Assembly: GCF_024346755.1 (NCBI RefSeq)
Contig: NZ_AP024861.1
Span: forward strand, 1-64,000
DNA: 64,000 bases
Reading direction: 5' to 3'
DNA from: Vibrio aerogenes
GTDB lineage: Bacteria; Pseudomonadota; Gammaproteobacteria; Enterobacterales; Vibrionaceae
The notes under the pieces are model-generated. The model made no database searches and was not told where the DNA came from. It was given only the letters and a program-made list of their open reading frames with translations. The position numbers were made by a program, and so were the translations under genes. How positions within the stretch are numbered: position 1 is the stretch's first letter; every line of letters starts with the position of its first letter. This document shows, one piece after another, positions 1 through 64,000 of the stretch.

Positions 1-371
1 GAACCGACCTCAGGTATTCAATCTATAGGAACTCATAAAAGGTGAAGCATTTTACCTTCTTTCTTTGCGTTAGAAAATGCTTTCCTCTGATCATGAAAAT
101 AATATAAATATATATGATCTATATAAGGATCTTTTTATTGGATCTATTATTATGGGCGCTGATCTCTGTGGATAAACCATAAATGATCATAAAGATCATA
201 AGGTTTGCGATGATCATTTGTTGTGATCACAGATTGATCTATCGTTGGATTTTCTGGGATCAAAATGTATAGTTATTCACAAAATGATCTTCTTATAGGA
301 CTTATCCAGTGAATAAGTCTGAGTTTTTCACTGGATCTTTTGATATTTATACACAAACCTGCCAGAACGAC
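1..371. other. oriC: Chromosomal replication origin oriC (chromosome 1)
   Basis: A non-coding AT-rich stretch next to mioC. It holds three tandem 13-mer-like elements starting with GATCT at about 116, 128 and 141, as in the DNA unwinding element of E. coli oriC. A perfect DnaA box follows on the minus strand (TGTGGATAA, 167-175), then TTATTCACA (273-281), TTATCCAGT (302-310) and TTATACACA (347-355). About a dozen GATC sites lie between 89 and 340, as expected for Dam/SeqA control. A perfect 9-bp inverted repeat (AAGCATTTT 45-53, AAAATGCTT 74-82) lies at the left edge. mnmG is expected just outside the window on the left but is not seen. Confidence 0.93.
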
Positions 372-812
372 TTAACCATTAAAATGGTGGATATTTTCTT
401 TTAACCATTCAGCAGCAGAGTCCTCCGGAATGGTATGTTCAAGAATATCAATTAAAAAGCATTCTACTAACGGTGTTGCTCCAATATCTTCAAGCAATTG
501 ATAAGCATTTTTTCCGGCAGCACAAAATGTGTCATAGCTCGAGTCACCAATTGCAATCACGGCATAGGACAACTTATCCGTTCTTGGCGGGGCCTGTTCA
601 AGGGACAGAAGAAAAGGCTTAATATTTTCCGGATAGTCCCCGGCGCCATGGGTTGAGGTGATGATTAGCCAGATATCTTCCGCTGGTATCTCATCAAAAT
701 CGGGCTGGTTATGGATTGTTGTATCAAATCCCTGTTCCTGAAATATATCGCTCAGATGATCCCCGACATATTCTGCACATCCCAGTGTACTACCTGTAAT
801 TATGTGGATCAT
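372..812 (-). CDS. mioC: Flavodoxin-like protein MioC
   Basis: A 146-residue short-chain flavodoxin. The FMN phosphate-binding loop is near residues 6-12 (TGSTLGC), a second FMN loop at about 53-60 (STHGAGDY), and a third at about 88-97 ([10 protein letters not shown]). In E. coli, MioC binds FMN and supports biotin synthase as an electron carrier; that role here is inferred by homology. The start is preceded on the minus strand by GGGTAGGA. The gene is transcribed toward oriC, as in E. coli, where mioC transcription enters the origin. Confidence 0.95.
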
Positions 813-1313
813 TCCTACCCTTTATCCGGTGACTTTATCGTTCAGACTGATGTTTAGATTAATCAAACATGAATCATAATGAAAGAGCTGGCAAGAATAT
901 TCTGTGGACAGCGCTTGATCTTTTGGGTGATAGATGAAGTGCAGAGACTAAAAAGTCATTATGTTTTAACGGCTTATAGTGTGTATATATTTATTCAGTA
1001 ATGACATGACGTCTCTATGATATACATCAATATAGACCGGTTATCCTGAGCTTATTCAACTTCAAATTCCCGGTATATCCGGATCCTGTATGTAAGTTGT
1101 TGATATGTTTCTATCTTGATCTTGTCTCTTTTTTATCTGCCATTTTTATTTTTTTGATCAAGCTGAGAGATAATGTCCAGGATCATATTTTTGTGTTTTA
1201 TATATAAAATTTATTGATCATATATCAATAATACATAGACTATGGATGAGATAGTGCGGGAAATTTGTCCTGCATGAAAAGAGTGAAAAGCGCTTGAAGT
1301 AAAGGAATCATCT
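813..1313. other. Gene-free region between mioC and kduI
   Basis: About 500 bases of AT-rich sequence with no credible ORF. The left part must hold the mioC promoter and the right part the kduI promoter. The only clear structure is the inverted repeat at 1211-1231, listed separately. Several GATC sites continue from the origin region (for example 1157, 1183 and 1216). Confidence 0.6.
1211..1231. promoter_or_regulatory. Candidate operator upstream of kduI (inverted repeat)
   Basis: A perfect 8-bp inverted repeat, TTATTGAT-catat-ATCAATAA, centred about 90 bases before the kduI start codon, in the position of a promoter. The obvious candidate ligand is the IclR-family regulator encoded immediately downstream of kduI, since IclR proteins bind palindromes as dimers or tetramers. 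This link is inferred; the sequence alone shows only the symmetry. Confidence 0.45.
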
Positions 1314-2159
1314 ATGCGTATCCATCATAATTCTCATCCTGAAGATGCTAAAAACTATGATACTTCCCGGTTAAGAGAAGAATTTTTAACAGAGGCTTTG
1401 TTCTTGCCTGGGGAAATAAATATCGTGTACAGCCATATTGACCGAATGGTCGCAATGGGTGTATGTCCTGAGCCTGAACAAACATTAGCTTTAGATCATT
1501 TCGTTGATAGCCAGTCGTTTGGAACGACATTTTTTCTTGAGCGGCGGGAATTAGGTATTGTTAATTTGGGCACTACCGCTGAAATTCGTTGCCACAATGG
1601 ACTGTCATATCGCCTGGAGTATCTGGATGCTTTGTATTTAGGTCAGGGAGAGCAGGCAATTGAGTTTACATCGCTCGATCAGGAGCAAAGTGCGAAATTG
1701 TATTGCCTGAGTGCACCAGCACATCATAGTTATCCATCGCGGATCATTCAGCGCGACCAGGCAAATCAGATTGAATTAGGTACAAAAGAAAATGCGAATG
1801 AGCGACTGATTACCCAGTATCTGCATCCTGAGATATTACCAACCTGCCAGCTTTGCATGGGAATCACACATCTGAAAACAGGAAGTGTCTGGAATACGAT
1901 GCCTGCACATACGCATGAAAGACGGATGGAAGCCTACTTTTATTTTAATCTCGATCCTTCTCAGGTAGTTTTCCATCTGATGGGAGAGCCGGATGAAACC
2001 CGTCATATTGTGGTCAGAAATCATCAGCTGATTTTGTCACCAAGCTGGTCAATTCATTCTGGTTGTGGCACTCAGAACTATAGTTTTGTGTGGGGAATGG
2101 CGGGAGAAAATCAAACGTTTGATGACATGGATTTTGTAAGTATGGATGATATTCGTTAA
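1314..2159 (+). CDS. kduI: 5-dehydro-4-deoxy-D-glucuronate isomerase KduI
   Basis: A 281-residue cupin-fold isomerase that converts 5-keto-4-deoxyuronate (DKI) to 2,5-diketo-3-deoxygluconate in catabolism of unsaturated uronic acids from pectin or glycosaminoglycans. The zinc-ligand set of the family is present: HTHERRME supplies His199, His201 and Glu206, and His248 lies in the SIHSG segment. Length matches the E. coli enzyme. AAGGAA eight bases upstream is a plausible ribosome site. No kduD, kdgK or lyase gene lies nearby, so this is an isolated pathway step paired only with a regulator. Confidence 0.95.
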   Translation: MRIHHNSHPEDAKNYDTSRLREEFLTEALFLPGEINIVYSHIDRMVAMGVCPEPEQTLALDHFVDSQSFGTTFFLERRELGIVNLGTTAEIRCHNGLSYRLEYLDALYLGQGEQAIEFTSLDQEQSAKLYCLSAPAHHSYPSRIIQRDQANQIELGTKENANERLITQYLHPEILPTCQLCMGITHLKTGSVWNTMPAHTHERRMEAYFYFNLDPSQVVFHLMGEPDETRHIVVRNHQLILSPSWSIHSGCGTQNYSFVWGMAGENQTFDDMDFVSMDDIR

Positions 2160-2177
2160 GAATAAATTAAAGCAATC

Positions 2178-2951
2178 ATGACTAAAAAACCTGAATACAG
2201 AGCACCAGCACTTGAGAAAGGCCTTGAAATACTTGAGCTGCTGGCCAAAGCAGAAGTACCGCTGACAAAAAAGCAGATTGCTGAGAAACTGAATCGCAGT
2301 GTCAGTGAAATTTTCCGGATGTTGTCGGTTTTGAAAGAAAAACGGTACATCGAATGCCATAAAGAAACTGCGGGTTATGTATTAACCCTGAAAATGTTTG
2401 CTTTATCTAATCAGCATCCTCCGGTAATGCTGTTGTTAAGGCGATGCGCATTGCTGACAGAGAAACTGTGTAAAAAAGTAAATCAGTCATGTCATATCAG
2501 TCGCTACAGTAATGGTGAATTGTTGGTTATCGCCAGAGAAGAAAACCCTTATAAAATGGGTTTTAGTCTGAAAGTCGGAGCCCGGATCGACGTTTTTGCA
2601 TCAGGATCTGGTGCTGTGTTACTTGGGTTTTGTGCACCTGAGATCAGAGAAGCGATTTTGACAAATGAATATGCAACAGCTTCGCTCATAGAGACAACAT
2701 TGCAACAGGCTGAAGAAACGCGTCAGCGAGGTTATTTTTTGGGTAAAAGTCCGCAAATATCAGGGGTAACGAATATCAGTGCGCCGATCTTTGGTCCTCA
2801 GGGAGATCTTCTGGCTGTGATTACTATTCCTTATATGACCTTAAACTCTGAAACTGTATGTCATTCTGTTAAAGGGATAGAACAGGCGAAAGATGAATTG
2901 ATTCGTGTGGCGGGTGAGTTAAGCCAGAATCCGATATCACCTTCCCTGTAA
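2178..2951 (+). CDS. IclR-family transcriptional regulator
   Basis: A 257-residue regulator with an N-terminal winged helix-turn-helix at about residues 9-65 (LEKGLEILELLAK, then the recognition region RSVSEIFRML) and an IclR effector-binding domain at about 78-250, ending with the family-typical ISAPIFGPQGDLLAVITI segment. It lies 18 bases downstream of kduI on the same strand, so co-transcription is likely. The neighbour suggests it senses a uronate catabolite, as KdgR does, but it is not close enough to KdgR to name it. A terminator hairpin overlaps the stop codon. Confidence 0.9.
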   Translation: MTKKPEYRAPALEKGLEILELLAKAEVPLTKKQIAEKLNRSVSEIFRMLSVLKEKRYIECHKETAGYVLTLKMFALSNQHPPVMLLLRRCALLTEKLCKKVNQSCHISRYSNGELLVIAREENPYKMGFSLKVGARIDVFASGSGAVLLGFCAPEIREAILTNEYATASLIETTLQQAEETRQRGYFLGKSPQISGVTNISAPIFGPQGDLLAVITIPYMTLNSETVCHSVKGIEQAKDELIRVAGELSQNPISPSL

Positions 2952-2978
2952 CAGGGAAGGTTTAAAATCTTTTTCATC
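2940..2978 (+). terminator. Terminator after the kduI-iclR unit
   Basis: CCTTCCCTG (2940-2948) pairs perfectly with CAGGGAAGG (2952-2960); the three-base loop is the TAA stop codon of the IclR gene. It is followed by TTTAAAATCTTTTT, a broken U-tract. The convergent YeiH-family gene ends at 2998, so this may serve both strands. Confidence 0.7.
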
Positions 2979-2997
2979 AAATTAAGGCGCTGTTCAT

Positions 2998-4002
2998 CTA
3001 ATTAAGCAGTTGTTGTGCTGCCATTGTCATTCCGTAGCCGCCAATAAGCAGCCATATCCACAGTACGCCGGCCAGGATGATTGGTTTGAGTCCGACTCCC
3101 CGGATTTTTCCGATGTTTGTTTCAATCCCCAGTGCGCCCATTGCCATACTTAAAAACAGTACAGATGCCTGTGATAGTGAATTGACCAAAGCTTGTGGCA
3201 GTAGTTGGGCTGAATTAATGCCAGCGGCAGCGACAAACAGAATGGCAAACCATGGAATGACAATTTTTGCCTGGTGGCCCGTACTCTCTTTTGTTGAGCG
3301 GTTAAGATAAAAGCTGAGTATGATCAGAAATGGAGCCAGCATCATTACCCGGGTTAATTTGACGATCACTGAGGTTGCACCAATCTCAGATCCCATTGCG
3401 TTTCCGGCTGCGACTACCTGAGCAACTTCATGGATCGTGGCACCTGTATAAATTCCCATTGTATCTGCTGTAATGTTAAAAATATGGAAGATAAATGGGT
3501 ACAGGAACATTCCCAGAGTTCCGAAAATTACCACAGTTGCAACAGCAATCGCTGTCTGATGAGATTTTGATTTTACGACGGGCTCAGTTCCTAATATGGC
3601 TGCGGCTCCGCAAATAGAAGATCCGACAGCGGTGAGCATCGCTGTTTCTTTATCCAGCCCGAGCAGCCTGATACCAATAAAAGTCCCGCCAACAAATGTT
3701 GTGGAAATGATGAGCACATCAGTGAGCAATCCAGTCATTCCAACTGCTGCTATTTGCTGAAAAGTAATGAAAAAACCGTACAGAATCACACCCAGTCTCA
3801 GCAATTTTTGCTGACTGAACCGAATACCATGCATACAACTTTCGGGAATATACTGGTGTAAAAGGTTGCCGATCAACATTCCCAGTACAATACAAATGAC
3901 CAAAGGACTTAACTGGTAAGTTTTACAGAAGGGTAGGGAAGAAATCTGAAAAGATATCAATGCCATAAAAAGAGTAACCAGAATACCACTTATATACTTC
4001 AT
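2998..4002 (-). CDS. YeiH/UPF0324 family membrane transporter
   Basis: A 334-residue, roughly ten-helix membrane protein of the YeiH family (UPF0324, putative sulfate exporter family). Family hallmarks visible are the segment LGVILYGFFITF at about 71-82, the SSICGAAAI segment at about 128-136, and the TGATIHEVAQVVAAG segment at about 186-200. Substrate is not established for most members; YeiH itself is regulated by the LysR protein YeiE, for which no gene is seen here. It stands alone, convergent with the IclR gene and downstream of pstB on the same strand with a 165-base gap. Confidence 0.88.
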   Translation of the reverse strand: MKYISGILVTLFMALISFQISSLPFCKTYQLSPLVICIVLGMLIGNLLHQYIPESCMHGIRFSQQKLLRLGVILYGFFITFQQIAAVGMTGLLTDVLIISTTFVGGTFIGIRLLGLDKETAMLTAVGSSICGAAAILGTEPVVKSKSHQTAIAVATVVIFGTLGMFLYPFIFHIFNITADTMGIYTGATIHEVAQVVAAGNAMGSEIGATSVIVKLTRVMMLAPFLIILSFYLNRSTKESTGHQAKIVIPWFAILFVAAAGINSAQLLPQALVNSLSQASVLFLSMAMGALGIETNIGKIRGVGLKPIILAGVLWIWLLIGGYGMTMAAQQLLN

Positions 4003-4085
4003 GAGATTTATCCGTGAAAAACGGGGAATGCTGGTATGTTAGATCTGGCTATTTATTAAATATATCTAATTAAATTTGTTATAGC

Positions 4086-4102
4086 GTTCAGCTAAACTGA
4101 AC
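4086..4102. repeat. Inverted repeat upstream of the YeiH-family gene
   Basis: GTTCAG (4086-4091) and CTGAAC (4097-4102) form a perfect 6-bp inverted repeat with loop CTAAA. It lies 84 bases upstream of the YeiH-family start. It could be an operator or a weak terminator after pstB; no U-tract follows on either strand. Confidence 0.35.
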
Positions 4103-4125
4103 ATGCTGATTTACTTACTCTCAGT

Positions 4126-4160
4126 TCAACAAGACAGTCCGGTCAACAAGAACAGTCCGG
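4126..4160. repeat. Tandem 17/18-bp duplication after pstB
   Basis: Two adjacent near-identical units, TCAACAAGACAGTCCGG (4126-4142) and TCAACAAGAACAGTCCGG (4143-4160), differ by one inserted A. They sit immediately downstream of the pstB stop codon on its transcript side. This looks like a recent slippage or short tandem duplication; no function is evident. Confidence 0.7.
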
Positions 4161-4167
4161 AGATTCA

Positions 4168-5028
4168 TTATCCGAAGCGTCCCCGTAAGTAGCCTTGTGT
4201 CAGCGGATGAACCGGTTGCTCGAATATCTGCCGGGTTGGGTTTACCTCAATCAGCTTCCCGAGATGAAAATAAGCAGTCCGGTCGGAGATACGTTTGGCT
4301 TGCTGCATGGAGTGCGTCACCATACAAATCGTGTAGTTTTGTTTTAACTCAGACATCAGCTCTTCAATCACGGAAGTTGCTATAGGATCCAAAGCTGAAC
4401 AGGGCTCGTCCATTAAGATGACTTCCGGACTGATCGAAATGGCCCGGGCAATACATAACCGCTGTTGTTGTCCACCGGATAACCCGGTGGCCGGAACATC
4501 CAGTCTTGAAGAAACTTCACGCCATAAGCCAGCTTTACGTAAAGCAGCCTCGACAATATCATCCAGATCCGATTTGTTTTCAGCGAGTCCGTGAATTTTC
4601 GGGCCATAGGCAATATTTTCGTAGATCGATTTTGGAAAAGGATTCGGTTTTTGAAATACCATGCCGACCCGTGCCCGGAGTTCCTCAGCTTCGATTTCAG
4701 AAATTTTAGTGCCATGTAAACTAATCTCACCACTGACTTTACAGTGAGCTACGGTATCATTCATCCGGTTGAGACAGCGGAGAAAAGTCGATTTTCCGCA
4801 TCCGGACGGACCAATCAAAGCCAGAACTTCCTGCTCTCCCAAGTCAAGGTTAACATCAAAAATAGCCTGGACGTCACCGTAACTGACATCAATATGCCGG
4901 GTCGTCATTCCTGGTTTGTCACTGGTGAACTCACCGATTGTCTGGTGGCTGTCCAGTGGTTGCTCACCGAAATGAGTTTGCTCTGATGATAGCTGAGCAT
5001 AAAATTGTTGTTGTCCGCCACTATTCAT
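4168..5028 (-). CDS. pstB: Phosphate ABC transporter ATP-binding protein PstB
   Basis: A 286-residue ATPase of the high-affinity phosphate importer PstSCAB. Walker A is GPSGCGKS at about 73-80, followed by the Q-loop ([19 protein letters not shown]), the LSGGQQQR signature and Walker B ([13 protein letters not shown]). An N-terminal extension of about 40 residues precedes the ATPase core. I chose the second ATG (5028): it gives a 4-base ATGA overlap with the pstA stop and a good distance from AAAGGAG, while the ATG at 5034 abuts that site. No phoU follows, unlike in E. coli. Confidence 0.95.
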
Positions 5029-6281
5029 GACCATCTCCTTTCCAGCTTTCTGCGCAGATATAAGGCCATGCCATTCATCAGAAACAGAAAGAACAATAAG
5101 ACAATGATGGCAGCTGAAGTCAGTTCTGCAAATCCACGTTCAGGATTTTCTGACCACAGAAAAATCTGAACCGGGAGCGCGGTGGCTGCATCAACGAAGC
5201 TGCCCGGAATATCAACAATAAAGGCAACCATGCCAATCATCAGTAGCGGGGCTGTTTCTCCCAGTGCCTGAGCCATGCCAATAATAGAGCCAGTGAACAT
5301 TCCGGGCAGTGCCAGCGGTAAGACATGATGAAAAACAACCTGAGTTCTGGAGGCGCCCAGTGCCAGTGCACCATCTCTGATTGACGGTGGCACAGACTTG
5401 AGAGACGCCCGGCTGGAGATAATGATGGTTGGTAATGTCATCAATGTCAGCACCAGGCCACCGACCAGCGGGGTTGAGCGGGGGAGTTCCAGTACATTCA
5501 GAAAAATCGCCAGCCCGAGTAGTCCGAATACAATCGAAGGCACTGCGGCCAGATTATTGATATTAATTTCGATGATATCGGTCAACCGGTTTTTGGGCGC
5601 AAATTCTTCCAGATAAATTGCGGCGCCGACTCCGATGGGAAAACTCAGTAATAAAGCAGTCAATATTGTGAAAGCTGAGCCCATAAAAGCGCCGCCAATT
5701 CCGGCAACTTCTGCATTTCGGCTGTCACCATGGGTAAAGAAACGCCAGTTAAAAACTGAACGGACTTTTCCCTGCTGGTCTAATTGTCGGAACCAGTTTT
5801 GCTCCTTGCTGCTCAGGGCCGAACTTTTTCCGGCGATCAGGTTACCTTTATTGTACTGATTGAATTGATCGCCGGCCGGTAGCCACAGGGTAAGGGTTTT
5901 GGTTTCTGTTGAGGCTGACTCAAGTGCCTGCTGTAAGATATATTCGGATTCTGCTGACAGCAGTTTGTACAGTTTTCGTTTATCTGCTCTGCTGGTGACC
6001 GTACTGAACTCATTCCGGAGCTGAGTTTTAATCATAGTGTAAGGAGAGCTGCCGGCACGGTAATCTGCTGTTGAGAAAGACATGCTGATTTCTGTGGCAG
6101 TAAAAGCACTCATACCGGTGACGACTATGGTAATGAGCAAAAAGACCAGAAACATCAGTGCACTCAGAACCGAGGCGATACCATAGCCCCGGAATCGTTT
6201 CTCTGCCCGTTTACGGTGATGTAATGACCGGCGGACGATTTCAGTCTTACGCTCTGCAAGCTTTAATAGTGGATCACTCAT
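5025..6281 (-). CDS. pstA: Phosphate ABC transporter permease PstA (extended form)
   Basis: A 418-residue inner-membrane permease, longer than the roughly 296-residue E. coli protein. Residues 1-170 form an N-terminal extension with one membrane segment near 34-60 and a periplasmic part (DUF3333-like). The C-terminal 240 residues carry the six-helix MetI-like core with the EAA loop ([22 protein letters not shown]). It overlaps the pstC stop by 8 bases and pstB by 4, so translation of pstC-pstA-pstB is probably coupled. Confidence 0.93.
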
Positions 6282-7659
6282 ATTGCTCCCGGTATTTTTT
6301 CACGATTCTGAGGGCGAAGATATTCAGTATCAGAGTCACGATAAACAGGGTTAATCCCAGAGCAAAAGCTGCCAGAGTTTTCGGGCTGTCGAATTCCTGA
6401 TCTCCCACCAGCAGTGTGACAATCTGAACGGTAATTGTGGTCACTGATTCCAGCGGATTTCCGGTCAGGTTAGCGGTCAGGCCCGCGGCCATGACTACAA
6501 TCATGGTTTCTCCGATTGCTCTGGATATTGCCAACAGCAGCCCGCCGACAATGCCCGGTAAAGCTGCAGGAAGAATCACTTTTTTCACGGTTTCTGAGCG
6601 GGTTGCGCCCATAGCAAGTGAGGCATCCCGGAGACTTTGCGGAACCGCTCTGATCACATCATCAGACAGAGAAGAGACGAATGGAATAATCATCACTCCC
6701 ATGACCAGCCCGGCAGCAAGGGCACTTTCAGACGACACACTCTCGCTCCCCATTGACTCCGCGATGGAACGAATGGCGGGTGCAATCGTCAGGGCGGCAA
6801 TAAACCCATATACGACGGTTGGAATACCTGCAAGGATTTCCATGGCTGGTTTCACATAAGTCCGTACTTTTTCCGGTGCATATTCAGCCAGCCAGATGGC
6901 ACTGAAGATGCCGACAGGAGCCGCAACCAGCATGGCAATGATGGTGATGAGCAGCGTGCCGGCAAATAATGGAATCACACCAAAAGCACCACTGGCACCT
7001 TGTTGATCTTCCCTGATGGCTATTTGCGGTGACCAGTGCGTACCGAATAAAAAGTCGCTGACAGGAATGTGGGTAAAGAATCGAACGGATTCAAATAAAA
7101 CGGAAAGTACAATCCCCAGTGTGGTTAAAATTGCGATTGTTGAACTGAGTGCCAACAGAAACCGCACCAGTTTTTCAACCTGATTTCTCGCTTTAAAACC
7201 GGGAGCGATCTGATAAAGACCAAAAGAAATACAACCGGTTAACAGCAGCAGCGCGGCCGTATAAAAGATGGTATTTCTGCCGGAAATGAGCTGATGATAA
7301 TAAAGACTCGATTGTTTCAGGGCATCAGAATAGACTGTTGAGGATACATTCTGAGCCGGAGCGGAAGTGATTTGTGTGTAGATCAGATCTCTTGTGATAC
7401 CCGTTTGTGCGATTGGTAACAGACGTTCAAAGTGGCTGAGTGTCAGGTACTTGAGTAACCAGGGTTCAGTCATCGTCCAGAAGAGTCCGAAAACAATCAC
7501 TGGAAGCAGGGTTATCCACACGACATACCAGCCATAGTAGTGCGGCAGTGAATGCAGATAACGGATGCCACCGAGTCCTGAAGCTGCTCTGAGCGATTTC
7601 ATCCGTCCGGAAAAAAACGCCAGAACAGCAAACGTGAGTATGATAATGACAAGGGTCAT
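6274..7659 (-). CDS. pstC: Phosphate ABC transporter permease PstC (extended form)
   Basis: A 461-residue permease with an extra N-terminal region of about 160 residues holding membrane segments near 1-15, 43-65 and 132-152, then the standard permease core. The EAA loop reads DASLAMGATRSETVKKVILPAA. It pairs with PstA to form the phosphate channel. Long PstC and PstA variants occur together in several proteobacteria. It begins 10 bases after the pstS stop. A perfect DnaA-box sequence occurs inside it (7512-7520), probably by chance. Confidence 0.93.
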   Translation of the reverse strand: MTLVIIILTFAVLAFFSGRMKSLRAASGLGGIRYLHSLPHYYGWYVVWITLLPVIVFGLFWTMTEPWLLKYLTLSHFERLLPIAQTGITRDLIYTQITSAPAQNVSSTVYSDALKQSSLYYHQLISGRNTIFYTAALLLLTGCISFGLYQIAPGFKARNQVEKLVRFLLALSSTIAILTTLGIVLSVLFESVRFFTHIPVSDFLFGTHWSPQIAIREDQQGASGAFGVIPLFAGTLLITIIAMLVAAPVGIFSAIWLAEYAPEKVRTYVKPAMEILAGIPTVVYGFIAALTIAPAIRSIAESMGSESVSSESALAAGLVMGVMIIPFVSSLSDDVIRAVPQSLRDASLAMGATRSETVKKVILPAALPGIVGGLLLAISRAIGETMIVVMAAGLTANLTGNPLESVTTITVQIVTLLVGDQEFDSPKTLAAFALGLTLFIVTLILNIFALRIVKKYREQYE

Positions 7660-7669
7660 AATCGTATCA

Positions 7670-8716
7670 CTACAGATTTGGAGTCATACTTCCGGCATAT
7701 TTCCTGACCATTTTCCAGTCAGAAGGTGGTAACGGAATCAGCCCCCGATCTGTTAAATAGCCCTCTTCACCAATCGCATCTTCACTGGTAAAAGATGAGA
7801 CATATTCTTTAATCCCCGGAATAATGCCGACATGTGCTTTTTTCACGTAGAAATACAGTGAACGGGAAACCGGATAAGCGCCATCGCCAATGGCTTCAAA
7901 CGTTGGTGAGACATTATTGATTTTCGCTCCCTGAACTTTATCCCGGTTTTGATCGAGGAAACTGAAACCAAAGATACCGAAAGCGCCCGGATTGGAAACC
8001 AGCTTCTGGACAATCAGGTTATCGTTTTCACCAGCTTCGATAAAGGCACCATCCTCGCGAATACCGTGGCAGACTGCTTTAAATTTGTTTTTATCACTTT
8101 TGCTCAGGGCTTTCATTGACGGATGAGTTTTACATCCGGCTTCCATCACCAGTTCAACAAAAGCATCACGGGTACCGGATGTTGGTGGCGGCCCCAGCAC
8201 TTCAATTTTTGTATCAGGCAGGGCGCGGTTAATTTGATTCCAGCGTCTGTACGGGTTTTTCATCAGCTGACCATTTTTATCCGGTAATACTTTCGCCAGT
8301 GCCATATAAAGCTCTTTCACCGAGACATTCATGACGGGGGATTTGACTGAATTCGCCAAAGTGATTCCGTCATAGCCAATTTTGACTTCAATGATTTCGG
8401 TGACACCATTTTTTTTGCATTTGGCAACTTCCGAAGCTTTGATTTTCCGGGAAGCATTGGTGATGTCCGGGGTATTTTGACCCACACCAGAACAAAACAG
8501 TTTGAGTCCGCCACCTGATCCCGTTGATTCTATTTTCGGTACTTTAAACTGAGTTGATTTTCCGAACCTTTCCGCAACAACCGTTGCAAAAGGATAAACG
8601 GTTGAAGAGCCGACAATACTGATTTGTTCCCGGGCCAGTGCCGGTGTGGTCAGTATCATCAGCCCCAAAGTCCATACCAGCTTCTTCGTTGTGAGCCGCA
8701 TATTTTCTATATGCAT
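7670..8716 (-). CDS. pstS: Periplasmic phosphate-binding protein PstS
   Basis: A 348-residue secreted binding protein. A signal peptide covers residues 1-28 (KK, hydrophobic stretch, cut after PALA). Phosphate-contact segments of the family are visible: VGSSTVYPFA near the mature N-terminus, ESTGSGGG, and PPTSGTRDAFVEL. I chose the ATG at 8716, which has GGGGGAG six bases upstream; an in-frame ATG further upstream (8767) lacks such a site and would bury the signal peptide. First gene of pstSCAB and the likely PhoB-regulated entry point. Confidence 0.94.
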   Translation of the reverse strand: MHIENMRLTTKKLVWTLGLMILTTPALAREQISIVGSSTVYPFATVVAERFGKSTQFKVPKIESTGSGGGLKLFCSGVGQNTPDITNASRKIKASEVAKCKKNGVTEIIEVKIGYDGITLANSVKSPVMNVSVKELYMALAKVLPDKNGQLMKNPYRRWNQINRALPDTKIEVLGPPPTSGTRDAFVELVMEAGCKTHPSMKALSKSDKNKFKAVCHGIREDGAFIEAGENDNLIVQKLVSNPGAFGIFGFSFLDQNRDKVQGAKINNVSPTFEAIGDGAYPVSRSLYFYVKKAHVGIIPGIKEYVSSFTSEDAIGEEGYLTDRGLIPLPPSDWKMVRKYAGSMTPNL

Positions 8717-8803
8717 CGTGTTCTCCCCCGGATTTACTTTCATCAGTGTTGCCTTGAGTATATGCATTAAAAGCGTAGGCGGTTGTTTCTTTATTAACCA
8801 CGT

Positions 8804-8832
8804 CAGTCATGAATATTTCATCAGTTGTTCAT
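8804..8832 (+). promoter_or_regulatory. Candidate Pho-box-like direct repeats between pstS and the phosphatase gene
   Basis: Three 7-base units ending in TCAT repeat every 11 bases: CAGTCAT (8804), ATTTCAT (8815) and TGTTCAT (8826). PhoB binds 7-base CTGTCAT units separated by 4 bases, so the period is right, but the match to the consensus weakens from unit to unit. Their orientation points to the phosphatase gene at 8933. A weaker minus-strand pair (8887-8904, ATTTCAT-atgc-TAATCAT) could serve pstS. Confidence 0.35.
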
Positions 8833-8932
8833 ATAGGAATTGACATAACTATCTGTAATTAAAAAATAACATGAACGTCATATTAGATGATTAGCATATG
8901 AAATCATTCTGTTATGATTCAGGGACGAAAAA

Positions 8933-10333
8933 ATGGTCTGTCAAACCCGGCGCCACTTTCTTAAAACTACCGCGTTATTAGGGGCTTCTGCCTCTGTTGG
9001 ATTCAGCCTGACCGGATGTCAGGAAAATGATGACAACGAATCAGCAAACCTACGGTTTGCTGTGCTTTCTGACTTGCATGTTTATGATATTTCTCTGGGA
9101 GAAGAAGGCGCTGCATTTGAATCTTATGTCGCTTCTGATCGGAAAATGCTGGTGCAGAGTACGGAAATTTTGTCAGCAATGGTTGAGAAGTTGCTTGAGG
9201 TGAATGGCCTTCAGGCGGTATTAATTCCCGGTGATTTAACAAAAGATGGGGAACTGGTGTGTCACAATAAAGCGACTTCACTGTTACAACCATTGCGGGA
9301 TGCTGGTATCGCTGTTTTTGTTGTGCCCGGAAATCATGACATTAACAATCCGGATGCGGTGTCATTTTCCGGAGAAACAACAACCCCGGTTGAAAGTGTG
9401 ACCGCAGATAAGTTCGCCAACATTTATCAGGATTTTGGCTATGATGCGGCAATTGCCCGTCACGATGCCTCCTTAAGTTATGTTGCCGAGCCGGTAGAAG
9501 GCGTATGGTTAATTGGGCTTGATTCCTGTAAATACAGTGAGGAAGATAATGCGGAGTCACCGGAAACCTCCGGACAACTGACACCGGATTTACTGGATTG
9601 GGTTAGTGACCAGCTGAGTGCTGCACAGGCGCAGAATAAAACGGTTTTCGGTATGCTGCATCATGGCGTTGTGCCTCATTTTGGCAGTCAGCCCGATTTT
9701 TTCAGTGAATATTTAATTGATGACTATGAGACGGTTGGCAAACAACTGGCAGCGGGTGGGCTCAATCTGGTCTTTACCGGTCATTTTCATGCACAGGATA
9801 TTGCCAGTGCTGATTACAACAAGGATGGTTCGCTGGTTATGTATGATGTGGAAACCGGTTCGGTTGTCACTTCTCCCTGTCCGTTCCGGTTGATTGATTT
9901 GGATACGGCGACCGGCTCGATGAATATTGTCAGCACAGATATAGACAGTATTGATTCAATGGATGACTTTGCGACCTATAAAGAGACATTTATTTATACC
10001 GGGATGGAGAATCTGTATAAAAGTATGCTGCCGGCCACCCTTGAACAGATGGGCGTGACGCTCAGTGATGATGAACTGGAAACACTTGAGATGCTTGCTG
10101 CTGCATTACATGTGGCACATTACAAAGGTGATGAGTCACCAGAGCAAACCACGCTGGCCACTTTGACACAAATGATCAACAGCGGCGATACAACCACGGC
10201 GTATATGGGATCAAAACTCTATCAGCTGGCAGTCGATGACGGGTTAGCTGACAATAGCGTCAGTTTGTCGCCGTGGTCTGAAAATACTGCATTGATTCAG
10301 CGTTGGCTGAACCATCCCCGTCAGACCGCCTGA
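8933..10333 (+). CDS. Tat-exported calcineurin-like metallophosphatase lipoprotein
   Basis: A 466-residue metallophosphoesterase. The N-terminus carries both a twin-arginine motif (RRHFLK, residues 6-11) and a lipobox ending at Cys29 (SLTGC), so it is predicted to be exported folded and lipid-anchored. Dimetal motifs appear in family order: SDLH (46-49), PGDLTKDGE, GNHD, LHHGVV and GHFHAQD. The C-terminal 130 residues are helical and unassigned. AGGGAC precedes the start. It is divergent from pstS, which suggests a role in releasing phosphate from organic phosphates under phosphate limitation; the substrate is unknown. Confidence 0.85.
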   Translation: MVCQTRRHFLKTTALLGASASVGFSLTGCQENDDNESANLRFAVLSDLHVYDISLGEEGAAFESYVASDRKMLVQSTEILSAMVEKLLEVNGLQAVLIPGDLTKDGELVCHNKATSLLQPLRDAGIAVFVVPGNHDINNPDAVSFSGETTTPVESVTADKFANIYQDFGYDAAIARHDASLSYVAEPVEGVWLIGLDSCKYSEEDNAESPETSGQLTPDLLDWVSDQLSAAQAQNKTVFGMLHHGVVPHFGSQPDFFSEYLIDDYETVGKQLAAGGLNLVFTGHFHAQDIASADYNKDGSLVMYDVETGSVVTSPCPFRLIDLDTATGSMNIVSTDIDSIDSMDDFATYKETFIYTGMENLYKSMLPATLEQMGVTLSDDELETLEMLAAALHVAHYKGDESPEQTTLATLTQMINSGDTTTAYMGSKLYQLAVDDGLADNSVSLSPWSENTALIQRWLNHPRQTA

Positions 10334-10403
10334 ATTTTGAGAGAGCCCGTGAAGAACAGCCGGAGATTATATCTGGCTGTGAATTAACTGGTGTATTGGT
10401 GGT

Positions 10404-11195
10404 TTATTTGGATGTTGATGCTTGTAAATGAACCGAAAAACCGCTGTCACCCGGCCGAATATCTTCCCGCAGGGTTAAATCCGGGATCAGGTAGTCACCA
10501 CCATTTTGTTTGCGGAATGGTATGGGTGTGGTCAGATGTAAAGAATCCAGCCGTTGAGAAAGTGCATCGCAGATAGCCTGCATGCGCTGCGTATCCGTTT
10601 TTCCTGCCCGGTAAACCACAAAAGGGGGCAGCACTTCAAAGCCGGGGTAAAACAGCATGCCGTGATGAATCGGGAAGAGCAGATCATCCATCGGGCCGTT
10701 GACGCCACGTGCACTATAGTGAGATTCCCATCCTCCCGCAGTGACGAGTAACATGGCTTTTTTACCGGACAAATTCCCTTCACCGTAGCGATCTCCCCAG
10801 TGATGATCCGAATGTTCACCGTATCCATAGGCAAATCCGTAGGCATAAACCCGCTCAAACCAGCCTTTCATGATGGCCGGCATGGAAAACCACCAGAGCG
10901 GGAACTGAAAGATCACCGTATCAGCCCAACGGAGTTTTTCCTGTTCAGTGGCTATATCCGGGCTCTGTGTGCCGTTCTCATAGGCTGCTTTAGAATCCAG
11001 AGATGGATGAAATGGCGTGCTGTTATCCCGCACCAGGTTATCTTGATCATCCAGTGTTGGCTTCCAGCTCATTTGATACAAATCAGAAATACGAACCTGA
11101 TGACCCGATGATTCGAGGTGGTTGATCATAAAAGATTTGATGGCGCCATTGAGCGATTCTGGTTGTGGGTGTGCATAAACAATCAGGATATTCAT
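10404..11195 (-). CDS. NQO1-like NAD(P)H dehydrogenase (quinone)
   Basis: A 263-residue flavodoxin-fold oxidoreductase resembling NQO1/DT-diaphorase and the KefF/MdaB group. Visible motifs: LIVYAHPQPESLNGA at residues 4-18 (FAD/FMN phosphate binding), IFQFPLWWFSMPAIMKGWFERV at about 93-114 (split here: IFQFPLWWF and MKGWFERV), and TAGGW with a tyrosine-rich stretch for flavin binding. Predicted to carry out two-electron reduction of quinones in the cytosol. It is divergent from a LysR gene with a 90-base gap, the usual layout for a LysR-controlled reductase. Confidence 0.87.
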   Translation of the reverse strand: MNILIVYAHPQPESLNGAIKSFMINHLESSGHQVRISDLYQMSWKPTLDDQDNLVRDNSTPFHPSLDSKAAYENGTQSPDIATEQEKLRWADTVIFQFPLWWFSMPAIMKGWFERVYAYGFAYGYGEHSDHHWGDRYGEGNLSGKKAMLLVTAGGWESHYSARGVNGPMDDLLFPIHHGMLFYPGFEVLPPFVVYRAGKTDTQRMQAICDALSQRLDSLHLTTPIPFRKQNGGDYLIPDLTLREDIRPGDSGFSVHLQASTSK

Positions 11196-11266
11196 TTTTA
11201 TTCTCCGGTTTATTTTGTTCGGGGATTTATCATAAAAAGATCCTTGATATACTGGAAATTAATTAC

Positions 11267-11276
11267 TGATATATCA
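11267..11276. promoter_or_regulatory. Candidate LysR operator
   Basis: TGATATATCA is a perfect 10-bp palindrome in the gap between the divergent reductase and LysR genes. A related half (TTGATATAC) lies about 23 bases to the left at 11243. LysR proteins typically bind such paired sites and autoregulate. It starts 19 bases before the LysR ATG, so binding could also block the regulator's own gene. Confidence 0.4.
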
Positions 11277-11285
11277 GGTATTAGA

Positions 11286-12182
11286 ATGATTAATTTGGCG
11301 AATCTGGATCTGAATTTATTGCGCACGCTGGATGTGCTGTTAACTGAACACCATGTCACCCGTGCAGCGGAGCGGCTCCATCTTTCACAACCTTCCGTGA
11401 GTGTTCATTTATCGAAGCTGAGAGCGCTGTTTAATGATCCGCTGCTCATTCCGGATTCCAGAGGTATGAAACCAACAGCGCTCGCTGATGAATTACGTCA
11501 GCCTTTACGTCAAGCCCTTGAGTCACTGGAAAAAGCGGTGTTAACCAGTGTGCCTTTTGAACCGGCTCTGTCACAGCAGACATGGCGGTTGTCAGCATCT
11601 GATTACAGTGAGTTCACCATAATTCAGCCGTTGATGAATGTGCTGTTTCAGGAAGCGCCACAAAGCCGCATTGCTGTGACTCAAATGATACCGGGCAGAC
11701 TGGCGCGGCAAATGGAGCGGGGGGAGATAGATCTCGCCTTTCATATCCGGGAAAACGCGCCGCAGGAGTTGCGCAGTAAGGCATTATTCAGCGAACGTTA
11801 TGTGCTGGTGGGCAGAGCGGGTCACCCCGTATTGCGTCAGCCAGTGAGTCTCGGCTCTTTTTGTCAGTTAAAGCAAGTGGTGGTTTCCCCTGATGGCGGC
11901 GGTTTTGTCGGCATGACGGATGAAGTACTGAAGGAAAAAGGTTTAGCCCGTGATGTCGTGCTTTCAGTGCCTCATTTCCACTTTGTGGTTTCTGTCCTGA
12001 AGACGTCAGATTTGGTTGCTATGCTACCGCAGCGGCTGGTTCAGGATCAAACCGGACTGGTATTGGCCGAACCACCCCTTGAATTACCCCCGTTTGAACT
12101 GGTGATGTTATGGCACGAGCGGTCTCACCGGGATCCTGCCCATCAATGGTTGAGGGCAAAGATCGCTGGTGTTTGTGGGTGA
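11286..12182 (+). CDS. LysR-family transcriptional regulator
   Basis: A 298-residue regulator from the ATG at 11286. The open frame runs upstream to 11118 but that part overlaps the divergent reductase gene and is not LysR-like. The HTH is at residues 7-50 (LNLLRTLDVLL, then VTRAAERLHLSQPSVSVHLSKLR), followed by a periplasmic-binding-like effector domain of about 200 residues. Predicted to control the divergent quinone reductase. It ends 28 bases before the mnmE stop on the opposite strand. Confidence 0.9.
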   Translation: MINLANLDLNLLRTLDVLLTEHHVTRAAERLHLSQPSVSVHLSKLRALFNDPLLIPDSRGMKPTALADELRQPLRQALESLEKAVLTSVPFEPALSQQTWRLSASDYSEFTIIQPLMNVLFQEAPQSRIAVTQMIPGRLARQMERGEIDLAFHIRENAPQELRSKALFSERYVLVGRAGHPVLRQPVSLGSFCQLKQVVVSPDGGGFVGMTDEVLKEKGLARDVVLSVPHFHFVVSVLKTSDLVAMLPQRLVQDQTGLVLAEPPLELPPFELVMLWHERSHRDPAHQWLRAKIAGVCG

Positions 12183-12210
12183 ATTGTTCCGGATGGTCGA
12201 ATGGTGATAT

Positions 12211-13584
12211 TTACTTCCCGATACAAAACGAAGAAAAAATCCGTCCCAGTAAATCATCTGAGCTGAATTCACCGGTGATCTCACTTAAATGCTGCTGTGC
12301 GATACGTAGCTCTTCTGCCAGTATTTCTCCTGCCATATAACCTTCCAGCTGCTGCTGACCCGTATCGAGATGATGTGCGGCTTTTTCCAGTGAATCTAAG
12401 TGGCGGCGACGGGCCATGAAGCTGCCTTCCTGACTGCCGGTAAAGCCCATACATTCTTTCAAATGAGTTCTGAGAGCATCGACACCTTCACCGGTTTTCG
12501 CTGACAGGCGAATCAGGGTTGGTGTGTTGACATGACAGATTCCTAAAGTCTCACCGGTTTGATCAACCTTGTTTCGAATCACGGTAATACCAATATCTGA
12601 TGGGAGACGATCGGCAAAATCCGGCCAGATTTCTTCCGGGGTTGTCGACTCTGTCGTGGTTCCGTCAACCATAAACAACACGCGGTCAGCCTGATTAATT
12701 TCATCCCATGCCCGTTCGATACCGATACGTTCCACTTCATCTGAAGCATCTCTCAATCCGGCAGTATCAATAATGTGGAGTGGCATGCCATCGATATGAA
12801 TGTGCTCTCGCAGCACATCCCGTGTTGTCCCTGCAATATCAGTAACAATCGCGGATTCTTTCCCGGAGAGTGCGTTTAACAAACTGGATTTTCCTGCATT
12901 GGGTCGTCCGGCAATCACGACTTTCATTCCTTCGCGCATGATCGCACCTTGATTGGCTTCCCGGCGCACGGCATCCAGATTATCAATGATTCCCTGTAAA
13001 TCGCCGGCAACTTTGCCATCTGCGAGGAAATCAATCTCTTCTTCGGGAAAATCAATTGCAGCTTCGACGTAGATTCTTAAATGGGTCAATGATTCAACCA
13101 GCGTGTTGATCCGGTTTGAGAAGCTACCCTGAAGTGATTTCAGTGCGGATTTTGCCGCTTGTTCTGAGCTGGCATCAATCAGGTCTGCGATCGCTTCAGC
13201 CTGGGTCAGATCCATTTTATCGTTGAGGAATGCCCGTTCAGAGAATTCACCGGGTCTGGCTGCCCGGACGCCTGGTATGGACAGAATGCACCGAATCAGC
13301 ATATCCATCACAACCGGACCGCCATGGCCCTGTAATTCAAGGACATCTTCGCCGGTAAATGAGTGAGGATTAGGAAAAAACAGCGCGATGCCCTGATCAA
13401 GCTGTGTGCCATCACTGTCTTTAAAAGGCAGGTATTCAGCATAGCGGGGACGAAGTGTTTTTCCGGTAATATATTGTGCGACTTCGGCTGATTTGGGTCC
13501 GGAAACCCGGATAATACCGACGCCACCTCTTCCGGTGGGTGTTGCCTGTGCAACAATCGTGTCTGCTGTCATCATCTGGTTCAT
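12211..13584 (-). CDS. mnmE: tRNA modification GTPase MnmE (TrmE)
   Basis: A GTPase that with MnmG makes the 5-carboxymethylaminomethyl group on U34 of tRNAs. The N-terminal formyl-folate-binding domain begins at [16 protein letters not shown]. The G domain at about 220-380 carries [24 protein letters not shown] and NKVD. The C-terminal CIGK holds the essential cysteine. The start is uncertain: ATGs at 13584, 13575 and 13572 are in frame and none has a clear Shine-Dalgarno; the one at 13572 (MTADTIVAQ) best matches known proteins. A perfect minus-strand TATAAT lies at 13603-13608. Confidence 0.95.
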
Positions 13585-13634
13585 CAAAGTGGAGGTTTGC
13601 GTATTATAGACGCATTTTCATTATATTCAGTTGT

Positions 13635-13660
13635 AAAAAAGGCGACCTTCCGGCCGCCTT
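13635..13660 (-). terminator. Intrinsic terminator of the rpmH-yidC unit
   Basis: On the minus strand, GGCGGCC-ggaa-GGTCGCC forms a 7-bp stem with one G-U pair and is followed by TTTTTT. It sits 20 bases beyond the yidC stop and separates that unit from mnmE. Confidence 0.88.
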
Positions 13661-13678
13661 TTCCTGATTGATTCCGGA

Positions 13679-15313
13679 TTACGATTTCGAATGTAAGCCT
13701 TTCTTCTCAAGCGACTTATAAATCAAAGTCTGCTGAATCAGAGTAACGATGTTCGATACGAAATAGTAAAGAACCAACCCTGATGGGAAGAAGAAGAAGA
13801 ATGCACTGAAGATAACCGGCATAAACATCATGACTTTTTGCTGCATTGGGTCAGTGACGGTTGTCGGGCTCATCTTCTGGATCAGGAACATACTCGCGCC
13901 CATCAAGATCGGCAGAATAAAGTATGGGTCCTGTGCGGATAAGTCATGAATCCAGGCAAAGAACGGTTGATGACGCAGCTCAACAGATTCCATCAGAGAC
14001 CAGTACAGTGCGATGAATATCGGCATCTGGAATACGATGGGCAGACAGCCACCCAGTGGGTTGACTTTCTCTTTCTTGTACAGCTCCATCATTTCCTGAC
14101 TCATGCGCTGGCGGTCATCACCGATACGTTCACGCATTGCCTGAAGTTTTGGCTGCAGCATCCGCATTTTCGCCATTGAAGTGTACTGAGCTTTTGTCAG
14201 TGGATACATTGCACCACGGACAATAAATGTCAGACAGATAATCGCCAGACCCCAGTTTGAAACAACGTGGCTCTGAATGAACGAAAGCAACATATGAAGT
14301 GGCTTCGCAAGGAACCATAACCAACCATAATCAACCACCAAATCCAGGTTTGGTGCAACAGCTTCCATTTGGTCCTGTAATTTAGGTCCAACCCAAAGTG
14401 TTGCTTTAAATGTTGTGCTTTCACCGTTGGCAATGGTTCGGGTTGGTTCTTTAATACCAATATCACCGACGTTACGGCTGCTGATGACCCGTGAGAATAG
14501 TTTGGTGCCCGGCGCATCGCGTGGAATCCAGGCCGTTGCAAAGTAGTGCTGAATCATTGCAGCCCAACCCTGACCATCTTCCAGCGTTTGATTCAGGTTA
14601 TGTTCTTCCATATCGTCAAAGCTGAACTTTTTATAGCGGGTTTCCTGAGTCGAGTACGCGCCGCCACGGTAAGTCGGCATCGCCAGACTACCACCAGAAT
14701 CCAGCAGGTTTTGGCGCAGGTGAGCATACATTGCAACAGCTGCATTCTGACCTGAGTTGTTGTCGACATTAAAATCAACATCAACAGCATAGCTGCCACG
14801 CTTCAGGATAAATGTTTTGGAATAGGTGATTCCGTTTTCCTGATAAGTCAGCGGAATACGCAGTTCATCCTGTCCTTCAGCAAGCTGATAAGTCTCTTGT
14901 GAAGTTTGATAGGTTGCACGGCCGGAACTTTTATCAATCCCTTGCGGACCAATCAGCCCACTTTGAGCGATGAACTGATGATCGTTGGTATCTTTCAGTA
15001 ACTGGAACGGTGTATCGGAGTCCAGTGTCTGAGCATAATTGTTCAGTTTGGCTGAAACAACATCGCCCCCGACCGTACTAATGGACAGAGTCAATACATC
15101 CGTTTTCGCGATAACGGTTTTTCCTGTGGCGTTCTGATCGGCGAGCGGTTCAAACTCATCAGAAACAGATGACGGAGCAGCAGGAATAGCACTACTTGAT
15201 TGTGTCTGCTCAACCGCTTGTGGTGCCGGGTTCTTTGCTGCCTGCCAGTTTTGGTAAAGCAGGAAAGAAACCAAAGCAAAAGCGATTAACAAGATATTAC
15301 GTTGAGAATCCAT
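13679..15313 (-). CDS. yidC: Membrane protein insertase YidC
   Basis: A 544-residue insertase of the inner membrane, working alone or with SecYEG. The N-terminal anchor helix is at about 4-21 ([18 protein letters not shown]), followed by the large periplasmic beta-sandwich domain to about residue 340. The conserved five-helix core follows, with the gate arginine segment [15 protein letters not shown] and the [12 protein letters not shown] helix. Length and layout fit gammaproteobacterial YidC. It follows yidD by 2 bases, in the standard rpmH-rnpA-yidD-yidC order. Confidence 0.96.
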
Positions 15314-15315
15314 TG

Positions 15316-15573
15316 TTATTTATCTCTGTCTTGTTTTCGGTTGGGTGGTACGGGATCAAAACCACCCTCGTTTAAAGGGTGGCATTTTAATAGACGTTTG
15401 CCTGTTAACCAACATCCTTTTACAAAACCGTGAGCTTTCAATGCTTCTATCGCATACTGAGAGCAGGTTGGTGTAAAACGGCAACGTGGACCTAACAGCG
15501 GGCTAATGAACCATCTGTAAAGATAAACGAGTCCGATGATTATCCACGAGAGGGGCGAGACAGGCGCAGCCAT
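15316..15573 (-). CDS. yidD: Membrane protein insertion efficiency factor YidD
   Basis: An 85-residue membrane-associated protein with the family core [16 protein letters not shown] at residues 29-44 and [16 protein letters not shown] at about 62-77, including the conserved cysteines. It assists YidC-dependent insertion. The start at 15573 lies inside the end of rnpA (34-base overlap), the arrangement also seen in E. coli. Confidence 0.94.
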
Positions 15574-15896
15574 AATTTATCAAACAATTTCATTATTTCT
15601 TCATTGCTGAGTTCCTGAGCGCTTTTTTTCGCGATGACAACAAAATCTTTATGAGGCAGCTCATGTTGTTTCAGACGAAAGCTCTCACGCGAAAGACGTT
15701 TAAAACGATTTCGTGCGACGGCAGTTTTAATTTGCTTTTTAGGAACGGCAAGACCCAGTCTGGGATGAGAAAGGGAATTATTTCTGGCAATGATAGTGAA
15801 ATGAGGCGAGCGAGCACTTTGTGCTTGCTGGAATACGTGTTGATAATGTTCGGGAGTTAACAATCGTAACTCCCGACGAAAAGCGTACTTTTTCAA
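15540..15896 (-). CDS. rnpA: Ribonuclease P protein component RnpA
   Basis: A 118-residue protein subunit of RNase P, which matures tRNA 5' ends. The RNA-binding RNR motif is [14 protein letters not shown] near residues 59-72, and the N-terminal [15 protein letters not shown] matches Vibrio homologs. The frame is open into rpmH, but homology begins only at LKKYAF, so I place the start at the TTG at 15896, 13 bases after the rpmH stop. No good Shine-Dalgarno is visible, so expression may depend on coupling to rpmH. Confidence 0.9.
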
Positions 15897-15909
15897 AATT
15901 AATCTGAGA

Positions 15910-16044
15910 TTATTTTGACAGGCGAGCACGGCCTTTCGCACGACGTGCGTTAATAACTTTACGACCGTTCTTTGTTGCCATACGAGCACGGAAACCGTGA
16001 GTACGTTTGCGCTTCAGAACTGTAGGTTGAAAAGTGCGTTTCAT
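15910..16044 (-). CDS. rpmH: 50S ribosomal protein L34
   Basis: A 44-residue, very basic protein read directly from the minus strand. It begins [18 protein letters not shown] and ends [11 protein letters not shown], which is the L34 sequence. It is first in the rpmH-rnpA-yidD-yidC unit and is preceded by a leader of about 210 bases with a consensus promoter. Confidence 0.96.
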
Positions 16045-16263
16045 TGTATTTACCTTACTGATCAGTAGTTTCTAGGTTTTCGTTAAACCCGGCGTGGGTT
16101 TTACAATCCCTCTTAATATAAGAGGAACATTTCCGACGCCTCTCAACAAAGAGGCGGAATTGTAATCACTGGCAACTGAGGTGTCAATGATTAGAAAACG
16201 AGTCATATACTCTTTTATACGTTTACAGGCGAATTTTTTACGTCCTGCAAACGTAATTGGCCG

Positions 16264-16291
16264 ATTATACGTGGCAGCCATAAAATCTCAA
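16264..16291 (-). promoter_or_regulatory. rpmH promoter
   Basis: On the minus strand a -35 TTGAGA (16291-16286), a 16-base spacer and a perfect -10 TATAAT (16269-16264). Transcription from about 16257 would give a leader of roughly 210 bases before rpmH. That leader contains a GCCTCT/AGAGGC hairpin (about 16138-16155). A strong promoter is expected for a ribosomal protein gene at the origin. Confidence 0.7.
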
Positions 16292-16297
16292 GGATCC

Positions 16298-17035
16298 TTA
16301 TTCGATCCCAACCTGATTTAAGAATTTACGCAGCCGGATATCTTGTGGATGGTTGAATATATCCTGTGGAGATCCTTGTTCAACGATGTGGCCGTCGGCC
16401 ATAAAGATCACCCGATCAGCCACTTCTTTGGCAAACTGCATTTCATGGGTAACAACCAGCATCGTTTGATGATCTTTTGCCAGTTTTTTCATGAGTGACA
16501 ATACCTCGCCAACCCACTCCGGATCTAAGGCGGAGGTCGGTTCGTCAAACAGAAGCAGCTCGGGTGACATCGCCATCGCACGGCCAATTCCTACCCGCTG
16601 TTGCTGGCCTCCGGATAAGGAAGCCGGGTATTGTTCACACTTATCCCCAAGCCCGATGTCATTGAGAATTTCCTGCGCTTTGGCAAAAGCCTGATCTTTT
16701 TTCCATTTCCGGACAGTGATCAACCCCTCTGCAATATTTTCTTGTGCTGTCAGATGGGCAAATAAAGCATAGTTCTGGAAAACAAACCCGGTTTTACGGC
16801 GTAGCTGTAATATTTCTGCCGGCGTTGCCCGGCGGCTGTCGACGCTGATGTCATCAATGGTAATTGTGCCCTGATCGGCTTGTTCAAGAAAATTAATACA
16901 GCGCAATAGCGTTGATTTACCGGTTCCGCTGGAACCAATAATGACAATGATTTCACCTTGATTGATCTCCAGATCAATGCCTTTCAGTATCTCACTATGG
17001 CCGAATTGTTTATGAATGTTTGCCAGTTTGATCAT
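16298..17035 (-). CDS. Polar amino-acid ABC transporter ATP-binding protein
   Basis: A 245-residue GlnQ/HisP-type ATPase. Walker A is GSSGTGKS at about 33-40, the Q-loop follows ([13 protein letters not shown]), then signature [14 protein letters not shown] and Walker [15 protein letters not shown] with the H-loop THEM. It forms the importer with the permease and binding protein encoded upstream. Its start overlaps the permease stop by 4 bases (ATGA). The ligand is most likely a polar amino acid such as cystine, judged by the binding protein. Confidence 0.92.
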
Positions 17036-17703
17036 CGTGCATATGCCTTATTCAGTTTAATCTCAGCCCAGCTTTGAAAACGGGTTAATATGATGGTGAC
17101 CACCCAGTAAATCAACGACACAGCCAGAAACGATTCAAAGAACTTGTATGAAGTGGACGCTTCGTTTTGTGCAGCGCCCATCATTTCCACAACGCCGAAT
17201 GTAAAGGCCAGTGAGGTTGATTTGATCATATCGATGAAATAGTTCATTAATGAAGGCAGTGCAATCCGGGATGCCTGAGGCAGAATAATCCGGCGCATGG
17301 CTTGCTGGTGCGTCATTCCGATGGACAAACTGGCTTCCATCTGGCTTCTGTCAATGCCCAGGATGGCGGCCCTGATTGTTTCTGCCATATAAGCTGCGAA
17401 ATGGAGTGTTAGTGCTATCACGGCAGCACTAAAAGCATCTAATCCGACCATCCACGGGAAAATTTGCGGAAGTCCGTAGTAGAACAGGAACATCTGAACC
17501 AGTAACGGGGTTCCTCTGAAATAGCTGATATAAAGCTGGCAGATCTGGTCAAGCACGATAATTTTAAAAATCCGGATATTCGCGACAATGACAGAGAGAA
17601 TGAGCGCCAGAATCATCCCCATGACGGCCAGTTCAATCGTTGTACCGAGGTTCTTTAGCAGATACGGTATCAGGTCGAACATATACTGAAAATCAAATTG
17701 CAT
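17032..17703 (-). CDS. Polar amino-acid ABC transporter permease
   Basis: A 223-residue HisMQ-type permease with about five membrane helices. Conserved features are [13 protein letters not shown] [15 protein letters not shown] at about 15-29, [18 protein letters not shown] at about 85-102, and the EAA loop [22 protein letters not shown] at about 142-163. One permease gene only, so it probably works as a homodimer. A partial terminator separates it from the highly expressed binding-protein gene upstream. Confidence 0.9.
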
Positions 17704-17772
17704 TATTATATCTTCACTGTTGTTTCCGGAAACGATTGACCGAATTAAAAGTCTCCGGGCTAAAAGTCACCG

Positions 17773-17827
17773 AAATAAAAATAAACCCACTGTGACAAAG
17801 CCATGGGCTCATAAATTCAGTGGGTTT
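17773..17827 (-). terminator. Attenuating terminator between binding protein and permease genes
   Basis: On the minus strand AAACCCACTG (17827-17818) pairs perfectly with CAGTGGGTTT (17792-17783), followed by ATTTTTATTT. The 25-base loop contains a smaller AGCC/GGCT stem. Such mid-operon terminators commonly leave more binding protein than membrane subunits; full termination is unlikely because the permease has no other obvious promoter. Confidence 0.75.
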
Positions 17828-17859
17828 CTGTTTTCGTTACCGGACTTAAATTTGGCGGA

Positions 17860-18609
17860 TTAGCGTTGGGTTATATCTGAGCCAAACCACTTCTCTGAAA
17901 TTTTCTTCAGTGTACCATCTGCCCGTATGGCTTTCAGCGCCTGATTGACTTCATCCCGAAGTTTTTCACCTTTGGGATTTTTCAGAAAAGGCCACGCATT
18001 TTCAATGGTTTCAAAAGGCTGGCCGGCAAGTTGTAGCGGTAGTCCGGATTTACGAATCACTTCCAGGATGGATAAACGATCCATCACGAAAGCATCAACA
18101 CGGCCCAAAGCGACATCCTGCTCAAAACTTGAATCGTATGTCCGGATGTCTATCTGGCCATCCTTATCATGAGCTCTCAATAACTGCTCAAAATTAGATC
18201 CCAGATTGACTGCGACAGATTTGCCTTTCAGGTCAGCAAGGCCATGAATCGTGTCATTTCCTTTTTTTACAGCCAGCTGAGCACCGTCAATCACATAAGG
18301 ATCAGAAAAGAGGTATTTTTCTTTACGTTTCTCTGTGACTGTAATCTGGTTAGAAATTGTATCGATTCTTCCTGTTTCCAGCTGACCGAATAAGCCGGAA
18401 AAATTAGCGGTGACAAATTTAACATCGTAATCATTCCGTTGACCAATCGCTTTCCATACATCCACTTCAAATCCCTGAAGCTTGCCTTGTTTTACAAAAG
18501 TGAAAGGGAAGTAACGTCCGGACATACCGATCTTTACTTCAGTTGATGCCTGTGCTGTCAATGTTGTGAATGAGATTGCAGCGAGTGCGATGGTTAACCA
18601 TTTTTTCAT
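17860..18609 (-). CDS. Periplasmic polar amino-acid (cystine-like) binding protein
   Basis: A 249-residue secreted protein. A signal peptide covers about residues 1-21 (MKKWLTIALAAISFTTLTAQA). The type-3 binding-protein core shows GRYFPFTFVKQGKLQGFEVDV near residues 31-50, the hinge GRIDTISNQITVTEKR, and FSDPYVIDGAQLAV. These segments resemble cystine-binding FliY/TcyK more than glutamine- or histidine-binding proteins, so cystine is my best guess, not a demonstrated ligand. First gene of the three-gene unit. Confidence 0.85.
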   Translation of the reverse strand: MKKWLTIALAAISFTTLTAQASTEVKIGMSGRYFPFTFVKQGKLQGFEVDVWKAIGQRNDYDVKFVTANFSGLFGQLETGRIDTISNQITVTEKRKEKYLFSDPYVIDGAQLAVKKGNDTIHGLADLKGKSVAVNLGSNFEQLLRAHDKDGQIDIRTYDSSFEQDVALGRVDAFVMDRLSILEVIRKSGLPLQLAGQPFETIENAWPFLKNPKGEKLRDEVNQALKAIRADGTLKKISEKWFGSDITQR

Positions 18610-18913
18610 GATGTACTCCGAATAATTCTGGAGGTGCTATTCTAGTCTCGTCAGTCACAAAATAAATAGCGATATGTTATGGCTCATAACCAGATCTGTT
18701 GATCTGGGGATAACTCATAGTTTTTTCCAATGAATGTGGAATGATATGTGGGTAACCGGGTAAAATCAGCAAAGATCCGATAATAAAATGGTAAAAATAT
18801 GTGAATAACTTGGATCTTCTTCACCGGAATTGAGATCATTTACTGGCGATCTGCATGATCAAAAGGTAGAATTGCCAATCTTTATCAACTTATCTACTTT
18901 GAGTGAGGGAACC
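18610..18913 (+). promoter_or_regulatory. dnaA control region with DnaA boxes
   Basis: About 300 bases between the divergent binding-protein gene and dnaA. A DnaA box fitting TTWTNCACA lies on the minus strand at 18800-18808 (TGTGAATAA), with near-matches TGTGGGTAA (18747-18755) and TGGGGATAA (about 18707-18715). Four GATC sites are also present. The boxes upstream of dnaA suggest autorepression by DnaA, as in E. coli. Confidence 0.65.
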
Positions 18914-20317
18914 GTGTCATCTTCTCTTTGGTTGCAATGTATGCAACAGCTACAGGAAGAACTGCCTGCGACAGAGTTCAGTATGTGGGTTCGGCCTTTA
19001 CAAGCCGAGTTGGATGACAATACTCTCACTTTATACGCCCCGAACCGTTTCGTGCTTGACTGGGTACGGGATCGTTATTTACACAGTATCAATCGTTTAT
19101 TAAATGAGCACTGTGGCAATGACATGCCAAGTCTTCGGTTTGAAGTCGGAAGTAAGCCGGTTTCTGAACCGGTAAAACGGGCTGTCCGTACGCCCGCAGA
19201 TGTGGCTGCTGAGTCTTCTGCGCCTGCTCAGCTTCAGGCCCGAAAGCCTGTTCATAAAACCTGGGATGATGATTCAGCGCCGGTTGAAATGAACTACCGT
19301 TCTAATGTAAACCCCAAGCATAAATTTAATAATTTTGTTGAAGGTAAATCGAACCAGCTGGGTCTTGCGGCTGCAAAGCAGGTGGCCGATAACCCCGGTG
19401 CGGCTTATAACCCATTGTTCCTTTATGGTGGTACGGGTTTAGGTAAAACGCATTTATTGCATGCTGTAGGTAATGCAATCATTGATCATAACCGCAATGC
19501 AAAAGTGGTTTATATGCATTCTGAGCGCTTTGTTCAGGACATGGTAAAAGCATTGCAAAACAATGCGATCGAAGAATTCAAGCGTTATTATCGAAGTGTT
19601 GATGCGTTGCTGATCGATGATATTCAGTTTTTCGCCAATAAAGAGCGCTCTCAGGAAGAATTCTTTCACACTTTTAATGCCCTGCTGGAAGGTAATCAGC
19701 AAATTATTCTGACATCTGACCGCTATCCTAAAGAGATTAGTGGTGTAGAAGATCGGTTGAAATCACGCTTTGGCTGGGGGTTGACGGTTGCTATTGAGCC
19801 TCCGGAACTCGAAACCCGGGTGGCGATTTTGATGAAGAAGGCTGAAGACCACCAAATTCATCTGGCGGACGAAGTGGCATTTTTTATCGCCAAAAGATTA
19901 CGTTCTAATGTGCGCGAGCTTGAAGGTGCTTTAAACCGGGTAATTGCAAATGCAAACTTTACCGGTCGTCCGATTACGATCGATTTTGTCCGTGAGGCAC
20001 TGCGTGACTTGCTGGCATTGCAGGAGAAGCTGGTGACCATTGATAATATTCAGAAAACAGTCGCTGAATATTATAAAATCAAAGTGGCAGATCTCTTGTC
20101 GAAACGTCGTTCCCGTTCTGTTGCCCGCCCAAGACAGCTGGCTATGGCGCTGGCGAAAGAACTGACGAACCACAGCTTACCTGAGATAGGTGATGCGTTT
20201 GGCGGGCGTGATCATACCACGGTACTCCATGCCTGCCGAAAAATTGAACAGCTCAGAGAAGAAAGTCATGACATCAAGGAAGATTATTCAAATCTGATCC
20301 GGACTTTATCCTCTTAA
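18914..20317 (+). CDS. dnaA: Chromosomal replication initiator DnaA
   Basis: A 467-residue initiator that opens oriC. I chose the GTG at 18914 ([20 protein letters not shown]), preceded by GAGGGA; the upstream in-frame ATG at 18830 adds 28 residues without homology. Domain I is residues 1-90, a linker follows, then the AAA+ domain with Walker [10 protein letters not shown] and Walker [10 protein letters not shown]. The C-terminal domain IV carries the DnaA-box signature [12 protein letters not shown]. It leads the dnaA-dnaN-recF-gyrB series. Confidence 0.97.
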
Positions 20318-20383
20318 TGCTGATCGTTCTGGATTTTTGCAATTGACAGAGAACATTCGATTTTCATCACTGAAGAGCAAATT

Positions 20384-21484
20384 ATGAAATTTACTATTGA
20401 GCGCAGTCAGTTAATCAAACCCCTTCAGCAAGTCTCCGGTACCGTTGGCGGACGGACGACACTCCCTATTCTCAATAATATTTTGCTGACAGTTGAAGAG
20501 AATACGTTAATGCTCACAGCAACCGATCTGGAAGTAGAGCTGATCGGTAAAGTGAACCTTGAAGGCGAGGTTGAAGGCGGCAGCGTGACGGTGCCGGGGC
20601 GTAAGTTTCTGGATATTTGCCGTGGATTACCTGACTCAGCTTCTTTATCTGTCACGCTGGATGATACCCGGCTGTTAATCCGCTCCGGGCGCAGCCGTTT
20701 CTCTCTGGCAACCTTACCAGCAGCTGAATTTCCCAATATTGAGGACTGGCAGAGTGAGCTTTCTGTGTCTTTGCCTCAGGCAAAGCTACGTGGTCTGATC
20801 GAGAAAACCCAGTTTTCTATGGCGAACCAGGATGTTCGCTATTATATGAATGGCATGTTGTTTGATATTGAAGATACAACACTCAGGACGGTTGCGACGG
20901 ATGGGCACCGGATGGCTGTCGCCCAGATGACTCTGGACGAGCCGTTAAACCCTTTACAGATTATTGTACCGCGTAAAGGGATTCTGGAACTGGTGAAGTT
21001 ACTGGATGCGCCCGAAGAACCTGTGATGCTGCAAATCGGTAACGCGAATATCCGGATCACAGTGAATGAGTTTATCTTTACATCCAAGTTGATTGATGGC
21101 CGTTTTCCTGATTATCGCCGGGTGATGCCACAGCAAACGAATAAGACGCTGACGGCGCCTTGCGATGTACTTCGCCATTCATTTTCCCGTGTTGCGATTC
21201 TGTCGAATGAAAAGTTTCGGGGAGTGCGTTTGAGTATCCATAACAATGAAATGCGCATGACAGCGAATAACCCGGAGCAGGAAGAAGCAGAAGAAATGCT
21301 GGATGTTGAATATGAAGGTACTGAGATTGAAATCGGTTTTAATGTCAGCTACTTACTTGATGTTCTGAATACCCTGAAAAGTGAGCAGGTTCGTTTCTCA
21401 ATGTCAGACTCAGTGGCCAGTACCCTGATTGAAAACCCTGACGATGAAAGTGCGATGTACGTTGTGATGCCGATTCGTTTGTAA
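20384..21484 (+). CDS. dnaN: DNA polymerase III beta sliding clamp
   Basis: A 366-residue clamp of three repeated domains (about 1-120, 125-245, 246-366), matching the E. coli length. It begins [19 protein letters not shown] and ends VMPIRL, the conserved C-terminus near the peptide-binding groove. It rings DNA and holds polymerase III and repair enzymes. It starts 66 bases after dnaA. Confidence 0.97.
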
Positions 21485-21495
21485 TTGGTTTATCT

Positions 21496-22575
21496 ATGCC
21501 ACTGACTCGTCTCATGATTCAACAGTTTAGGAATATTAAAGCCTGTGATATTGAATTGTCATCAGGCTTTAACTTTCTTATCGGGCCGAACGGTAGCGGC
21601 AAAACCAGCCTTCTGGAAGCTTTGTATATGCTCGGGTACGGGCGTTCATTCCGTAGTTCTTTAACCGGCAGGGTGATTCAGAATGCATGTCAGGAGCTGT
21701 TTGTTCATGGCCGGTTGCTCAATTCAGAACAAATTGAGACACCTATCGGAATTAATAAGCAGCGTGATGGTGCGGTTGAGGTTAAAATAGGCGGATTGTC
21801 CGGCCAGAAGTTATCTCAGCTGACTCAGGTATTACCGCTACAGCTGATTCATCCTGAAGGTTTTGAGTTATTGACTGATGGTCCGAAACAGCGCCGGGCT
21901 TTTATTGACTGGGGTGTTTTTTATTCCGTCCCTGCTTTTTTTGAGTCCTGGGGGCGTTTTCGTCGCTTAAACAAACAGCGAAATGCCTTATTAAAAACGG
22001 CAACCTCTTATCGGGAAATGCAATACTGGGATGCTGAGCTCTCAAGTCTTGCGGAACAAATCGATACGTGGCGGGCCGGTTATGTTGAACAGATAAAAAC
22101 AGGTACGGAAAGTCTGTGTCAGGACTTTTTACCTGAATTTGATATCCGGCTGCAATACTACCGTGGCTGGGACAAAGAAACATCTTATCGGGAGCTGCTC
22201 GAAAGAAACTTTGAGCGCGATAAAATGTTAGGATATACGTTTAGTGGTCCGAATAAAGCCGATTTGCGGATTCGGGTCAATGGCACACCGGTTGAAGATA
22301 TTTTATCCAGAGGGCAGCTGAAACTAATGGTTTGTGCGCTCAGGGTTGCTCAGGGACAGCATCTCACTTCTTTGACCGGAAAACAGTGTATCTATCTTAT
22401 TGATGATTTTGCTTCGGAGCTGGACAGCGAGCGCCGTAAATTACTGGCGGATTGTTTTAAAGCGACCGGAGCTCAGGTTTTTGTAAGTTCTATTACGCAA
22501 AGCCAGGTGGATGACATGGTGATGTCAGACAGTAAAATGTTCCATATGGAACAAGGCCGGATAGAGCAGGGATAA
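21496..22575 (+). CDS. recF: DNA replication and repair protein RecF
   Basis: A 359-residue SMC-like ATPase that loads RecA at gaps with RecO and RecR. Walker [16 protein letters not shown] is at about residues 30-44, the signature [18 protein letters not shown] at about 268-285 and Walker [13 protein letters not shown] at about 297-308. It starts 11 bases after dnaN and ends 18 bases before gyrB, so the genes are tightly coupled. Confidence 0.96.
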
Positions 22576-22590
22576 ACATAAAGAGAGTAA

Positions 22591-25008
<2,418 letters not shown>

Positions 25009-25028
25009 CACGTTTGGAACCTGATCTT

Positions 25029-25066
25029 AAAAAAACAACCGCTCTTGATCAGGGCGGTTGTTTTTT
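25029..25066 (+). terminator. Intrinsic terminator after gyrB
   Basis: AACAACCGC and GCGGTTGTT form a 9-bp stem around an 11-base loop, flanked by A6 on the left and T6 on the right. It may work on both strands. It lies 20 bases past the gyrB stop. Confidence 0.92.
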
Positions 25067-25103
25067 ATTGGTGGAAAATTTTTTTTAATTTTTTTCTTAC
25101 GAT

Positions 25104-25133
25104 CCCTTGAATCCGGAAAAAACGATCTTATAT
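25104..25133 (+). promoter_or_regulatory. Candidate sigma-32 heat-shock promoter for hsp20
   Basis: CCCTTGAA (25104-25111) matches the sigma-32 -35 element well. A 14-base spacer leads to TCTTATAT (25126-25133), a partial match to CCCCATNT. The resulting leader would be about 175 bases and would contain the three hairpins described at 25234-25313. Confidence 0.5.
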
Positions 25134-25233
25134 ATGAAAGTGAAGAGGATGCCGCAAGGGCCTCGGAAACAGTGACCACAACTTGCTCAGAAGAGAAGAT
25201 TGCTGGTGACATGATTAAATACGAATAATTGAC

Positions 25234-25319
25234 ACCTATGTCGAATGAATAGGTTGTTCAATGTCTGGCTAAACCTGAAAAGCCGGACCTATTGCTTCAT
25301 TAAAGAGGATAGGACTATG
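25234..25319 (+). ncRNA. ROSE-type RNA thermometer in the hsp20 leader (candidate)
   Basis: Three successive hairpins precede the start codon: ACCTAT/ATAGGT (25234-25254), CTGGCT/AGCCGG (25265-25286), and a final one pairing 25288-25297 with 25305-25313. In the last hairpin CCTATTGCTT pairs with GAGGATAGG, burying the Shine-Dalgarno, with G25294 of the TTGCT motif bulged. A UYGCU motif opposite the ribosome site with a bulged G is the defining feature of ROSE elements, which open on heating. Pairing was worked out by hand. Confidence 0.75.
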
Positions 25320-25757
25320 AGAACCATCGATTTCACTCCTTTATACCGTAATGCTATTGGTTTCGACCGTTTGTTCAACATGATGGAAACAGCAAATGCA
25401 AAAAATGCTTCTGCTGGTTATCCGCCATACAATATTGAACAAAAATCAGAAAATCAGTACCGAATCACCATGGCAGTCGCCGGATTTGCAGACGCTGAGC
25501 TGGAAATTACCCAACAGGAAAATACCTTACTTGTCCGGGGCGAACGTCAGCCTGAAGACGAAAAAACATATGTCTATCAAGGTATTGCTGAACGAAACTT
25601 CGAGCGTAAATTCCAGTTAGCGGATTATGTCAAAGTGACCGGTGCGACCATGGAAAATGGTTTGCTTCATGTGGATCTGGAACGTGAAATTCCTGAAGCC
25701 ATGCAGCCCCGGAAAATTGCCATTAACGGTAAAACACTCATCGAAAATAAAGAATGA
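25317..25757 (+). CDS. ibpA: Small heat-shock protein (Hsp20/IbpA type)
   Basis: A 146-residue holdase chaperone. The short N-terminal arm is residues 1-35, the alpha-crystallin domain about 36-125 ([20 protein letters not shown] to [13 protein letters not shown]), and the C-terminal IxI-type motif is KIAIN. It binds unfolding proteins under heat stress. I chose the ATG at 25317 ([11 protein letters not shown]): it matches IbpA proteins and follows GAGGATAGG, while the longer frame from 25245 would run through the leader hairpins. Confidence 0.95.
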
Positions 25758-25840
25758 TGAGACAGCTTTGATAGCCGATTCGTTTAAACAACCATGAATT
25801 CGTTTCAAACTATCAAGTGTTTTTAAAATAAAGTAGTGAA

Positions 25841-25864
25841 AGAGCGCCGTTAGGCGCTCTTTTT
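25841..25864 (+). terminator. Intrinsic terminator after hsp20
   Basis: AGAGCGCC-gtta-GGCGCTCT is a perfect 8-bp stem followed by TTTT. It lies about 85 bases past the hsp20 stop and ahead of the convergent chemoreceptor gene. Confidence 0.92.
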
Positions 25865-25923
25865 GATCGTCTCCCATGAACGAACTCAAAACGAGTATTC
25901 AGTCCGTGAGAACTCCGTTTGTT

Positions 25924-27882
25924 TCAGAACTTAAACTGTTCCACCTGCTGACTGACCGACTGTGCCGCGCCAACAAATTCCTGACTCGACTCTGAAGTTT
26001 CCTGCGCGCTGAGCTGGTGAGCATCGCAAAGTTCCGAAACCTGGCTGATGACCACATCGATTTCCTGAATCGCGCTGTTTTGTCGATCAGTTAACCCGGC
26101 AATCATTTCCAGTTGTTGAGAAATAGAATGAACTTCCTTAACGGAGTTGTTCAGTTCCCTGCTGGATTCTTCTATTCCGTTCACACAGGTTGCAGTGATA
26201 TCCAGACACGCCTGCATCGACTGAGTTGCCTGATGACTCTGGGCCTGAAGGCGATCAATTTTTTCGCGTATTTCGCTGGTTGACTCATTAGTTCGCAGTG
26301 ACAAAGCCCTGACTTCATCAGCAACAACCGCAAATCCCCGGCCGGCATCACCCGCTCTGGCGGCTTCAATTGCTGCATTCAGGGCCAGCAGATTCGTTTG
26401 GTCAGAAATGGATGAAATGACATCAACAATCGAGTTAATACTTTCTACATCTCTGGCAACTTCTTCAATAATTTCTGATGATTGACCAATTTCATGACTG
26501 AGTTGCGTCATTTCCTGAGTCGAATGGGTGATTGAATGCTGGACGTGATTCATGCTCTCAACGATGTGCTTTGAAAAGTCTGCCGCTTTTTCTGCGGATT
26601 GATCAATTGCATCAGATTCTTCGGTAATCGCCTTAAACTCCTGATTGAGCGTTTGCATGGATTGTTGCTGCGCAATAATTTGCTCACTGATGTTCTTTGA
26701 AGCTTCGGCATTGTGATAAGCGGAGTGCTCAACTTGTAAAGCGCTGGTACGGACGATGGAAAAAGAGTCACTCAAGGCATTGATAAACTGGTTAAAACAT
26801 TGCGCCAGCTGCCCGATTTCAGCCTGATCATTGACGTTGATTCTGGCTGATAAATTTTTATTCTGCGCGATTTTTGTAATTTGTGAACTGACCTGACGAA
26901 TCGGATCCACAATTGAGCCGGAAAACCATATGGTTAGTCCCAGAGAGAGCAGAATAATCAGTCCGCTGATTAACATAGTGTTTCTCCGGTTCGCATCATA
27001 TGCAGCGAACACTTCCTGAGCTGGCATGCAGGCGAAAATAATCCGGTTAATCTCCGGAATATAGTAAGCGGCTGCAAGCCATTCATCCTCGTGAACCCTG
27101 AAATCTGTCCGGGCTGTCTGACCTTTCATCGCCTGAGTTATGACCTGAGTAAAGTCAGTGCCGTTATCTATTTGACTGATCGATTTTCCTATCAGGCTGA
27201 CATTGCCGTGAATAGATATTTTTCCTTGTGGATCCGTAATAAAAACATAGCCATTATTACCGAAATGGTATTGCCCGATTGTTTTGCTGAGATTGGTAAT
27301 ATCCAGTGATAATCCACTGACACCGACGAGCTGCCCCCGTCGCTCGGAACGAACATTAATATAGAGAAATGTTTTGCCGTTAAACCCGGAAGTATCCAGA
27401 TTGATGGCATAAGGTTTTCCTGAGTCAATAAACTGATAAAACCATTGATCGTCTGAGTCATTGCGGCTTAAAGTTTTTTTGTTGATCCCATCACCAGCGG
27501 CATAAATAACCTGATTATTTTTCGCTGAAGATAAAAAAATACTGGCGCTCCCGGTTCGCTGGCGTAAATCAGACATATATCTGATCATGGTTTGCTCAGA
27601 AACATGGGAAGTGTCGCCGGTAAGGTAGTCTGTCACATACGTGGCATTGGCAAATGCAATCCCTTCAGTAATCGGAGCTTTCAGATCGGCTAAAATCTTA
27701 TTACCGGCTTTCTGTACCTGAGCGGGTAATTCAACATTAAGTACCCTTTCCTGTGCCAGTGACTTATTCAGGTACTGATTGACGAAGATAATGATACCCA
27801 GAGAGATGAGCAATAAACCACACATTGAAAAAATAAAGCGCGTTTTAATAGAAATATGATTAAGGTACTGAGAACCTGGCAT
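25924..27882 (-). CDS. Methyl-accepting chemotaxis protein
   Basis: A 652-residue transmembrane chemoreceptor. Membrane segments lie near residues 14-34 and 302-325; between them is a periplasmic double-Cache-like sensor of about 270 residues. A HAMP domain follows at about 326-380, then the helical signalling domain with the conserved tip ([17 protein letters not shown] and [11 protein letters not shown]). Ligand unknown. It is a solitary gene convergent with hsp20 and divergent from msrP, the left edge of the second accessory block. Confidence 0.93.
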
Positions 27883-28088
27883 GACGTTGTGCTCCTTAAA
27901 ATAGTCTTCTTCCTGAAGAAAGTCGGTCTGGAGAGTGACTTGTTATGCGTATTTATGAGTATGTTTTTTTTGATATTAGCTTATATCCGGTGCTTTTTTT
28001 ATACAGTGTGTAATTTTTCTGCTACGGGGACGTCTAATTAAGACCAGAGTCAGATTTTTCATGTATTCATCCATCATGGGGAGTAATC

Positions 28089-29090
28089 ATGTTAATTAAG
28101 AGAAAGCCACAACTCACAGAAGCAGATGTGACACCCGAAGCGATTTATCAGGCAAGACGCCAGTTTATGAAAGGTGCGTTTATGCTTGGGGCTGGTGCGA
28201 TGCTTCCTTCCGGAATGGTTACTGCAGCGCCAGACAATCAGGATGGTTCTTTTCATCCGCAAACACCTGCGTGGCTGAAGCAACAAATTCAGAATTCACA
28301 GAGTCATGAACAGCTTATCAAGGATAAACTCACACCTTATTCAACAGTGACTGAATACAATAATTTTTATGAATTTGGTTTTAGTAAACGTGAACCCGCC
28401 AGATTGTCTGGTGAGTTTGCGCCGTTTCCGTGGCAGGTTGAAATTGCCGGAGAGGTCGCCAAGCCCGGTCATTATCATCTGGAAGATTTACTGAAAGGTA
28501 TTCAGCTCGAAGAACGAATTTACCGCCTTCGTTGTGTTGAAGCCTGGTCGATGGTGATTCCGTGGATTGGATTTCCGCTGGCTTCATTACTGAAGCGCTT
28601 TGAGCCGACCAGCCGGGCAAAGTATGTTGCATTTACCACGGTTGTGCGTCCGGAGCAGATGCCGGCACAGAAGAGTCGTTTCAGTACGATTAAGTGGCCT
28701 TATGTTGAAGGTCTGAGAATCGATGAAGCCATGCATCCGCTGACTCTGATGGCTGTCGGGCTGTATGGAAAAACATTACCTAATCAGAATGGTGCGCCTT
28801 TCCGGTTGGTGGTGCCATGGAAATATGGGTTTAAAAGTATTAAGTCAATCGTCAAAATTGAGCTGACAGAGAAACAACCGCCAACGACATGGAGCCAGAT
28901 CGCGCCGCAGGAATATGGTTTTTACGCCAATGTGAATCCAAATGTTGATCATCCCCGCTGGACTCAGAAAGAGGAAAGGCGATTACCCTCCGGTCTTTTC
29001 AAGCCCAATATTATCCCGACTCAGCTATTTAATGGTTATGATGAAGTGGCTTCATTGTATGAAGGGATGGATTTATCCCGGAATTACTGA
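28089..29090 (+). CDS. msrP: Methionine sulfoxide reductase catalytic subunit MsrP
   Basis: A 333-residue periplasmic molybdoenzyme (YedY) that repairs oxidised methionines in envelope proteins. The twin-arginine signal RRQFMKG is at residues 23-29, cut after about 47. The molybdenum-binding cysteine lies in [15 protein letters not shown] near residue 147. GGGGAG lies six bases upstream of the start. It is followed by its membrane partner msrQ. Confidence 0.95.
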
Positions 29091-29168
29091 TTCAGCGTCC
29101 CGGACTGACTTTCGGGTGTCAGGCCGGTCGCGGTCAGCCGATCTTAATATGGAGTACAGGATATCAAT

Positions 29169-29783
29169 ATGTCAGTGACGATTCGCCGTTGGGTTATTTT
29201 CTTCGCAGCATGTTTGCCGGCTATTGCATTGGTTGTCGGTGCGGTTCATCAGACACTGGGCGCTGATCCCGCCAAGACCATTGTCTGGGAAACCGGTCAG
29301 TGGGCATTACGTTTTCTGCTGATTACTCTGGCGGTTTCTCCGCTGGTCCGTTACCTGAAATGGCGTTGGCTGATGATACACCGCAGAATGTTGGGTTTGT
29401 TTTCGTTGTTTTATGCGGTGTTGCATCTGTTGGCTTACTACCAGTTTATTCTGGGGGGCAACTTGCTGATGCTGGGGAGTGAAATCGTCCACCGTCCCTA
29501 TATTCTGGCGGGTGCACCAGCGATTTTGATGTTGATTATTTTGGGGGTGACCTCGACGCAAGGCTGGATGAAGCGGCTGGGTAAGCGATGGCAGCAACTT
29601 CACCGTCTGATTTATCCGGCTCTGGTCTTGGCCTGGATTCACCTGTTCTGGCAAGTCCGGGCCAGTTATCAGGATGCCTTTATCTATGGTGTGCTTGGCG
29701 GCATTTTGCTGGCCATACGCTTTCCACGCTGGCAGGCACAATGGAAAGGATTCATCCGTAAGCGTCATCATCCGGAAAGATGA
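29169..29783 (+). CDS. msrQ: Haem-binding membrane subunit MsrQ
   Basis: A 204-residue, six-helix membrane protein (YedZ) of the ferric-reductase-like family that passes quinone electrons to MsrP. Haem-ligand histidines fit the segments MIHRRMLGL (about 70-78), YAVLHLLAYYQF (about 82-93) and LHRLIYPALVLAWIHLFWQ (about 144-162). Length and content match the E. coli protein. It follows msrP by 78 bases and ends 4 bases before the convergent nikE stop. Confidence 0.93.
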   Translation: MSVTIRRWVIFFAACLPAIALVVGAVHQTLGADPAKTIVWETGQWALRFLLITLAVSPLVRYLKWRWLMIHRRMLGLFSLFYAVLHLLAYYQFILGGNLLMLGSEIVHRPYILAGAPAILMLIILGVTSTQGWMKRLGKRWQQLHRLIYPALVLAWIHLFWQVRASYQDAFIYGVLGGILLAIRFPRWQAQWKGFIRKRHHPER

Positions 29784-29787
29784 TGCA

Positions 29788-30603
29788 TCACTCCCGGAGT
29801 TGACTGTTTTTGTGTTCTGCCGGGCGCACCGGAAATGGCGGTAAAATTGCGTCCTGTAATGCTTTGGCGGCCGGGTGGTTGAATTGCAGTGGTCCGGATA
29901 CCGCCTGACACTCAACAATCGATCCCTGATGCATCACCACGACATGTTGACAAAACAGGTGAACCAAGCGCAGGTCATGGGTAATAAACAGATAAGCAAC
30001 GCCGGTTTGCTGCTGGATTTGCTGTAGATACTTCATCAGTTGTGACTGGAGTAAGCGGTCCAGACCCGAAAGTGATTCATCGAGAATAATCAAAGACGGG
30101 GAGGGGGCAAGTGCCCGGGCCAGACAGACCCGCTGCAGCTGTCCGCCGCTCATTTGATGTGGTTTCCTGATGCGATCAGCATGGCTCAATCCGACAAGCG
30201 CCAGTAACGCCAGAACCCGCTGTTCTTTTTCCCGGATGTTCATCTGGGTCAGATAATCCAGCGGCTCCTGAATGATTTCCCCGACGGTAAAGTTTGGATC
30301 AACGGCACTGAACGAGTCCTGAAAGACCATCTGCACATCGCGCTGAAATGCTTTTTTGTCCGATGGTGTCAAATGAGCGATATCCTGTTTCTGGTACAGT
30401 ACTTTACCCTGTGACGGTTTTTCAAGACCGCACAGCAAGCGGGCCAGTGTACTTTTTCCACTACCGCTGCCACCCACTAAGGCCAGTGTTTCTCCCGGTC
30501 TGATTTGCAGATTAACATCCTGCAGAACACGCCGGGTGATGGGATGCTGAAACAAGGGATGACGCTGATAAGTATGATGAAGATGACATGTCTCAATTAA
30601 CAT
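29788..30603 (-). CDS. nikE: Nickel ABC transporter ATP-binding protein NikE
   Basis: A 271-residue ATPase, last in nikABCDE. Walker A GGSGSGKS is near residue 44-51, the signature SGGQLQRVCLARALA near 152-166, Walker B LIILDESLSGLD, and H-loop ITHDLRLVHLFCQ. The C-terminal DAILPPFPVRP segment resembles the end of E. coli NikE (NAVLPAFPVR), which supports nickel over peptide transport. It overlaps the nikD stop by 7 bases. Confidence 0.9.
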   Translation of the reverse strand: MLIETCHLHHTYQRHPLFQHPITRRVLQDVNLQIRPGETLALVGGSGSGKSTLARLLCGLEKPSQGKVLYQKQDIAHLTPSDKKAFQRDVQMVFQDSFSAVDPNFTVGEIIQEPLDYLTQMNIREKEQRVLALLALVGLSHADRIRKPHQMSGGQLQRVCLARALAPSPSLIILDESLSGLDRLLQSQLMKYLQQIQQQTGVAYLFITHDLRLVHLFCQHVVVMHQGSIVECQAVSGPLQFNHPAAKALQDAILPPFPVRPAEHKNSQLRE

Positions 30604-31388
30604 ACAGCCTCCATCATTATTTCAGGATAGAGAGCCAGATGCGCTTTTATCAGTTCACGCGTTGTTTCATGCTCCGGATGCCAGAAAATTTTCTCAACCC
30701 GCCCTGTTTCAATAATTTTTCCCTGCTGAATGACGGCAACTTCATCAGCCAGACGTGCGACAACCCCCATATCATGGGTAACCAGCATTAATCCAAGCTG
30801 ATGTTCCTGAACCTGACGTTCCAGAATATTTAATACTTTGGCCTGTGTCAGCATATCTAAATCAGTCGTCGGCTCATCAGCAAACAGAAAGGGTGAGCCG
30901 CTCAGCAAAGCAAATGCAATCATGACGCGTTGCAGCATACCGCCACTCATTTCAAACGGGTACAAACGCAACAATTGTGTTGCATTCTCAAGCCCGACTT
31001 CTGTAAAGGCGGTTTCGATTCTCAGATTCATCTGCTGTTTATTGATGATATGGCCTGCTGCCTGCATCGTTTCTTTTGCATGTTGTCCGATAGTCCGGAC
31101 CGGATTAAAACCGCTACGGGGATTTTGCAGCACTGAAGTAACCGTTTTTCCCCGCAGTTGATGACCGCTGACTGCCTGCTGGCCCAGCCGGATGGTGCCG
31201 CTGGTCTTTGTTACACCTGCAGGCAGTAACTCTAATGCCGCAGCCAGAGTCAGTGATTTCCCGCTGCCGCTACTGCCAATCAGAGCGAGTGTCTGTCCCT
31301 GACGGAGTGTCAGGGAAAGTTCATTCACAAGTGTCTGATCCTGAGAGCGGACAGACAGACGATCGATCGTTAAAGTTTGTGATTTCAA
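30597..31388 (-). CDS. nikD: Nickel ABC transporter ATP-binding protein NikD
   Basis: A 263-residue ATPase partnered with NikE. Walker A is GSSGSGKS at about 38-45, signature MSGGMLQRVMIAFALLSG at about 145-162, Walker B FLFADEPTTDLD and H-loop VTHDMGVVARLADEV. It starts at 31388 and overlaps nikC by 4 bases. Oligopeptide-type ATPases look similar; the assignment rests on the clear NikA in the same unit. Confidence 0.9.
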   Translation of the reverse strand: MKSQTLTIDRLSVRSQDQTLVNELSLTLRQGQTLALIGSSGSGKSLTLAAALELLPAGVTKTSGTIRLGQQAVSGHQLRGKTVTSVLQNPRSGFNPVRTIGQHAKETMQAAGHIINKQQMNLRIETAFTEVGLENATQLLRLYPFEMSGGMLQRVMIAFALLSGSPFLFADEPTTDLDMLTQAKVLNILERQVQEHQLGLMLVTHDMGVVARLADEVAVIQQGKIIETGRVEKIFWHPEHETTRELIKAHLALYPEIMMEAVC

Positions 31389-32212
31389 TGTGAATGTTCC
31401 CTCTGGATATGTGGATCGAGATAATCGCGGAACCGATCACCCAACAAATTAAAACTCAGGACACTCAATAATAGTGACAGTCCCGGCCAGAAAATTAACT
31501 GAGGCTGAGTCTGCATATACTGACGCGCATCATTGATCATCACGCCCCATTCAGGTGTAGGTGCCTGAACACCCAATCCGAGAAATGACATACCGGCGAC
31601 ATGCAGCATCATATGACCGACATCGAGTGTCGCCAGCACGCACAGTTGTGCACTGACGGGCCGCAGTAAATGCCGGTAGAAAATCGCCGGGCGACTGGCG
31701 CCGGATAACCGGGCTGACAGCATATATTCCCGGTGTCGGATGCCCAGCACGATACTCCGGACAATCCGTGCATACCAGGGCCAGTGTGATAAAGCGATAG
31801 CGATAATGACATTGGTCAGCCCGGTTCCCAGCACGCCAATCATGAATAATGACAAAATCAGCGTGGGAAAGGTCATGAAAACATCAGTAAAACGCATCAG
31901 TAGCTGATCGAATCGTCCGCCGAGCAGTCCGGCGCTGCCGCCCATGAGGAGCCCAAGAAGAATAATCAGCCCGATAGCCGCCATGACAGAGCCTAATGAT
32001 GTGGAGGCGCCACATATCAGCCGGGATAAGATATCCCGGCCCAGATGATCGGTGCCCAGCCAGTGCTGTGGTGATGGCGGCAGAAAGCGATGCATTAAAT
32101 CAATCGCTGTCGGATCGTAAGGATGCAGCCACGGTGAGAACAGGGCACAACATATCAGAAGTAATGCGATGGCAGGGGCACCGTACAACATAACCGGGTT
32201 CGTCTGTTTCAT
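31385..32212 (-). CDS. nikC: Nickel ABC transporter permease NikC
   Basis: A 275-residue permease of the DppC/NikC family with about six helices, including an N-terminal helix ([18 protein letters not shown]). The conserved [18 protein letters not shown] motif is at about 52-69 and the EAA loop [19 protein letters not shown] at about 166-184. It overlaps nikB by 4 bases (ATGA), showing translational coupling. Confidence 0.9.
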
Positions 32213-33156
32213 CCGTTTTCCTCCGCAGCCATCAGGCGAATTCGTGGATCAAGCCAGGCGTAACCGACATCCGTCAGCAAATTAAAGACAACAAAGACGA
32301 AAACCATCATTAAGGTGACACACTGAATCACCGGATAATCCCGGTTAAATACAGCAGAAACCGCATATCTGCCCACACCCGGCCAGCTGAAGATGGATTC
32401 AATCACCAGTGTACCGCCAAGTAGTTCTCCGAAGTGCATACCAAGTAGTGTAATGACCGGCAGCAATGCATTACGCAGGATATGATTGCGCTGAATCACT
32501 GATTCACTCAGCCCGCGCAATCTTGCCCAATAAACATGTCGCTGGCCCGAGACCTCCAGAATACTGGCCCGCAACATCCGGGCATTAATTGAGAAAGACA
32601 TCAATGCAATACTGATGGCTGGCAGAATCAGATGACGCCAGTTGCCATAACCCATTGAGGGCAACCAACCCAGCTTTACAGAGAACAGCATGACAAATAA
32701 AAAGGCCAGCCAGAAATTCGGCACAGAAACACCCAGTAGTGCGATTAGCCGAATCAGATGATCGGGCAGACGGTTACGATAGCGGGCAGCGATTAACCCC
32801 AGAAACAGGGAAGGGATCACGATCAAAACCATCGCAACACCTGCCAGTTGCAGCGTTGCCGGAAGATAGTCAGACAATTCTTCCAGCACCGGACGACCCG
32901 TCGCATAGGACCGGCCAAAATCCAGATGAATTGCATCTTGTATCCAGCGGCCATACTGAATTATCAGCGGTTGATCTAATCCGAGCTGATGCCGGATTTC
33001 TGTCACCAGTTCCGGCGTTGGTGGCAGATTTGACAGACGCAGGTAGTCGATTGCCGGATCGCCCGGCCCAAGCCGGAGTAACAGGAAGATCACAACAGAA
33101 GCCGCAAAGAGCATCGGGATCAGCATCCCAAATCGTTTGAGTACAAAGTTCAGCAT
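32209..33156 (-). CDS. nikB: Nickel ABC transporter permease NikB
   Basis: A 315-residue permease of the DppB/NikB family with six helices. Visible are the N-terminal helix with RLGPGDPA near residue 29-36, the [14 protein letters not shown] segment at about 58-71, and the EAA loop [23 protein letters not shown] at about 200-222. It begins one base after the nikA stop region and pairs with NikC to form the channel. Confidence 0.91.
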
Positions 33157-33157
33157 G

Positions 33158-34735
33158 TTATTTATTTTCCGGTGTGAACTGATGTAGTGGAATATCTGAT
33201 GTCATCGGTGCAAAGTGCAGATTGCCAACGGAAGGCGATGCAATGGCCCAGCTGCTGATCCAGACCAGCGGCAGATAAACGGCATCATGGTGTAAACGGG
33301 TCATGATTTCGTGGTAGAGCTCCCGCCGTTTGGTTTCATCCGTGGTTAAAAGAACCTGCTTAATTTGCGCGTCGATGATCTGTTTATCCGGTAAGCCTTT
33401 TTGTGCCTGATAATCTGCATGGGCGGGCACCCGCATTGAACCAATAAATGCGTGAGGATCATAGGGAGCGCCCCATGTGGTATTAAAAATCATACCAAAT
33501 CGTCCATCCCGTTGCCGGGCAAAGACACTGCTCTCTTCTTCTGCAACCAGATTAACCTGAATTCCTGCCTGTTGTAAGTCTCCCTGAATGACTTCAGCCA
33601 TAGATTTTTGTACCGCATTGGTGCCGGTAAAGACCAGATCGATTTGCAGCGTTTGTCCGTTTTTCATCCGGGTTGAACCCTGTTCAGGCTGGTGCCATCC
33701 ATCTTGCTCAAGCAGTTGTCTGGCCTTATCTAAATCAAAGATATAGGGTTGAATTTTAGTCTCAGCATAAGGAATGTTGGGGGCAAATAATGTTTTGGCG
33801 GGTTGTTGGGTGTTATACAGCACTGTTTGGACCAGCATCTTTTTATTCACCGCGTGATTGATGGCTTGACGGACACTCAGATCGTTAGTGGGAAATCTCT
33901 GACTGTTGAGCGCCAGCATTGATGTTTCTGCTGGTTCAGAGACCTTTGTGACCCATCGTCTTGAATGACTGAGTTGATCAAACATGTCCGGAGAAATAAT
34001 CCCGTTAGCGCCATAAAGCAGATCAACTTCTCCGGTTTGAAGTGCCATTGCCCGGCTGGTGGGATCGGCGATCACTTTCACCGTGATTTGCTCGTAAGCC
34101 GGTGCTGTTCCCCAATAATCCGGGTTACGTTCAAACCGGTCATACTGGGCATGGCGGGTTTCTTTCAGAACCCACGGCCCGGTTCCTATCGGCTTTTTTA
34201 TGCCGTTTTTGGTTGTGCCGTTAACAAACTGAGAGGGCGCGATAAACCGGAATGGACGGGGCAGAGCCAGCTCCTGTAACAACGGATAATAAGCATGTTT
34301 CAGCGTTAGCACGACTTTGTCCGGGGCTGTCGCCTGAATACTTTGAATTTCATTCACCAGCTCCAGCCAGCTATGCCGGGCTTTATTATCGAGAACGGCA
34401 TGAAAGTTGGCAATAACAGCCTGAGCGTTGAATGGTTCACCATTGGAAAACTGCACACCATGACGCAGTGTAAAAGTATACACCCGGCCATCTTTGGAAA
34501 TATCCCAGTGCGTTGCCAGCCATGGCTTCACCTGACCATCCGCCTGATACTGTACTAATGGTTCATAAACCATACTCTGGGCGAACATTTGGTTCGGTGT
34601 GTATAAATGGGGATTCAGCTCACCGACATTCACCGGCCATGCCATATTCAGGTTGGCAGGAGATTGCGCGAAGCTGGCGAGAGGGAGTGTGAAGATCACA
34701 GTGGCCCACACCATGAAAAGTCGTCTGATAGACAT
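33158..34735 (-). CDS. nikA: Periplasmic nickel-binding protein NikA
   Basis: A 525-residue binding protein from the ATG at 34735, whose signal peptide ([23 protein letters not shown]) is well formed; an ATG at 34750 is also in frame and neither has a clear ribosome site. It follows E. coli NikA closely: [20 protein letters not shown] at the mature start and [12 protein letters not shown] then [10 protein letters not shown], whose histidine corresponds to His416, a ligand of the Ni(L-His)2 complex. It heads nikABCDE. No NikR gene or convincing NikR site was found. Confidence 0.94.
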
Positions 34736-35025
34736 GAAAAAAAGAACCATTGGGTCAAAAAAAGAGTCGGTATTTTACGACAAAAGGTGTGTGAAAACAG
34801 AGCGATCCAGATCAAGGGAATGGTGATTTTAATTGCATATTCCATAAATTAGTATTGTCAATAGTGAGTCAGCCTGCAATTGTGATGAAGAAGACCGATC
34901 ATTTTTGTTCGCTGCGGTGCAATGATATGATGAACCAACTATGCTCAGTAAGTTTCTGTTTGTCATGGTAATACCGGTTGGCATGATTTCAGGAACTGAT
35001 GTTGTCTGAACGGAAGTAACGACTC

Positions 35026-37692
35026 ATGCCATTTAATTCAATGAAATTTTGTCACCCATGGCATCCATGTCAGCAGCGCGTGCTTTATGCGGTGAAGCAG
35101 CATTTATGTGATCGACGGCTTCATCTCGTTGCTGCTCCTGGTGCAGGTAAAACTGTGCTGGGGCTGGAAGTGTTCCGGATGTTGGGAAAACCAGCCATGG
35201 TGTTGTCGCCGACCCGGATGATTCGTAACCAGTGGATTGACCGGCTTGAAGATTTTTGTGAAACAGACACTCCCCGTGAGTTACCCTGGGTTAGCCGTTC
35301 TTTTCACCAGCCCGGTATTCTGACAGCAACGACCTATCAGGCATTACTGACCCGTTTTCCCGGTGAATGTCGTGATGAAGAACCTGAAATTCAGCAAATT
35401 CGTAAAAATCCGGCAGAGGATGATATTCATCACTTCATTGCGGTGCTGGAGCAACATCATATCCGTGTATTAATCCTTGATGGTGTAAACCAGTTGAGGG
35501 CGGAATGGTGGCGCGCGCTGAAGACCGTGTGTGATAATTTTCCGGACATGACGTTGGTCACTCTGACGGCAACACCGCTGTATGACGTGCGTGAACCTGA
35601 CCGGATTGAGTATGAACAGCTGTGTGGGCCGGTTGATGAAGAAATTTCAGTCCCGGAGCTGGTGAAAGCCGGAATACTTTGTCCACATCAGGATTTTATC
35701 CGTGCCTGTGATGCGACTGTCACTGAGCAAAAACAGATTGAAGACTATGATCGACAGGTCTTAACCGTTTGTCAGTCATTATTGAACAGCCGGGAATTTG
35801 AGCAAATTGTCTGTGCCCATCCCTGGCTACATCAGACAGACATTGAGTCAGATGTCGTCAAATCCCCGGACATAGCCATTGCGTTGATGAGCTTTTTAAA
35901 AGCCAGACATTGTCCGGATGGACAGGCTTTGATGCAGGTCTTCGCTCTGACGTCTCAGGATATTCCGCAACTGGACCGTCAGTTGTGGCAGGTGCTCATT
36001 GACAGTGTGCTGTTCTCAGACACGTTTCAGCACCCACAGCATCTTCAGCCCTTTGTCTTGCAACTGCAAGCGCTGTTGCAAGACAAAGGATTGCTGGAAA
36101 AGCGTGTGTTATCTCTTGAGTCTTCTTCTCCGGCGACACATTTCCTGTCTTCCAGTGTTGCTAAAATCGATGCGTGTATCGACATTCATCAGCTTGAATA
36201 CCAACAACGGGGACAAGACCTGCGTCAGGCCATTTTAACGGATTATATCCGGGATGAAATGTTGGGCTCAGGGCAAAACAACGGGGAGATAAAACTGGGG
36301 GCCTGGCCTGTATTTGAGGCGCTGGCTTCCTGTTCTCCGGTGCCGGATCAACTCGCTTTACTGACGGAGCGTTTAACATTATTGCCATCCGGTTTACTAC
36401 CATCCTTGTTGATGTTTATCGATCCACAACAGGTCCGGACAGAGTTACTGGCGGATGAACAGGGTTATCAGGGCTCGCGGTACGTTGAATCCTGCTATGT
36501 TAAAGTTTCGGCACCGCCGGACCAGCTATCGGAGGCAATGACGGCGTTATTCACTTCAGGAAAAATCAAAGTATTAGTCAGTACCAGCGCTCTTCTGGGC
36601 CAGGGCTGGCAGGTGCCGGTACTCAACTCTTTGATTCTTGCCAGTTCCGCCGGTTCTCCGGTGTTGACTAACCTGATGCGGGGACGTGCGATGCGGTTTG
36701 ATCCCCAAAATCCGCATCAAGTCAGCGCCATTTGGCATCTGGTTGCGCTGAACACCCGTTCTGTCAGTGGTTTTAGTGATTTGCTGAATCTGATCCGCCG
36801 CTTTGACTCTTTTACCGGACTTTCGGAAAAAGATAATTCGGTTGAAAGTGGCTTTAGCCGGATGGATCTGAATCACCTGATGCTCCCATCGATTGCCGGT
36901 CAAAAAATATCTGTTTCAGCGCACAATCGTCAGACCGAAGCTCGTTTCCGGCAACTGGTACAAATTGAAAGCCGCTGGCATCATGCATTGGCTGCTGATA
37001 GCTCTGATGGCCGGGTTATGCCTGCTGTGACAATGGTTCGTAAGCCTGAAATCAGAGCGCATGTTCTGCGTCATGCATTCTCCTGGCTGACTTCTCAGGT
37101 GTTTGGGCCAGTGTTGCTGGCGCTGAGTTATGCTTATGTCTTCCCGCCGGTCTGGACTTATACGATGACTTTTGTCGTGCTGATCGTTGCCGGTGTTCTG
37201 CTGTATAAGCTTCCTGAAACTGTGAAAACACTTCGGATGTTATGCCGTTATTTACCCGCTGATAGTGCTTTATACCAGATAGGGAATGCTTTGAGAGATT
37301 CACTGTGTCAGTCCGGGTTGATCAAGACACCTATGATGCAGCTCAAAGTCAGGCGCGCCAGAATGCCCGACGGGCGGTTTCACCTTTGTCTGACTGGTGG
37401 CACCTATTATGACGCTTCTCTGTTTGCTGATTGTCTGGCAGAGATATTTGCACCTGTAGAAACCCCCAAATTTCTGTTGGTATGCTCTGGGGCGCTGAGT
37501 AAGTGCCGGGATTATTACGCTGTTCCCCGGAGGTTTGCATCTGGTAAAGAAACCACTCAGATATTCTCCCGGAACTGGAACAAATCTGTGTGGCCGTCTG
37601 AACTCATTGACACTGAATCAGTTGAAGGCAGAAAAGTGCTTTTAAAGGCCAGAGGCCAAGATGTTGCTTCTGTTTGCCGGGAAGAGGTCTGA
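35026..37692 (+). CDS. Large SF2 helicase-like protein with membrane segments and degenerate motif II
   Basis: An 888-residue protein. The N-terminal half resembles SF2 helicases: Walker A AAPGAGKT at 36-43, motif Ia SPTRMIRNQW at 61-70, TATP (motif III) at 181-184, motif V LLGQGWQVPVLNSLIL and motif VI LMRGRAMRFD in the 510-565 region. Motif II, normally DEAH or DECH, reads DGVN at 152-155, so the catalytic Glu and His are missing. Two adjacent hydrophobic helices near 686-735 predict membrane attachment, with a C-terminal domain of about 150 residues after them. It stands alone, divergent from nikA and upstream of higBA. Function unknown; defence or regulation are guesses. Confidence 0.7.
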   Translation: MPFNSMKFCHPWHPCQQRVLYAVKQHLCDRRLHLVAAPGAGKTVLGLEVFRMLGKPAMVLSPTRMIRNQWIDRLEDFCETDTPRELPWVSRSFHQPGILTATTYQALLTRFPGECRDEEPEIQQIRKNPAEDDIHHFIAVLEQHHIRVLILDGVNQLRAEWWRALKTVCDNFPDMTLVTLTATPLYDVREPDRIEYEQLCGPVDEEISVPELVKAGILCPHQDFIRACDATVTEQKQIEDYDRQVLTVCQSLLNSREFEQIVCAHPWLHQTDIESDVVKSPDIAIALMSFLKARHCPDGQALMQVFALTSQDIPQLDRQLWQVLIDSVLFSDTFQHPQHLQPFVLQLQALLQDKGLLEKRVLSLESSSPATHFLSSSVAKIDACIDIHQLEYQQRGQDLRQAILTDYIRDEMLGSGQNNGEIKLGAWPVFEALASCSPVPDQLALLTERLTLLPSGLLPSLLMFIDPQQVRTELLADEQGYQGSRYVESCYVKVSAPPDQLSEAMTALFTSGKIKVLVSTSALLGQGWQVPVLNSLILASSAGSPVLTNLMRGRAMRFDPQNPHQVSAIWHLVALNTRSVSGFSDLLNLIRRFDSFTGLSEKDNSVESGFSRMDLNHLMLPSIAGQKISVSAHNRQTEARFRQLVQIESRWHHALAADSSDGRVMPAVTMVRKPEIRAHVLRHAFSWLTSQVFGPVLLALSYAYVFPPVWTYTMTFVVLIVAGVLLYKLPETVKTLRMLCRYLPADSALYQIGNALRDSLCQSGLIKTPMMQLKVRRARMPDGRFHLCLTGGTYYDASLFADCLAEIFAPVETPKFLLVCSGALSKCRDYYAVPRRFASGKETTQIFSRNWNKSVWPSELIDTESVEGRKVLLKARGQDVASVCREEV

Positions 37693-37843
37693 AAGCCCGT
37701 TTGCCGGAGATCATTCAGAGTGAAAATCATGTATCGATAGTATGATTTTTTGCCAGGCCATATCCAGAGGTCGTCCAGAGATAAGATTTATATTTTCAGG
37801 CCGGTTATTTTTCCTTAACTCTTCAGATAGCACATCTGGGATG

Positions 37844-37871
37844 TTGCGTCATACGCATCACACGATATAAT
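37844..37871 (+). promoter_or_regulatory. higBA promoter with internal operator
   Basis: TTGCGT (37844-37849), 16-base spacer, then perfect TATAAT (37866-37871). The spacer overlaps an inverted repeat TGCGT-cat-ACGCA (37845-37857), well placed for repression by the HigA antitoxin. The higB ATG begins at 37877, only five bases past the -10, so the transcript would start at or very near the start codon. Confidence 0.65.
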
Positions 37872-37876
37872 CAAAG

Positions 37877-38155
37877 ATGATCAAAACATTTAAACATAAA
37901 GGACTCAGAAAGTTTTTTGAGACTGGCAGTTCAGCAGGTATTCAGTCCAGACATCAGCATAAGCTGAGAATGTTGTTGGCAGCAATAGATACCGCCGTCA
38001 CTATTGATGACATTGATTTGCCTGGTTTTAATCTACATTCTCTGCATGGGAACCGGGAGGGGACATGGTCAGTTATGGTGAGTGGTAACTGGCGTATTAC
38101 TTTCGAATTTACCAATGGTCATGCATATATACTTAACTATGAGGACTATCATTGA
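37877..38155 (+). CDS. higB: HigB-type toxin (RelE superfamily)
   Basis: A 92-residue RelE-fold ribosome-dependent mRNA interferase of the HigB group. The typical opening MIKTFKHKGLRKFFETG, the RLLAAIDTA-like helix region, and the LHSLHGNREGTWSVMVSGNWRITFEF core (read in segments) are present, ending NYEDYH. Toxin first, antitoxin second is the higBA order. The start has no Shine-Dalgarno and lies at the predicted transcription start. Toxin and antitoxin frames overlap by one base. Confidence 0.92.
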   Translation: MIKTFKHKGLRKFFETGSSAGIQSRHQHKLRMLLAAIDTAVTIDDIDLPGFNLHSLHGNREGTWSVMVSGNWRITFEFTNGHAYILNYEDYH

Positions 38156-38448
38156 TGAAAATGCATAATCCACCGCACCCGGGCGAGTTTATTCTCAGTA
38201 TTTATATGGAGCCTTTCGGTTACAGTTGCCGTTACGTCGCGCAGCAACTGGATGTTGCATCTTCGACACTAAGCCGGATTCTTAAAGGGCAAAGTGCTGT
38301 TTCTCCGGAAATGGCATTGCGTTTATCTAAAGCATTAGGACGCAGTCCTGAGAGTTGGCTGGCAATGCAGGATAATTATGATTTGTGGCAGGCAAGGAAA
38401 AAAGTGAATCTCTCCCGTGTCCGGACCATTCAGTTTGTTGCGTTGTAA
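38155..38448 (+). CDS. higA: HigA-type antitoxin (XRE family)
   Basis: A 97-residue antitoxin from the ATG at 38155, which overlaps the higB stop (TGATG); an ATG at 38161 is also possible. It contains the HigA signature HPGEFILSIYMEP near the start and an XRE helix-turn-helix at about 24-65 (YVAQQLDVASSTLSRILKG and PEMALRLSKALGRSPESWL). It should neutralise HigB and repress the promoter at 37844-37871. Confidence 0.93.
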   Translation: MKMHNPPHPGEFILSIYMEPFGYSCRYVAQQLDVASSTLSRILKGQSAVSPEMALRLSKALGRSPESWLAMQDNYDLWQARKKVNLSRVRTIQFVAL

Positions 38449-38462
38449 AGATGGAAAACAAG

Positions 38463-38517
38463 AGAAAAGCCAGCGCTCACCGAAGGTTAACAGACCCGGG
38501 TGATCGCTGGCTTTTCT
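38463..38517. terminator. Bidirectional terminator between higA and the allophanate hydrolase gene
   Basis: AGAAAAGCCAGCG (38463-38475) pairs perfectly with CGCTGGCTTTTCT (38505-38517). Inner bases TCACC and GGGTGA can extend the stem. The A-rich and T-rich arms make it usable on both strands for the two convergent units. Confidence 0.85.
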
Positions 38518-38556
38518 GCGGGGACAGGCAATTTGAGCGTGATATTCCCGGCAGGC

Positions 38557-40371
38557 TTACTTCAAACTCTCCAGATAACCCCGCCAGCCGCCAAAGTGGC
38601 TGATATTTTCTGCTTCTTCCAGCCCGGCGGGCTCGCAGATAAATCCTTTCACCCATTCTCCGGAAGCCAGTTCAACACTGCCCAGTCCAAGCGGGTGGGG
38701 GATCTGGCTGAGAAAAGCACCGACGGCGCTGAGCGGGAGTGACCAGACTTCCACATCCAGTGATACACCATCGGCCTTATTACGAACCAGTCCCGGCCGG
38801 GCTGGCGGGCTACCTGCCAGTGCGTAAAGCTGATAACAGGCTGCGGTTTGAGTGGCCTGTTTCAGGGCGCCGCCCAACTCTGTCAGTTGGTGGTTCAGTG
38901 GCAATCCCTGCATGTGTGCGCCACACACCAGCAGGTCAAGACGGCTTTGCGGGTCCGGATAAAGTCCGGTTGCACCCACCGGCAGATGAGCCGTTTTTTG
39001 CCATGCATCAGCCAGTGAAATCAAAGCGCGATCGGCAAATGCGGGTGCAAACAGGGTAAAGCCGAATGGCAGTCCTTCCGGGGTAAAGCCTCCGGGGATT
39101 GCGATCGCGCTGTAATCCAGTAAATTCATAAAATTCGTGTAGTAGCCCAGATGACTGTTCAGGGTCACCGGGTTCTGATTGACTTCTTCAATGGTATAAA
39201 TCGTGCCTGCTGTGGGCGTGATCACCACGTCTACGGTTGCCAGTTGCTGATCACAAATAACTTTATAATCCTGCAACTGATACATGGCTTTGAAAGTCTG
39301 AGCTGCTGAGAGGTTCTCTGCCTGACCAATAATGGTTTGAATCACCGGCAAACAGCGGGACGGATCGGCTTTGTAGAATGCTTCAATGGCTGCATAACGT
39401 TCTGCGACCCACGGGCCATCGTAAAGCAGCCGGGCGGCTTCCAGATACGGATTCAGATCAAACGGGACCAGCTCTGCGCCCATCTTTTTCAGTTGTGTCA
39501 GCACCTGCTCATATTGTGCCTGATATGCGTGATTACCGAAAAAGTTCAGCTGTGACTGGTCCGGAACACCAACTTTCAGTCCCTGCCACTTTGTTGGTAT
39601 TGGTTTTGTCAGCTCCGGCTTTGTTGTCGTTGATGGCAGGACTGTTTGCTGCTCTGGCGTAAATGGCCGGGAATAGCTGTCTTGCGGATCAGTGACAGCG
39701 GCTAATTGATGCAGCAGTGATAAATCATCTGCGTTTCCGGTGAAAAAGGTTACGCAGTCGAGCGTACGGCAGGCGGGAACGACACCCTGACAGCTCAGAA
39801 CGCCTTTGGTTGGCTTGAGGCCGAACAGATTATTGAATGCCGCCGGAACCCGGCCGGAGCCAGCAGTATCAGTGCCTAAAGCGAACATCACCTGTCCCGT
39901 TGCCACGGCAACTGCACTGCCGGCACTGGAACCTCCGGAAATATACGCCGGGTCAAAACTATTCTGTGTCGCTCCCCAGGGGCTGCGGGTACCCACCAGT
40001 CCGGTGGCAAACTGATCAAGGCTGGTCTTGCCAATTGGAATAGCTCCGGCAGCAATCAACAGTTCAACGACAAAGGCTGATGATTCCGGATGATAACGGT
40101 AAGCATCACATCCGGCAGTGGTCGGCAGACCGGCCAGATCGATATTATCCTTGATGGCGAATGGCACGCCATAGAGCGGCAGATCATCGATATCGTGTGT
40201 TGATAAAGCTTCCAGATACTGGTCGAGTTGTGTTTCACTGATACAGCTGAGCCAGACATGCCGTGTATCTGCCTGCGCCTGAACCAGTTTTTCATGCAAG
40301 TACTGACGGACTGAAAGCTCCCCGCTACGGTAGGCTTCCAGCAATTGAGTGATTGTCGAGGGTTGTATCAT
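38557..40371 (-). CDS. atzF: Allophanate hydrolase AtzF
   Basis: A 604-residue amidase-signature enzyme that splits allophanate to CO2 and ammonia. The Ser-cisSer-Lys triad sits in AIKDNIDLAGLPTTAG (Lys near 93) and SGGSSAGSAVAVATG with GTDTAGSGRVPA following. The C-terminal 160 residues form the second domain of AtzF (VCGAHMQGLPLNHQL, then GLGSVELASGEWVKGF). Final step of the guanidine route encoded here. It follows the carboxylase stop by one base, the last gene of the operon. Confidence 0.94.
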   Translation of the reverse strand: MIQPSTITQLLEAYRSGELSVRQYLHEKLVQAQADTRHVWLSCISETQLDQYLEALSTHDIDDLPLYGVPFAIKDNIDLAGLPTTAGCDAYRYHPESSAFVVELLIAAGAIPIGKTSLDQFATGLVGTRSPWGATQNSFDPAYISGGSSAGSAVAVATGQVMFALGTDTAGSGRVPAAFNNLFGLKPTKGVLSCQGVVPACRTLDCVTFFTGNADDLSLLHQLAAVTDPQDSYSRPFTPEQQTVLPSTTTKPELTKPIPTKWQGLKVGVPDQSQLNFFGNHAYQAQYEQVLTQLKKMGAELVPFDLNPYLEAARLLYDGPWVAERYAAIEAFYKADPSRCLPVIQTIIGQAENLSAAQTFKAMYQLQDYKVICDQQLATVDVVITPTAGTIYTIEEVNQNPVTLNSHLGYYTNFMNLLDYSAIAIPGGFTPEGLPFGFTLFAPAFADRALISLADAWQKTAHLPVGATGLYPDPQSRLDLLVCGAHMQGLPLNHQLTELGGALKQATQTAACYQLYALAGSPPARPGLVRNKADGVSLDVEVWSLPLSAVGAFLSQIPHPLGLGSVELASGEWVKGFICEPAGLEEAENISHFGGWRGYLESLK

Positions 40372-40372
40372 T

Positions 40373-43300
40373 TTATTCGCCTCCCTGCGCTTCAGACGCT
40401 GTACGTATGGTCATGATGGCTTGCCCGGCGTGAACGGATGCTCCCGCAGGCTGACAGATGGTTTCGATAGCACCGCTCACCGGCGCTACGACTTCCAGTT
40501 CCATTTTCATTGCTTCGAGGATGGCAACAACTTCTCCGGCCTGAACGAAGTGCCCCGGCTTGACGGCGATCTGCCAGATATTACCTGTGACATGACTTTC
40601 AATGGCTTCACAACCGTCTTCCGGGACAAAGTGCTCCGTTTCATGTGTTTCTGCTTCCGGGACAACAAAGTTGGCCTGACCGCTTTCAATCCAGCGCTGG
40701 CGTTCTGCTTCAAAAGCCGTTTGCTGGCGGATTTTACATTGTTCAATTTCACCGGCATGGGCCTGAGTGAGTGCCTGATAGTCAGCCAGCGAGAAAGTGG
40801 TTTGCTCAATGTTCAGCGGATAGTGCCCCCGCGGGTGTTGCTTACGGATTTCTAACAGCTCTTCGGCAGAGACCGGGTAGAAGCGGATTTGGTCAAAAAA
40901 GCGCAGCAGCCATGGTTTTTCAAAGCAGCTGGTCTGCCTGTAGCGGTTCCACATTTGCAGCGTCCGGCCGACAAACTGGTAACCGCCCGGACCTTCCATA
41001 CCGTAAACACACAGATAAGCACCGCCGATACCGACAGCATTTTCCGGTGTCCATGTACGGGCCGGGTTATATTTGGTGGTCACGAGGCGGTGGCGCGGGT
41101 CAAGAGGTGTTGCCACGGGCGCACCGAGATAAACATCGCCCAGCCCCATGACCAGATAACTGGCATCAAAAACGATTTTTTTCACCTCTTCAATGGAATC
41201 CAGTCCATTAATCCGTCGAATGAATTCAATATTATCCGGACACCAGGGCGCATCTTTTCTGACGACTTCCTGGTATTTACGGATCGCCAGCCGGGTCGCT
41301 TCATCATCCCATGAAAGGGGCAGATGAACGATCCGGGCTGGCACCGTGAGTGCATCGATATCATGCAACGTGGCTTCCAGGTTCCGCAGGATCTGCATCA
41401 ACTCATCACGCGGCAGAATCAGATTGTTGTAATGGACCTGCAACGAGCGGATGCCCGGTGTCAGCTCTTCAATGCCGGGAAGCCTGAGTGCTTCAAGCTT
41501 CAGCATCAGGGCATGAACCCGGAAGCGCAGCCGGATATCCAGCATTTGCGGGCCATACTCGACCAGCAGAAAATCTTCACCGCACTGACGATAAACCACA
41601 TGTTCCCGGGTTTCTTCTGCCGGAATCACATCGATAATGGGAGAGCCAAGCTGCGGACTTTCACAGCGATAAGCCTGAACCCGTTTTTGCTGAATCTGCG
41701 TGTTCTGTGCCTGCTCTGCTGCTTCTGCATCGGCCAGCGACACCGGAATGAAGCGGATTTTATCACCGGCCTTAAGCTGTCCGACTTTCCATAAATCGGC
41801 TTTAATGACGGTTGCCGGGCAGACAAAACCACCGAGACTGGGGCCATCGGGCCCGAGAATCACCGGCATATCACCGGTGAAATCGATCGTGCCGATGGCG
41901 TAGGCATTGTCATGAATATTTGAGGGGTGCAGTCCGGCCTCCCCGCCGTCCTGTCTGGCCCAGTCTGGTTTCGGGCCGATCAGGCGCACGCCGGTCCGGC
42001 TGGAATTAAAGTGAACTTCCCACTCGGCTCCGAAGAACGTTTCAATGTCTTTGTCGGTGAAGAAATCAGGCGCCCCATGGGGGCCGTACATGACATGAAT
42101 GTCCCACTGCCCGGTAAGTTCAGGTAAACACATACGCGCTTCGCTAAGCTGACGGGGTGGTGCAGAGCTCAGATGTAATACATCACCGGCCCGCAGGGCC
42201 CGCCCGGCGTGGCCGCCAAACTGCCCCAGCGTAAAGGTGGATTGACTGCCCAGATAGTCCGGGCATTGCAGGCCGCCTTCTACGGCGAGATAAGTCCGGG
42301 CACCGGGACCGGTGATTTTTCCCAGCTTCAGGGTTTGACCCTGCTTTACAGTGATGATGGTTCCCATCGGGACGGGGATATCATCGAGACTGGCCTGAAT
42401 CGATGCGCCGGTAAGGACAAGCTGTTTTGTCGTATTAAATTTGAGTGTCGGACCACTGACAATGATTTCCAGCCCGGCACAGTTTTTCTCGTTGTCCAGT
42501 AACTGGTTTGCCAGCCGGAAACTGAGTGGATCCATCGGGCCGGATGGCGGCACGCCAATATGCCAGTAACCTTTCCGGCCGGGATAATCCTGAATCGTGG
42601 TTTGAGTGCCGCCACTGAGAATATCGATCGTGGCAGGCTGATAACTGAACTGATTCAGGCTTTGAGTCAGCACCCGGCCTTCCTGAACCTGTGGGGTTTG
42701 AATCAGTTGTTGCAGATATTGGCGGTTGTGTTCAATGCCATAGACAGAAATACCTGCCAGCGCTTGTTCCATCCGGGTTAGCGCCTGTTCGCGGCTATCG
42801 GCATGAATGATGATTTTTGCCAGCATCGGGTCAAAAAAAGCGGAAACTTCGGTGCCAGCTTCAATCCAGTGCTCAATCCGCAGCCCGGATATTTGTGGCC
42901 ATTCCACATGGCTGAGTAATCCGGCACAAGGCTGGAAATTTTTGTTCGGATCTTCGGCATAAAGCCGGACCTGAATCGCATGTCCCTGTGGTTGTCTGTC
43001 TTCCCAGCCGGATAAATCCAGTACACCTGCACCTTGCCTGACCATCCATTCAACCAGATCGACACCGAACACTTCTTCGGTTACACCGTGTTCAACCTGT
43101 AAGCGGGTATTCACTTCAAGAAAATAGAATGCCTGTGTTTTCTGGTCGAGTACGAATTCGACGGTGCCGGCATTGCGGTAATTCACGGCCTGAGCCAGAC
43201 GAATGGCCGTATCGCGCAGCGCCTGACGGGTTTCGTCGCTCAAATGTGGCGCTGGTGTTTCTTCGATGACTTTCTGGTTACGCCGCTGGGCAGAACAGTC

Positions 43301-43978
43301 CCGTTCTCCCAGAGCAATGACGTTGCCCTGACCATCGCCGAAAATCTGAACTTCTATATGGCGCGCCTGTTCGATAAATTTCTCTATAAAGATGCCGCTG
43401 TGGTTGAAGTTATTTGCGCTCAGGCGTCTGACGGAGTCTAAAGCACTGTCAAGTGTTGCGGCGTCGTCACAACGTTGCATGCCAATGCCGCCTCCACCGG
43501 CGGTGCTTTTGAGCATGACTGGATAGCCGATAATCTCGGCCTGTGTTAATGCGGCGGCATTGTCGGTTAACAATCCGGTGCCCGGCAGCAGGGGCACACC
43601 AGCTTTCGCTGCAATTTCCCGGGCTGAGTGCTTCAGCCCGAATGTATTCATTTGTTCGGGTGTCGGACCAAGAAAAGTCAGGCCTGCGTTTTCACATAAA
43701 GTAACGAAATCCGGATTCTCACTTAAGAAACCGTAGCCGGGATGAATGGCTTGCGCACCGCTGTTACGGGCAATGGCGATGATTTTTTCCTGATCAAGAT
43801 AAGTCGCGGCGGCTGCACCTTCACCCAGAGAGAAAGCCTCGTCGGCCTGAATCACATGCAGGCTGTCTGCATCGGCTTCGCTGTAAATAGCAACACTGGC
43901 AATATTCATCTGTTTCAGAGTCCGGATGACCCGACAGGCAATGGCGCCGCGGTTGGCAATCAATACCTTGCTAAACAT
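40373..43978 (-). CDS. Guanidine carboxylase (urea carboxylase-like, biotin-dependent)
   Basis: A 1201-residue biotin enzyme. The biotin carboxylase part covers about 1-450 (KVLIANRGAIACRVIRTLK, ATP loop KSTAGGGGIGMQ), a KipA/KipI-type carboxyltransferase follows at about 470-1040, and a C-terminal biotinyl domain carries EAMKME. Such proteins were long called urea carboxylase; those next to two DUF1989 genes and a guanidine-I riboswitch are guanidine carboxylases, making carboxyguanidine from guanidine, bicarbonate and ATP. I chose the ATG at 43978 (MFSKVLIANRG), since upstream in-frame ATGs lack homology. Confidence 0.9.
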   Translation of the reverse strand: MFSKVLIANRGAIACRVIRTLKQMNIASVAIYSEADADSLHVIQADEAFSLGEGAAAATYLDQEKIIAIARNSGAQAIHPGYGFLSENPDFVTLCENAGLTFLGPTPEQMNTFGLKHSAREIAAKAGVPLLPGTGLLTDNAAALTQAEIIGYPVMLKSTAGGGGIGMQRCDDAATLDSALDSVRRLSANNFNHSGIFIEKFIEQARHIEVQIFGDGQGNVIALGERDCSAQRRNQKVIEETPAPHLSDETRQALRDTAIRLAQAVNYRNAGTVEFVLDQKTQAFYFLEVNTRLQVEHGVTEEVFGVDLVEWMVRQGAGVLDLSGWEDRQPQGHAIQVRLYAEDPNKNFQPCAGLLSHVEWPQISGLRIEHWIEAGTEVSAFFDPMLAKIIIHADSREQALTRMEQALAGISVYGIEHNRQYLQQLIQTPQVQEGRVLTQSLNQFSYQPATIDILSGGTQTTIQDYPGRKGYWHIGVPPSGPMDPLSFRLANQLLDNEKNCAGLEIIVSGPTLKFNTTKQLVLTGASIQASLDDIPVPMGTIITVKQGQTLKLGKITGPGARTYLAVEGGLQCPDYLGSQSTFTLGQFGGHAGRALRAGDVLHLSSAPPRQLSEARMCLPELTGQWDIHVMYGPHGAPDFFTDKDIETFFGAEWEVHFNSSRTGVRLIGPKPDWARQDGGEAGLHPSNIHDNAYAIGTIDFTGDMPVILGPDGPSLGGFVCPATVIKADLWKVGQLKAGDKIRFIPVSLADAEAAEQAQNTQIQQKRVQAYRCESPQLGSPIIDVIPAEETREHVVYRQCGEDFLLVEYGPQMLDIRLRFRVHALMLKLEALRLPGIEELTPGIRSLQVHYNNLILPRDELMQILRNLEATLHDIDALTVPARIVHLPLSWDDEATRLAIRKYQEVVRKDAPWCPDNIEFIRRINGLDSIEEVKKIVFDASYLVMGLGDVYLGAPVATPLDPRHRLVTTKYNPARTWTPENAVGIGGAYLCVYGMEGPGGYQFVGRTLQMWNRYRQTSCFEKPWLLRFFDQIRFYPVSAEELLEIRKQHPRGHYPLNIEQTTFSLADYQALTQAHAGEIEQCKIRQQTAFEAERQRWIESGQANFVVPEAETHETEHFVPEDGCEAIESHVTGNIWQIAVKPGHFVQAGEVVAILEAMKMELEVVAPVSGAIETICQPAGASVHAGQAIMTIRTASEAQGGE

Positions 43979-43995
43979 AACATTTTCCATCTTTT

Positions 43996-44043
43996 CCGGG
44001 TCGTCCCGGCTGAATCCTTGAAGCATGTTCGGGGTCGTCCCCG
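43996..44043. repeat. Twin hairpins with identical loops before the carboxylase gene
   Basis: CCGGG-tcgt-CCCGG (43996-44009) and CGGGG-tcgt-CCCCG (44030-44043) are two GC-rich hairpins with the same TCGT loop and related flanks, in the 122-base gap between the DUF1989 gene and the carboxylase. They may stabilise the mRNA 3' or 5' ends after processing, or slow polymerase. No U-tract follows. Confidence 0.55.
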
Positions 44044-44100
44044 GCTTTCTTTTCAGGTGTTTTCTTTTCTGATGCTTTCTGCGCTGATCTTTTGGCGTGG

Positions 44101-44742
44101 TTACGCATCCCAGACCAGTACCTCGACCGGTGTCGGGTTGTACGCATTACACGGGTTATTCAGTTGCGGGCAGTTAGAGATCAGAACAATCACATCCATG
44201 GCGGCTTTCAGTTCGACGTATTTTCCCGGTGCACTGATGCCATCTTCAAACGTCAGGCCACCGCTTTCGGTAATCGGGACATTCATAAAGAAATTGATAT
44301 TGTGAGTGATATCCCGTTTGGTCAGGCCGAACTCTTCATGCTCTGTGACGGCCAGCAGCCAGCTGTCACGGCAGGCGTGCATGGTTTTTTTCTCCAGTGC
44401 ATAGCGAACCGTGTTACTTTCTGTGGCGCAGGCTCCGCCTAATGTGTCATGGCGGCCGCAGGTATCGGCAACGATTTCCAGCATCACATTGCCCTGATCA
44501 GAGAGAATTTTGGTGCCGGTCGTCAGATAAACATTACCTTGTTCGCGGATGGTGTCGATGGCGCTGTAGCGCTCAGCCGGATGGTTGGCGTTATAAAACA
44601 GGGTATCTGCCGCCTGATTGCCTTCCAGATCCAAAATGCGGAAGGTTTGCCCTTTTTTGACAATCTGCATGTAGTAATCACCGGCCGGAACGGTATCGCG
44701 GCGAACAGCGTTTTCGGGTTGCAGTTGACTTTCAGTGATCAT
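44101..44742 (-). CDS. Carboxyguanidine deiminase subunit (DUF1989, urea-carboxylase-associated protein 2)
   Basis: A 213-residue DUF1989 protein of the type annotated urea-carboxylase-associated protein 2 or aminomethyltransferase-like. Recognisable segments are [22 protein letters not shown] and a [11 protein letters not shown] metal/active-site region. The paired DUF1989 proteins CgdA and CgdB have been shown in Pseudomonas to form a carboxyguanidine deiminase giving allophanate; which letter applies here I cannot tell. It overlaps the next DUF1989 gene by 4 bases. Confidence 0.85.
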
Positions 44743-45512
44743 GCTTGTGCCTCCGGGTGAGCGTGGTCTGGGTGAGAATGAGCCGGGTGGGAATGTGTAC
44801 AGTGATAACGACGGTTATTTTCCAGTCCGCGTTGGTTTTCATCCTGCCCGTGCGGTGGCACCGGTAATGTCATCTCTGTGGCTTCCGTCAGCGTGAGTTC
44901 GACGGGTCTGAACGGATATTCGGTCGCCGGATTCAGTGGATGCGGGCAGGTTGTCAGAACAACCAGTGTGTCCATTTCAAACCGCAACGCAATTTCATCA
45001 CCGGGCTGACTGTGATTGTCTGCAAAGATCAGGTTACCTTCGGTATCTGAGCTGACCTTACTGAACAGATTCAGGTTTGCCGCCAGATCCCGTTTGCCGA
45101 GTCCGTATTTCGCAACTTCGACCAACAGGGAATCATAGCCATTCTGTTTCCACTGATTCCGGTCAGCCTGATAACTTCTTTCTCCCCATTTTTTTGCGAC
45201 TTTCTCTTTATTGGCAACGCCACAAACGGTATCAATCCAGTTGGTTTCATCTTTCACGATGGTACAGAATACCCGGCCCATGTCGGAGTAAAGGCAATGG
45301 CCAGTGGTCAGTTTGAATGTATGCTGACATTTCAGAGTGTCGGGCGCGTTATAGCGTTCCAGCAGGTTTTCCGGGTTGTAAAACAGCAAACTGAGGTTTG
45401 CGCCACCTTCCAGATCTTTGGCGGTCAGCACAAAACCTTTCGGGATTTTCATTGACCAGTGCGCGGCTCCGGGCAGTAATTCTGTAAAAATGGGTTGCGG
45501 TGATGTTGGCAT
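44739..45512 (-). CDS. Carboxyguanidine deiminase subunit (DUF1989, urea-carboxylase-associated protein 1)
   Basis: A 257-residue DUF1989 protein, partner of the preceding subunit. The middle holds [20 protein letters not shown] and [20 protein letters not shown], aligning with DTLGGAC and the GLTKRDI region of the partner. It ends in a histidine-rich tail ([19 protein letters not shown]) that could bind metal. ATGA overlap with the downstream gene indicates coupled synthesis of a heteromer. Confidence 0.85.
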
Positions 45513-45522
45513 AATGAATTCC

Positions 45523-46344
45523 TCAGACGGAACCAGCAGTGGCTGATTCTGTCGGTTGTAATGTTTGATTCAGTGAGCTGAGCAAATCAGGCTGATTGAG
45601 GGTTTGCTTATCCAGCGGAATATCAAAAGTGATTTGCGCGCCGTAGCGCTCAGGTGCCTGAGGATCAACCCTTGGCTGGTCAAAGACCCAGATCCGGCTG
45701 CCGAGATGAAAGCCTTCGCTCAGATCGTGGGTAATCATAAATACGGTGAGCTGTTGTTCCTGCCACAAACGACGGATTAAGGTATGCATGTCTTTACGAA
45801 TCCCCGGATCCAGTGCACCGAAAGGCTCATCCAGCAGCAGTATCCGGGGCTGTTTGACCAGTGACTGTGCAATTGAGAGCCGCTGGCGCATACCGCCGGA
45901 TAGCTGATGCGGATACTGATCTTCTGCATGACTCAGACCGACCTGTGCCAGCATATCCCGGGCTTTCTGACGGGCTTGTTGTTTCTTTTGCCCGGCGTTT
46001 CGGCCAAACAGTTTACTGGTCAGGCTGCCACTTTCGAACTCCAGCCCAATCATGACGTTCTCCAGCGCGGACAAATGAGGAAAGACGGAGTATTTTTGAA
46101 AGACGATGCCGCGTTCTGTGCCGGGTTCCCGGCGCAGTGGCTGACCGTCGAGCAGAATGTCTCCGCGGCTGTGTTGCTCAGTGCCCAGTAACAGATTGAG
46201 AAACGTGGTTTTTCCGCAGCCGGATGCGCCGACGATGCTGATAAATTCGCCCTGATGGACGGTTTTATTCAGCCGTTCAAGGACGATATTATTGCCGTAT
46301 TCTTTCCAGACATTGCGGATTTCAATCATGGGTTGTTGTGTCAT
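45523..46344 (-). CDS. ABC transporter ATP-binding protein of the guanidine operon
   Basis: A 273-residue SsuB/TauB-type ATPase. Walker A GASGCGKT is at about 39-46, the Q-loop (VFQKYSVFPHLSALENV), signature LSGGMRQRLSIAQSLV, Walker B LLLDEPFGALDPG and H-loop ITHDLSEGFHLGSRI. It is co-directional with the permease (1 base apart) and binding protein upstream, forming an importer that most likely brings guanidine or a guanidine derivative into the cell. Confidence 0.88.
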   Translation of the reverse strand: MTQQPMIEIRNVWKEYGNNIVLERLNKTVHQGEFISIVGASGCGKTTFLNLLLGTEQHSRGDILLDGQPLRREPGTERGIVFQKYSVFPHLSALENVMIGLEFESGSLTSKLFGRNAGQKKQQARQKARDMLAQVGLSHAEDQYPHQLSGGMRQRLSIAQSLVKQPRILLLDEPFGALDPGIRKDMHTLIRRLWQEQQLTVFMITHDLSEGFHLGSRIWVFDQPRVDPQAPERYGAQITFDIPLDKQTLNQPDLLSSLNQTLQPTESATAGSV

Positions 46345-46345
46345 G

Positions 46346-47167
46346 TTAAGCTCCCTGTGACTGGTGATACCACGGGCTGACTTTGCGTGAGAGTAGCTTC
46401 AGCAGCCAGTCCATCAGGTAAGCCAGCAAAGTGATCCACAGGACATAAGGTAAAATCACATCCATTGATAAATAGCGGCGCACAAGGAAGATGCGATATC
46501 CGAGCCCTTCTGTGGCGACAATGGCTTCTGCTGCAATCAGGAACAGCCATGCACTGCCCAGCGTTAACCGGACCGCATCAATCAGATGCGGGAAGACCTG
46601 CGGTGTAATCACCCGGACGATAATTTGCCAGCTGTTACCGCCCAGTGTTTGTGCTTTGATCAATTGTTCTTCCGGCAGAGACTGGGTTTTCAGCTGCATA
46701 TCGCGGATGATCATCGGGCAGATGCCGACAAAAATCAGGGCGACTTTGGAAACTTCGCCCAGCCCCAGAGAAATGAACAGAATCGGCAGAACGGCCATGG
46801 GCGGAATCAGGGAGATTGCGGTGACAAACGGAGACAACGAAGCTCGCACCAGCGGCACCATGCCATTGGCAATACCAAGACATAGTCCAAACAGAGCGCT
46901 GAGCCCGACACCAATCCCGAGACGTTGCAGGCTGGCGAAGGTATCTGCCCACAGCAAATATTCACCGGTTCGCCTGCTTGGGGTGAATGCCATCCGTTCA
47001 ATTGCACTGGCAAAACTATGGAATGCCGGCAGCAGTTTATCTGCTGGATTCACTGCCAGACGGGCATCAGATGCAATCAGGTAGATGACCAGCAGGATGG
47101 CAAACGGCAGTATGCCCAGCATCAGACGGGTCGGACGTGATGGCTTTCGGTTGATCAGTCGGGTCAT
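46346..47167 (-). CDS. ABC transporter permease of the guanidine operon
   Basis: A 273-residue SsuC/TauC-type permease with about six helices. The first helix is LMLGILPFAILLVIYLIAS (about 16-34); the EAA loop reads KAQTLGGNSWQIIVRVITPQVFPHLID (in two parts, about 165-191). It is separated from the binding protein gene by 53 bases. Substrate is inferred from the operon only. Confidence 0.88.
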   Translation of the reverse strand: MTRLINRKPSRPTRLMLGILPFAILLVIYLIASDARLAVNPADKLLPAFHSFASAIERMAFTPSRRTGEYLLWADTFASLQRLGIGVGLSALFGLCLGIANGMVPLVRASLSPFVTAISLIPPMAVLPILFISLGLGEVSKVALIFVGICPMIIRDMQLKTQSLPEEQLIKAQTLGGNSWQIIVRVITPQVFPHLIDAVRLTLGSAWLFLIAAEAIVATEGLGYRIFLVRRYLSMDVILPYVLWITLLAYLMDWLLKLLSRKVSPWYHQSQGA

Positions 47168-47220
47168 GTTTTCTCCGTTTAAGGGTTAGTTCGCTTTCGT
47201 TGTTGATTCCCTCTGGGTGC

Positions 47221-48300
47221 TTACAGTTGCCCTTTCGCTGCCATGTCCATATACGCCGGATCAAAACGCAACTTGATATTTGACGGGTTACCGTAAACAC
47301 CTGCCGGAGTTTCAATGCCGATAAACGAGGCATCTGGCGCGCCTTCACCTAACAGACCATGGTCAAAGGAGAACTCAGCTACCTTTTGCATCGTGTCTTT
47401 CAGGGCGGTACTTTGCGTGAATTTGACGGCTTCTGCCGGGTTGTAGAACATCCGGGTGGCTTTCAATTGTGCGTTGTAACCGGCCAGATCTGTTCCGGAA
47501 GCTTTTGCCATAAAGGTTTTGGCTTTATCTGCTTTGGTCTTGTCTGTCATTTCAGACATGACTTCATACCAGGCGCCGGTGAGTGCTTTGGCAAATTTCG
47601 GGTTGTCCTTCAGAATCCGGGTATTTACGACCAGAGAGTCAATGATTTCACCGGGAATTTTTGAGGAGTCGAAGACCAGAGAATTATCCGGCTGGGCTGT
47701 GATTTCGCTGAGCAGCGGATTCCAGGTCACAACTGAAGTGACATCAGATGTCTGATAAGCGGCGACGATATCTGCATCGGATGTGTTGACGACACGCACA
47801 TCTTTTTCAGCCAGTCCGACACTTTCCAGGCCCCGTGCCATCAGGTAGTGAGAGACGCTCAGCTCAACCAGATTGACGTTCTGACCTTTGATATCACGAA
47901 TCGATTTATTTTTACCTTTCAGAACAATACCGTCATTGCCGTCTGAAAAGTCCCCGACAATCAGTGCGGTTGAGTCGACACCGCTGGCCGCCGGAATCGT
48001 CAGAGCATCCATATTGGTCATGACCGTGGCATCAAACTGACCGGCGGTATATTGGTTAATCGATTCCACATAATCATTCACCTGAATGACTTTAATGTTG
48101 ATGCCGTATTTATCGGCCCATTTTTTCAGGATGCCGGCATGATCAGCATAATCCCACGGCATCCATCCGACATAGATTGACCATGCCAGGGTAAAGTCTT
48201 TTTTCTCTTTGGCAAATGCGGACGCTGACACCGAAAATACAGCGATTAAACTTGCTGAAAGCATCAGCGTCGTGAGTAATTGTTTCAGAAAAGATTTCAT
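47221..48300 (-). CDS. Periplasmic substrate-binding protein of the guanidine operon
   Basis: A 359-residue NMT1/TauA-type binding protein, the kind annotated urea-carboxylase-related ABC binding protein. The signal peptide spans about 1-30 (MKSFLKQLLTTLMLSASLIA to SAFA), then FTLAWSIYVGWMPWDYADHAG at the mature start. I chose the ATG at 48300, which follows a near-perfect GGAGGTGAT; an upstream ATG at 48342 does not. First gene after the guanidine-I riboswitch. Probable guanidine-type ligand. Confidence 0.88.
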   Translation of the reverse strand: MKSFLKQLLTTLMLSASLIAVFSVSASAFAKEKKDFTLAWSIYVGWMPWDYADHAGILKKWADKYGINIKVIQVNDYVESINQYTAGQFDATVMTNMDALTIPAASGVDSTALIVGDFSDGNDGIVLKGKNKSIRDIKGQNVNLVELSVSHYLMARGLESVGLAEKDVRVVNTSDADIVAAYQTSDVTSVVTWNPLLSEITAQPDNSLVFDSSKIPGEIIDSLVVNTRILKDNPKFAKALTGAWYEVMSEMTDKTKADKAKTFMAKASGTDLAGYNAQLKATRMFYNPAEAVKFTQSTALKDTMQKVAEFSFDHGLLGEGAPDASFIGIETPAGVYGNPSNIKLRFDPAYMDMAAKGQL

Positions 48301-48365
48301 GGGATCACCTCCACTGTGAGTCACGGTTGAATCATTGCACAAGAGACATAACCAATAATGATTGG

Positions 48366-48484
48366 CTGGCCTCCCGGGCTTTTATCCCGCCGTGTGACCT
48401 CAGTTGAGGTTGACAACTCTCGGTCCAGTCACTGTTTTTGAATCGATATAAGTTGAATCAATCACAGCCGGAACCCTAGATGTC
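48366..48484 (-). ncRNA. Guanidine-I riboswitch (ykkC subtype 1)
   Basis: Read on the minus strand, the conserved blocks of the guanidine-I aptamer appear in order: CTAGGGTTCCGG (from 48479), CTGGACCGAGAGTT (about 48428-48415), then CACACGGCGGGATAAAAG and CCCGGGAGG (ending near 48370). It precedes the binding protein gene by about 65 bases, where a CCAAT/ATTGG hairpin and the strong GGAGGTGAT site lie. In bacteria this RNA turns on guanidine genes when guanidine is bound. Boundaries are approximate. Confidence 0.93.
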
Positions 48485-48500
48485 CATTTGACAAATTGTT

Positions 48501-48529
48501 GTTAGCAATACTTTGCCGTTAGCAATACT
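48501..48529. repeat. 12-bp direct repeat upstream of the guanidine riboswitch
   Basis: GTTAGCAATACT occurs at 48501-48512 and again at 48518-48529, 17 bases apart start to start. It lies just upstream of the riboswitch in the probable promoter region of the guanidine operon. It may be a duplicated promoter element or a regulator site. Confidence 0.6.
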
Positions 48530-48674
48530 ATCGCGTTATGCTCTTCGCAACTAACAGACTCAAACAGCAAACTGCATGCCAGTTTTATAAAATTCATTTA
48601 TTTCATGTGGTTATATTGATTGAATTGTTTTTAGTTTGTGAGTGAAAGTTTTATTCTGGTGCAGGAGAAGAACA

Positions 48675-48803
48675 ATGATGGTGCAAAATTCAGCCAGACT
48701 GACCGGTGTGGCTGACGATGCACATGCTGCGCTCAGACATCATGTGCACCGGTTTTTTTCAGGGGTTATTCTGCGTAAGCTTTGGCGATTTCTTCAGCAA
48801 TGA
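48675..48803 (+). CDS. Short ORF with strong ribosome site and internal attenuator-like hairpin
   Basis: A 42-codon frame (MMVQNSARLTGVADDAHA...) starts at ATGATG seven bases after AGGAGA. A hairpin with a T7 run (48702-48757) lies inside it and its end overlaps the 3' end of avtA antisense. The arrangement resembles a leader peptide with attenuator, but no structural gene follows on this strand. It contains several histidines (LRHHVHRFF). Could be a small RNA, a relic, or chance. Confidence 0.35.
   Translation: MMVQNSARLTGVADDAHAALRHHVHRFFSGVILRKLWRFLQQ
48702..48757 (+). terminator. Terminator-like hairpin beside avtA
   Basis: GCACATG (48719-48725) pairs with CATGTGC (48740-48746), and outer CCGGT pairs with ACCGG (46-50); seven T follow (48751-48757). 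The T-run is only on the plus strand, so it does not fit as the avtA terminator and instead would end a plus-strand transcript starting near 48660. Confidence 0.6.
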
Positions 48804-50013
48804 TGGTGATGCCTTTCTGCATCTGTTCATCATCCTGAACGTAGTTCATCCGCAGGCATTGATGACCATGTTCCCATGCTTCTTCCTGCCCGATAAAGAA
48901 GTACTCTCCGGGTACAATCAGCACGCCCCGGTCTTTCAGGCGCTGATAAAGTTCCATCGTCGTGATTGGCAGTTCATCGAACCAGAGCCAGAGGAAAATC
49001 GCACCTTCCGGTTTATGAATCCGGAAACGAGGATCGGGGATGGCCTGTTGAAGCAGTTCAATCGCCCGCTGTGATTTTTGCTGATAAAACGGACGAATGA
49101 CTTCACTGCTCAGGCGCAGAATGTCGTTGTTTTCTATCATGTGATTGGCCAGTACCGGCCCGACACTACCGGGGGAAAGGCTGATAATACCGTTCAGGTT
49201 ACTCAGTGCGGTTGTTACCGCTTCATTTGCAATCACGATACCGCAGCGGAGTCCGGGCAGGCCCAGCTTTGACAGGCTCATACACAGAATGGTGTTTTCA
49301 TTCCAGAACGGTTTTACATCTTCAAAGATGATATTCGGAAAGGGCAATCCATAAGCGTTATCGATAATCAGCGGAATATTGTGCTGCCGGGCCAATTGGT
49401 CCAGCTTGTGGATTTCTTCATCGGTCAGCACGTTACCGGTCGGGTTGGTTGGCCGTGAAGCACAGATAGCCGCAATTGACTCATCAATGTTCAGGTTTTC
49501 AAAATCGACGTGGTATTTGAACAGCCGGTTGTCCAGATACTCTATTTCCGGGCGGCCGGAAACAAAAATATCATCGTGAATGCCGGCATCACCATAGCCG
49601 ATATATTCCGGCGCCAGTGGCAGCAAGACCTTTTTATGTGTGCCGTCCGGTTGAGCGCCGGTCAGCAGGTTGAACAGATAAAAGAATCCGCTCTGGCTGC
49701 CATTGGTCAGGCTGATATTTTTTTCGCTGATGTCCCAGCCAAATGTTTCGCGTAGTAAACCTGCAAGTGAGCGGATAAATGCATCATTCCCCTGTGGGCC
49801 ATCGTAATTTGCCATCGCGGCAACAAGCTTGCCGTTGTCCAGTAGTGATTGATTAGCCTGATGAAAATAATCGAGCATGGCTGGAATGGCTGCCGGGTTA
49901 CCTCCGCCCAGCATGATGGCGCCCGGTGTACGAAGACCATCGTTTAAATCATCCATGAGCTGTGTGATACCTGTGTATCGGTTGAATTTCTCACCAAACG
50001 AAGAGAACTGCAT
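48766..50013 (-). CDS. avtA: Valine-pyruvate aminotransferase AvtA
   Basis: A 415-residue fold-type I PLP transaminase (transaminase C) that makes alanine and 2-ketoisovalerate from valine and pyruvate. The PLP lysine lies in CMSLSKLGLPGLRCG near residue 255; the ASRPTNPTGN segment and LGGGNPAAIP near the start are typical. Length matches E. coli AvtA. Located between accessory block two and glyS, as in the conserved Vibrio order. Confidence 0.94.
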   Translation of the reverse strand: MQFSSFGEKFNRYTGITQLMDDLNDGLRTPGAIMLGGGNPAAIPAMLDYFHQANQSLLDNGKLVAAMANYDGPQGNDAFIRSLAGLLRETFGWDISEKNISLTNGSQSGFFYLFNLLTGAQPDGTHKKVLLPLAPEYIGYGDAGIHDDIFVSGRPEIEYLDNRLFKYHVDFENLNIDESIAAICASRPTNPTGNVLTDEEIHKLDQLARQHNIPLIIDNAYGLPFPNIIFEDVKPFWNENTILCMSLSKLGLPGLRCGIVIANEAVTTALSNLNGIISLSPGSVGPVLANHMIENNDILRLSSEVIRPFYQQKSQRAIELLQQAIPDPRFRIHKPEGAIFLWLWFDELPITTMELYQRLKDRGVLIVPGEYFFIGQEEAWEHGHQCLRMNYVQDDEQMQKGITIIAEEIAKAYAE

Positions 50014-50110
50014 GACTGGTTTACCTGATTTATATTGTTTTAAGAAAGATGTGATTTACATAATTATTCACCCTACCGTAATATTTTCTGGCTAAAAAGC
50101 AAGAGGGCTG

Positions 50111-50420
50111 ATGGAGGTTTTTTTGCGCATTGGGCTGAGCGTATGAGACGCCAGCTCAGTCATTATCATTGCCGGAGCAGTGTAAAGAGATTCTCAGTCA
50201 GATTTCGCAGATTCTTATGAAAGAATCTTGTTCTAAAAGTGATTTGGTAAAACTGACGATTTATGTCAAAGAGATGGGCCAGCTTGGGCAGATTCGTGAG
50301 ATCTTATTTGAATTTTACGAAGGACATTTGCCAGCATGTTCGCTGGTGGAGGTTTCACAGTTAATTCATCCGGATTTACACATTGAAATTGAAGCTATCG
50401 TCGCGTTAAACCTTTACTAA
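50111..50420 (+). pseudogene. Decayed RidA/YjgF-family gene
   Basis: Residues from 50180 on (CKEILSQISQILMKESCSKSD to IEIEAIVALNLY) match the C-terminal two thirds of the RidA family, including the PACSLVEVSQL equivalent of the PARSAVEV motif. The N-terminal third is absent from this frame. An ATG at 50111 with AGAGGG upstream gives MEVFLRIGLSV then a stop, and a different frame shows SSVIIIAGAV, resembling the family N-terminus. I read this as a frameshifted, partly deleted Rid gene. Confidence 0.6.
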
Positions 50421-50469
50421 ACCGGGGTGTGTTAACTTTTCAAAAGGGGCTCTTTTACACCAGGGGCTC

Positions 50470-50497
50470 CCGTGCACCGGATTGAACCGGTGCACGG
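50470..50497. repeat. Perfect 11-bp hairpin between RidA remnant and DMT exporter gene
   Basis: CCGTGCACCGG-attgaa-CCGGTGCACGG. The stem is long and perfect but no U-tract follows on either strand, so it is a terminator-like or stabilising structure after the DMT gene. It shares the CCGGTGCAC core with the hairpin near avtA. Confidence 0.6.
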
Positions 50498-50509
50498 AAT
50501 CATGCCGGA

Positions 50510-51433
50510 TTATTCAGAAGACCGGACACATTGAGCTGTTTCCTTTCTTTTTTTTCTTCCTGAGCATAACCCAATACCGGCTGCGATCAGAATTGCGCTG
50601 ATCAGATGAAATGATTCGAGACGGGTACCAAGAAATATCACACTGAACAGCCCGCCGGACAGCGGAATAATATGGGTATAGATCTCCCCACGGGTAGCGC
50701 CAATCTCAAGAATGCCACGGTTCCAGAAAACATAAGACAGCCAGGAAGGAAAAATCACCAGATATAACAGCCCGGTCAGGAATCCTGCCTGTGAATAGGA
50801 ACTGATATCAACAGATGACACCGAAGAGAGATAAAGTGCAATCACCGGGATCAGGATGATGGCACCAATGACGGCACTGACTGCGACGAATACATTGCCC
50901 GGAATTTGTTTGTTCTTTTTACGCAAAAAAGAACAGTACAGTGCCCAGCTCAGCGCTGAGCCCATGGCCCAGAGATCACCAACGCTGAGGTTGCTTAATG
51001 TACTCAGGTTGTGAGGATTCCCCTGAAAAATTAAATAGCAGACCCCAGCAGTGCTGAGGAAGACGCCCAAATAGTTGTTTGCTGAAATGTGGTCATGAAA
51101 GATAATCCGGTTGATTAATAACACCAGACAGGGCGTCGCTGACATGTAGATGGCTGCATTGAGTGAGGTGGTTGTTTGCAGGCCGATATACAGCGTGAGC
51201 GGAAACAGTACCTGCCCGAAGATCGACAGAAACACAATAGTTGCCAGAGACTGTATGATTAATTTGTGATGAGTGAAGATATGTTTGTAGTACAGAGAAG
51301 TGAGTAGCAGAGCGGTTAATATCCAGCGGGCTGCTGTCATCAGAATTGGATCCGCACCGGTGACGAGAATATGTCCGACAACGTAGTTTCCTCCCCAAAA
51401 CATTGCTGCCAGTGTTAAAAGCAAATAGGGCAT
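50510..51433 (-). CDS. DMT-family (EamA) exporter
   Basis: A 307-residue, ten-helix transporter of two EamA repeats. The first repeat begins MPYLLLTLAAMFWGGNYVVGH; the second starts near residue 148 (GDLWAMGSALSWALYCSFLRK), with FPSWLSYVFWNRGI later. I chose the ATG at 51433, preceded by AAGGAATCACC; the longer frame starting at 51526 lies partly in the glyS terminator. Substrate unknown, probably an amino acid or metabolite exporter. Confidence 0.88.
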   Translation of the reverse strand: MPYLLLTLAAMFWGGNYVVGHILVTGADPILMTAARWILTALLLTSLYYKHIFTHHKLIIQSLATIVFLSIFGQVLFPLTLYIGLQTTTSLNAAIYMSATPCLVLLINRIIFHDHISANNYLGVFLSTAGVCYLIFQGNPHNLSTLSNLSVGDLWAMGSALSWALYCSFLRKKNKQIPGNVFVAVSAVIGAIILIPVIALYLSSVSSVDISSYSQAGFLTGLLYLVIFPSWLSYVFWNRGILEIGATRGEIYTHIIPLSGGLFSVIFLGTRLESFHLISAILIAAGIGLCSGRKKRKETAQCVRSSE

Positions 51434-51514
51434 GGTGATTCCTTCAACCGTGATAAAGGTGATTAATGTATAACATTCGGCGTTGGTTTGAAGATGATTA
51501 TTATCAATAAACAG

Positions 51515-51539
51515 AAAGCCCGGCATACTGCCGGGCTTT
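51515..51539 (-). terminator. Terminator after glyS
   Basis: AAAGCCCGGCA and TGCCGGGCTTT form an 11-bp perfect stem around a 3-base loop. It lies 10 bases beyond the glyS stop on the minus strand, between glyS and the DMT gene. Confidence 0.85.
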
Positions 51540-51549
51540 GAAGTGGGTG

Positions 51550-53616
51550 TTATTTCTGCAAAACAGAAATATCTGCAATCTCAAGGAACAGATTCCGCAG
51601 GTTGTTTAACAGCGTTAAACGGTTTTTCTTCAATGCTTCGTCATCAGCCATGACCATAACATTGTCAAAGAAGGCATCGACCGGTTCTTTCAGCGCAGCA
51701 AGCTTGCTGAGTGCTTCCTGATAGTTACCGGTCGCAAACGCAGGTTCGAGGGCTTCAGTCAGCACTTCAACATTTTCAGCGAGTGCTTTTTCAGCATCTT
51801 CCTGCAACAATGCCAGATCAACTTCTGCATTCAGTTCGCCATCGAATTTCGCCAGAATATTCCCAACACGTTTATTGGCAGCGGCCAGAGATTCCGCTGC
51901 TTCCAGAGAACGGAAGTGAGAGACCGCTTTGACGCGTTGGTCGAAGTCCGCTGGTTTGGTTGGATGACGGGCCAGAACGGCCTGAATGACATCGACACTG
52001 AAGCCTTCATCCTGATACCAGGCTCTGAAGCGGCCCAGCATAAACTCGATGACATCCGATTCAACACTGGTATTCGTCAGCTTTTCACCAAACAGAGACT
52101 TAGCTTTGGCAACCAGCTCAGTCAGATCCAGCTGATAGCCGTACTCGACGATGATTCTCAGGACCCCAAGTGATGCACGACGAAGTGCAAACGGGTCGGA
52201 ACCTTTCGGTGCCTGACCGATGCCAAAGATACCAACGATGGTATCCAGCTTATCTGCCATTGCGACTGCAGAAGAGATGCCATCAGATGGCAGATCATCA
52301 CCCGCAAAACGCGGCATATACTGTTCGTTCAGTGCAATGGCAACGGCTTCATCTTCGCCTTCATGACGGGCATAGTGCATGCCCATGATGCCCTGAGTTT
52401 CGGTAAACTCAAACACCATGTTCGTCATCAGATCGCATTTAGCCAGTAAACCTGCCCGTTTGGATTTCTCAACGTCTGCACCGATTTTATCTGCAATATA
52501 ACCGGCCAGTTCTGTAATGCGATCGGTTTTATCTTTGATTGTGCCCAGCTGCTTCTGGAAGACAGCGTTTTCCAGCATTGGCAGGCGATCGATTAAAGGC
52601 TGCTTGCGGTCTGTATTGAAGAAGAACTCAGCATCTGCCAGACGAGGGCGGACAACTTTTTCATTTCCTTCAATCACATGACGGGGTTCTTTTGACTCAA
52701 TGTTTGAGACAAAGATAAAGTTTGGCAGCAGCTTTTTATCGTCACTGTAAACCGGGAAGTATTTTTGGTCACCCTTCATGGTGTAAACCAGAGCTTCAGA
52801 CGGAACAGCAAGGAATTTTTCTTCAAATTTTGCTGTCAGCACAACCGGCCATTCAACCAGTGAAGTCACTTCTTCAACCAAGTCATCTTCCAGGTCGGCG
52901 GTACCACCGACCGCTTTTGCTGCTTTTTGGGCATCAGCGATGATCGTTGCTTTACGTGCATCATAATCGGCGATGACTTTACCACGTTCTTCAAGAATAG
53001 CCGGATATTGCTGTGCGCTTTCAATGGTAAATTCCTGCTCGCCCATAAACCGGTGGCCACGTATTGTCCGGCCAGACTGAACACCCAGAATTTCGCCTGC
53101 GATGAGTTCATCATCCAGCAGAATCGTCAGCGTTTTAACCGGACGGATGAACTGAGTGTCTTTATCAGCCCAGCGCATTGGTTTGGCAATTGGCAGATGG
53201 TGTAAAGCTTTCGCTGCAAGGTCAACAACAATCTCTTTAGTTGCCTGTCCTTTGACTTCTTGTTTGAATAGCAGCCATTCCCCTTTGTCAGTGACCAGAC
53301 GTTCAGCCTGATCAACGGTGATGCCATTCCCACGGGCCCAGCCTTGTGCAGCTTTCGTTGGGTTGCCATCTGCATCAAAAGCAACGGAGATTGCTGGTCC
53401 GCGCTTTTCTGCCACCTTATCCTGTTGGCTTTCAGCCAGTGCGCTGACTTTTAACGCAAGACGACGGGGTGTTGCAAACCATTTAATGCTGTCAAAAGCC
53501 AGCTCCGCACCTTTCAGTTCTGCTTCAAAATTGCTGGCGAATGCTTCAGCTAAAGTCCGCAGTTGTGTTGGTGGCAGCTCTTCGGTTCCCAGTTCAATTA
53601 AAAATTCTTTGCTCAT
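51550..53616 (-). CDS. glyS: Glycyl-tRNA synthetase beta subunit
   Basis: A 688-residue beta subunit of the alpha2beta2 GlyRS. It begins [19 protein letters not shown], the family N-terminus, and has the HD-domain-like region [23 protein letters not shown] and [17 protein letters not shown]. Beta carries the tRNA-binding parts while alpha holds the catalytic site. It follows glyQ by 11 bases on the minus strand. Confidence 0.96.
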
Positions 53617-53627
53617 CTTTTCTCCCC

Positions 53628-54548
53628 TTATGCTTGTTGGTCTTGCTTATTACACATAGGGAAGCCAAGTGCTTCACGTGACGCATAATATGCTTCTGCC
53701 ACACCTTTGGTCAGTTCCCGGATTCGCAGGATATAACGCTGACGTTCCGTGACAGAAATGGCTTTACGCGCATCCAGCAGGTTAAATGCATGCCCGGCTT
53801 TCAAGATCCGCTCATAGGCGGGGAGAGGAAGAGGTTTTTCCAGCTCAAGTAAGTGCTTACATTCTTTTTCACACTGATCAAAGAAAGTGAACAGGAAGTC
53901 GACATCGGCATGTTCAAAGTTATATGTAGATTGTTCAACTTCATTCTGGTGGAAAATATCACCATAAGTCACTTTACCGAGTGGTCCGTCAGTCCAGATC
54001 AGGTCGTAAACAGAATCAACGCCCTGAATATACATAGCCAGACGTTCGATACCGTAGGTGATTTCGCCGGTGACCGGCTTACATTCGAGGCCACCAACTT
54101 GCTGGAAGTAAGTAAACTGAGTGACCTCCATGCCGTTTAGCCAGACTTCCCAGCCGAGACCCCAGGCACCCAGCGTTGGGTTTTCCCAGTTATCTTCAAC
54201 GAAGCGAATGTCATGGACCTGCGGGTCAATTCCCAGTGCCTGCAGCGAGCCCAGATAGAGTTCCTGAATATTCTCCGGAGAAGGTTTAATGATCACCTGG
54301 AACTGATAATAGTGTTGCAGACGGTTCGGGTTTTCACCGTAACGGCCATCCGTTGGACGACGGGATGGCTGGACATAAGCGGTGGCAATTGGTTCCGGAC
54401 CAAGTGCTCTCAGGCAGGTCATCGGATGCGATGTGCCAGCACCAACTTCCATATCGAGCGGTTGAACAATTGTACAGCCTTGCCGGGCCCAATAATCCTG
54501 CAGCGCGAGGATCATCCCTTGAAAGGTTTTAATGTCATATTTGTGCAT
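53628..54548 (-). CDS. glyQ: Glycyl-tRNA synthetase alpha subunit
   Basis: A 306-residue alpha subunit of GlyRS, the class II catalytic core. The N-terminal [17 protein letters not shown], motif-2-type [22 protein letters not shown] and [18 protein letters not shown] segments (read separately) are diagnostic. It pairs with glyS in the same transcription unit. Upstream, the 200-base gap to the Mn riboswitch holds promoters in both directions. Confidence 0.96.
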
Positions 54549-54720
54549 AATGGGTTCGCGCGAATTTTGTGAATGAATAAAAATAACGTTGAATTATACC
54601 GGGATATTACACGATCGAGTAGTGAGAATCTTGTTTAATTGGTAGACAGTTTGTTCATATTGTCTTATTGATGGATTCGTTGTTTTTAATGTGGATTTTT
54701 GCGATTGGTTTGAACAGATC

Positions 54721-54749
54721 TTGTGTTTATTTCAGATAATTGATTTAAT
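54721..54749 (+). promoter_or_regulatory. Candidate promoter for mneA
   Basis: TTGTGT (54721-54726), 17-base spacer, TTTAAT (54744-54749), which would start transcription near 54756, exactly at the 5' edge of the riboswitch. Confidence 0.5.
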
Positions 54750-54756
54750 ACGCACG

Positions 54757-54862
54757 TCTTTGGGGAGTAGCTTACCATCGCAGATGTGGCCTGAGATGGT
54801 TCGTTCGTCAACATAATCGGTTCTTCATGACCGTGGCGGGCGAGACCAGCGGATATACCATA
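54757..54862 (+). ncRNA. yybP-ykoY Mn2+-sensing riboswitch
   Basis: The two conserved Mn-binding loops and junctions appear in order: TTTGGGGAGTAGC (54759-54771), GTCAACATAATCGG (about 54809-54822) and GGGCGAGACC (about 54838-54847). This aptamer binds Mn2+ and controls manganese exporters. It precedes mneA with about 130 bases between, where the expression platform should lie. Boundaries are approximate. Confidence 0.92.
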
Positions 54863-54989
54863 CTTTCAATTATTCTTACGTGTATATCCTTTGTCGTTTA
54901 GCAAGACCTTAGATGAATTATCGTGTAACCGGGGTAGGGCGCGATGGTTTGTCTTTGGTTTTGGAAGCACCTGCCCCTTTGAGCATGTC

Positions 54990-55547
54990 ATGAGTATTTT
55001 CATTATTTCTGCTGTGACCGTCGCCCTTGCTGAGATTGGCGATAAGACCCAGCTTTTATCTCTTTTACTTGCCTGTCGTTACCGCAGAGCTGCACCCGTT
55101 ATCTGGGCAATCTTTTTTGCCACAATTGTCAATCATACGCTCGCTGCATGGCTGGGAGTGATTGTTGCTGATTATCTTTCCCCGTCAATATTAAAGTGGG
55201 TGATTGTCGTCAGTTTTGTACTGATGGCTGGATGGGTGCTTATTCCGGATAAGCTGGATGAGGATGAGAAGTTTTCTGGTTACGGGCCATTTGTTTCTGG
55301 CTTCATTGCGTTCTTTATTGCTGAAATTGGTGATAAAACCCAGATCGCAACATCCGTCTTGTCGGCGCAATATACAGAGGGCATGGTGTTGGTGATTGCC
55401 GGGACAACGGCTGGCATGCTGATTGCGAATGTGCCTGTTGTTTTAGCCGGTAAATGTTCGGCTGAGTCGTTGCCATTATCACTGATTCGTAAGGTGACTT
55501 GCGTGGTGTTTGTTGCGCTGGCCTGTGGCGCAATTTTCTATCCTTAG
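54990..55547 (+). CDS. mneA: Manganese exporter MneA (UPF0016/GDT1 family)
   Basis: A 185-residue, six-helix membrane protein of the TMEM165/GDT1 family. Two inverted-repeat motifs carry the cation site: AEIGDKTQLL (about 13-22) and AEIGDKTQIA (about 112-121). The V. cholerae member MneA exports Mn2+. I chose the ATG at 54990 (MSIFIISAVTVALAEIGDKTQ), since the longer frame from 54891 crosses the riboswitch platform. Mn-riboswitch control fits this function. Confidence 0.92.
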   Translation: MSIFIISAVTVALAEIGDKTQLLSLLLACRYRRAAPVIWAIFFATIVNHTLAAWLGVIVADYLSPSILKWVIVVSFVLMAGWVLIPDKLDEDEKFSGYGPFVSGFIAFFIAEIGDKTQIATSVLSAQYTEGMVLVIAGTTAGMLIANVPVVLAGKCSAESLPLSLIRKVTCVVFVALACGAIFYP

Positions 55548-55695
55548 CCTATTCTCATGTAGCGTTGTTGTGAATGATGGGGTGTTGTGAATATTGATTA
55601 AAGGAATGACCAGACAACGTGATATCCGACATATATCGATTGGCATTCGCATGCTACCTTGAAAGTATACAAACCTTCAGAAAGAGGATATGACT

Positions 55696-55959
55696 ATGTT
55701 AGTTCGTTATACCGGAATGACAATCAGGAGTCAGAGTTATCTCTTTACCATTGGATTTATATTGACTCTGTTAGGCATGGCTCTGACAGATATGTGGATT
55801 CCTATGGTGATTGGTTCGATAATCATGATGGGATTAATGGTTGAGTCATGGATTCGTCTGGAGCATATCATTCCGATGCATCAGGAAATCAGAGCATTAC
55901 GGAAACAGGTTGAACAGCTCAGAAAAAATGAGAAACAACATCAGGAAGAAGTGATGTAG
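55696..55959 (+). CDS. Small membrane protein with C-terminal coiled coil
   Basis: An 87-residue protein from the ATG at 55696, with AGAGGA nine bases upstream; an ATG at 55690 is too close to that site. Two membrane helices span about 17-33 (FTIGFILTLLGMALTD) and 34-52 (WIPMVIGSIIMMGLM). A charged, heptad-like tail at about 60-85 (IRALRKQVEQLRKNEKQ) suggests a short coiled coil on the cytosolic side. I do not recognise the family. It stands alone with its own terminator. Confidence 0.75.
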   Translation: MLVRYTGMTIRSQSYLFTIGFILTLLGMALTDMWIPMVIGSIIMMGLMVESWIRLEHIIPMHQEIRALRKQVEQLRKNEKQHQEEVM

Positions 55960-56001
55960 TTTTTTAGCCGATAGTTGTTTGATCTTCGAATGAATTTTTA
56001 G

Positions 56002-56025
56002 AGCCTCTGAAAAGAGGCTTTTTTT
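56002..56025 (+). terminator. Terminator after the small membrane protein gene
   Basis: AGCCTCT-gaaa-AGAGGCT followed by TTTTTT. Seven-base perfect stem, 40 bases beyond the stop. Confidence 0.92.
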
Positions 56026-56249
56026 ATGCATTTCTTGCCGGTTCCTGTGTAAAATTGTTTCTGTTTGTTACAGAGGCTTTGTTATCTGTTTAAGCGTAAT
56101 TTTAATCATCTGGTTTTATATATCTTTTGTTTTGATGGTTATTTATACAACAAAGTGACTCCTGTAACTTTTTATTTCTTTAGATAAATCAACGTCGTTA
56201 TACGTAGATTTTTTCTCTTTTTTTGCCGTTTCAGGCTAAAGGATTTTAT

Positions 56250-56633
56250 ATGGGGCAGTTTGCAATTCTTGTTTATGTTGCTGTGGGTGGCGCATTTGGT
56301 GCATGTAGCAGATATTTAATTTCTGAGTTGTGTGTTTTCCTGTTCGGTAAAGGATTTCCTTATGGCACCTTAACCGTGAATGTTCTTGGTTCATTTATGA
56401 TGGGATTATTAATTGCTGCACTTCAGGGTGAGTTCATTCCGGCAGAGCCATGGCGACAAATTTTTGGTCTTGGTTTTCTTGGTGCACTAACGACTTTCTC
56501 CACTTTTTCTATGGATAATGTGTTGTTAATGCAGCAGGGTGAGTTTTTTAAATTTGGTATAAATATCTGTTTGAATGTGGTTTTGAGTATTTCTGCGGCG
56601 TGGATTGGCTTTCAGTTGATGGCCCGGACTTGA
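56250..56633 (+). CDS. crcB: Fluoride channel CrcB (Fluc)
   Basis: A 127-residue, four-helix fluoride channel that forms an antiparallel dimer. Conserved features are GGAFGACSRYLI (about 13-24), the asparagine in TLTVNVLGSFMMG (about 40-52), and FLGALTTFSTFS (about 79-90). I chose the ATG at 56250 with AAAGGA upstream; the frame is open back to 56223 but not conserved. No crcB-type fluoride riboswitch was found in the 290-base gap upstream. Confidence 0.93.
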   Translation: MGQFAILVYVAVGGAFGACSRYLISELCVFLFGKGFPYGTLTVNVLGSFMMGLLIAALQGEFIPAEPWRQIFGLGFLGALTTFSTFSMDNVLLMQQGEFFKFGINICLNVVLSISAAWIGFQLMART

Positions 56634-56639
56634 TTTTAC

Positions 56640-56668
56640 TTGGTTAAGTGACATTCATTCTTTATAAT
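56640..56668 (+). promoter_or_regulatory. thi operon promoter
   Basis: TTGGTT (56640-56645), 17-base spacer, perfect TATAAT (56663-56668). Transcription from about 56675 would begin at the first base of the TPP riboswitch. Confidence 0.8.
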
Positions 56669-56675
56669 GTTTTCT

Positions 56676-56760
56676 ACTTGTCGGAGTGCCTATTGGCTGA
56701 GACCGTTTATTCGGGATCCGTTGAACCTGATCAGATTAGTATCTGCGAAGGGAACAAGAG
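56676..56760 (+). ncRNA. TPP riboswitch (thi box)
   Basis: Conserved elements of the thi box are present: CTTGTCGGAGTGCC, GGCTGAGACC, GGATCCGTTGAACCTGATCAG and GTATCTGCGAAGGGAACAAG. P1 pairs CTTGT with ACAAG. Binding of thiamine pyrophosphate represses the thiCEFSGH operon; the 135-base stretch between the aptamer and thiC is the expression platform. Confidence 0.96.
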
Positions 56761-56879
56761 AACATTGACTGAGAATTCATTTCTGTTGATCTCTTTCTTC
56801 GTTGTGTCACATGTTGAGTGACCTCCTTTCCTCTTGTATAGCTATTTCCGTCAAGCATTTATCTCTTTTATAACCATAA

Positions 56880-58874
<1,995 letters not shown>

Positions 58875-58883
58875 GGAGGCGTT

Positions 58884-60191
58884 GTGATATATCTTGAATT
58901 ACCGGTGCAATATAAGCACATCGCAGAGTCTATTCCAAAAGTGTTTCAGGTCGCATTAGGTGAAGGCCTAAATGTTCCTGAATATCAATTCAGGGAAAGT
59001 GGGGAAGATTGTATCGCTTTGTTTCTGCCAGATAGACACATTGCTATATTCGTTGACGAGTTATCTGATTGTCACCATCAAGCGGCTGAGCGGTTTTCAC
59101 AGAGGATTGGTCTTCGCTATCTGGATGTCCCTGTTGATGAGCGAATCTGTTATGCGCATCACAGGCGTACCTGTGAAGATTCAGCTCAATTGAATATGCG
59201 TTATTCTGTTCTGGTCGATATTTTTTCTCAGGCATTGCCTGAGAAAATTTCGGAGCAATGGTATCTCTCTGAGCAGGATGAAACCCGCTCTCTGATTTCC
59301 AGAGTTCAGATGTCTCAGCCTCATGATGTTTTCAAAGCCAATCATCTGTCTTGGTTTCTCGCGCTTTTGATATTGGATTTCCCTCTGGAAGATGTTTTTA
59401 TTTTGGCGCGTGCAGCGCTGAATGTTTCACGTGGAACATGGCCAAAAGAGATTCAATTCTTTCCAAAAATGAATTCAACAGATTTACCTACATCTGTTTA
59501 TATTCCGCAAACACCATTCCCAGCTGTTGATGCATCTCTCTTTGATCTATATCCGGTGGTTAATGAATTCAAATGGGTTAAAAATCTCCTGGCGCAGAGT
59601 GTTAAAACGGTCCAGCTCAGAGTCAAAGAGGCGATTGGTGGGGATTTAATCACGCAAATTCGAAAGTCTATTGAGTTGGGGAGAACGTATGACGCACAGG
59701 TTTTTATCAATGACTATTGGCAAATCGCAATCGATGAAAATGCTTACGGTATCCATTTGGGGCAAGAAGATTTGTTGGATGCTGACCTTGAATGGATTCA
59801 TGCTGCAGGTATTCGCCTTGGCATCTCAACCCATAGTTATTTTGAAATCTTAATCGCTGAGATGATCAAGCCTAGTTATATAGCATTGGGTCATATTTTT
59901 CCGACATCAACAAAACAGATGCCTTCTAAGCCGCAAGGATTGGTTCGCTTGAATTTGTATCAACAACTCATTCATTCACTGTGTGACCATGAAAAGCGAT
60001 CAATTCCCACGGTAGCAATTGGTGGGATTGATCTATCGAATTTACCTCTTGTAATGGCGCAGGGGGTAGATTGCGTTGCGGTTGTCCGGGCAATTACGCA
60101 AGCGAATGATGTGATTGATGCCGTTAGTCAGTTTAAAACTGGTATTCATCAAGCGAAGGAGACATATGATGCAGTCAATGACCGATGCTGA
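58884..60191 (+). CDS. thiE: Thiamine-phosphate synthase ThiE with N-terminal extension
   Basis: A 435-residue protein, twice the usual ThiE length. The C-terminal 215 residues are a complete ThiE: VQLRVKE, FINDYW, GIHLGQEDL, LGISTHS, YIALGHIFPTSTKQMPS and TVAIGGI. It joins HMP pyrophosphate and thiazole phosphate. The N-terminal 210 residues show no intact catalytic motif; the LSWFLALLILDFPLEDVFILARAALN segment (in parts) resembles the end of ThiD/ribokinases, suggesting a degenerate ThiD fusion. A parS-like site lies inside at 59423-59438. Confidence 0.88.
   Translation: MIYLELPVQYKHIAESIPKVFQVALGEGLNVPEYQFRESGEDCIALFLPDRHIAIFVDELSDCHHQAAERFSQRIGLRYLDVPVDERICYAHHRRTCEDSAQLNMRYSVLVDIFSQALPEKISEQWYLSEQDETRSLISRVQMSQPHDVFKANHLSWFLALLILDFPLEDVFILARAALNVSRGTWPKEIQFFPKMNSTDLPTSVYIPQTPFPAVDASLFDLYPVVNEFKWVKNLLAQSVKTVQLRVKEAIGGDLITQIRKSIELGRTYDAQVFINDYWQIAIDENAYGIHLGQEDLLDADLEWIHAAGIRLGISTHSYFEILIAEMIKPSYIALGHIFPTSTKQMPSKPQGLVRLNLYQQLIHSLCDHEKRSIPTVAIGGIDLSNLPLVMAQGVDCVAVVRAITQANDVIDAVSQFKTGIHQAKETYDAVNDRC
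59423..59438. other. parS: parS-like centromere site in thiE
   Basis: TGTTTCACGTGGAACA is one base from the perfect palindrome TGTTTCACGTGAAACA, and its reverse complement TGTTCCACGTGAAACA fits the B. subtilis consensus TGTTNCACGTGAAACA. It is read in frame as NVSRGT inside the degenerate part of thiE. ParB proteins spread from such sites near oriC; on Vibrio chromosome 1 they lie tens of kb from the origin. Confidence 0.88.
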
Positions 60192-60990
60192 TTTTATCCG
60201 TTATCAAAGACAAATTGCATTACCGGAAATTGGCGAGTCTGGTCAGCGAAAAATAAATCACTCAACTGTACTCATTATTGGATGTGGCGGTTTAGGAACG
60301 ACAGCTTCTCTTTTGTTGGCTGGTGCCGGTGTTGGCAGTTTGGTGATTGTTGATGATGATAAAGTAGAAATCAGTAACCTTCATCGTCAGTTTATTTATA
60401 CCGAGTCTGATATTGGCCGGCAAAAAGCTGAAGCTTTGAAGGAAAAAATCCGGATGAGGAATCAGCATTGCAGAGTCAGAGCGATTGAGAAAAGATTGGG
60501 TGATGAGCAACTAAGCCTTGAAGTCATGATTGCAGATATGGTGATAGATTGCAGCGACAATATGGTCACCCGCCATCAAATCAATCGTATCTGTTATCAG
60601 CAAAAGACGGTTTTAATTTCTGGATCAGCCAGCCAGTGGGAAGGTCAGATTTCTACCTATAATTTCGCAGCTAACCAACCCTGTTTTGCTTGTTTGACGC
60701 CTGATAAATCAGGTTCAACAGATGAATTATCGGATGAATCACCCGCTTTGTCGTGTCGTGATCTGGGGGTTATCGGACCGGTTGTCAGCATCATTGCTTC
60801 ATTGCAGGCAATGGCTGCCTTGAAACAGATGGTTGACATTGGCATCGCTGATGAGAGTCAAACGAACACGCTTCATATTTTGAATGGACAAACGATGTCG
60901 TTCAGGTCATTCAGCTTTCACAAAAATCCGGAATGTCGCGTTTGTCATCAGTCTCAGGAAAAGGAAACAGTCCATGCAAATCAAGATTAA
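60166..60990 (+). CDS. thiF: Sulfur-carrier adenylyltransferase ThiF
   Basis: A 274-residue E1-like enzyme that adenylates ThiS for thiocarboxylate formation. Nucleotide-binding GCGGLGTTASLLLAGAGVG is at about 35-53, DDDKVEISNLHRQFIY follows, and the zinc cysteines are CFACL and CRVC. The start is 60166 or 60169, both after AAGGAG; the gene overlaps the end of thiE by about 25 bases. Third in the operon. Confidence 0.94.
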   Translation: MMQSMTDADFIRYQRQIALPEIGESGQRKINHSTVLIIGCGGLGTTASLLLAGAGVGSLVIVDDDKVEISNLHRQFIYTESDIGRQKAEALKEKIRMRNQHCRVRAIEKRLGDEQLSLEVMIADMVIDCSDNMVTRHQINRICYQQKTVLISGSASQWEGQISTYNFAANQPCFACLTPDKSGSTDELSDESPALSCRDLGVIGPVVSIIASLQAMAALKQMVDIGIADESQTNTLHILNGQTMSFRSFSFHKNPECRVCHQSQEKETVHANQD

Positions 60991-61174
60991 TGATCAAACA
61001 TATTCCTTTGAAGATGGCCTGACACTATCGGCCGTGATTGACAGACAGACATTACCACAATCAGGTTCAGTCTACGCTCTTAATGAACAGATCATCCCAA
61101 AGGTGAACTGGGAAAAAACACCATTGAAAGATGGGGATGAGATTGCATTATTTCAGGTGATTGCAGGAGGGTAA
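60974..61174 (+). CDS. thiS: Sulfur carrier protein ThiS
   Basis: A 66-residue ubiquitin-like sulfur carrier beginning [12 protein letters not shown] and ending VIAGG, the diglycine that is thiocarboxylated by ThiF. I chose the ATG at 60974, which has AAGGAA upstream and overlaps thiF by 17 bases; the open frame further upstream is inside thiF. Confidence 0.94.
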
Positions 61175-61176
61175 TC

Positions 61177-61941
61177 ATGTTAACGATAGCAGATAAACAG
61201 TTTCAGTCCCGGTTATTTACGGGGACAGGTAAGTTCTCTGGCCGGCAAAATATGATCGATGCGATAAATGCTTCAGGCTCTGAACTGGTAACGATGGCAT
61301 TGAAGCGGGTAGACCTCAACAATCAAAATGACGACATTCTCGGGCCTTTGATTCACTCCGGGATCAACTTATTACCTAATACTTCAGGTGCGAAGTCGGC
61401 CCGCGATGCGATTTATGCAGCACATTTGACGAGAGAAGCACTGGGGACAAACTGGGTTAAAGTTGAAATTCATCCCGATCCAAAATATTTATTGCCGGAT
61501 CCGGTTGAAACATTGAAGGCCGCTGAACAGCTAGTTCTGGATGGTTTTGTCGTATTGCCTTATTGCCATGCAGATCCGGTTTTATGTAAACGTCTTGAAG
61601 AGGCAGGATGTGCAGCGGTCATGCCTCTTGGTGCTCCGATCGGCTCAAATCAGGGACTGGTTTCAGCAAACTTTCTTAAAATTATTATTGAGCAGGCGCA
61701 GGTGCCCGTGGTGATTGATGCAGGAATCGGCTCACCTTCTGATGCAGCCCTGGCAATGGAAATGGGGGCTGATGCCGTACTGGTGAATACAGCAATTGCC
61801 TGTGCTGACAACCCGGTGACAATGGCAAAAGCATTTCAGATGGCCGTTCAGGCTGGCAGAATGGCTTACGAATCTGGCCTGGCTTCATCTGGTTTTGTTG
61901 CAGATGCTTCAAGTCCTTTAACGCAGTTTCTGGAGGATTAA
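61177..61941 (+). CDS. thiG: Thiazole synthase ThiG
   Basis: A 254-residue TIM-barrel enzyme that builds the thiazole ring from DXP, ThiS thiocarboxylate and dehydroglycine. It starts [20 protein letters not shown] and includes the schiff-base lysine segment [17 protein letters not shown] near residue 95, and [20 protein letters not shown]. It follows thiS by two bases and overlaps thiH by one base. Confidence 0.95.
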
Positions 61942-63077
61942 TGATGTCATTTATGGATATTTTTAATCAGTTGAACTGGGATGATATCAGGCTTTCAGTT
62001 CATGGAAAAACAGAGCGTGATGTACAGAAAGCACTTCAATCATCGCGAAAAACTCTTGAGGATTTTAAGGCTCTGATTTCCCCGGCTGCGGAACCTTATC
62101 TTGAAGTCATGGCACAGCAGTCGAGAAAACTCACCCGGCAGAGATTCGGTAACACGGTTAGTTTTTATATTCCGCTTTATTTATCAAACCTGTGTTCGAA
62201 TGACTGCACTTATTGTGGTTTTTCTATGTCGAATCATATCAAACGTAAAACATTATCGCCGGATGATATTGATCGGGAAATTGTCGCGATTAAGCAGATG
62301 GGATTTGATCATGTACTACTGGTAACGGGTGAACATACAAATAAAGTGGGAATGGATTATTTCCTGCAAGTATTGCCACAAATCAAGAAACACTTCAGCT
62401 ATTTGAGCATGGAAGTTCAACCCTTAGAAACCGCATCTTATCAATCGCTGAAAAAAGCAGGTTTAGATGCAGTGATGGTGTATCAGGAAACTTATAATCC
62501 ATCGACTTATGGTATTCATCATTTACGTGGTAATAAAACAGATTTTGAGTACCGGCTGTTAACTCCTGACCGATTAGGCAAAGCAGGGGTTGATAAAATT
62601 GGCTTGGGGGCATTGATTGGGCTTGATGATTGGCGAACAGATATTTTTTATGTCGCAGCACATCTTGATTATCTTGAAAAGAAATATTGGCAATCACGTT
62701 ACTCCGTTTCTTTTCCAAGACTGCGCCCTTGTGCCGGAGGAATTCAGCCAAAATCGATCATGTCAGATAAACAATTAGTTCAAACCATATGTGCATTCAG
62801 ACTGTTTAAGCCAGAAGTTGATTTATCACTGTCGACGAGAGAATCTGCATCATTCAGAGATAATGTTGTTCCACTCGGTATTACAGCGGTGTCTGCCAAT
62901 TCAAGTACTCAGCCAGGCGGATATGCTGACCATAATAGAGAGTTAGAACAGTTTAGTGTAGGTGATAACCGCTCTGTGTATGAAGTTGCTGAGGCAATGA
63001 AGCGTCGTGGATTAGAAACAGTTTGGCATGATTGGCACGAAGTGTATTCCGAACATGTTTCACGTGAAACAGTTTGA
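61941..63077 (+). CDS. thiH: 2-iminoacetate synthase ThiH
   Basis: A 378-residue radical SAM enzyme that cleaves tyrosine to dehydroglycine for ThiG. The CX3CX2C cluster motif is CSNDCTYCG near residue 89-97, and QEDLMSIYQ-like KIGLGALIGLDDWRTD is at about 214-229. GGAGGA precedes the start at 61941 (ATGATG; 61944 is also possible). A perfect parS occupies its last codons. Last gene of the operon. Confidence 0.95.
   Translation: MMSFMDIFNQLNWDDIRLSVHGKTERDVQKALQSSRKTLEDFKALISPAAEPYLEVMAQQSRKLTRQRFGNTVSFYIPLYLSNLCSNDCTYCGFSMSNHIKRKTLSPDDIDREIVAIKQMGFDHVLLVTGEHTNKVGMDYFLQVLPQIKKHFSYLSMEVQPLETASYQSLKKAGLDAVMVYQETYNPSTYGIHHLRGNKTDFEYRLLTPDRLGKAGVDKIGLGALIGLDDWRTDIFYVAAHLDYLEKKYWQSRYSVSFPRLRPCAGGIQPKSIMSDKQLVQTICAFRLFKPEVDLSLSTRESASFRDNVVPLGITAVSANSSTQPGGYADHNRELEQFSVGDNRSVYEVAEAMKRRGLETVWHDWHEVYSEHVSRETV
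63056..63071. other. parS: Perfect parS centromere site in thiH
   Basis: TGTTTCACGTGAAACA is the exact 16-bp ParB-binding palindrome, and overlaps the last codons of thiH (VSRET). With the site in thiE, two parS copies lie 3.6 kb apart and about 59-63 kb from oriC, consistent with my recollection of Vibrio cholerae chromosome 1. Confidence 0.96.
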
Positions 63078-63163
63078 GTTGAGAAATGTTGTGTTGAGAA
63101 ATACAGAAGAGGGAAGTATTGGTTTCTTTTGATAATCATCATTTGCCAAAAATCAGACAGATA

Positions 63164-63190
63164 AAATAGAGCGATTTACGCTCTATTTTT
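63164..63190 (+). terminator. Terminator after the thi operon
   Basis: AAAATAGAGCG-attta-CGCTCTATTTTT. Stem of about 11 bp with a U-tract, 85 bases past thiH; the A and T arms would allow both strands to use it, including the convergent aminopeptidase gene. Confidence 0.9.
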
Positions 63191-63269
63191 ATACGCTATC
63201 TTTATGCATTATGTGATCAAATTTATTAAATGCAGTGAAATGCATAAATTCAATGGCCCAAGCCGTGAA

Positions 63270-64000
63270 TTATGAATCTCTCCCGATCGGTTGGGTTGCT
63301 TTTTCAAGCCAGGTAAAGACTTCACCATCAACCAGCGGAGAAATATCATCCCAGACTTTCTGATGATATTGGTTGAGCCAGGTGATTTCTGCATCAGTCA
63401 GTAGCTGTTGATCAATCACACGGAGATCGATTGGACACCGTGTTAGTGGCTCAAACCCAAACATATCTTGATCGCCATCGGTATGTACCCTGACAACGCG
63501 TTCAAGATTTTCAATCCGGATACCGAAATGACCCTCACGATAATATCCAGGCTCATTAGAAATAACCATCCCAGGCTGAAGCGCGGTATGATTGACTGCT
63601 TTACTGATTCGCTGTGGGCCTTCATGTACATTCAGGCAATGACCCACGCCATGTCCGGTTCCATGGTCAAAATCAAACCCGTACTGCCATAAATATTGTC
63701 TGGCCAGTGCATCGAGTTGGTGACCGGTTGTTCCATCAGGAAAACGTGCTGAAGCTAAAGCAATATGGCCTTTTAGTACAAGTGTGAATTGTTGTTTCAT
63801 GAATGGGGTCACCTGACCAATAGCCACAGTGCGGGTGATATCGGTGGTTCCATCAGTATATTGACCGCCGGAATCTACCAGATAAAGAGAATCAGCAGAT
63901 AGCTGACCAGGTGCGGGTTGATTATTATGATTATAGTGGCACATTGCGGCGTTACTTCCGGCTGCCGAGATTGTATCGAAACTTAAATCAATCAACGTGG
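63270..64000 (-). CDS. M24 metallopeptidase, Xaa-Pro aminopeptidase type (partial)
   Basis: The C-terminal 240 or so residues of an aminopeptidase P family enzyme; the frame runs off the right edge. The dimetal ligands of M24 are all visible: Asp in VDSGGQYTDGTTDITR (two aspartates), His in HGTGHGVGHCLNVHEGP, Glu in NEPGYY, and Glu in RIENLERV. The apparent start codon at 63995 is an internal TTG, not a true start. Function: removal of N-terminal residues next to proline, inferred from the family. Confidence 0.9.
   Translation of the reverse strand, partial: TLIDLSFDTISAAGSNAAMCHYNHNNQPAPGQLSADSLYLVDSGGQYTDGTTDITRTVAIGQVTPFMKQQFTLVLKGHIALASARFPDGTTGHQLDALARQYLWQYGFDFDHGTGHGVGHCLNVHEGPQRISKAVNHTALQPGMVISNEPGYYREGHFGIRIENLERVVRVHTDGDQDMFGFEPLTRCPIDLRVIDQQLLTDAEITWLNQYHQKVWDDISPLVDGEVFTWLEKATQPIGRDS

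What the first reader, a model, noticed from the sequence alone, without database searches (positions are those of the whole stretch)
35026..37692. Helicase-like protein with a degenerate Walker B and predicted membrane anchor
The sequence shows a full set of SF2-type motifs except motif II, which reads DGVN where DEAH or DECH is expected, and the WWRAL context after it is preserved. Two hydrophobic helices near residues 686-735 are unusual for this fold. Loss of Glu and His should impair ATP hydrolysis while Walker A is intact, suggesting an ATP-binding sensor or scaffold, or decay of an active ancestor. It sits by itself between the nickel operon and a toxin-antitoxin pair, a typical setting for defence or accessory modules. 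This is my best candidate for an undescribed system.
Basis: partly seen in the sequence, partly recalled or inferred. Interest (0 to 1): 0.72.

Follow-up and report, generated by a model that had tools for sequence, protein, structure and literature searches.

The report
Degenerate orphan helicase, canonical in sister
One bacterium's copy of a widespread but unstudied DNA-motor-like protein has lost its fuel-burning residues, while the copy at the same chromosomal place in a related species keeps them; the gene still reads as a nearly full-length protein, so it is either a retired motor kept for another job or a gene on its way out.

Summary
In detail: window 35026-37692 encodes an 888-aa SF2 helicase-like protein with DGVN at motif II and a hydrophobic hairpin. 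It belongs to an uncurated XPB/ResIII-like family, mostly 870-945 aa, seen in many bacterial phyla and in Asgard-archaeal MAGs. All 82 other aligned members carry DEAH (70) or DECH (12), as do 12 of 12 closer relatives, so DGVN is unique in this sample. Motif II is not the only loss: 16 of 101 near-invariant positions changed (family median 1), motifs V and VI included. A canonical, syntenic ortholog (64% identity; neighbours 84-93%) sits in another species of the genus. Amino-acid change is one-sided: 81 window-only against 6 ortholog-only at 450 columns; neighbouring genes are balanced. Purely neutral decay would predict about 10 stops; none is seen. The upstream region is 87% conserved. Best reading: a species-private pseudohelicase, with an incipient pseudogene as close rival. 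Defence context found no support: no recurring partner, and no defence model hit by more than one of 128 neighbours. The hairpin is a family trait.

The parts
35026..37692 (+). 888-aa SF2 (XPB/ResIII-like) helicase-family protein, catalytically degenerate
35134..35154 (+). Walker A / motif I, APGAGKT, residues 37-43, intact
   Evidence: G41, K42, T43 invariant
35479..35490 (+). motif II, DGVN (residues 152-155), where 82 of 82 other aligned members have DEAH or DECH
36580..36618 (+). motif V region, residues 519-531: G519S, E526Q and D529Q relative to near-invariant family residues
36670..36696 (+). motif VI, NLMRGRAMR (residues 549-557): Q550L and I556M; R552, R554 and R557 kept
37045..37251 (+). 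hydrophobic helical hairpin, residues about 674-742; a family trait
   Evidence: helices; hydropathy in 74 of 83 members
37264..37689 (+). conserved C-terminal alpha/beta domain, residues 747-888; the last residues of the relatives (KRxDRW-like end) are missing
   Evidence: no convincing PDB or BFVD fold match
34898..35025 (+). conserved upstream region, 86.7% identical to the sister species, with GGAAG 9 bases before the start codon (ribosome-binding-like, by eye)
   Evidence: intergenic shared with the divergent transporter operon; promoter-like matches no more than in shuffles
33158..34750 (-). solute-binding protein of ABC transporter (SBP_bac_5), first gene of the flanking operon; syntenic marker
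37877..38448 (+). HigB-like toxin (37877-38155) and HTH antitoxin-like gene (38152-38448); syntenic marker

Best explanation
The gene is a vertically kept, species-private pseudohelicase. Its family is an XPB/ResIII-like SF2 translocase with a membrane-type hairpin and its own C-terminal domain; intact members presumably hydrolyse ATP to move on double-stranded DNA near the membrane (inferred from fold and motifs only). In the window lineage the hydrolysis machinery was lost (Glu and His of motif II, conserved residues of motifs V and VI) while Walker A, the motif VI arginines, the reading frame, the hairpin and the upstream region were kept. The protein would bind ATP and perhaps DNA at the membrane without turning over, acting as a structural or regulatory remainder of the ancestral machine. 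Shown: residue losses, their uniqueness in the sample, synteny, one-sided amino-acid change in this gene and not in four neighbours, intact frame, conserved upstream region. Inferred: no ATPase activity, membrane insertion, retained binding, any function.
For: DGVN unique among 83 aligned members. 16 of 101 near-invariant positions changed; next highest member 11, median 1. Canonical syntenic ortholog in G889, 64% identical, neighbours 84-93%. 48 changes only in the window protein and 0 only in the ortholog at 256 columns unanimous in six outgroups, 11 changed in both; 81 against 6, 53 in both, at 450 columns with closer outgroups. Four neighbouring transporter genes are balanced (5/7, 6/3, 3/2, 7/3). 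Pairwise dN/dS 0.156 against 0.015-0.088 in 13 flanking genes. Two-ratio codon fit: omega 0.246 on the window branch, 0.078 elsewhere (LRT 37.1); omega = 1 on that branch is worse (LRT 28.0). A loss of this size under neutrality needs roughly 265-290 point mutations and leaves about 10 stops; none is present, and at 287 mutations 0 of 400 simulations were stop-free. Upstream 128 nt 86.7% identical against 46-56% at fourfold sites of five genes. Precedent: Deinococcus radiodurans PriA, a pseudohelicase that keeps DNA binding (PMC4504706, abstract and outline seen).
Against: The losses are not concentrated in ATPase motifs (18 of 81 motif columns against 30 of 164 others, P=0.50), and omega is raised about 2- to 4-fold in all five regions, C-terminal domain included. 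A targeted pseudoenzyme would keep a specially conserved patch; none was found. The exchanged residues are only slightly more conservative than random (mean BLOSUM62 -0.27 against -0.61, P=0.036). The C-terminal end of the relatives is gone. The gene is rare (3 of 227 genus genomes) and reduced to a 59-residue scrap in G969, so loss is tolerated. The omega contrast between the two sister branches is not robust: with a separate omega for the ortholog the fits give window 0.192 / ortholog 0.153 (LRT 4.0) and, with distant outgroups, window 0.149 / ortholog 0.177 (LRT 3.6); synonymous sites are near saturation, so the one-sidedness rests on amino-acid counts. The branch test has little power in the control genes (omega = 1 gives LRT only 3.0 for nikA and 2.5 for nikB).
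Confidence: 0.5

Rival explanations
1. Incipient pseudogene: function was lost in this species, selection is weak or gone, and the frame is open mainly because strong relaxation is recent or incomplete.
For: Loss of constraint is spread over the whole protein; near-random exchanges; lost C-terminal end; patchy presence and remnants or broken copies elsewhere: G969 scrap, one in-frame TGA in L089, Rhodovulum copy annotated as two genes, stops inside the match in L009 and L018.
Against: Zero internal stops where a fully neutral phase of the needed length predicts about 10; omega = 1 is a poor fit (LRT 28.0); conserved upstream region; the gaps against the ortholog are all in frame.
Confidence: 0.38
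2. Still an active ATPase that uses another residue as catalytic base, with compensating changes in motifs V and VI.
For: Walker A, TAT of motif III and R552/R554/R557 are kept; several changed positions lie in motifs that meet at the ATP site (contacts recalled, not computed).
Against: Loss of Glu, His, the motif V Asp and the motif VI Gln together is what inactivation looks like (SF2 enzymology, recalled); similar loss in the C-terminal domain (14 of 42 unanimous columns) is not explained by compensation in the ATP site.
Confidence: 0.06
3. Part of an anti-phage defence module, as suggested by the first reader.
For: Partial matches to the PbeA helicase core (best 1.9e-14 in L035); patchy distribution; HigB/HTH neighbours.
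Against: No conserved partner gene seen; the commonest Pfam domains among neighbours are regulatory and metabolic (first 25 of 116 families shown), and in flavobacteria the gene has a stable chromosomal place beside haem-biosynthesis-like genes (named by eye; ALAD and Coprogen_oxidas domains); no full-length member among viral contigs; each PADLOC model matched by one of 128 neighbours only.
Confidence: 0.05

Closest known systems
XPB/Rad25 (TFIIH, archaeal XPB) SF2 translocases
   Different: Scores far below the XPB cut-off (21.8 bits here, at most 58.4 of 610 among ten members); a long middle region (about 231-440), a hydrophobic hairpin and a C-terminal domain without a match; the window copy lacks the catalytic Glu and His.
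ResIII (type III/I restriction helicase subunits), RadD
   Different: No nuclease or methylase domain in the proteins scanned and no recurring partner.
Deinococcus radiodurans PriA pseudohelicase
   Same: A lineage-restricted loss of helicase motifs in an otherwise catalytic family, protein kept (PMC4504706 abstract).
   Different: PriA is a replication-restart protein with measured loss of ATPase and kept DNA binding; here nothing is measured and constraint fell over the whole protein.
PbeA of the PADLOC 'Pbe' candidate defence system
   Same: Helicase-core similarity, E down to 1.9e-14 in one relative.
   Different: Matches cover only parts of the helicase core; no Pbe model in the list for neighbours.

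Membership tests
Uncurated XPB-like family with hairpin (this family) | Full-length co-linear similarity incl. C-terminal domain | tested here: met
   98-99% coverage at 28-30% identity in five records; 64% to the syntenic ortholog over 1-888
Uncurated XPB-like family with hairpin (this family) | DE[AC]H motif II, GWD[AS]P motif V, NQMRGR motif VI | tested here: not met
   DGVN, GWQVP, NLMRGR in the window protein; 82 of 82 others DEAH/DECH. Filed as a degenerate descendant by ancestry and synteny, not as a functional member
Uncurated XPB-like family with hairpin (this family) | Hydrophobic hairpin between helicase core and C-terminal domain | tested here: met
   Peak 1.95; 74 of 83 members have 1.6 or more
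XPB (NCBIfam NF045503) | Score above curated cut-off of 610 bits | tested here: not met
   21.8 bits for the window protein; at most 58.4 in ten relatives
Catalytic SF2 ATPase | ATP hydrolysis | not testable with these tools
   Motif loss only
Pseudohelicase kept by selection | Loss of catalytic residues with retained coding constraint | tested here: inconclusive
   No stops, omega below 1, conserved upstream against protein-wide relaxation
Pseudogene | omega near 1, stops or frameshifts | tested here: not met
   omega = 1 on the window branch is a poor fit, LRT 28.0; no internal stop; the lost C-terminal end is the one disruption seen
Anti-phage defence system (PADLOC 2023) | Full-length model match and recurring partner genes | tested here: not met
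   Partial helicase-core matches only; neighbour scans

The most novel reading that the evidence does not exclude
A previously undescribed family of mostly solitary, membrane-hairpin XPB-like translocases spans bacteria and Asgard archaea, and in one species the motor has been turned, in place, into a selected ATP-binding but non-hydrolysing protein, giving a natural active/inactive pair at the same locus in sister species.
Probability: 0.3. Interest if true: 0.6.

Novelty: new variant of a known kind. Interest (0 to 1): 0.36.

Why it matters
The DGVN protein itself looks like a private loss in one species, but it points to a widespread, uncurated helicase family with a predicted C-terminal domain for which no fold match was found here. 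The syntenic canonical/degenerate pair is a ready-made comparison for asking what that family does at the membrane and whether the activity is dispensable.

Tried and rejected

Rows dropped: of 85 fetched homologs L002-L086, three with broken frames (L004, L009, L018) were left out of the 83-row alignment; L004 reads DEAH, L018 DEAH or DECH, L009 was not assessed for motif II. The regular-expression census missed 7 of 97 loci; six of these are DEAH or DECH, the seventh is L009. Of 178 confirmed loci the scan kept the best 80. Of 150 neighbour proteins listed I put 128 in the scanned alignment, leaving out 22 by hand, mostly short ORFs; no control neighbours were scanned. Structure job A3 used 56 rows.

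Full report
Observation. The ORF at 35026-37692 (+) is open over 888 codons. Motif II reads DGVN with the downstream LRAEWWRAL kept, Walker A is APGAGKT, and Pfam sees ResIII over residues 12-184. The hydrophobic stretch is real: one strong peak (708-726) and one weak peak (687-705), and AlphaFold draws long helices there.

Family. Protein-level searches found relatives over 98-99% of the query at 28-30% identity in Paenibacillus, Tritonibacter and gut scaffolds. One scan of the species-representative genome collection with a 5-sequence alignment confirmed 178 loci and kept the best 80, from Pseudomonadota, Bacteroidota, Bacillota, Verrucomicrobia, and MAGs labelled Thorarchaeota and Lokiarchaeota, among others. 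Most predicted proteins are 870-945 aa. Ten members scanned match mainly generic SF2 or ATPase models in Pfam, and in NCBIfam stay far below every cut-off. Profile and structure comparisons place the core nearest XPB. The C-terminal 158 residues fold confidently (mean pLDDT 87.1) but matched nothing convincing.

Is DGVN general? No. In 83 aligned sequences, 70 have DEAH, 12 DECH and one, the window's, DGVN. Twelve closer relatives (L087-L091, L096, L097, L113-L117; L091 looks the same as L007) also have DEAH. The window protein departs from 16 of 101 positions conserved in at least 93% of the family; the next is 11 (L003, partly mild exchanges), and the median is 1. The losses include the catalytic Glu and His and residues of motifs V and VI, but also many positions elsewhere.

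Where it comes from. Within the genus 3 of 227 genomes carry the gene; in the family 8 of 329 have a full-length copy (counting rows; the call's own tally of 31 includes short hits), in an order sample 6 of 394, and in a class sample of 369 only the own genome. G889, of the same genus, has a 64%-identical copy at the same place: same transporter operon, same HigB/HTH pair, same allophanate-hydrolase and urea-carboxylase-like genes, neighbours 84-93% identical. That copy is canonical at motifs II, V and VI and keeps the C-terminal end that the window copy lost.

Which branch changed? At 256 columns unanimous in six outgroups, 48 changed only in the window protein, 0 only in the G889 protein and 11 in both; with closer outgroups 81, 6 and 53 of 450. 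Four neighbouring transporter genes show balanced changes (5/7, 6/3, 3/2, 7/3). Pairwise dN is 0.25 against 0.04-0.10 in 13 flanking genes, while fourfold-site identity (0.466) is like that of a neighbour (0.462). A two-ratio codon model gives omega 0.246 on the window branch and 0.078 elsewhere (LRT 37.1); omega fixed at 1 is worse (LRT 28.0); four neighbours show no significant branch effect (LRT 0.2, 0.4, 2.0, 2.6) but have little power. Results against a clean contrast: giving the ortholog branch its own omega yields 0.192 (window) and 0.153 (ortholog), LRT 4.0, and with more distant outgroups 0.149 and 0.177, LRT 3.6, where the two-ratio fit was 0.182 against 0.081. With synonymous sites near saturation the branch omegas are soft; the one-sidedness rests on the amino-acid counts.

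Decay or pseudoenzyme? For decay: the losses are spread (18 of 81 motif columns, 30 of 164 others, P=0.50); all five regions are raised about 2- to 4-fold; exchanges are barely more conservative than chance; the C-terminal end is gone; relatives are broken or reduced elsewhere. Against pure decay: replacing a fifth of invariant positions neutrally takes roughly 265-290 point mutations and leaves about 10 stops, and at 287 mutations 0 of 400 simulations were stop-free; no internal stop is present. The 128 bases upstream are 86.7% identical between the species, against 46-56% at fourfold sites of five genes, though part of that region may serve the divergent operon. I therefore favour a kept pseudohelicase (0.5) over an incipient pseudogene (0.38), without a decisive test.

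Defence? Neighbours within six genes on either side (907 ORFs called mechanically) show no partner shared across phyla; the shared blocks are common families (response regulators, ABC ATPases) and stable flavobacterial chromosomal regions. Among 128 near neighbours in 38 loci, 24 defence models were matched at E<=1e-15, 18 of them methyltransferase models, each by one neighbour (no control set). The defence reading found no support here.

Membrane anchor? A hydrophobic segment is present in 74 of 83 members, and the short Rhodobacterales forms (L003, L072) lack it, so it is a family trait but not universal. Membrane insertion is a prediction only.

Verdict. The finding is real as seen, but it is, in this sample, a private degenerate copy in an otherwise canonical family for which I found no description. 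The interest lies in that family and in the canonical/degenerate pair at one locus.

Noticed in passing
A3/A4 family members (e.g. L096, L016, L015, L035): A widespread uncurated XPB-like family with a hydrophobic hairpin and a C-terminal domain without a fold match, seen in bacteria and Asgard-labelled MAGs; it deserves a finding of its own.
   Followed up: partly
L089 1465-4194; L009 8001-10563; L004 5806-8300; L018 about 7983-10658: Copies with an in-frame stop, stops inside the match or a split gene in other genomes, suggesting recurrent loss.
   Followed up: partly
L149 7532-7708; L151 12992-13156: Remnants of the gene: a 59-residue N-terminal scrap in G969, and small C-terminal scraps next to a full copy in G975.
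   Followed up: partly
L003 and L072: Rhodobacterales members are about 780 aa and lack the hydrophobic hairpin.
   Followed up: no
window 34898-35025: Upstream region unusually conserved between sister species; may hold regulatory sites for both divergent genes.
   Followed up: partly
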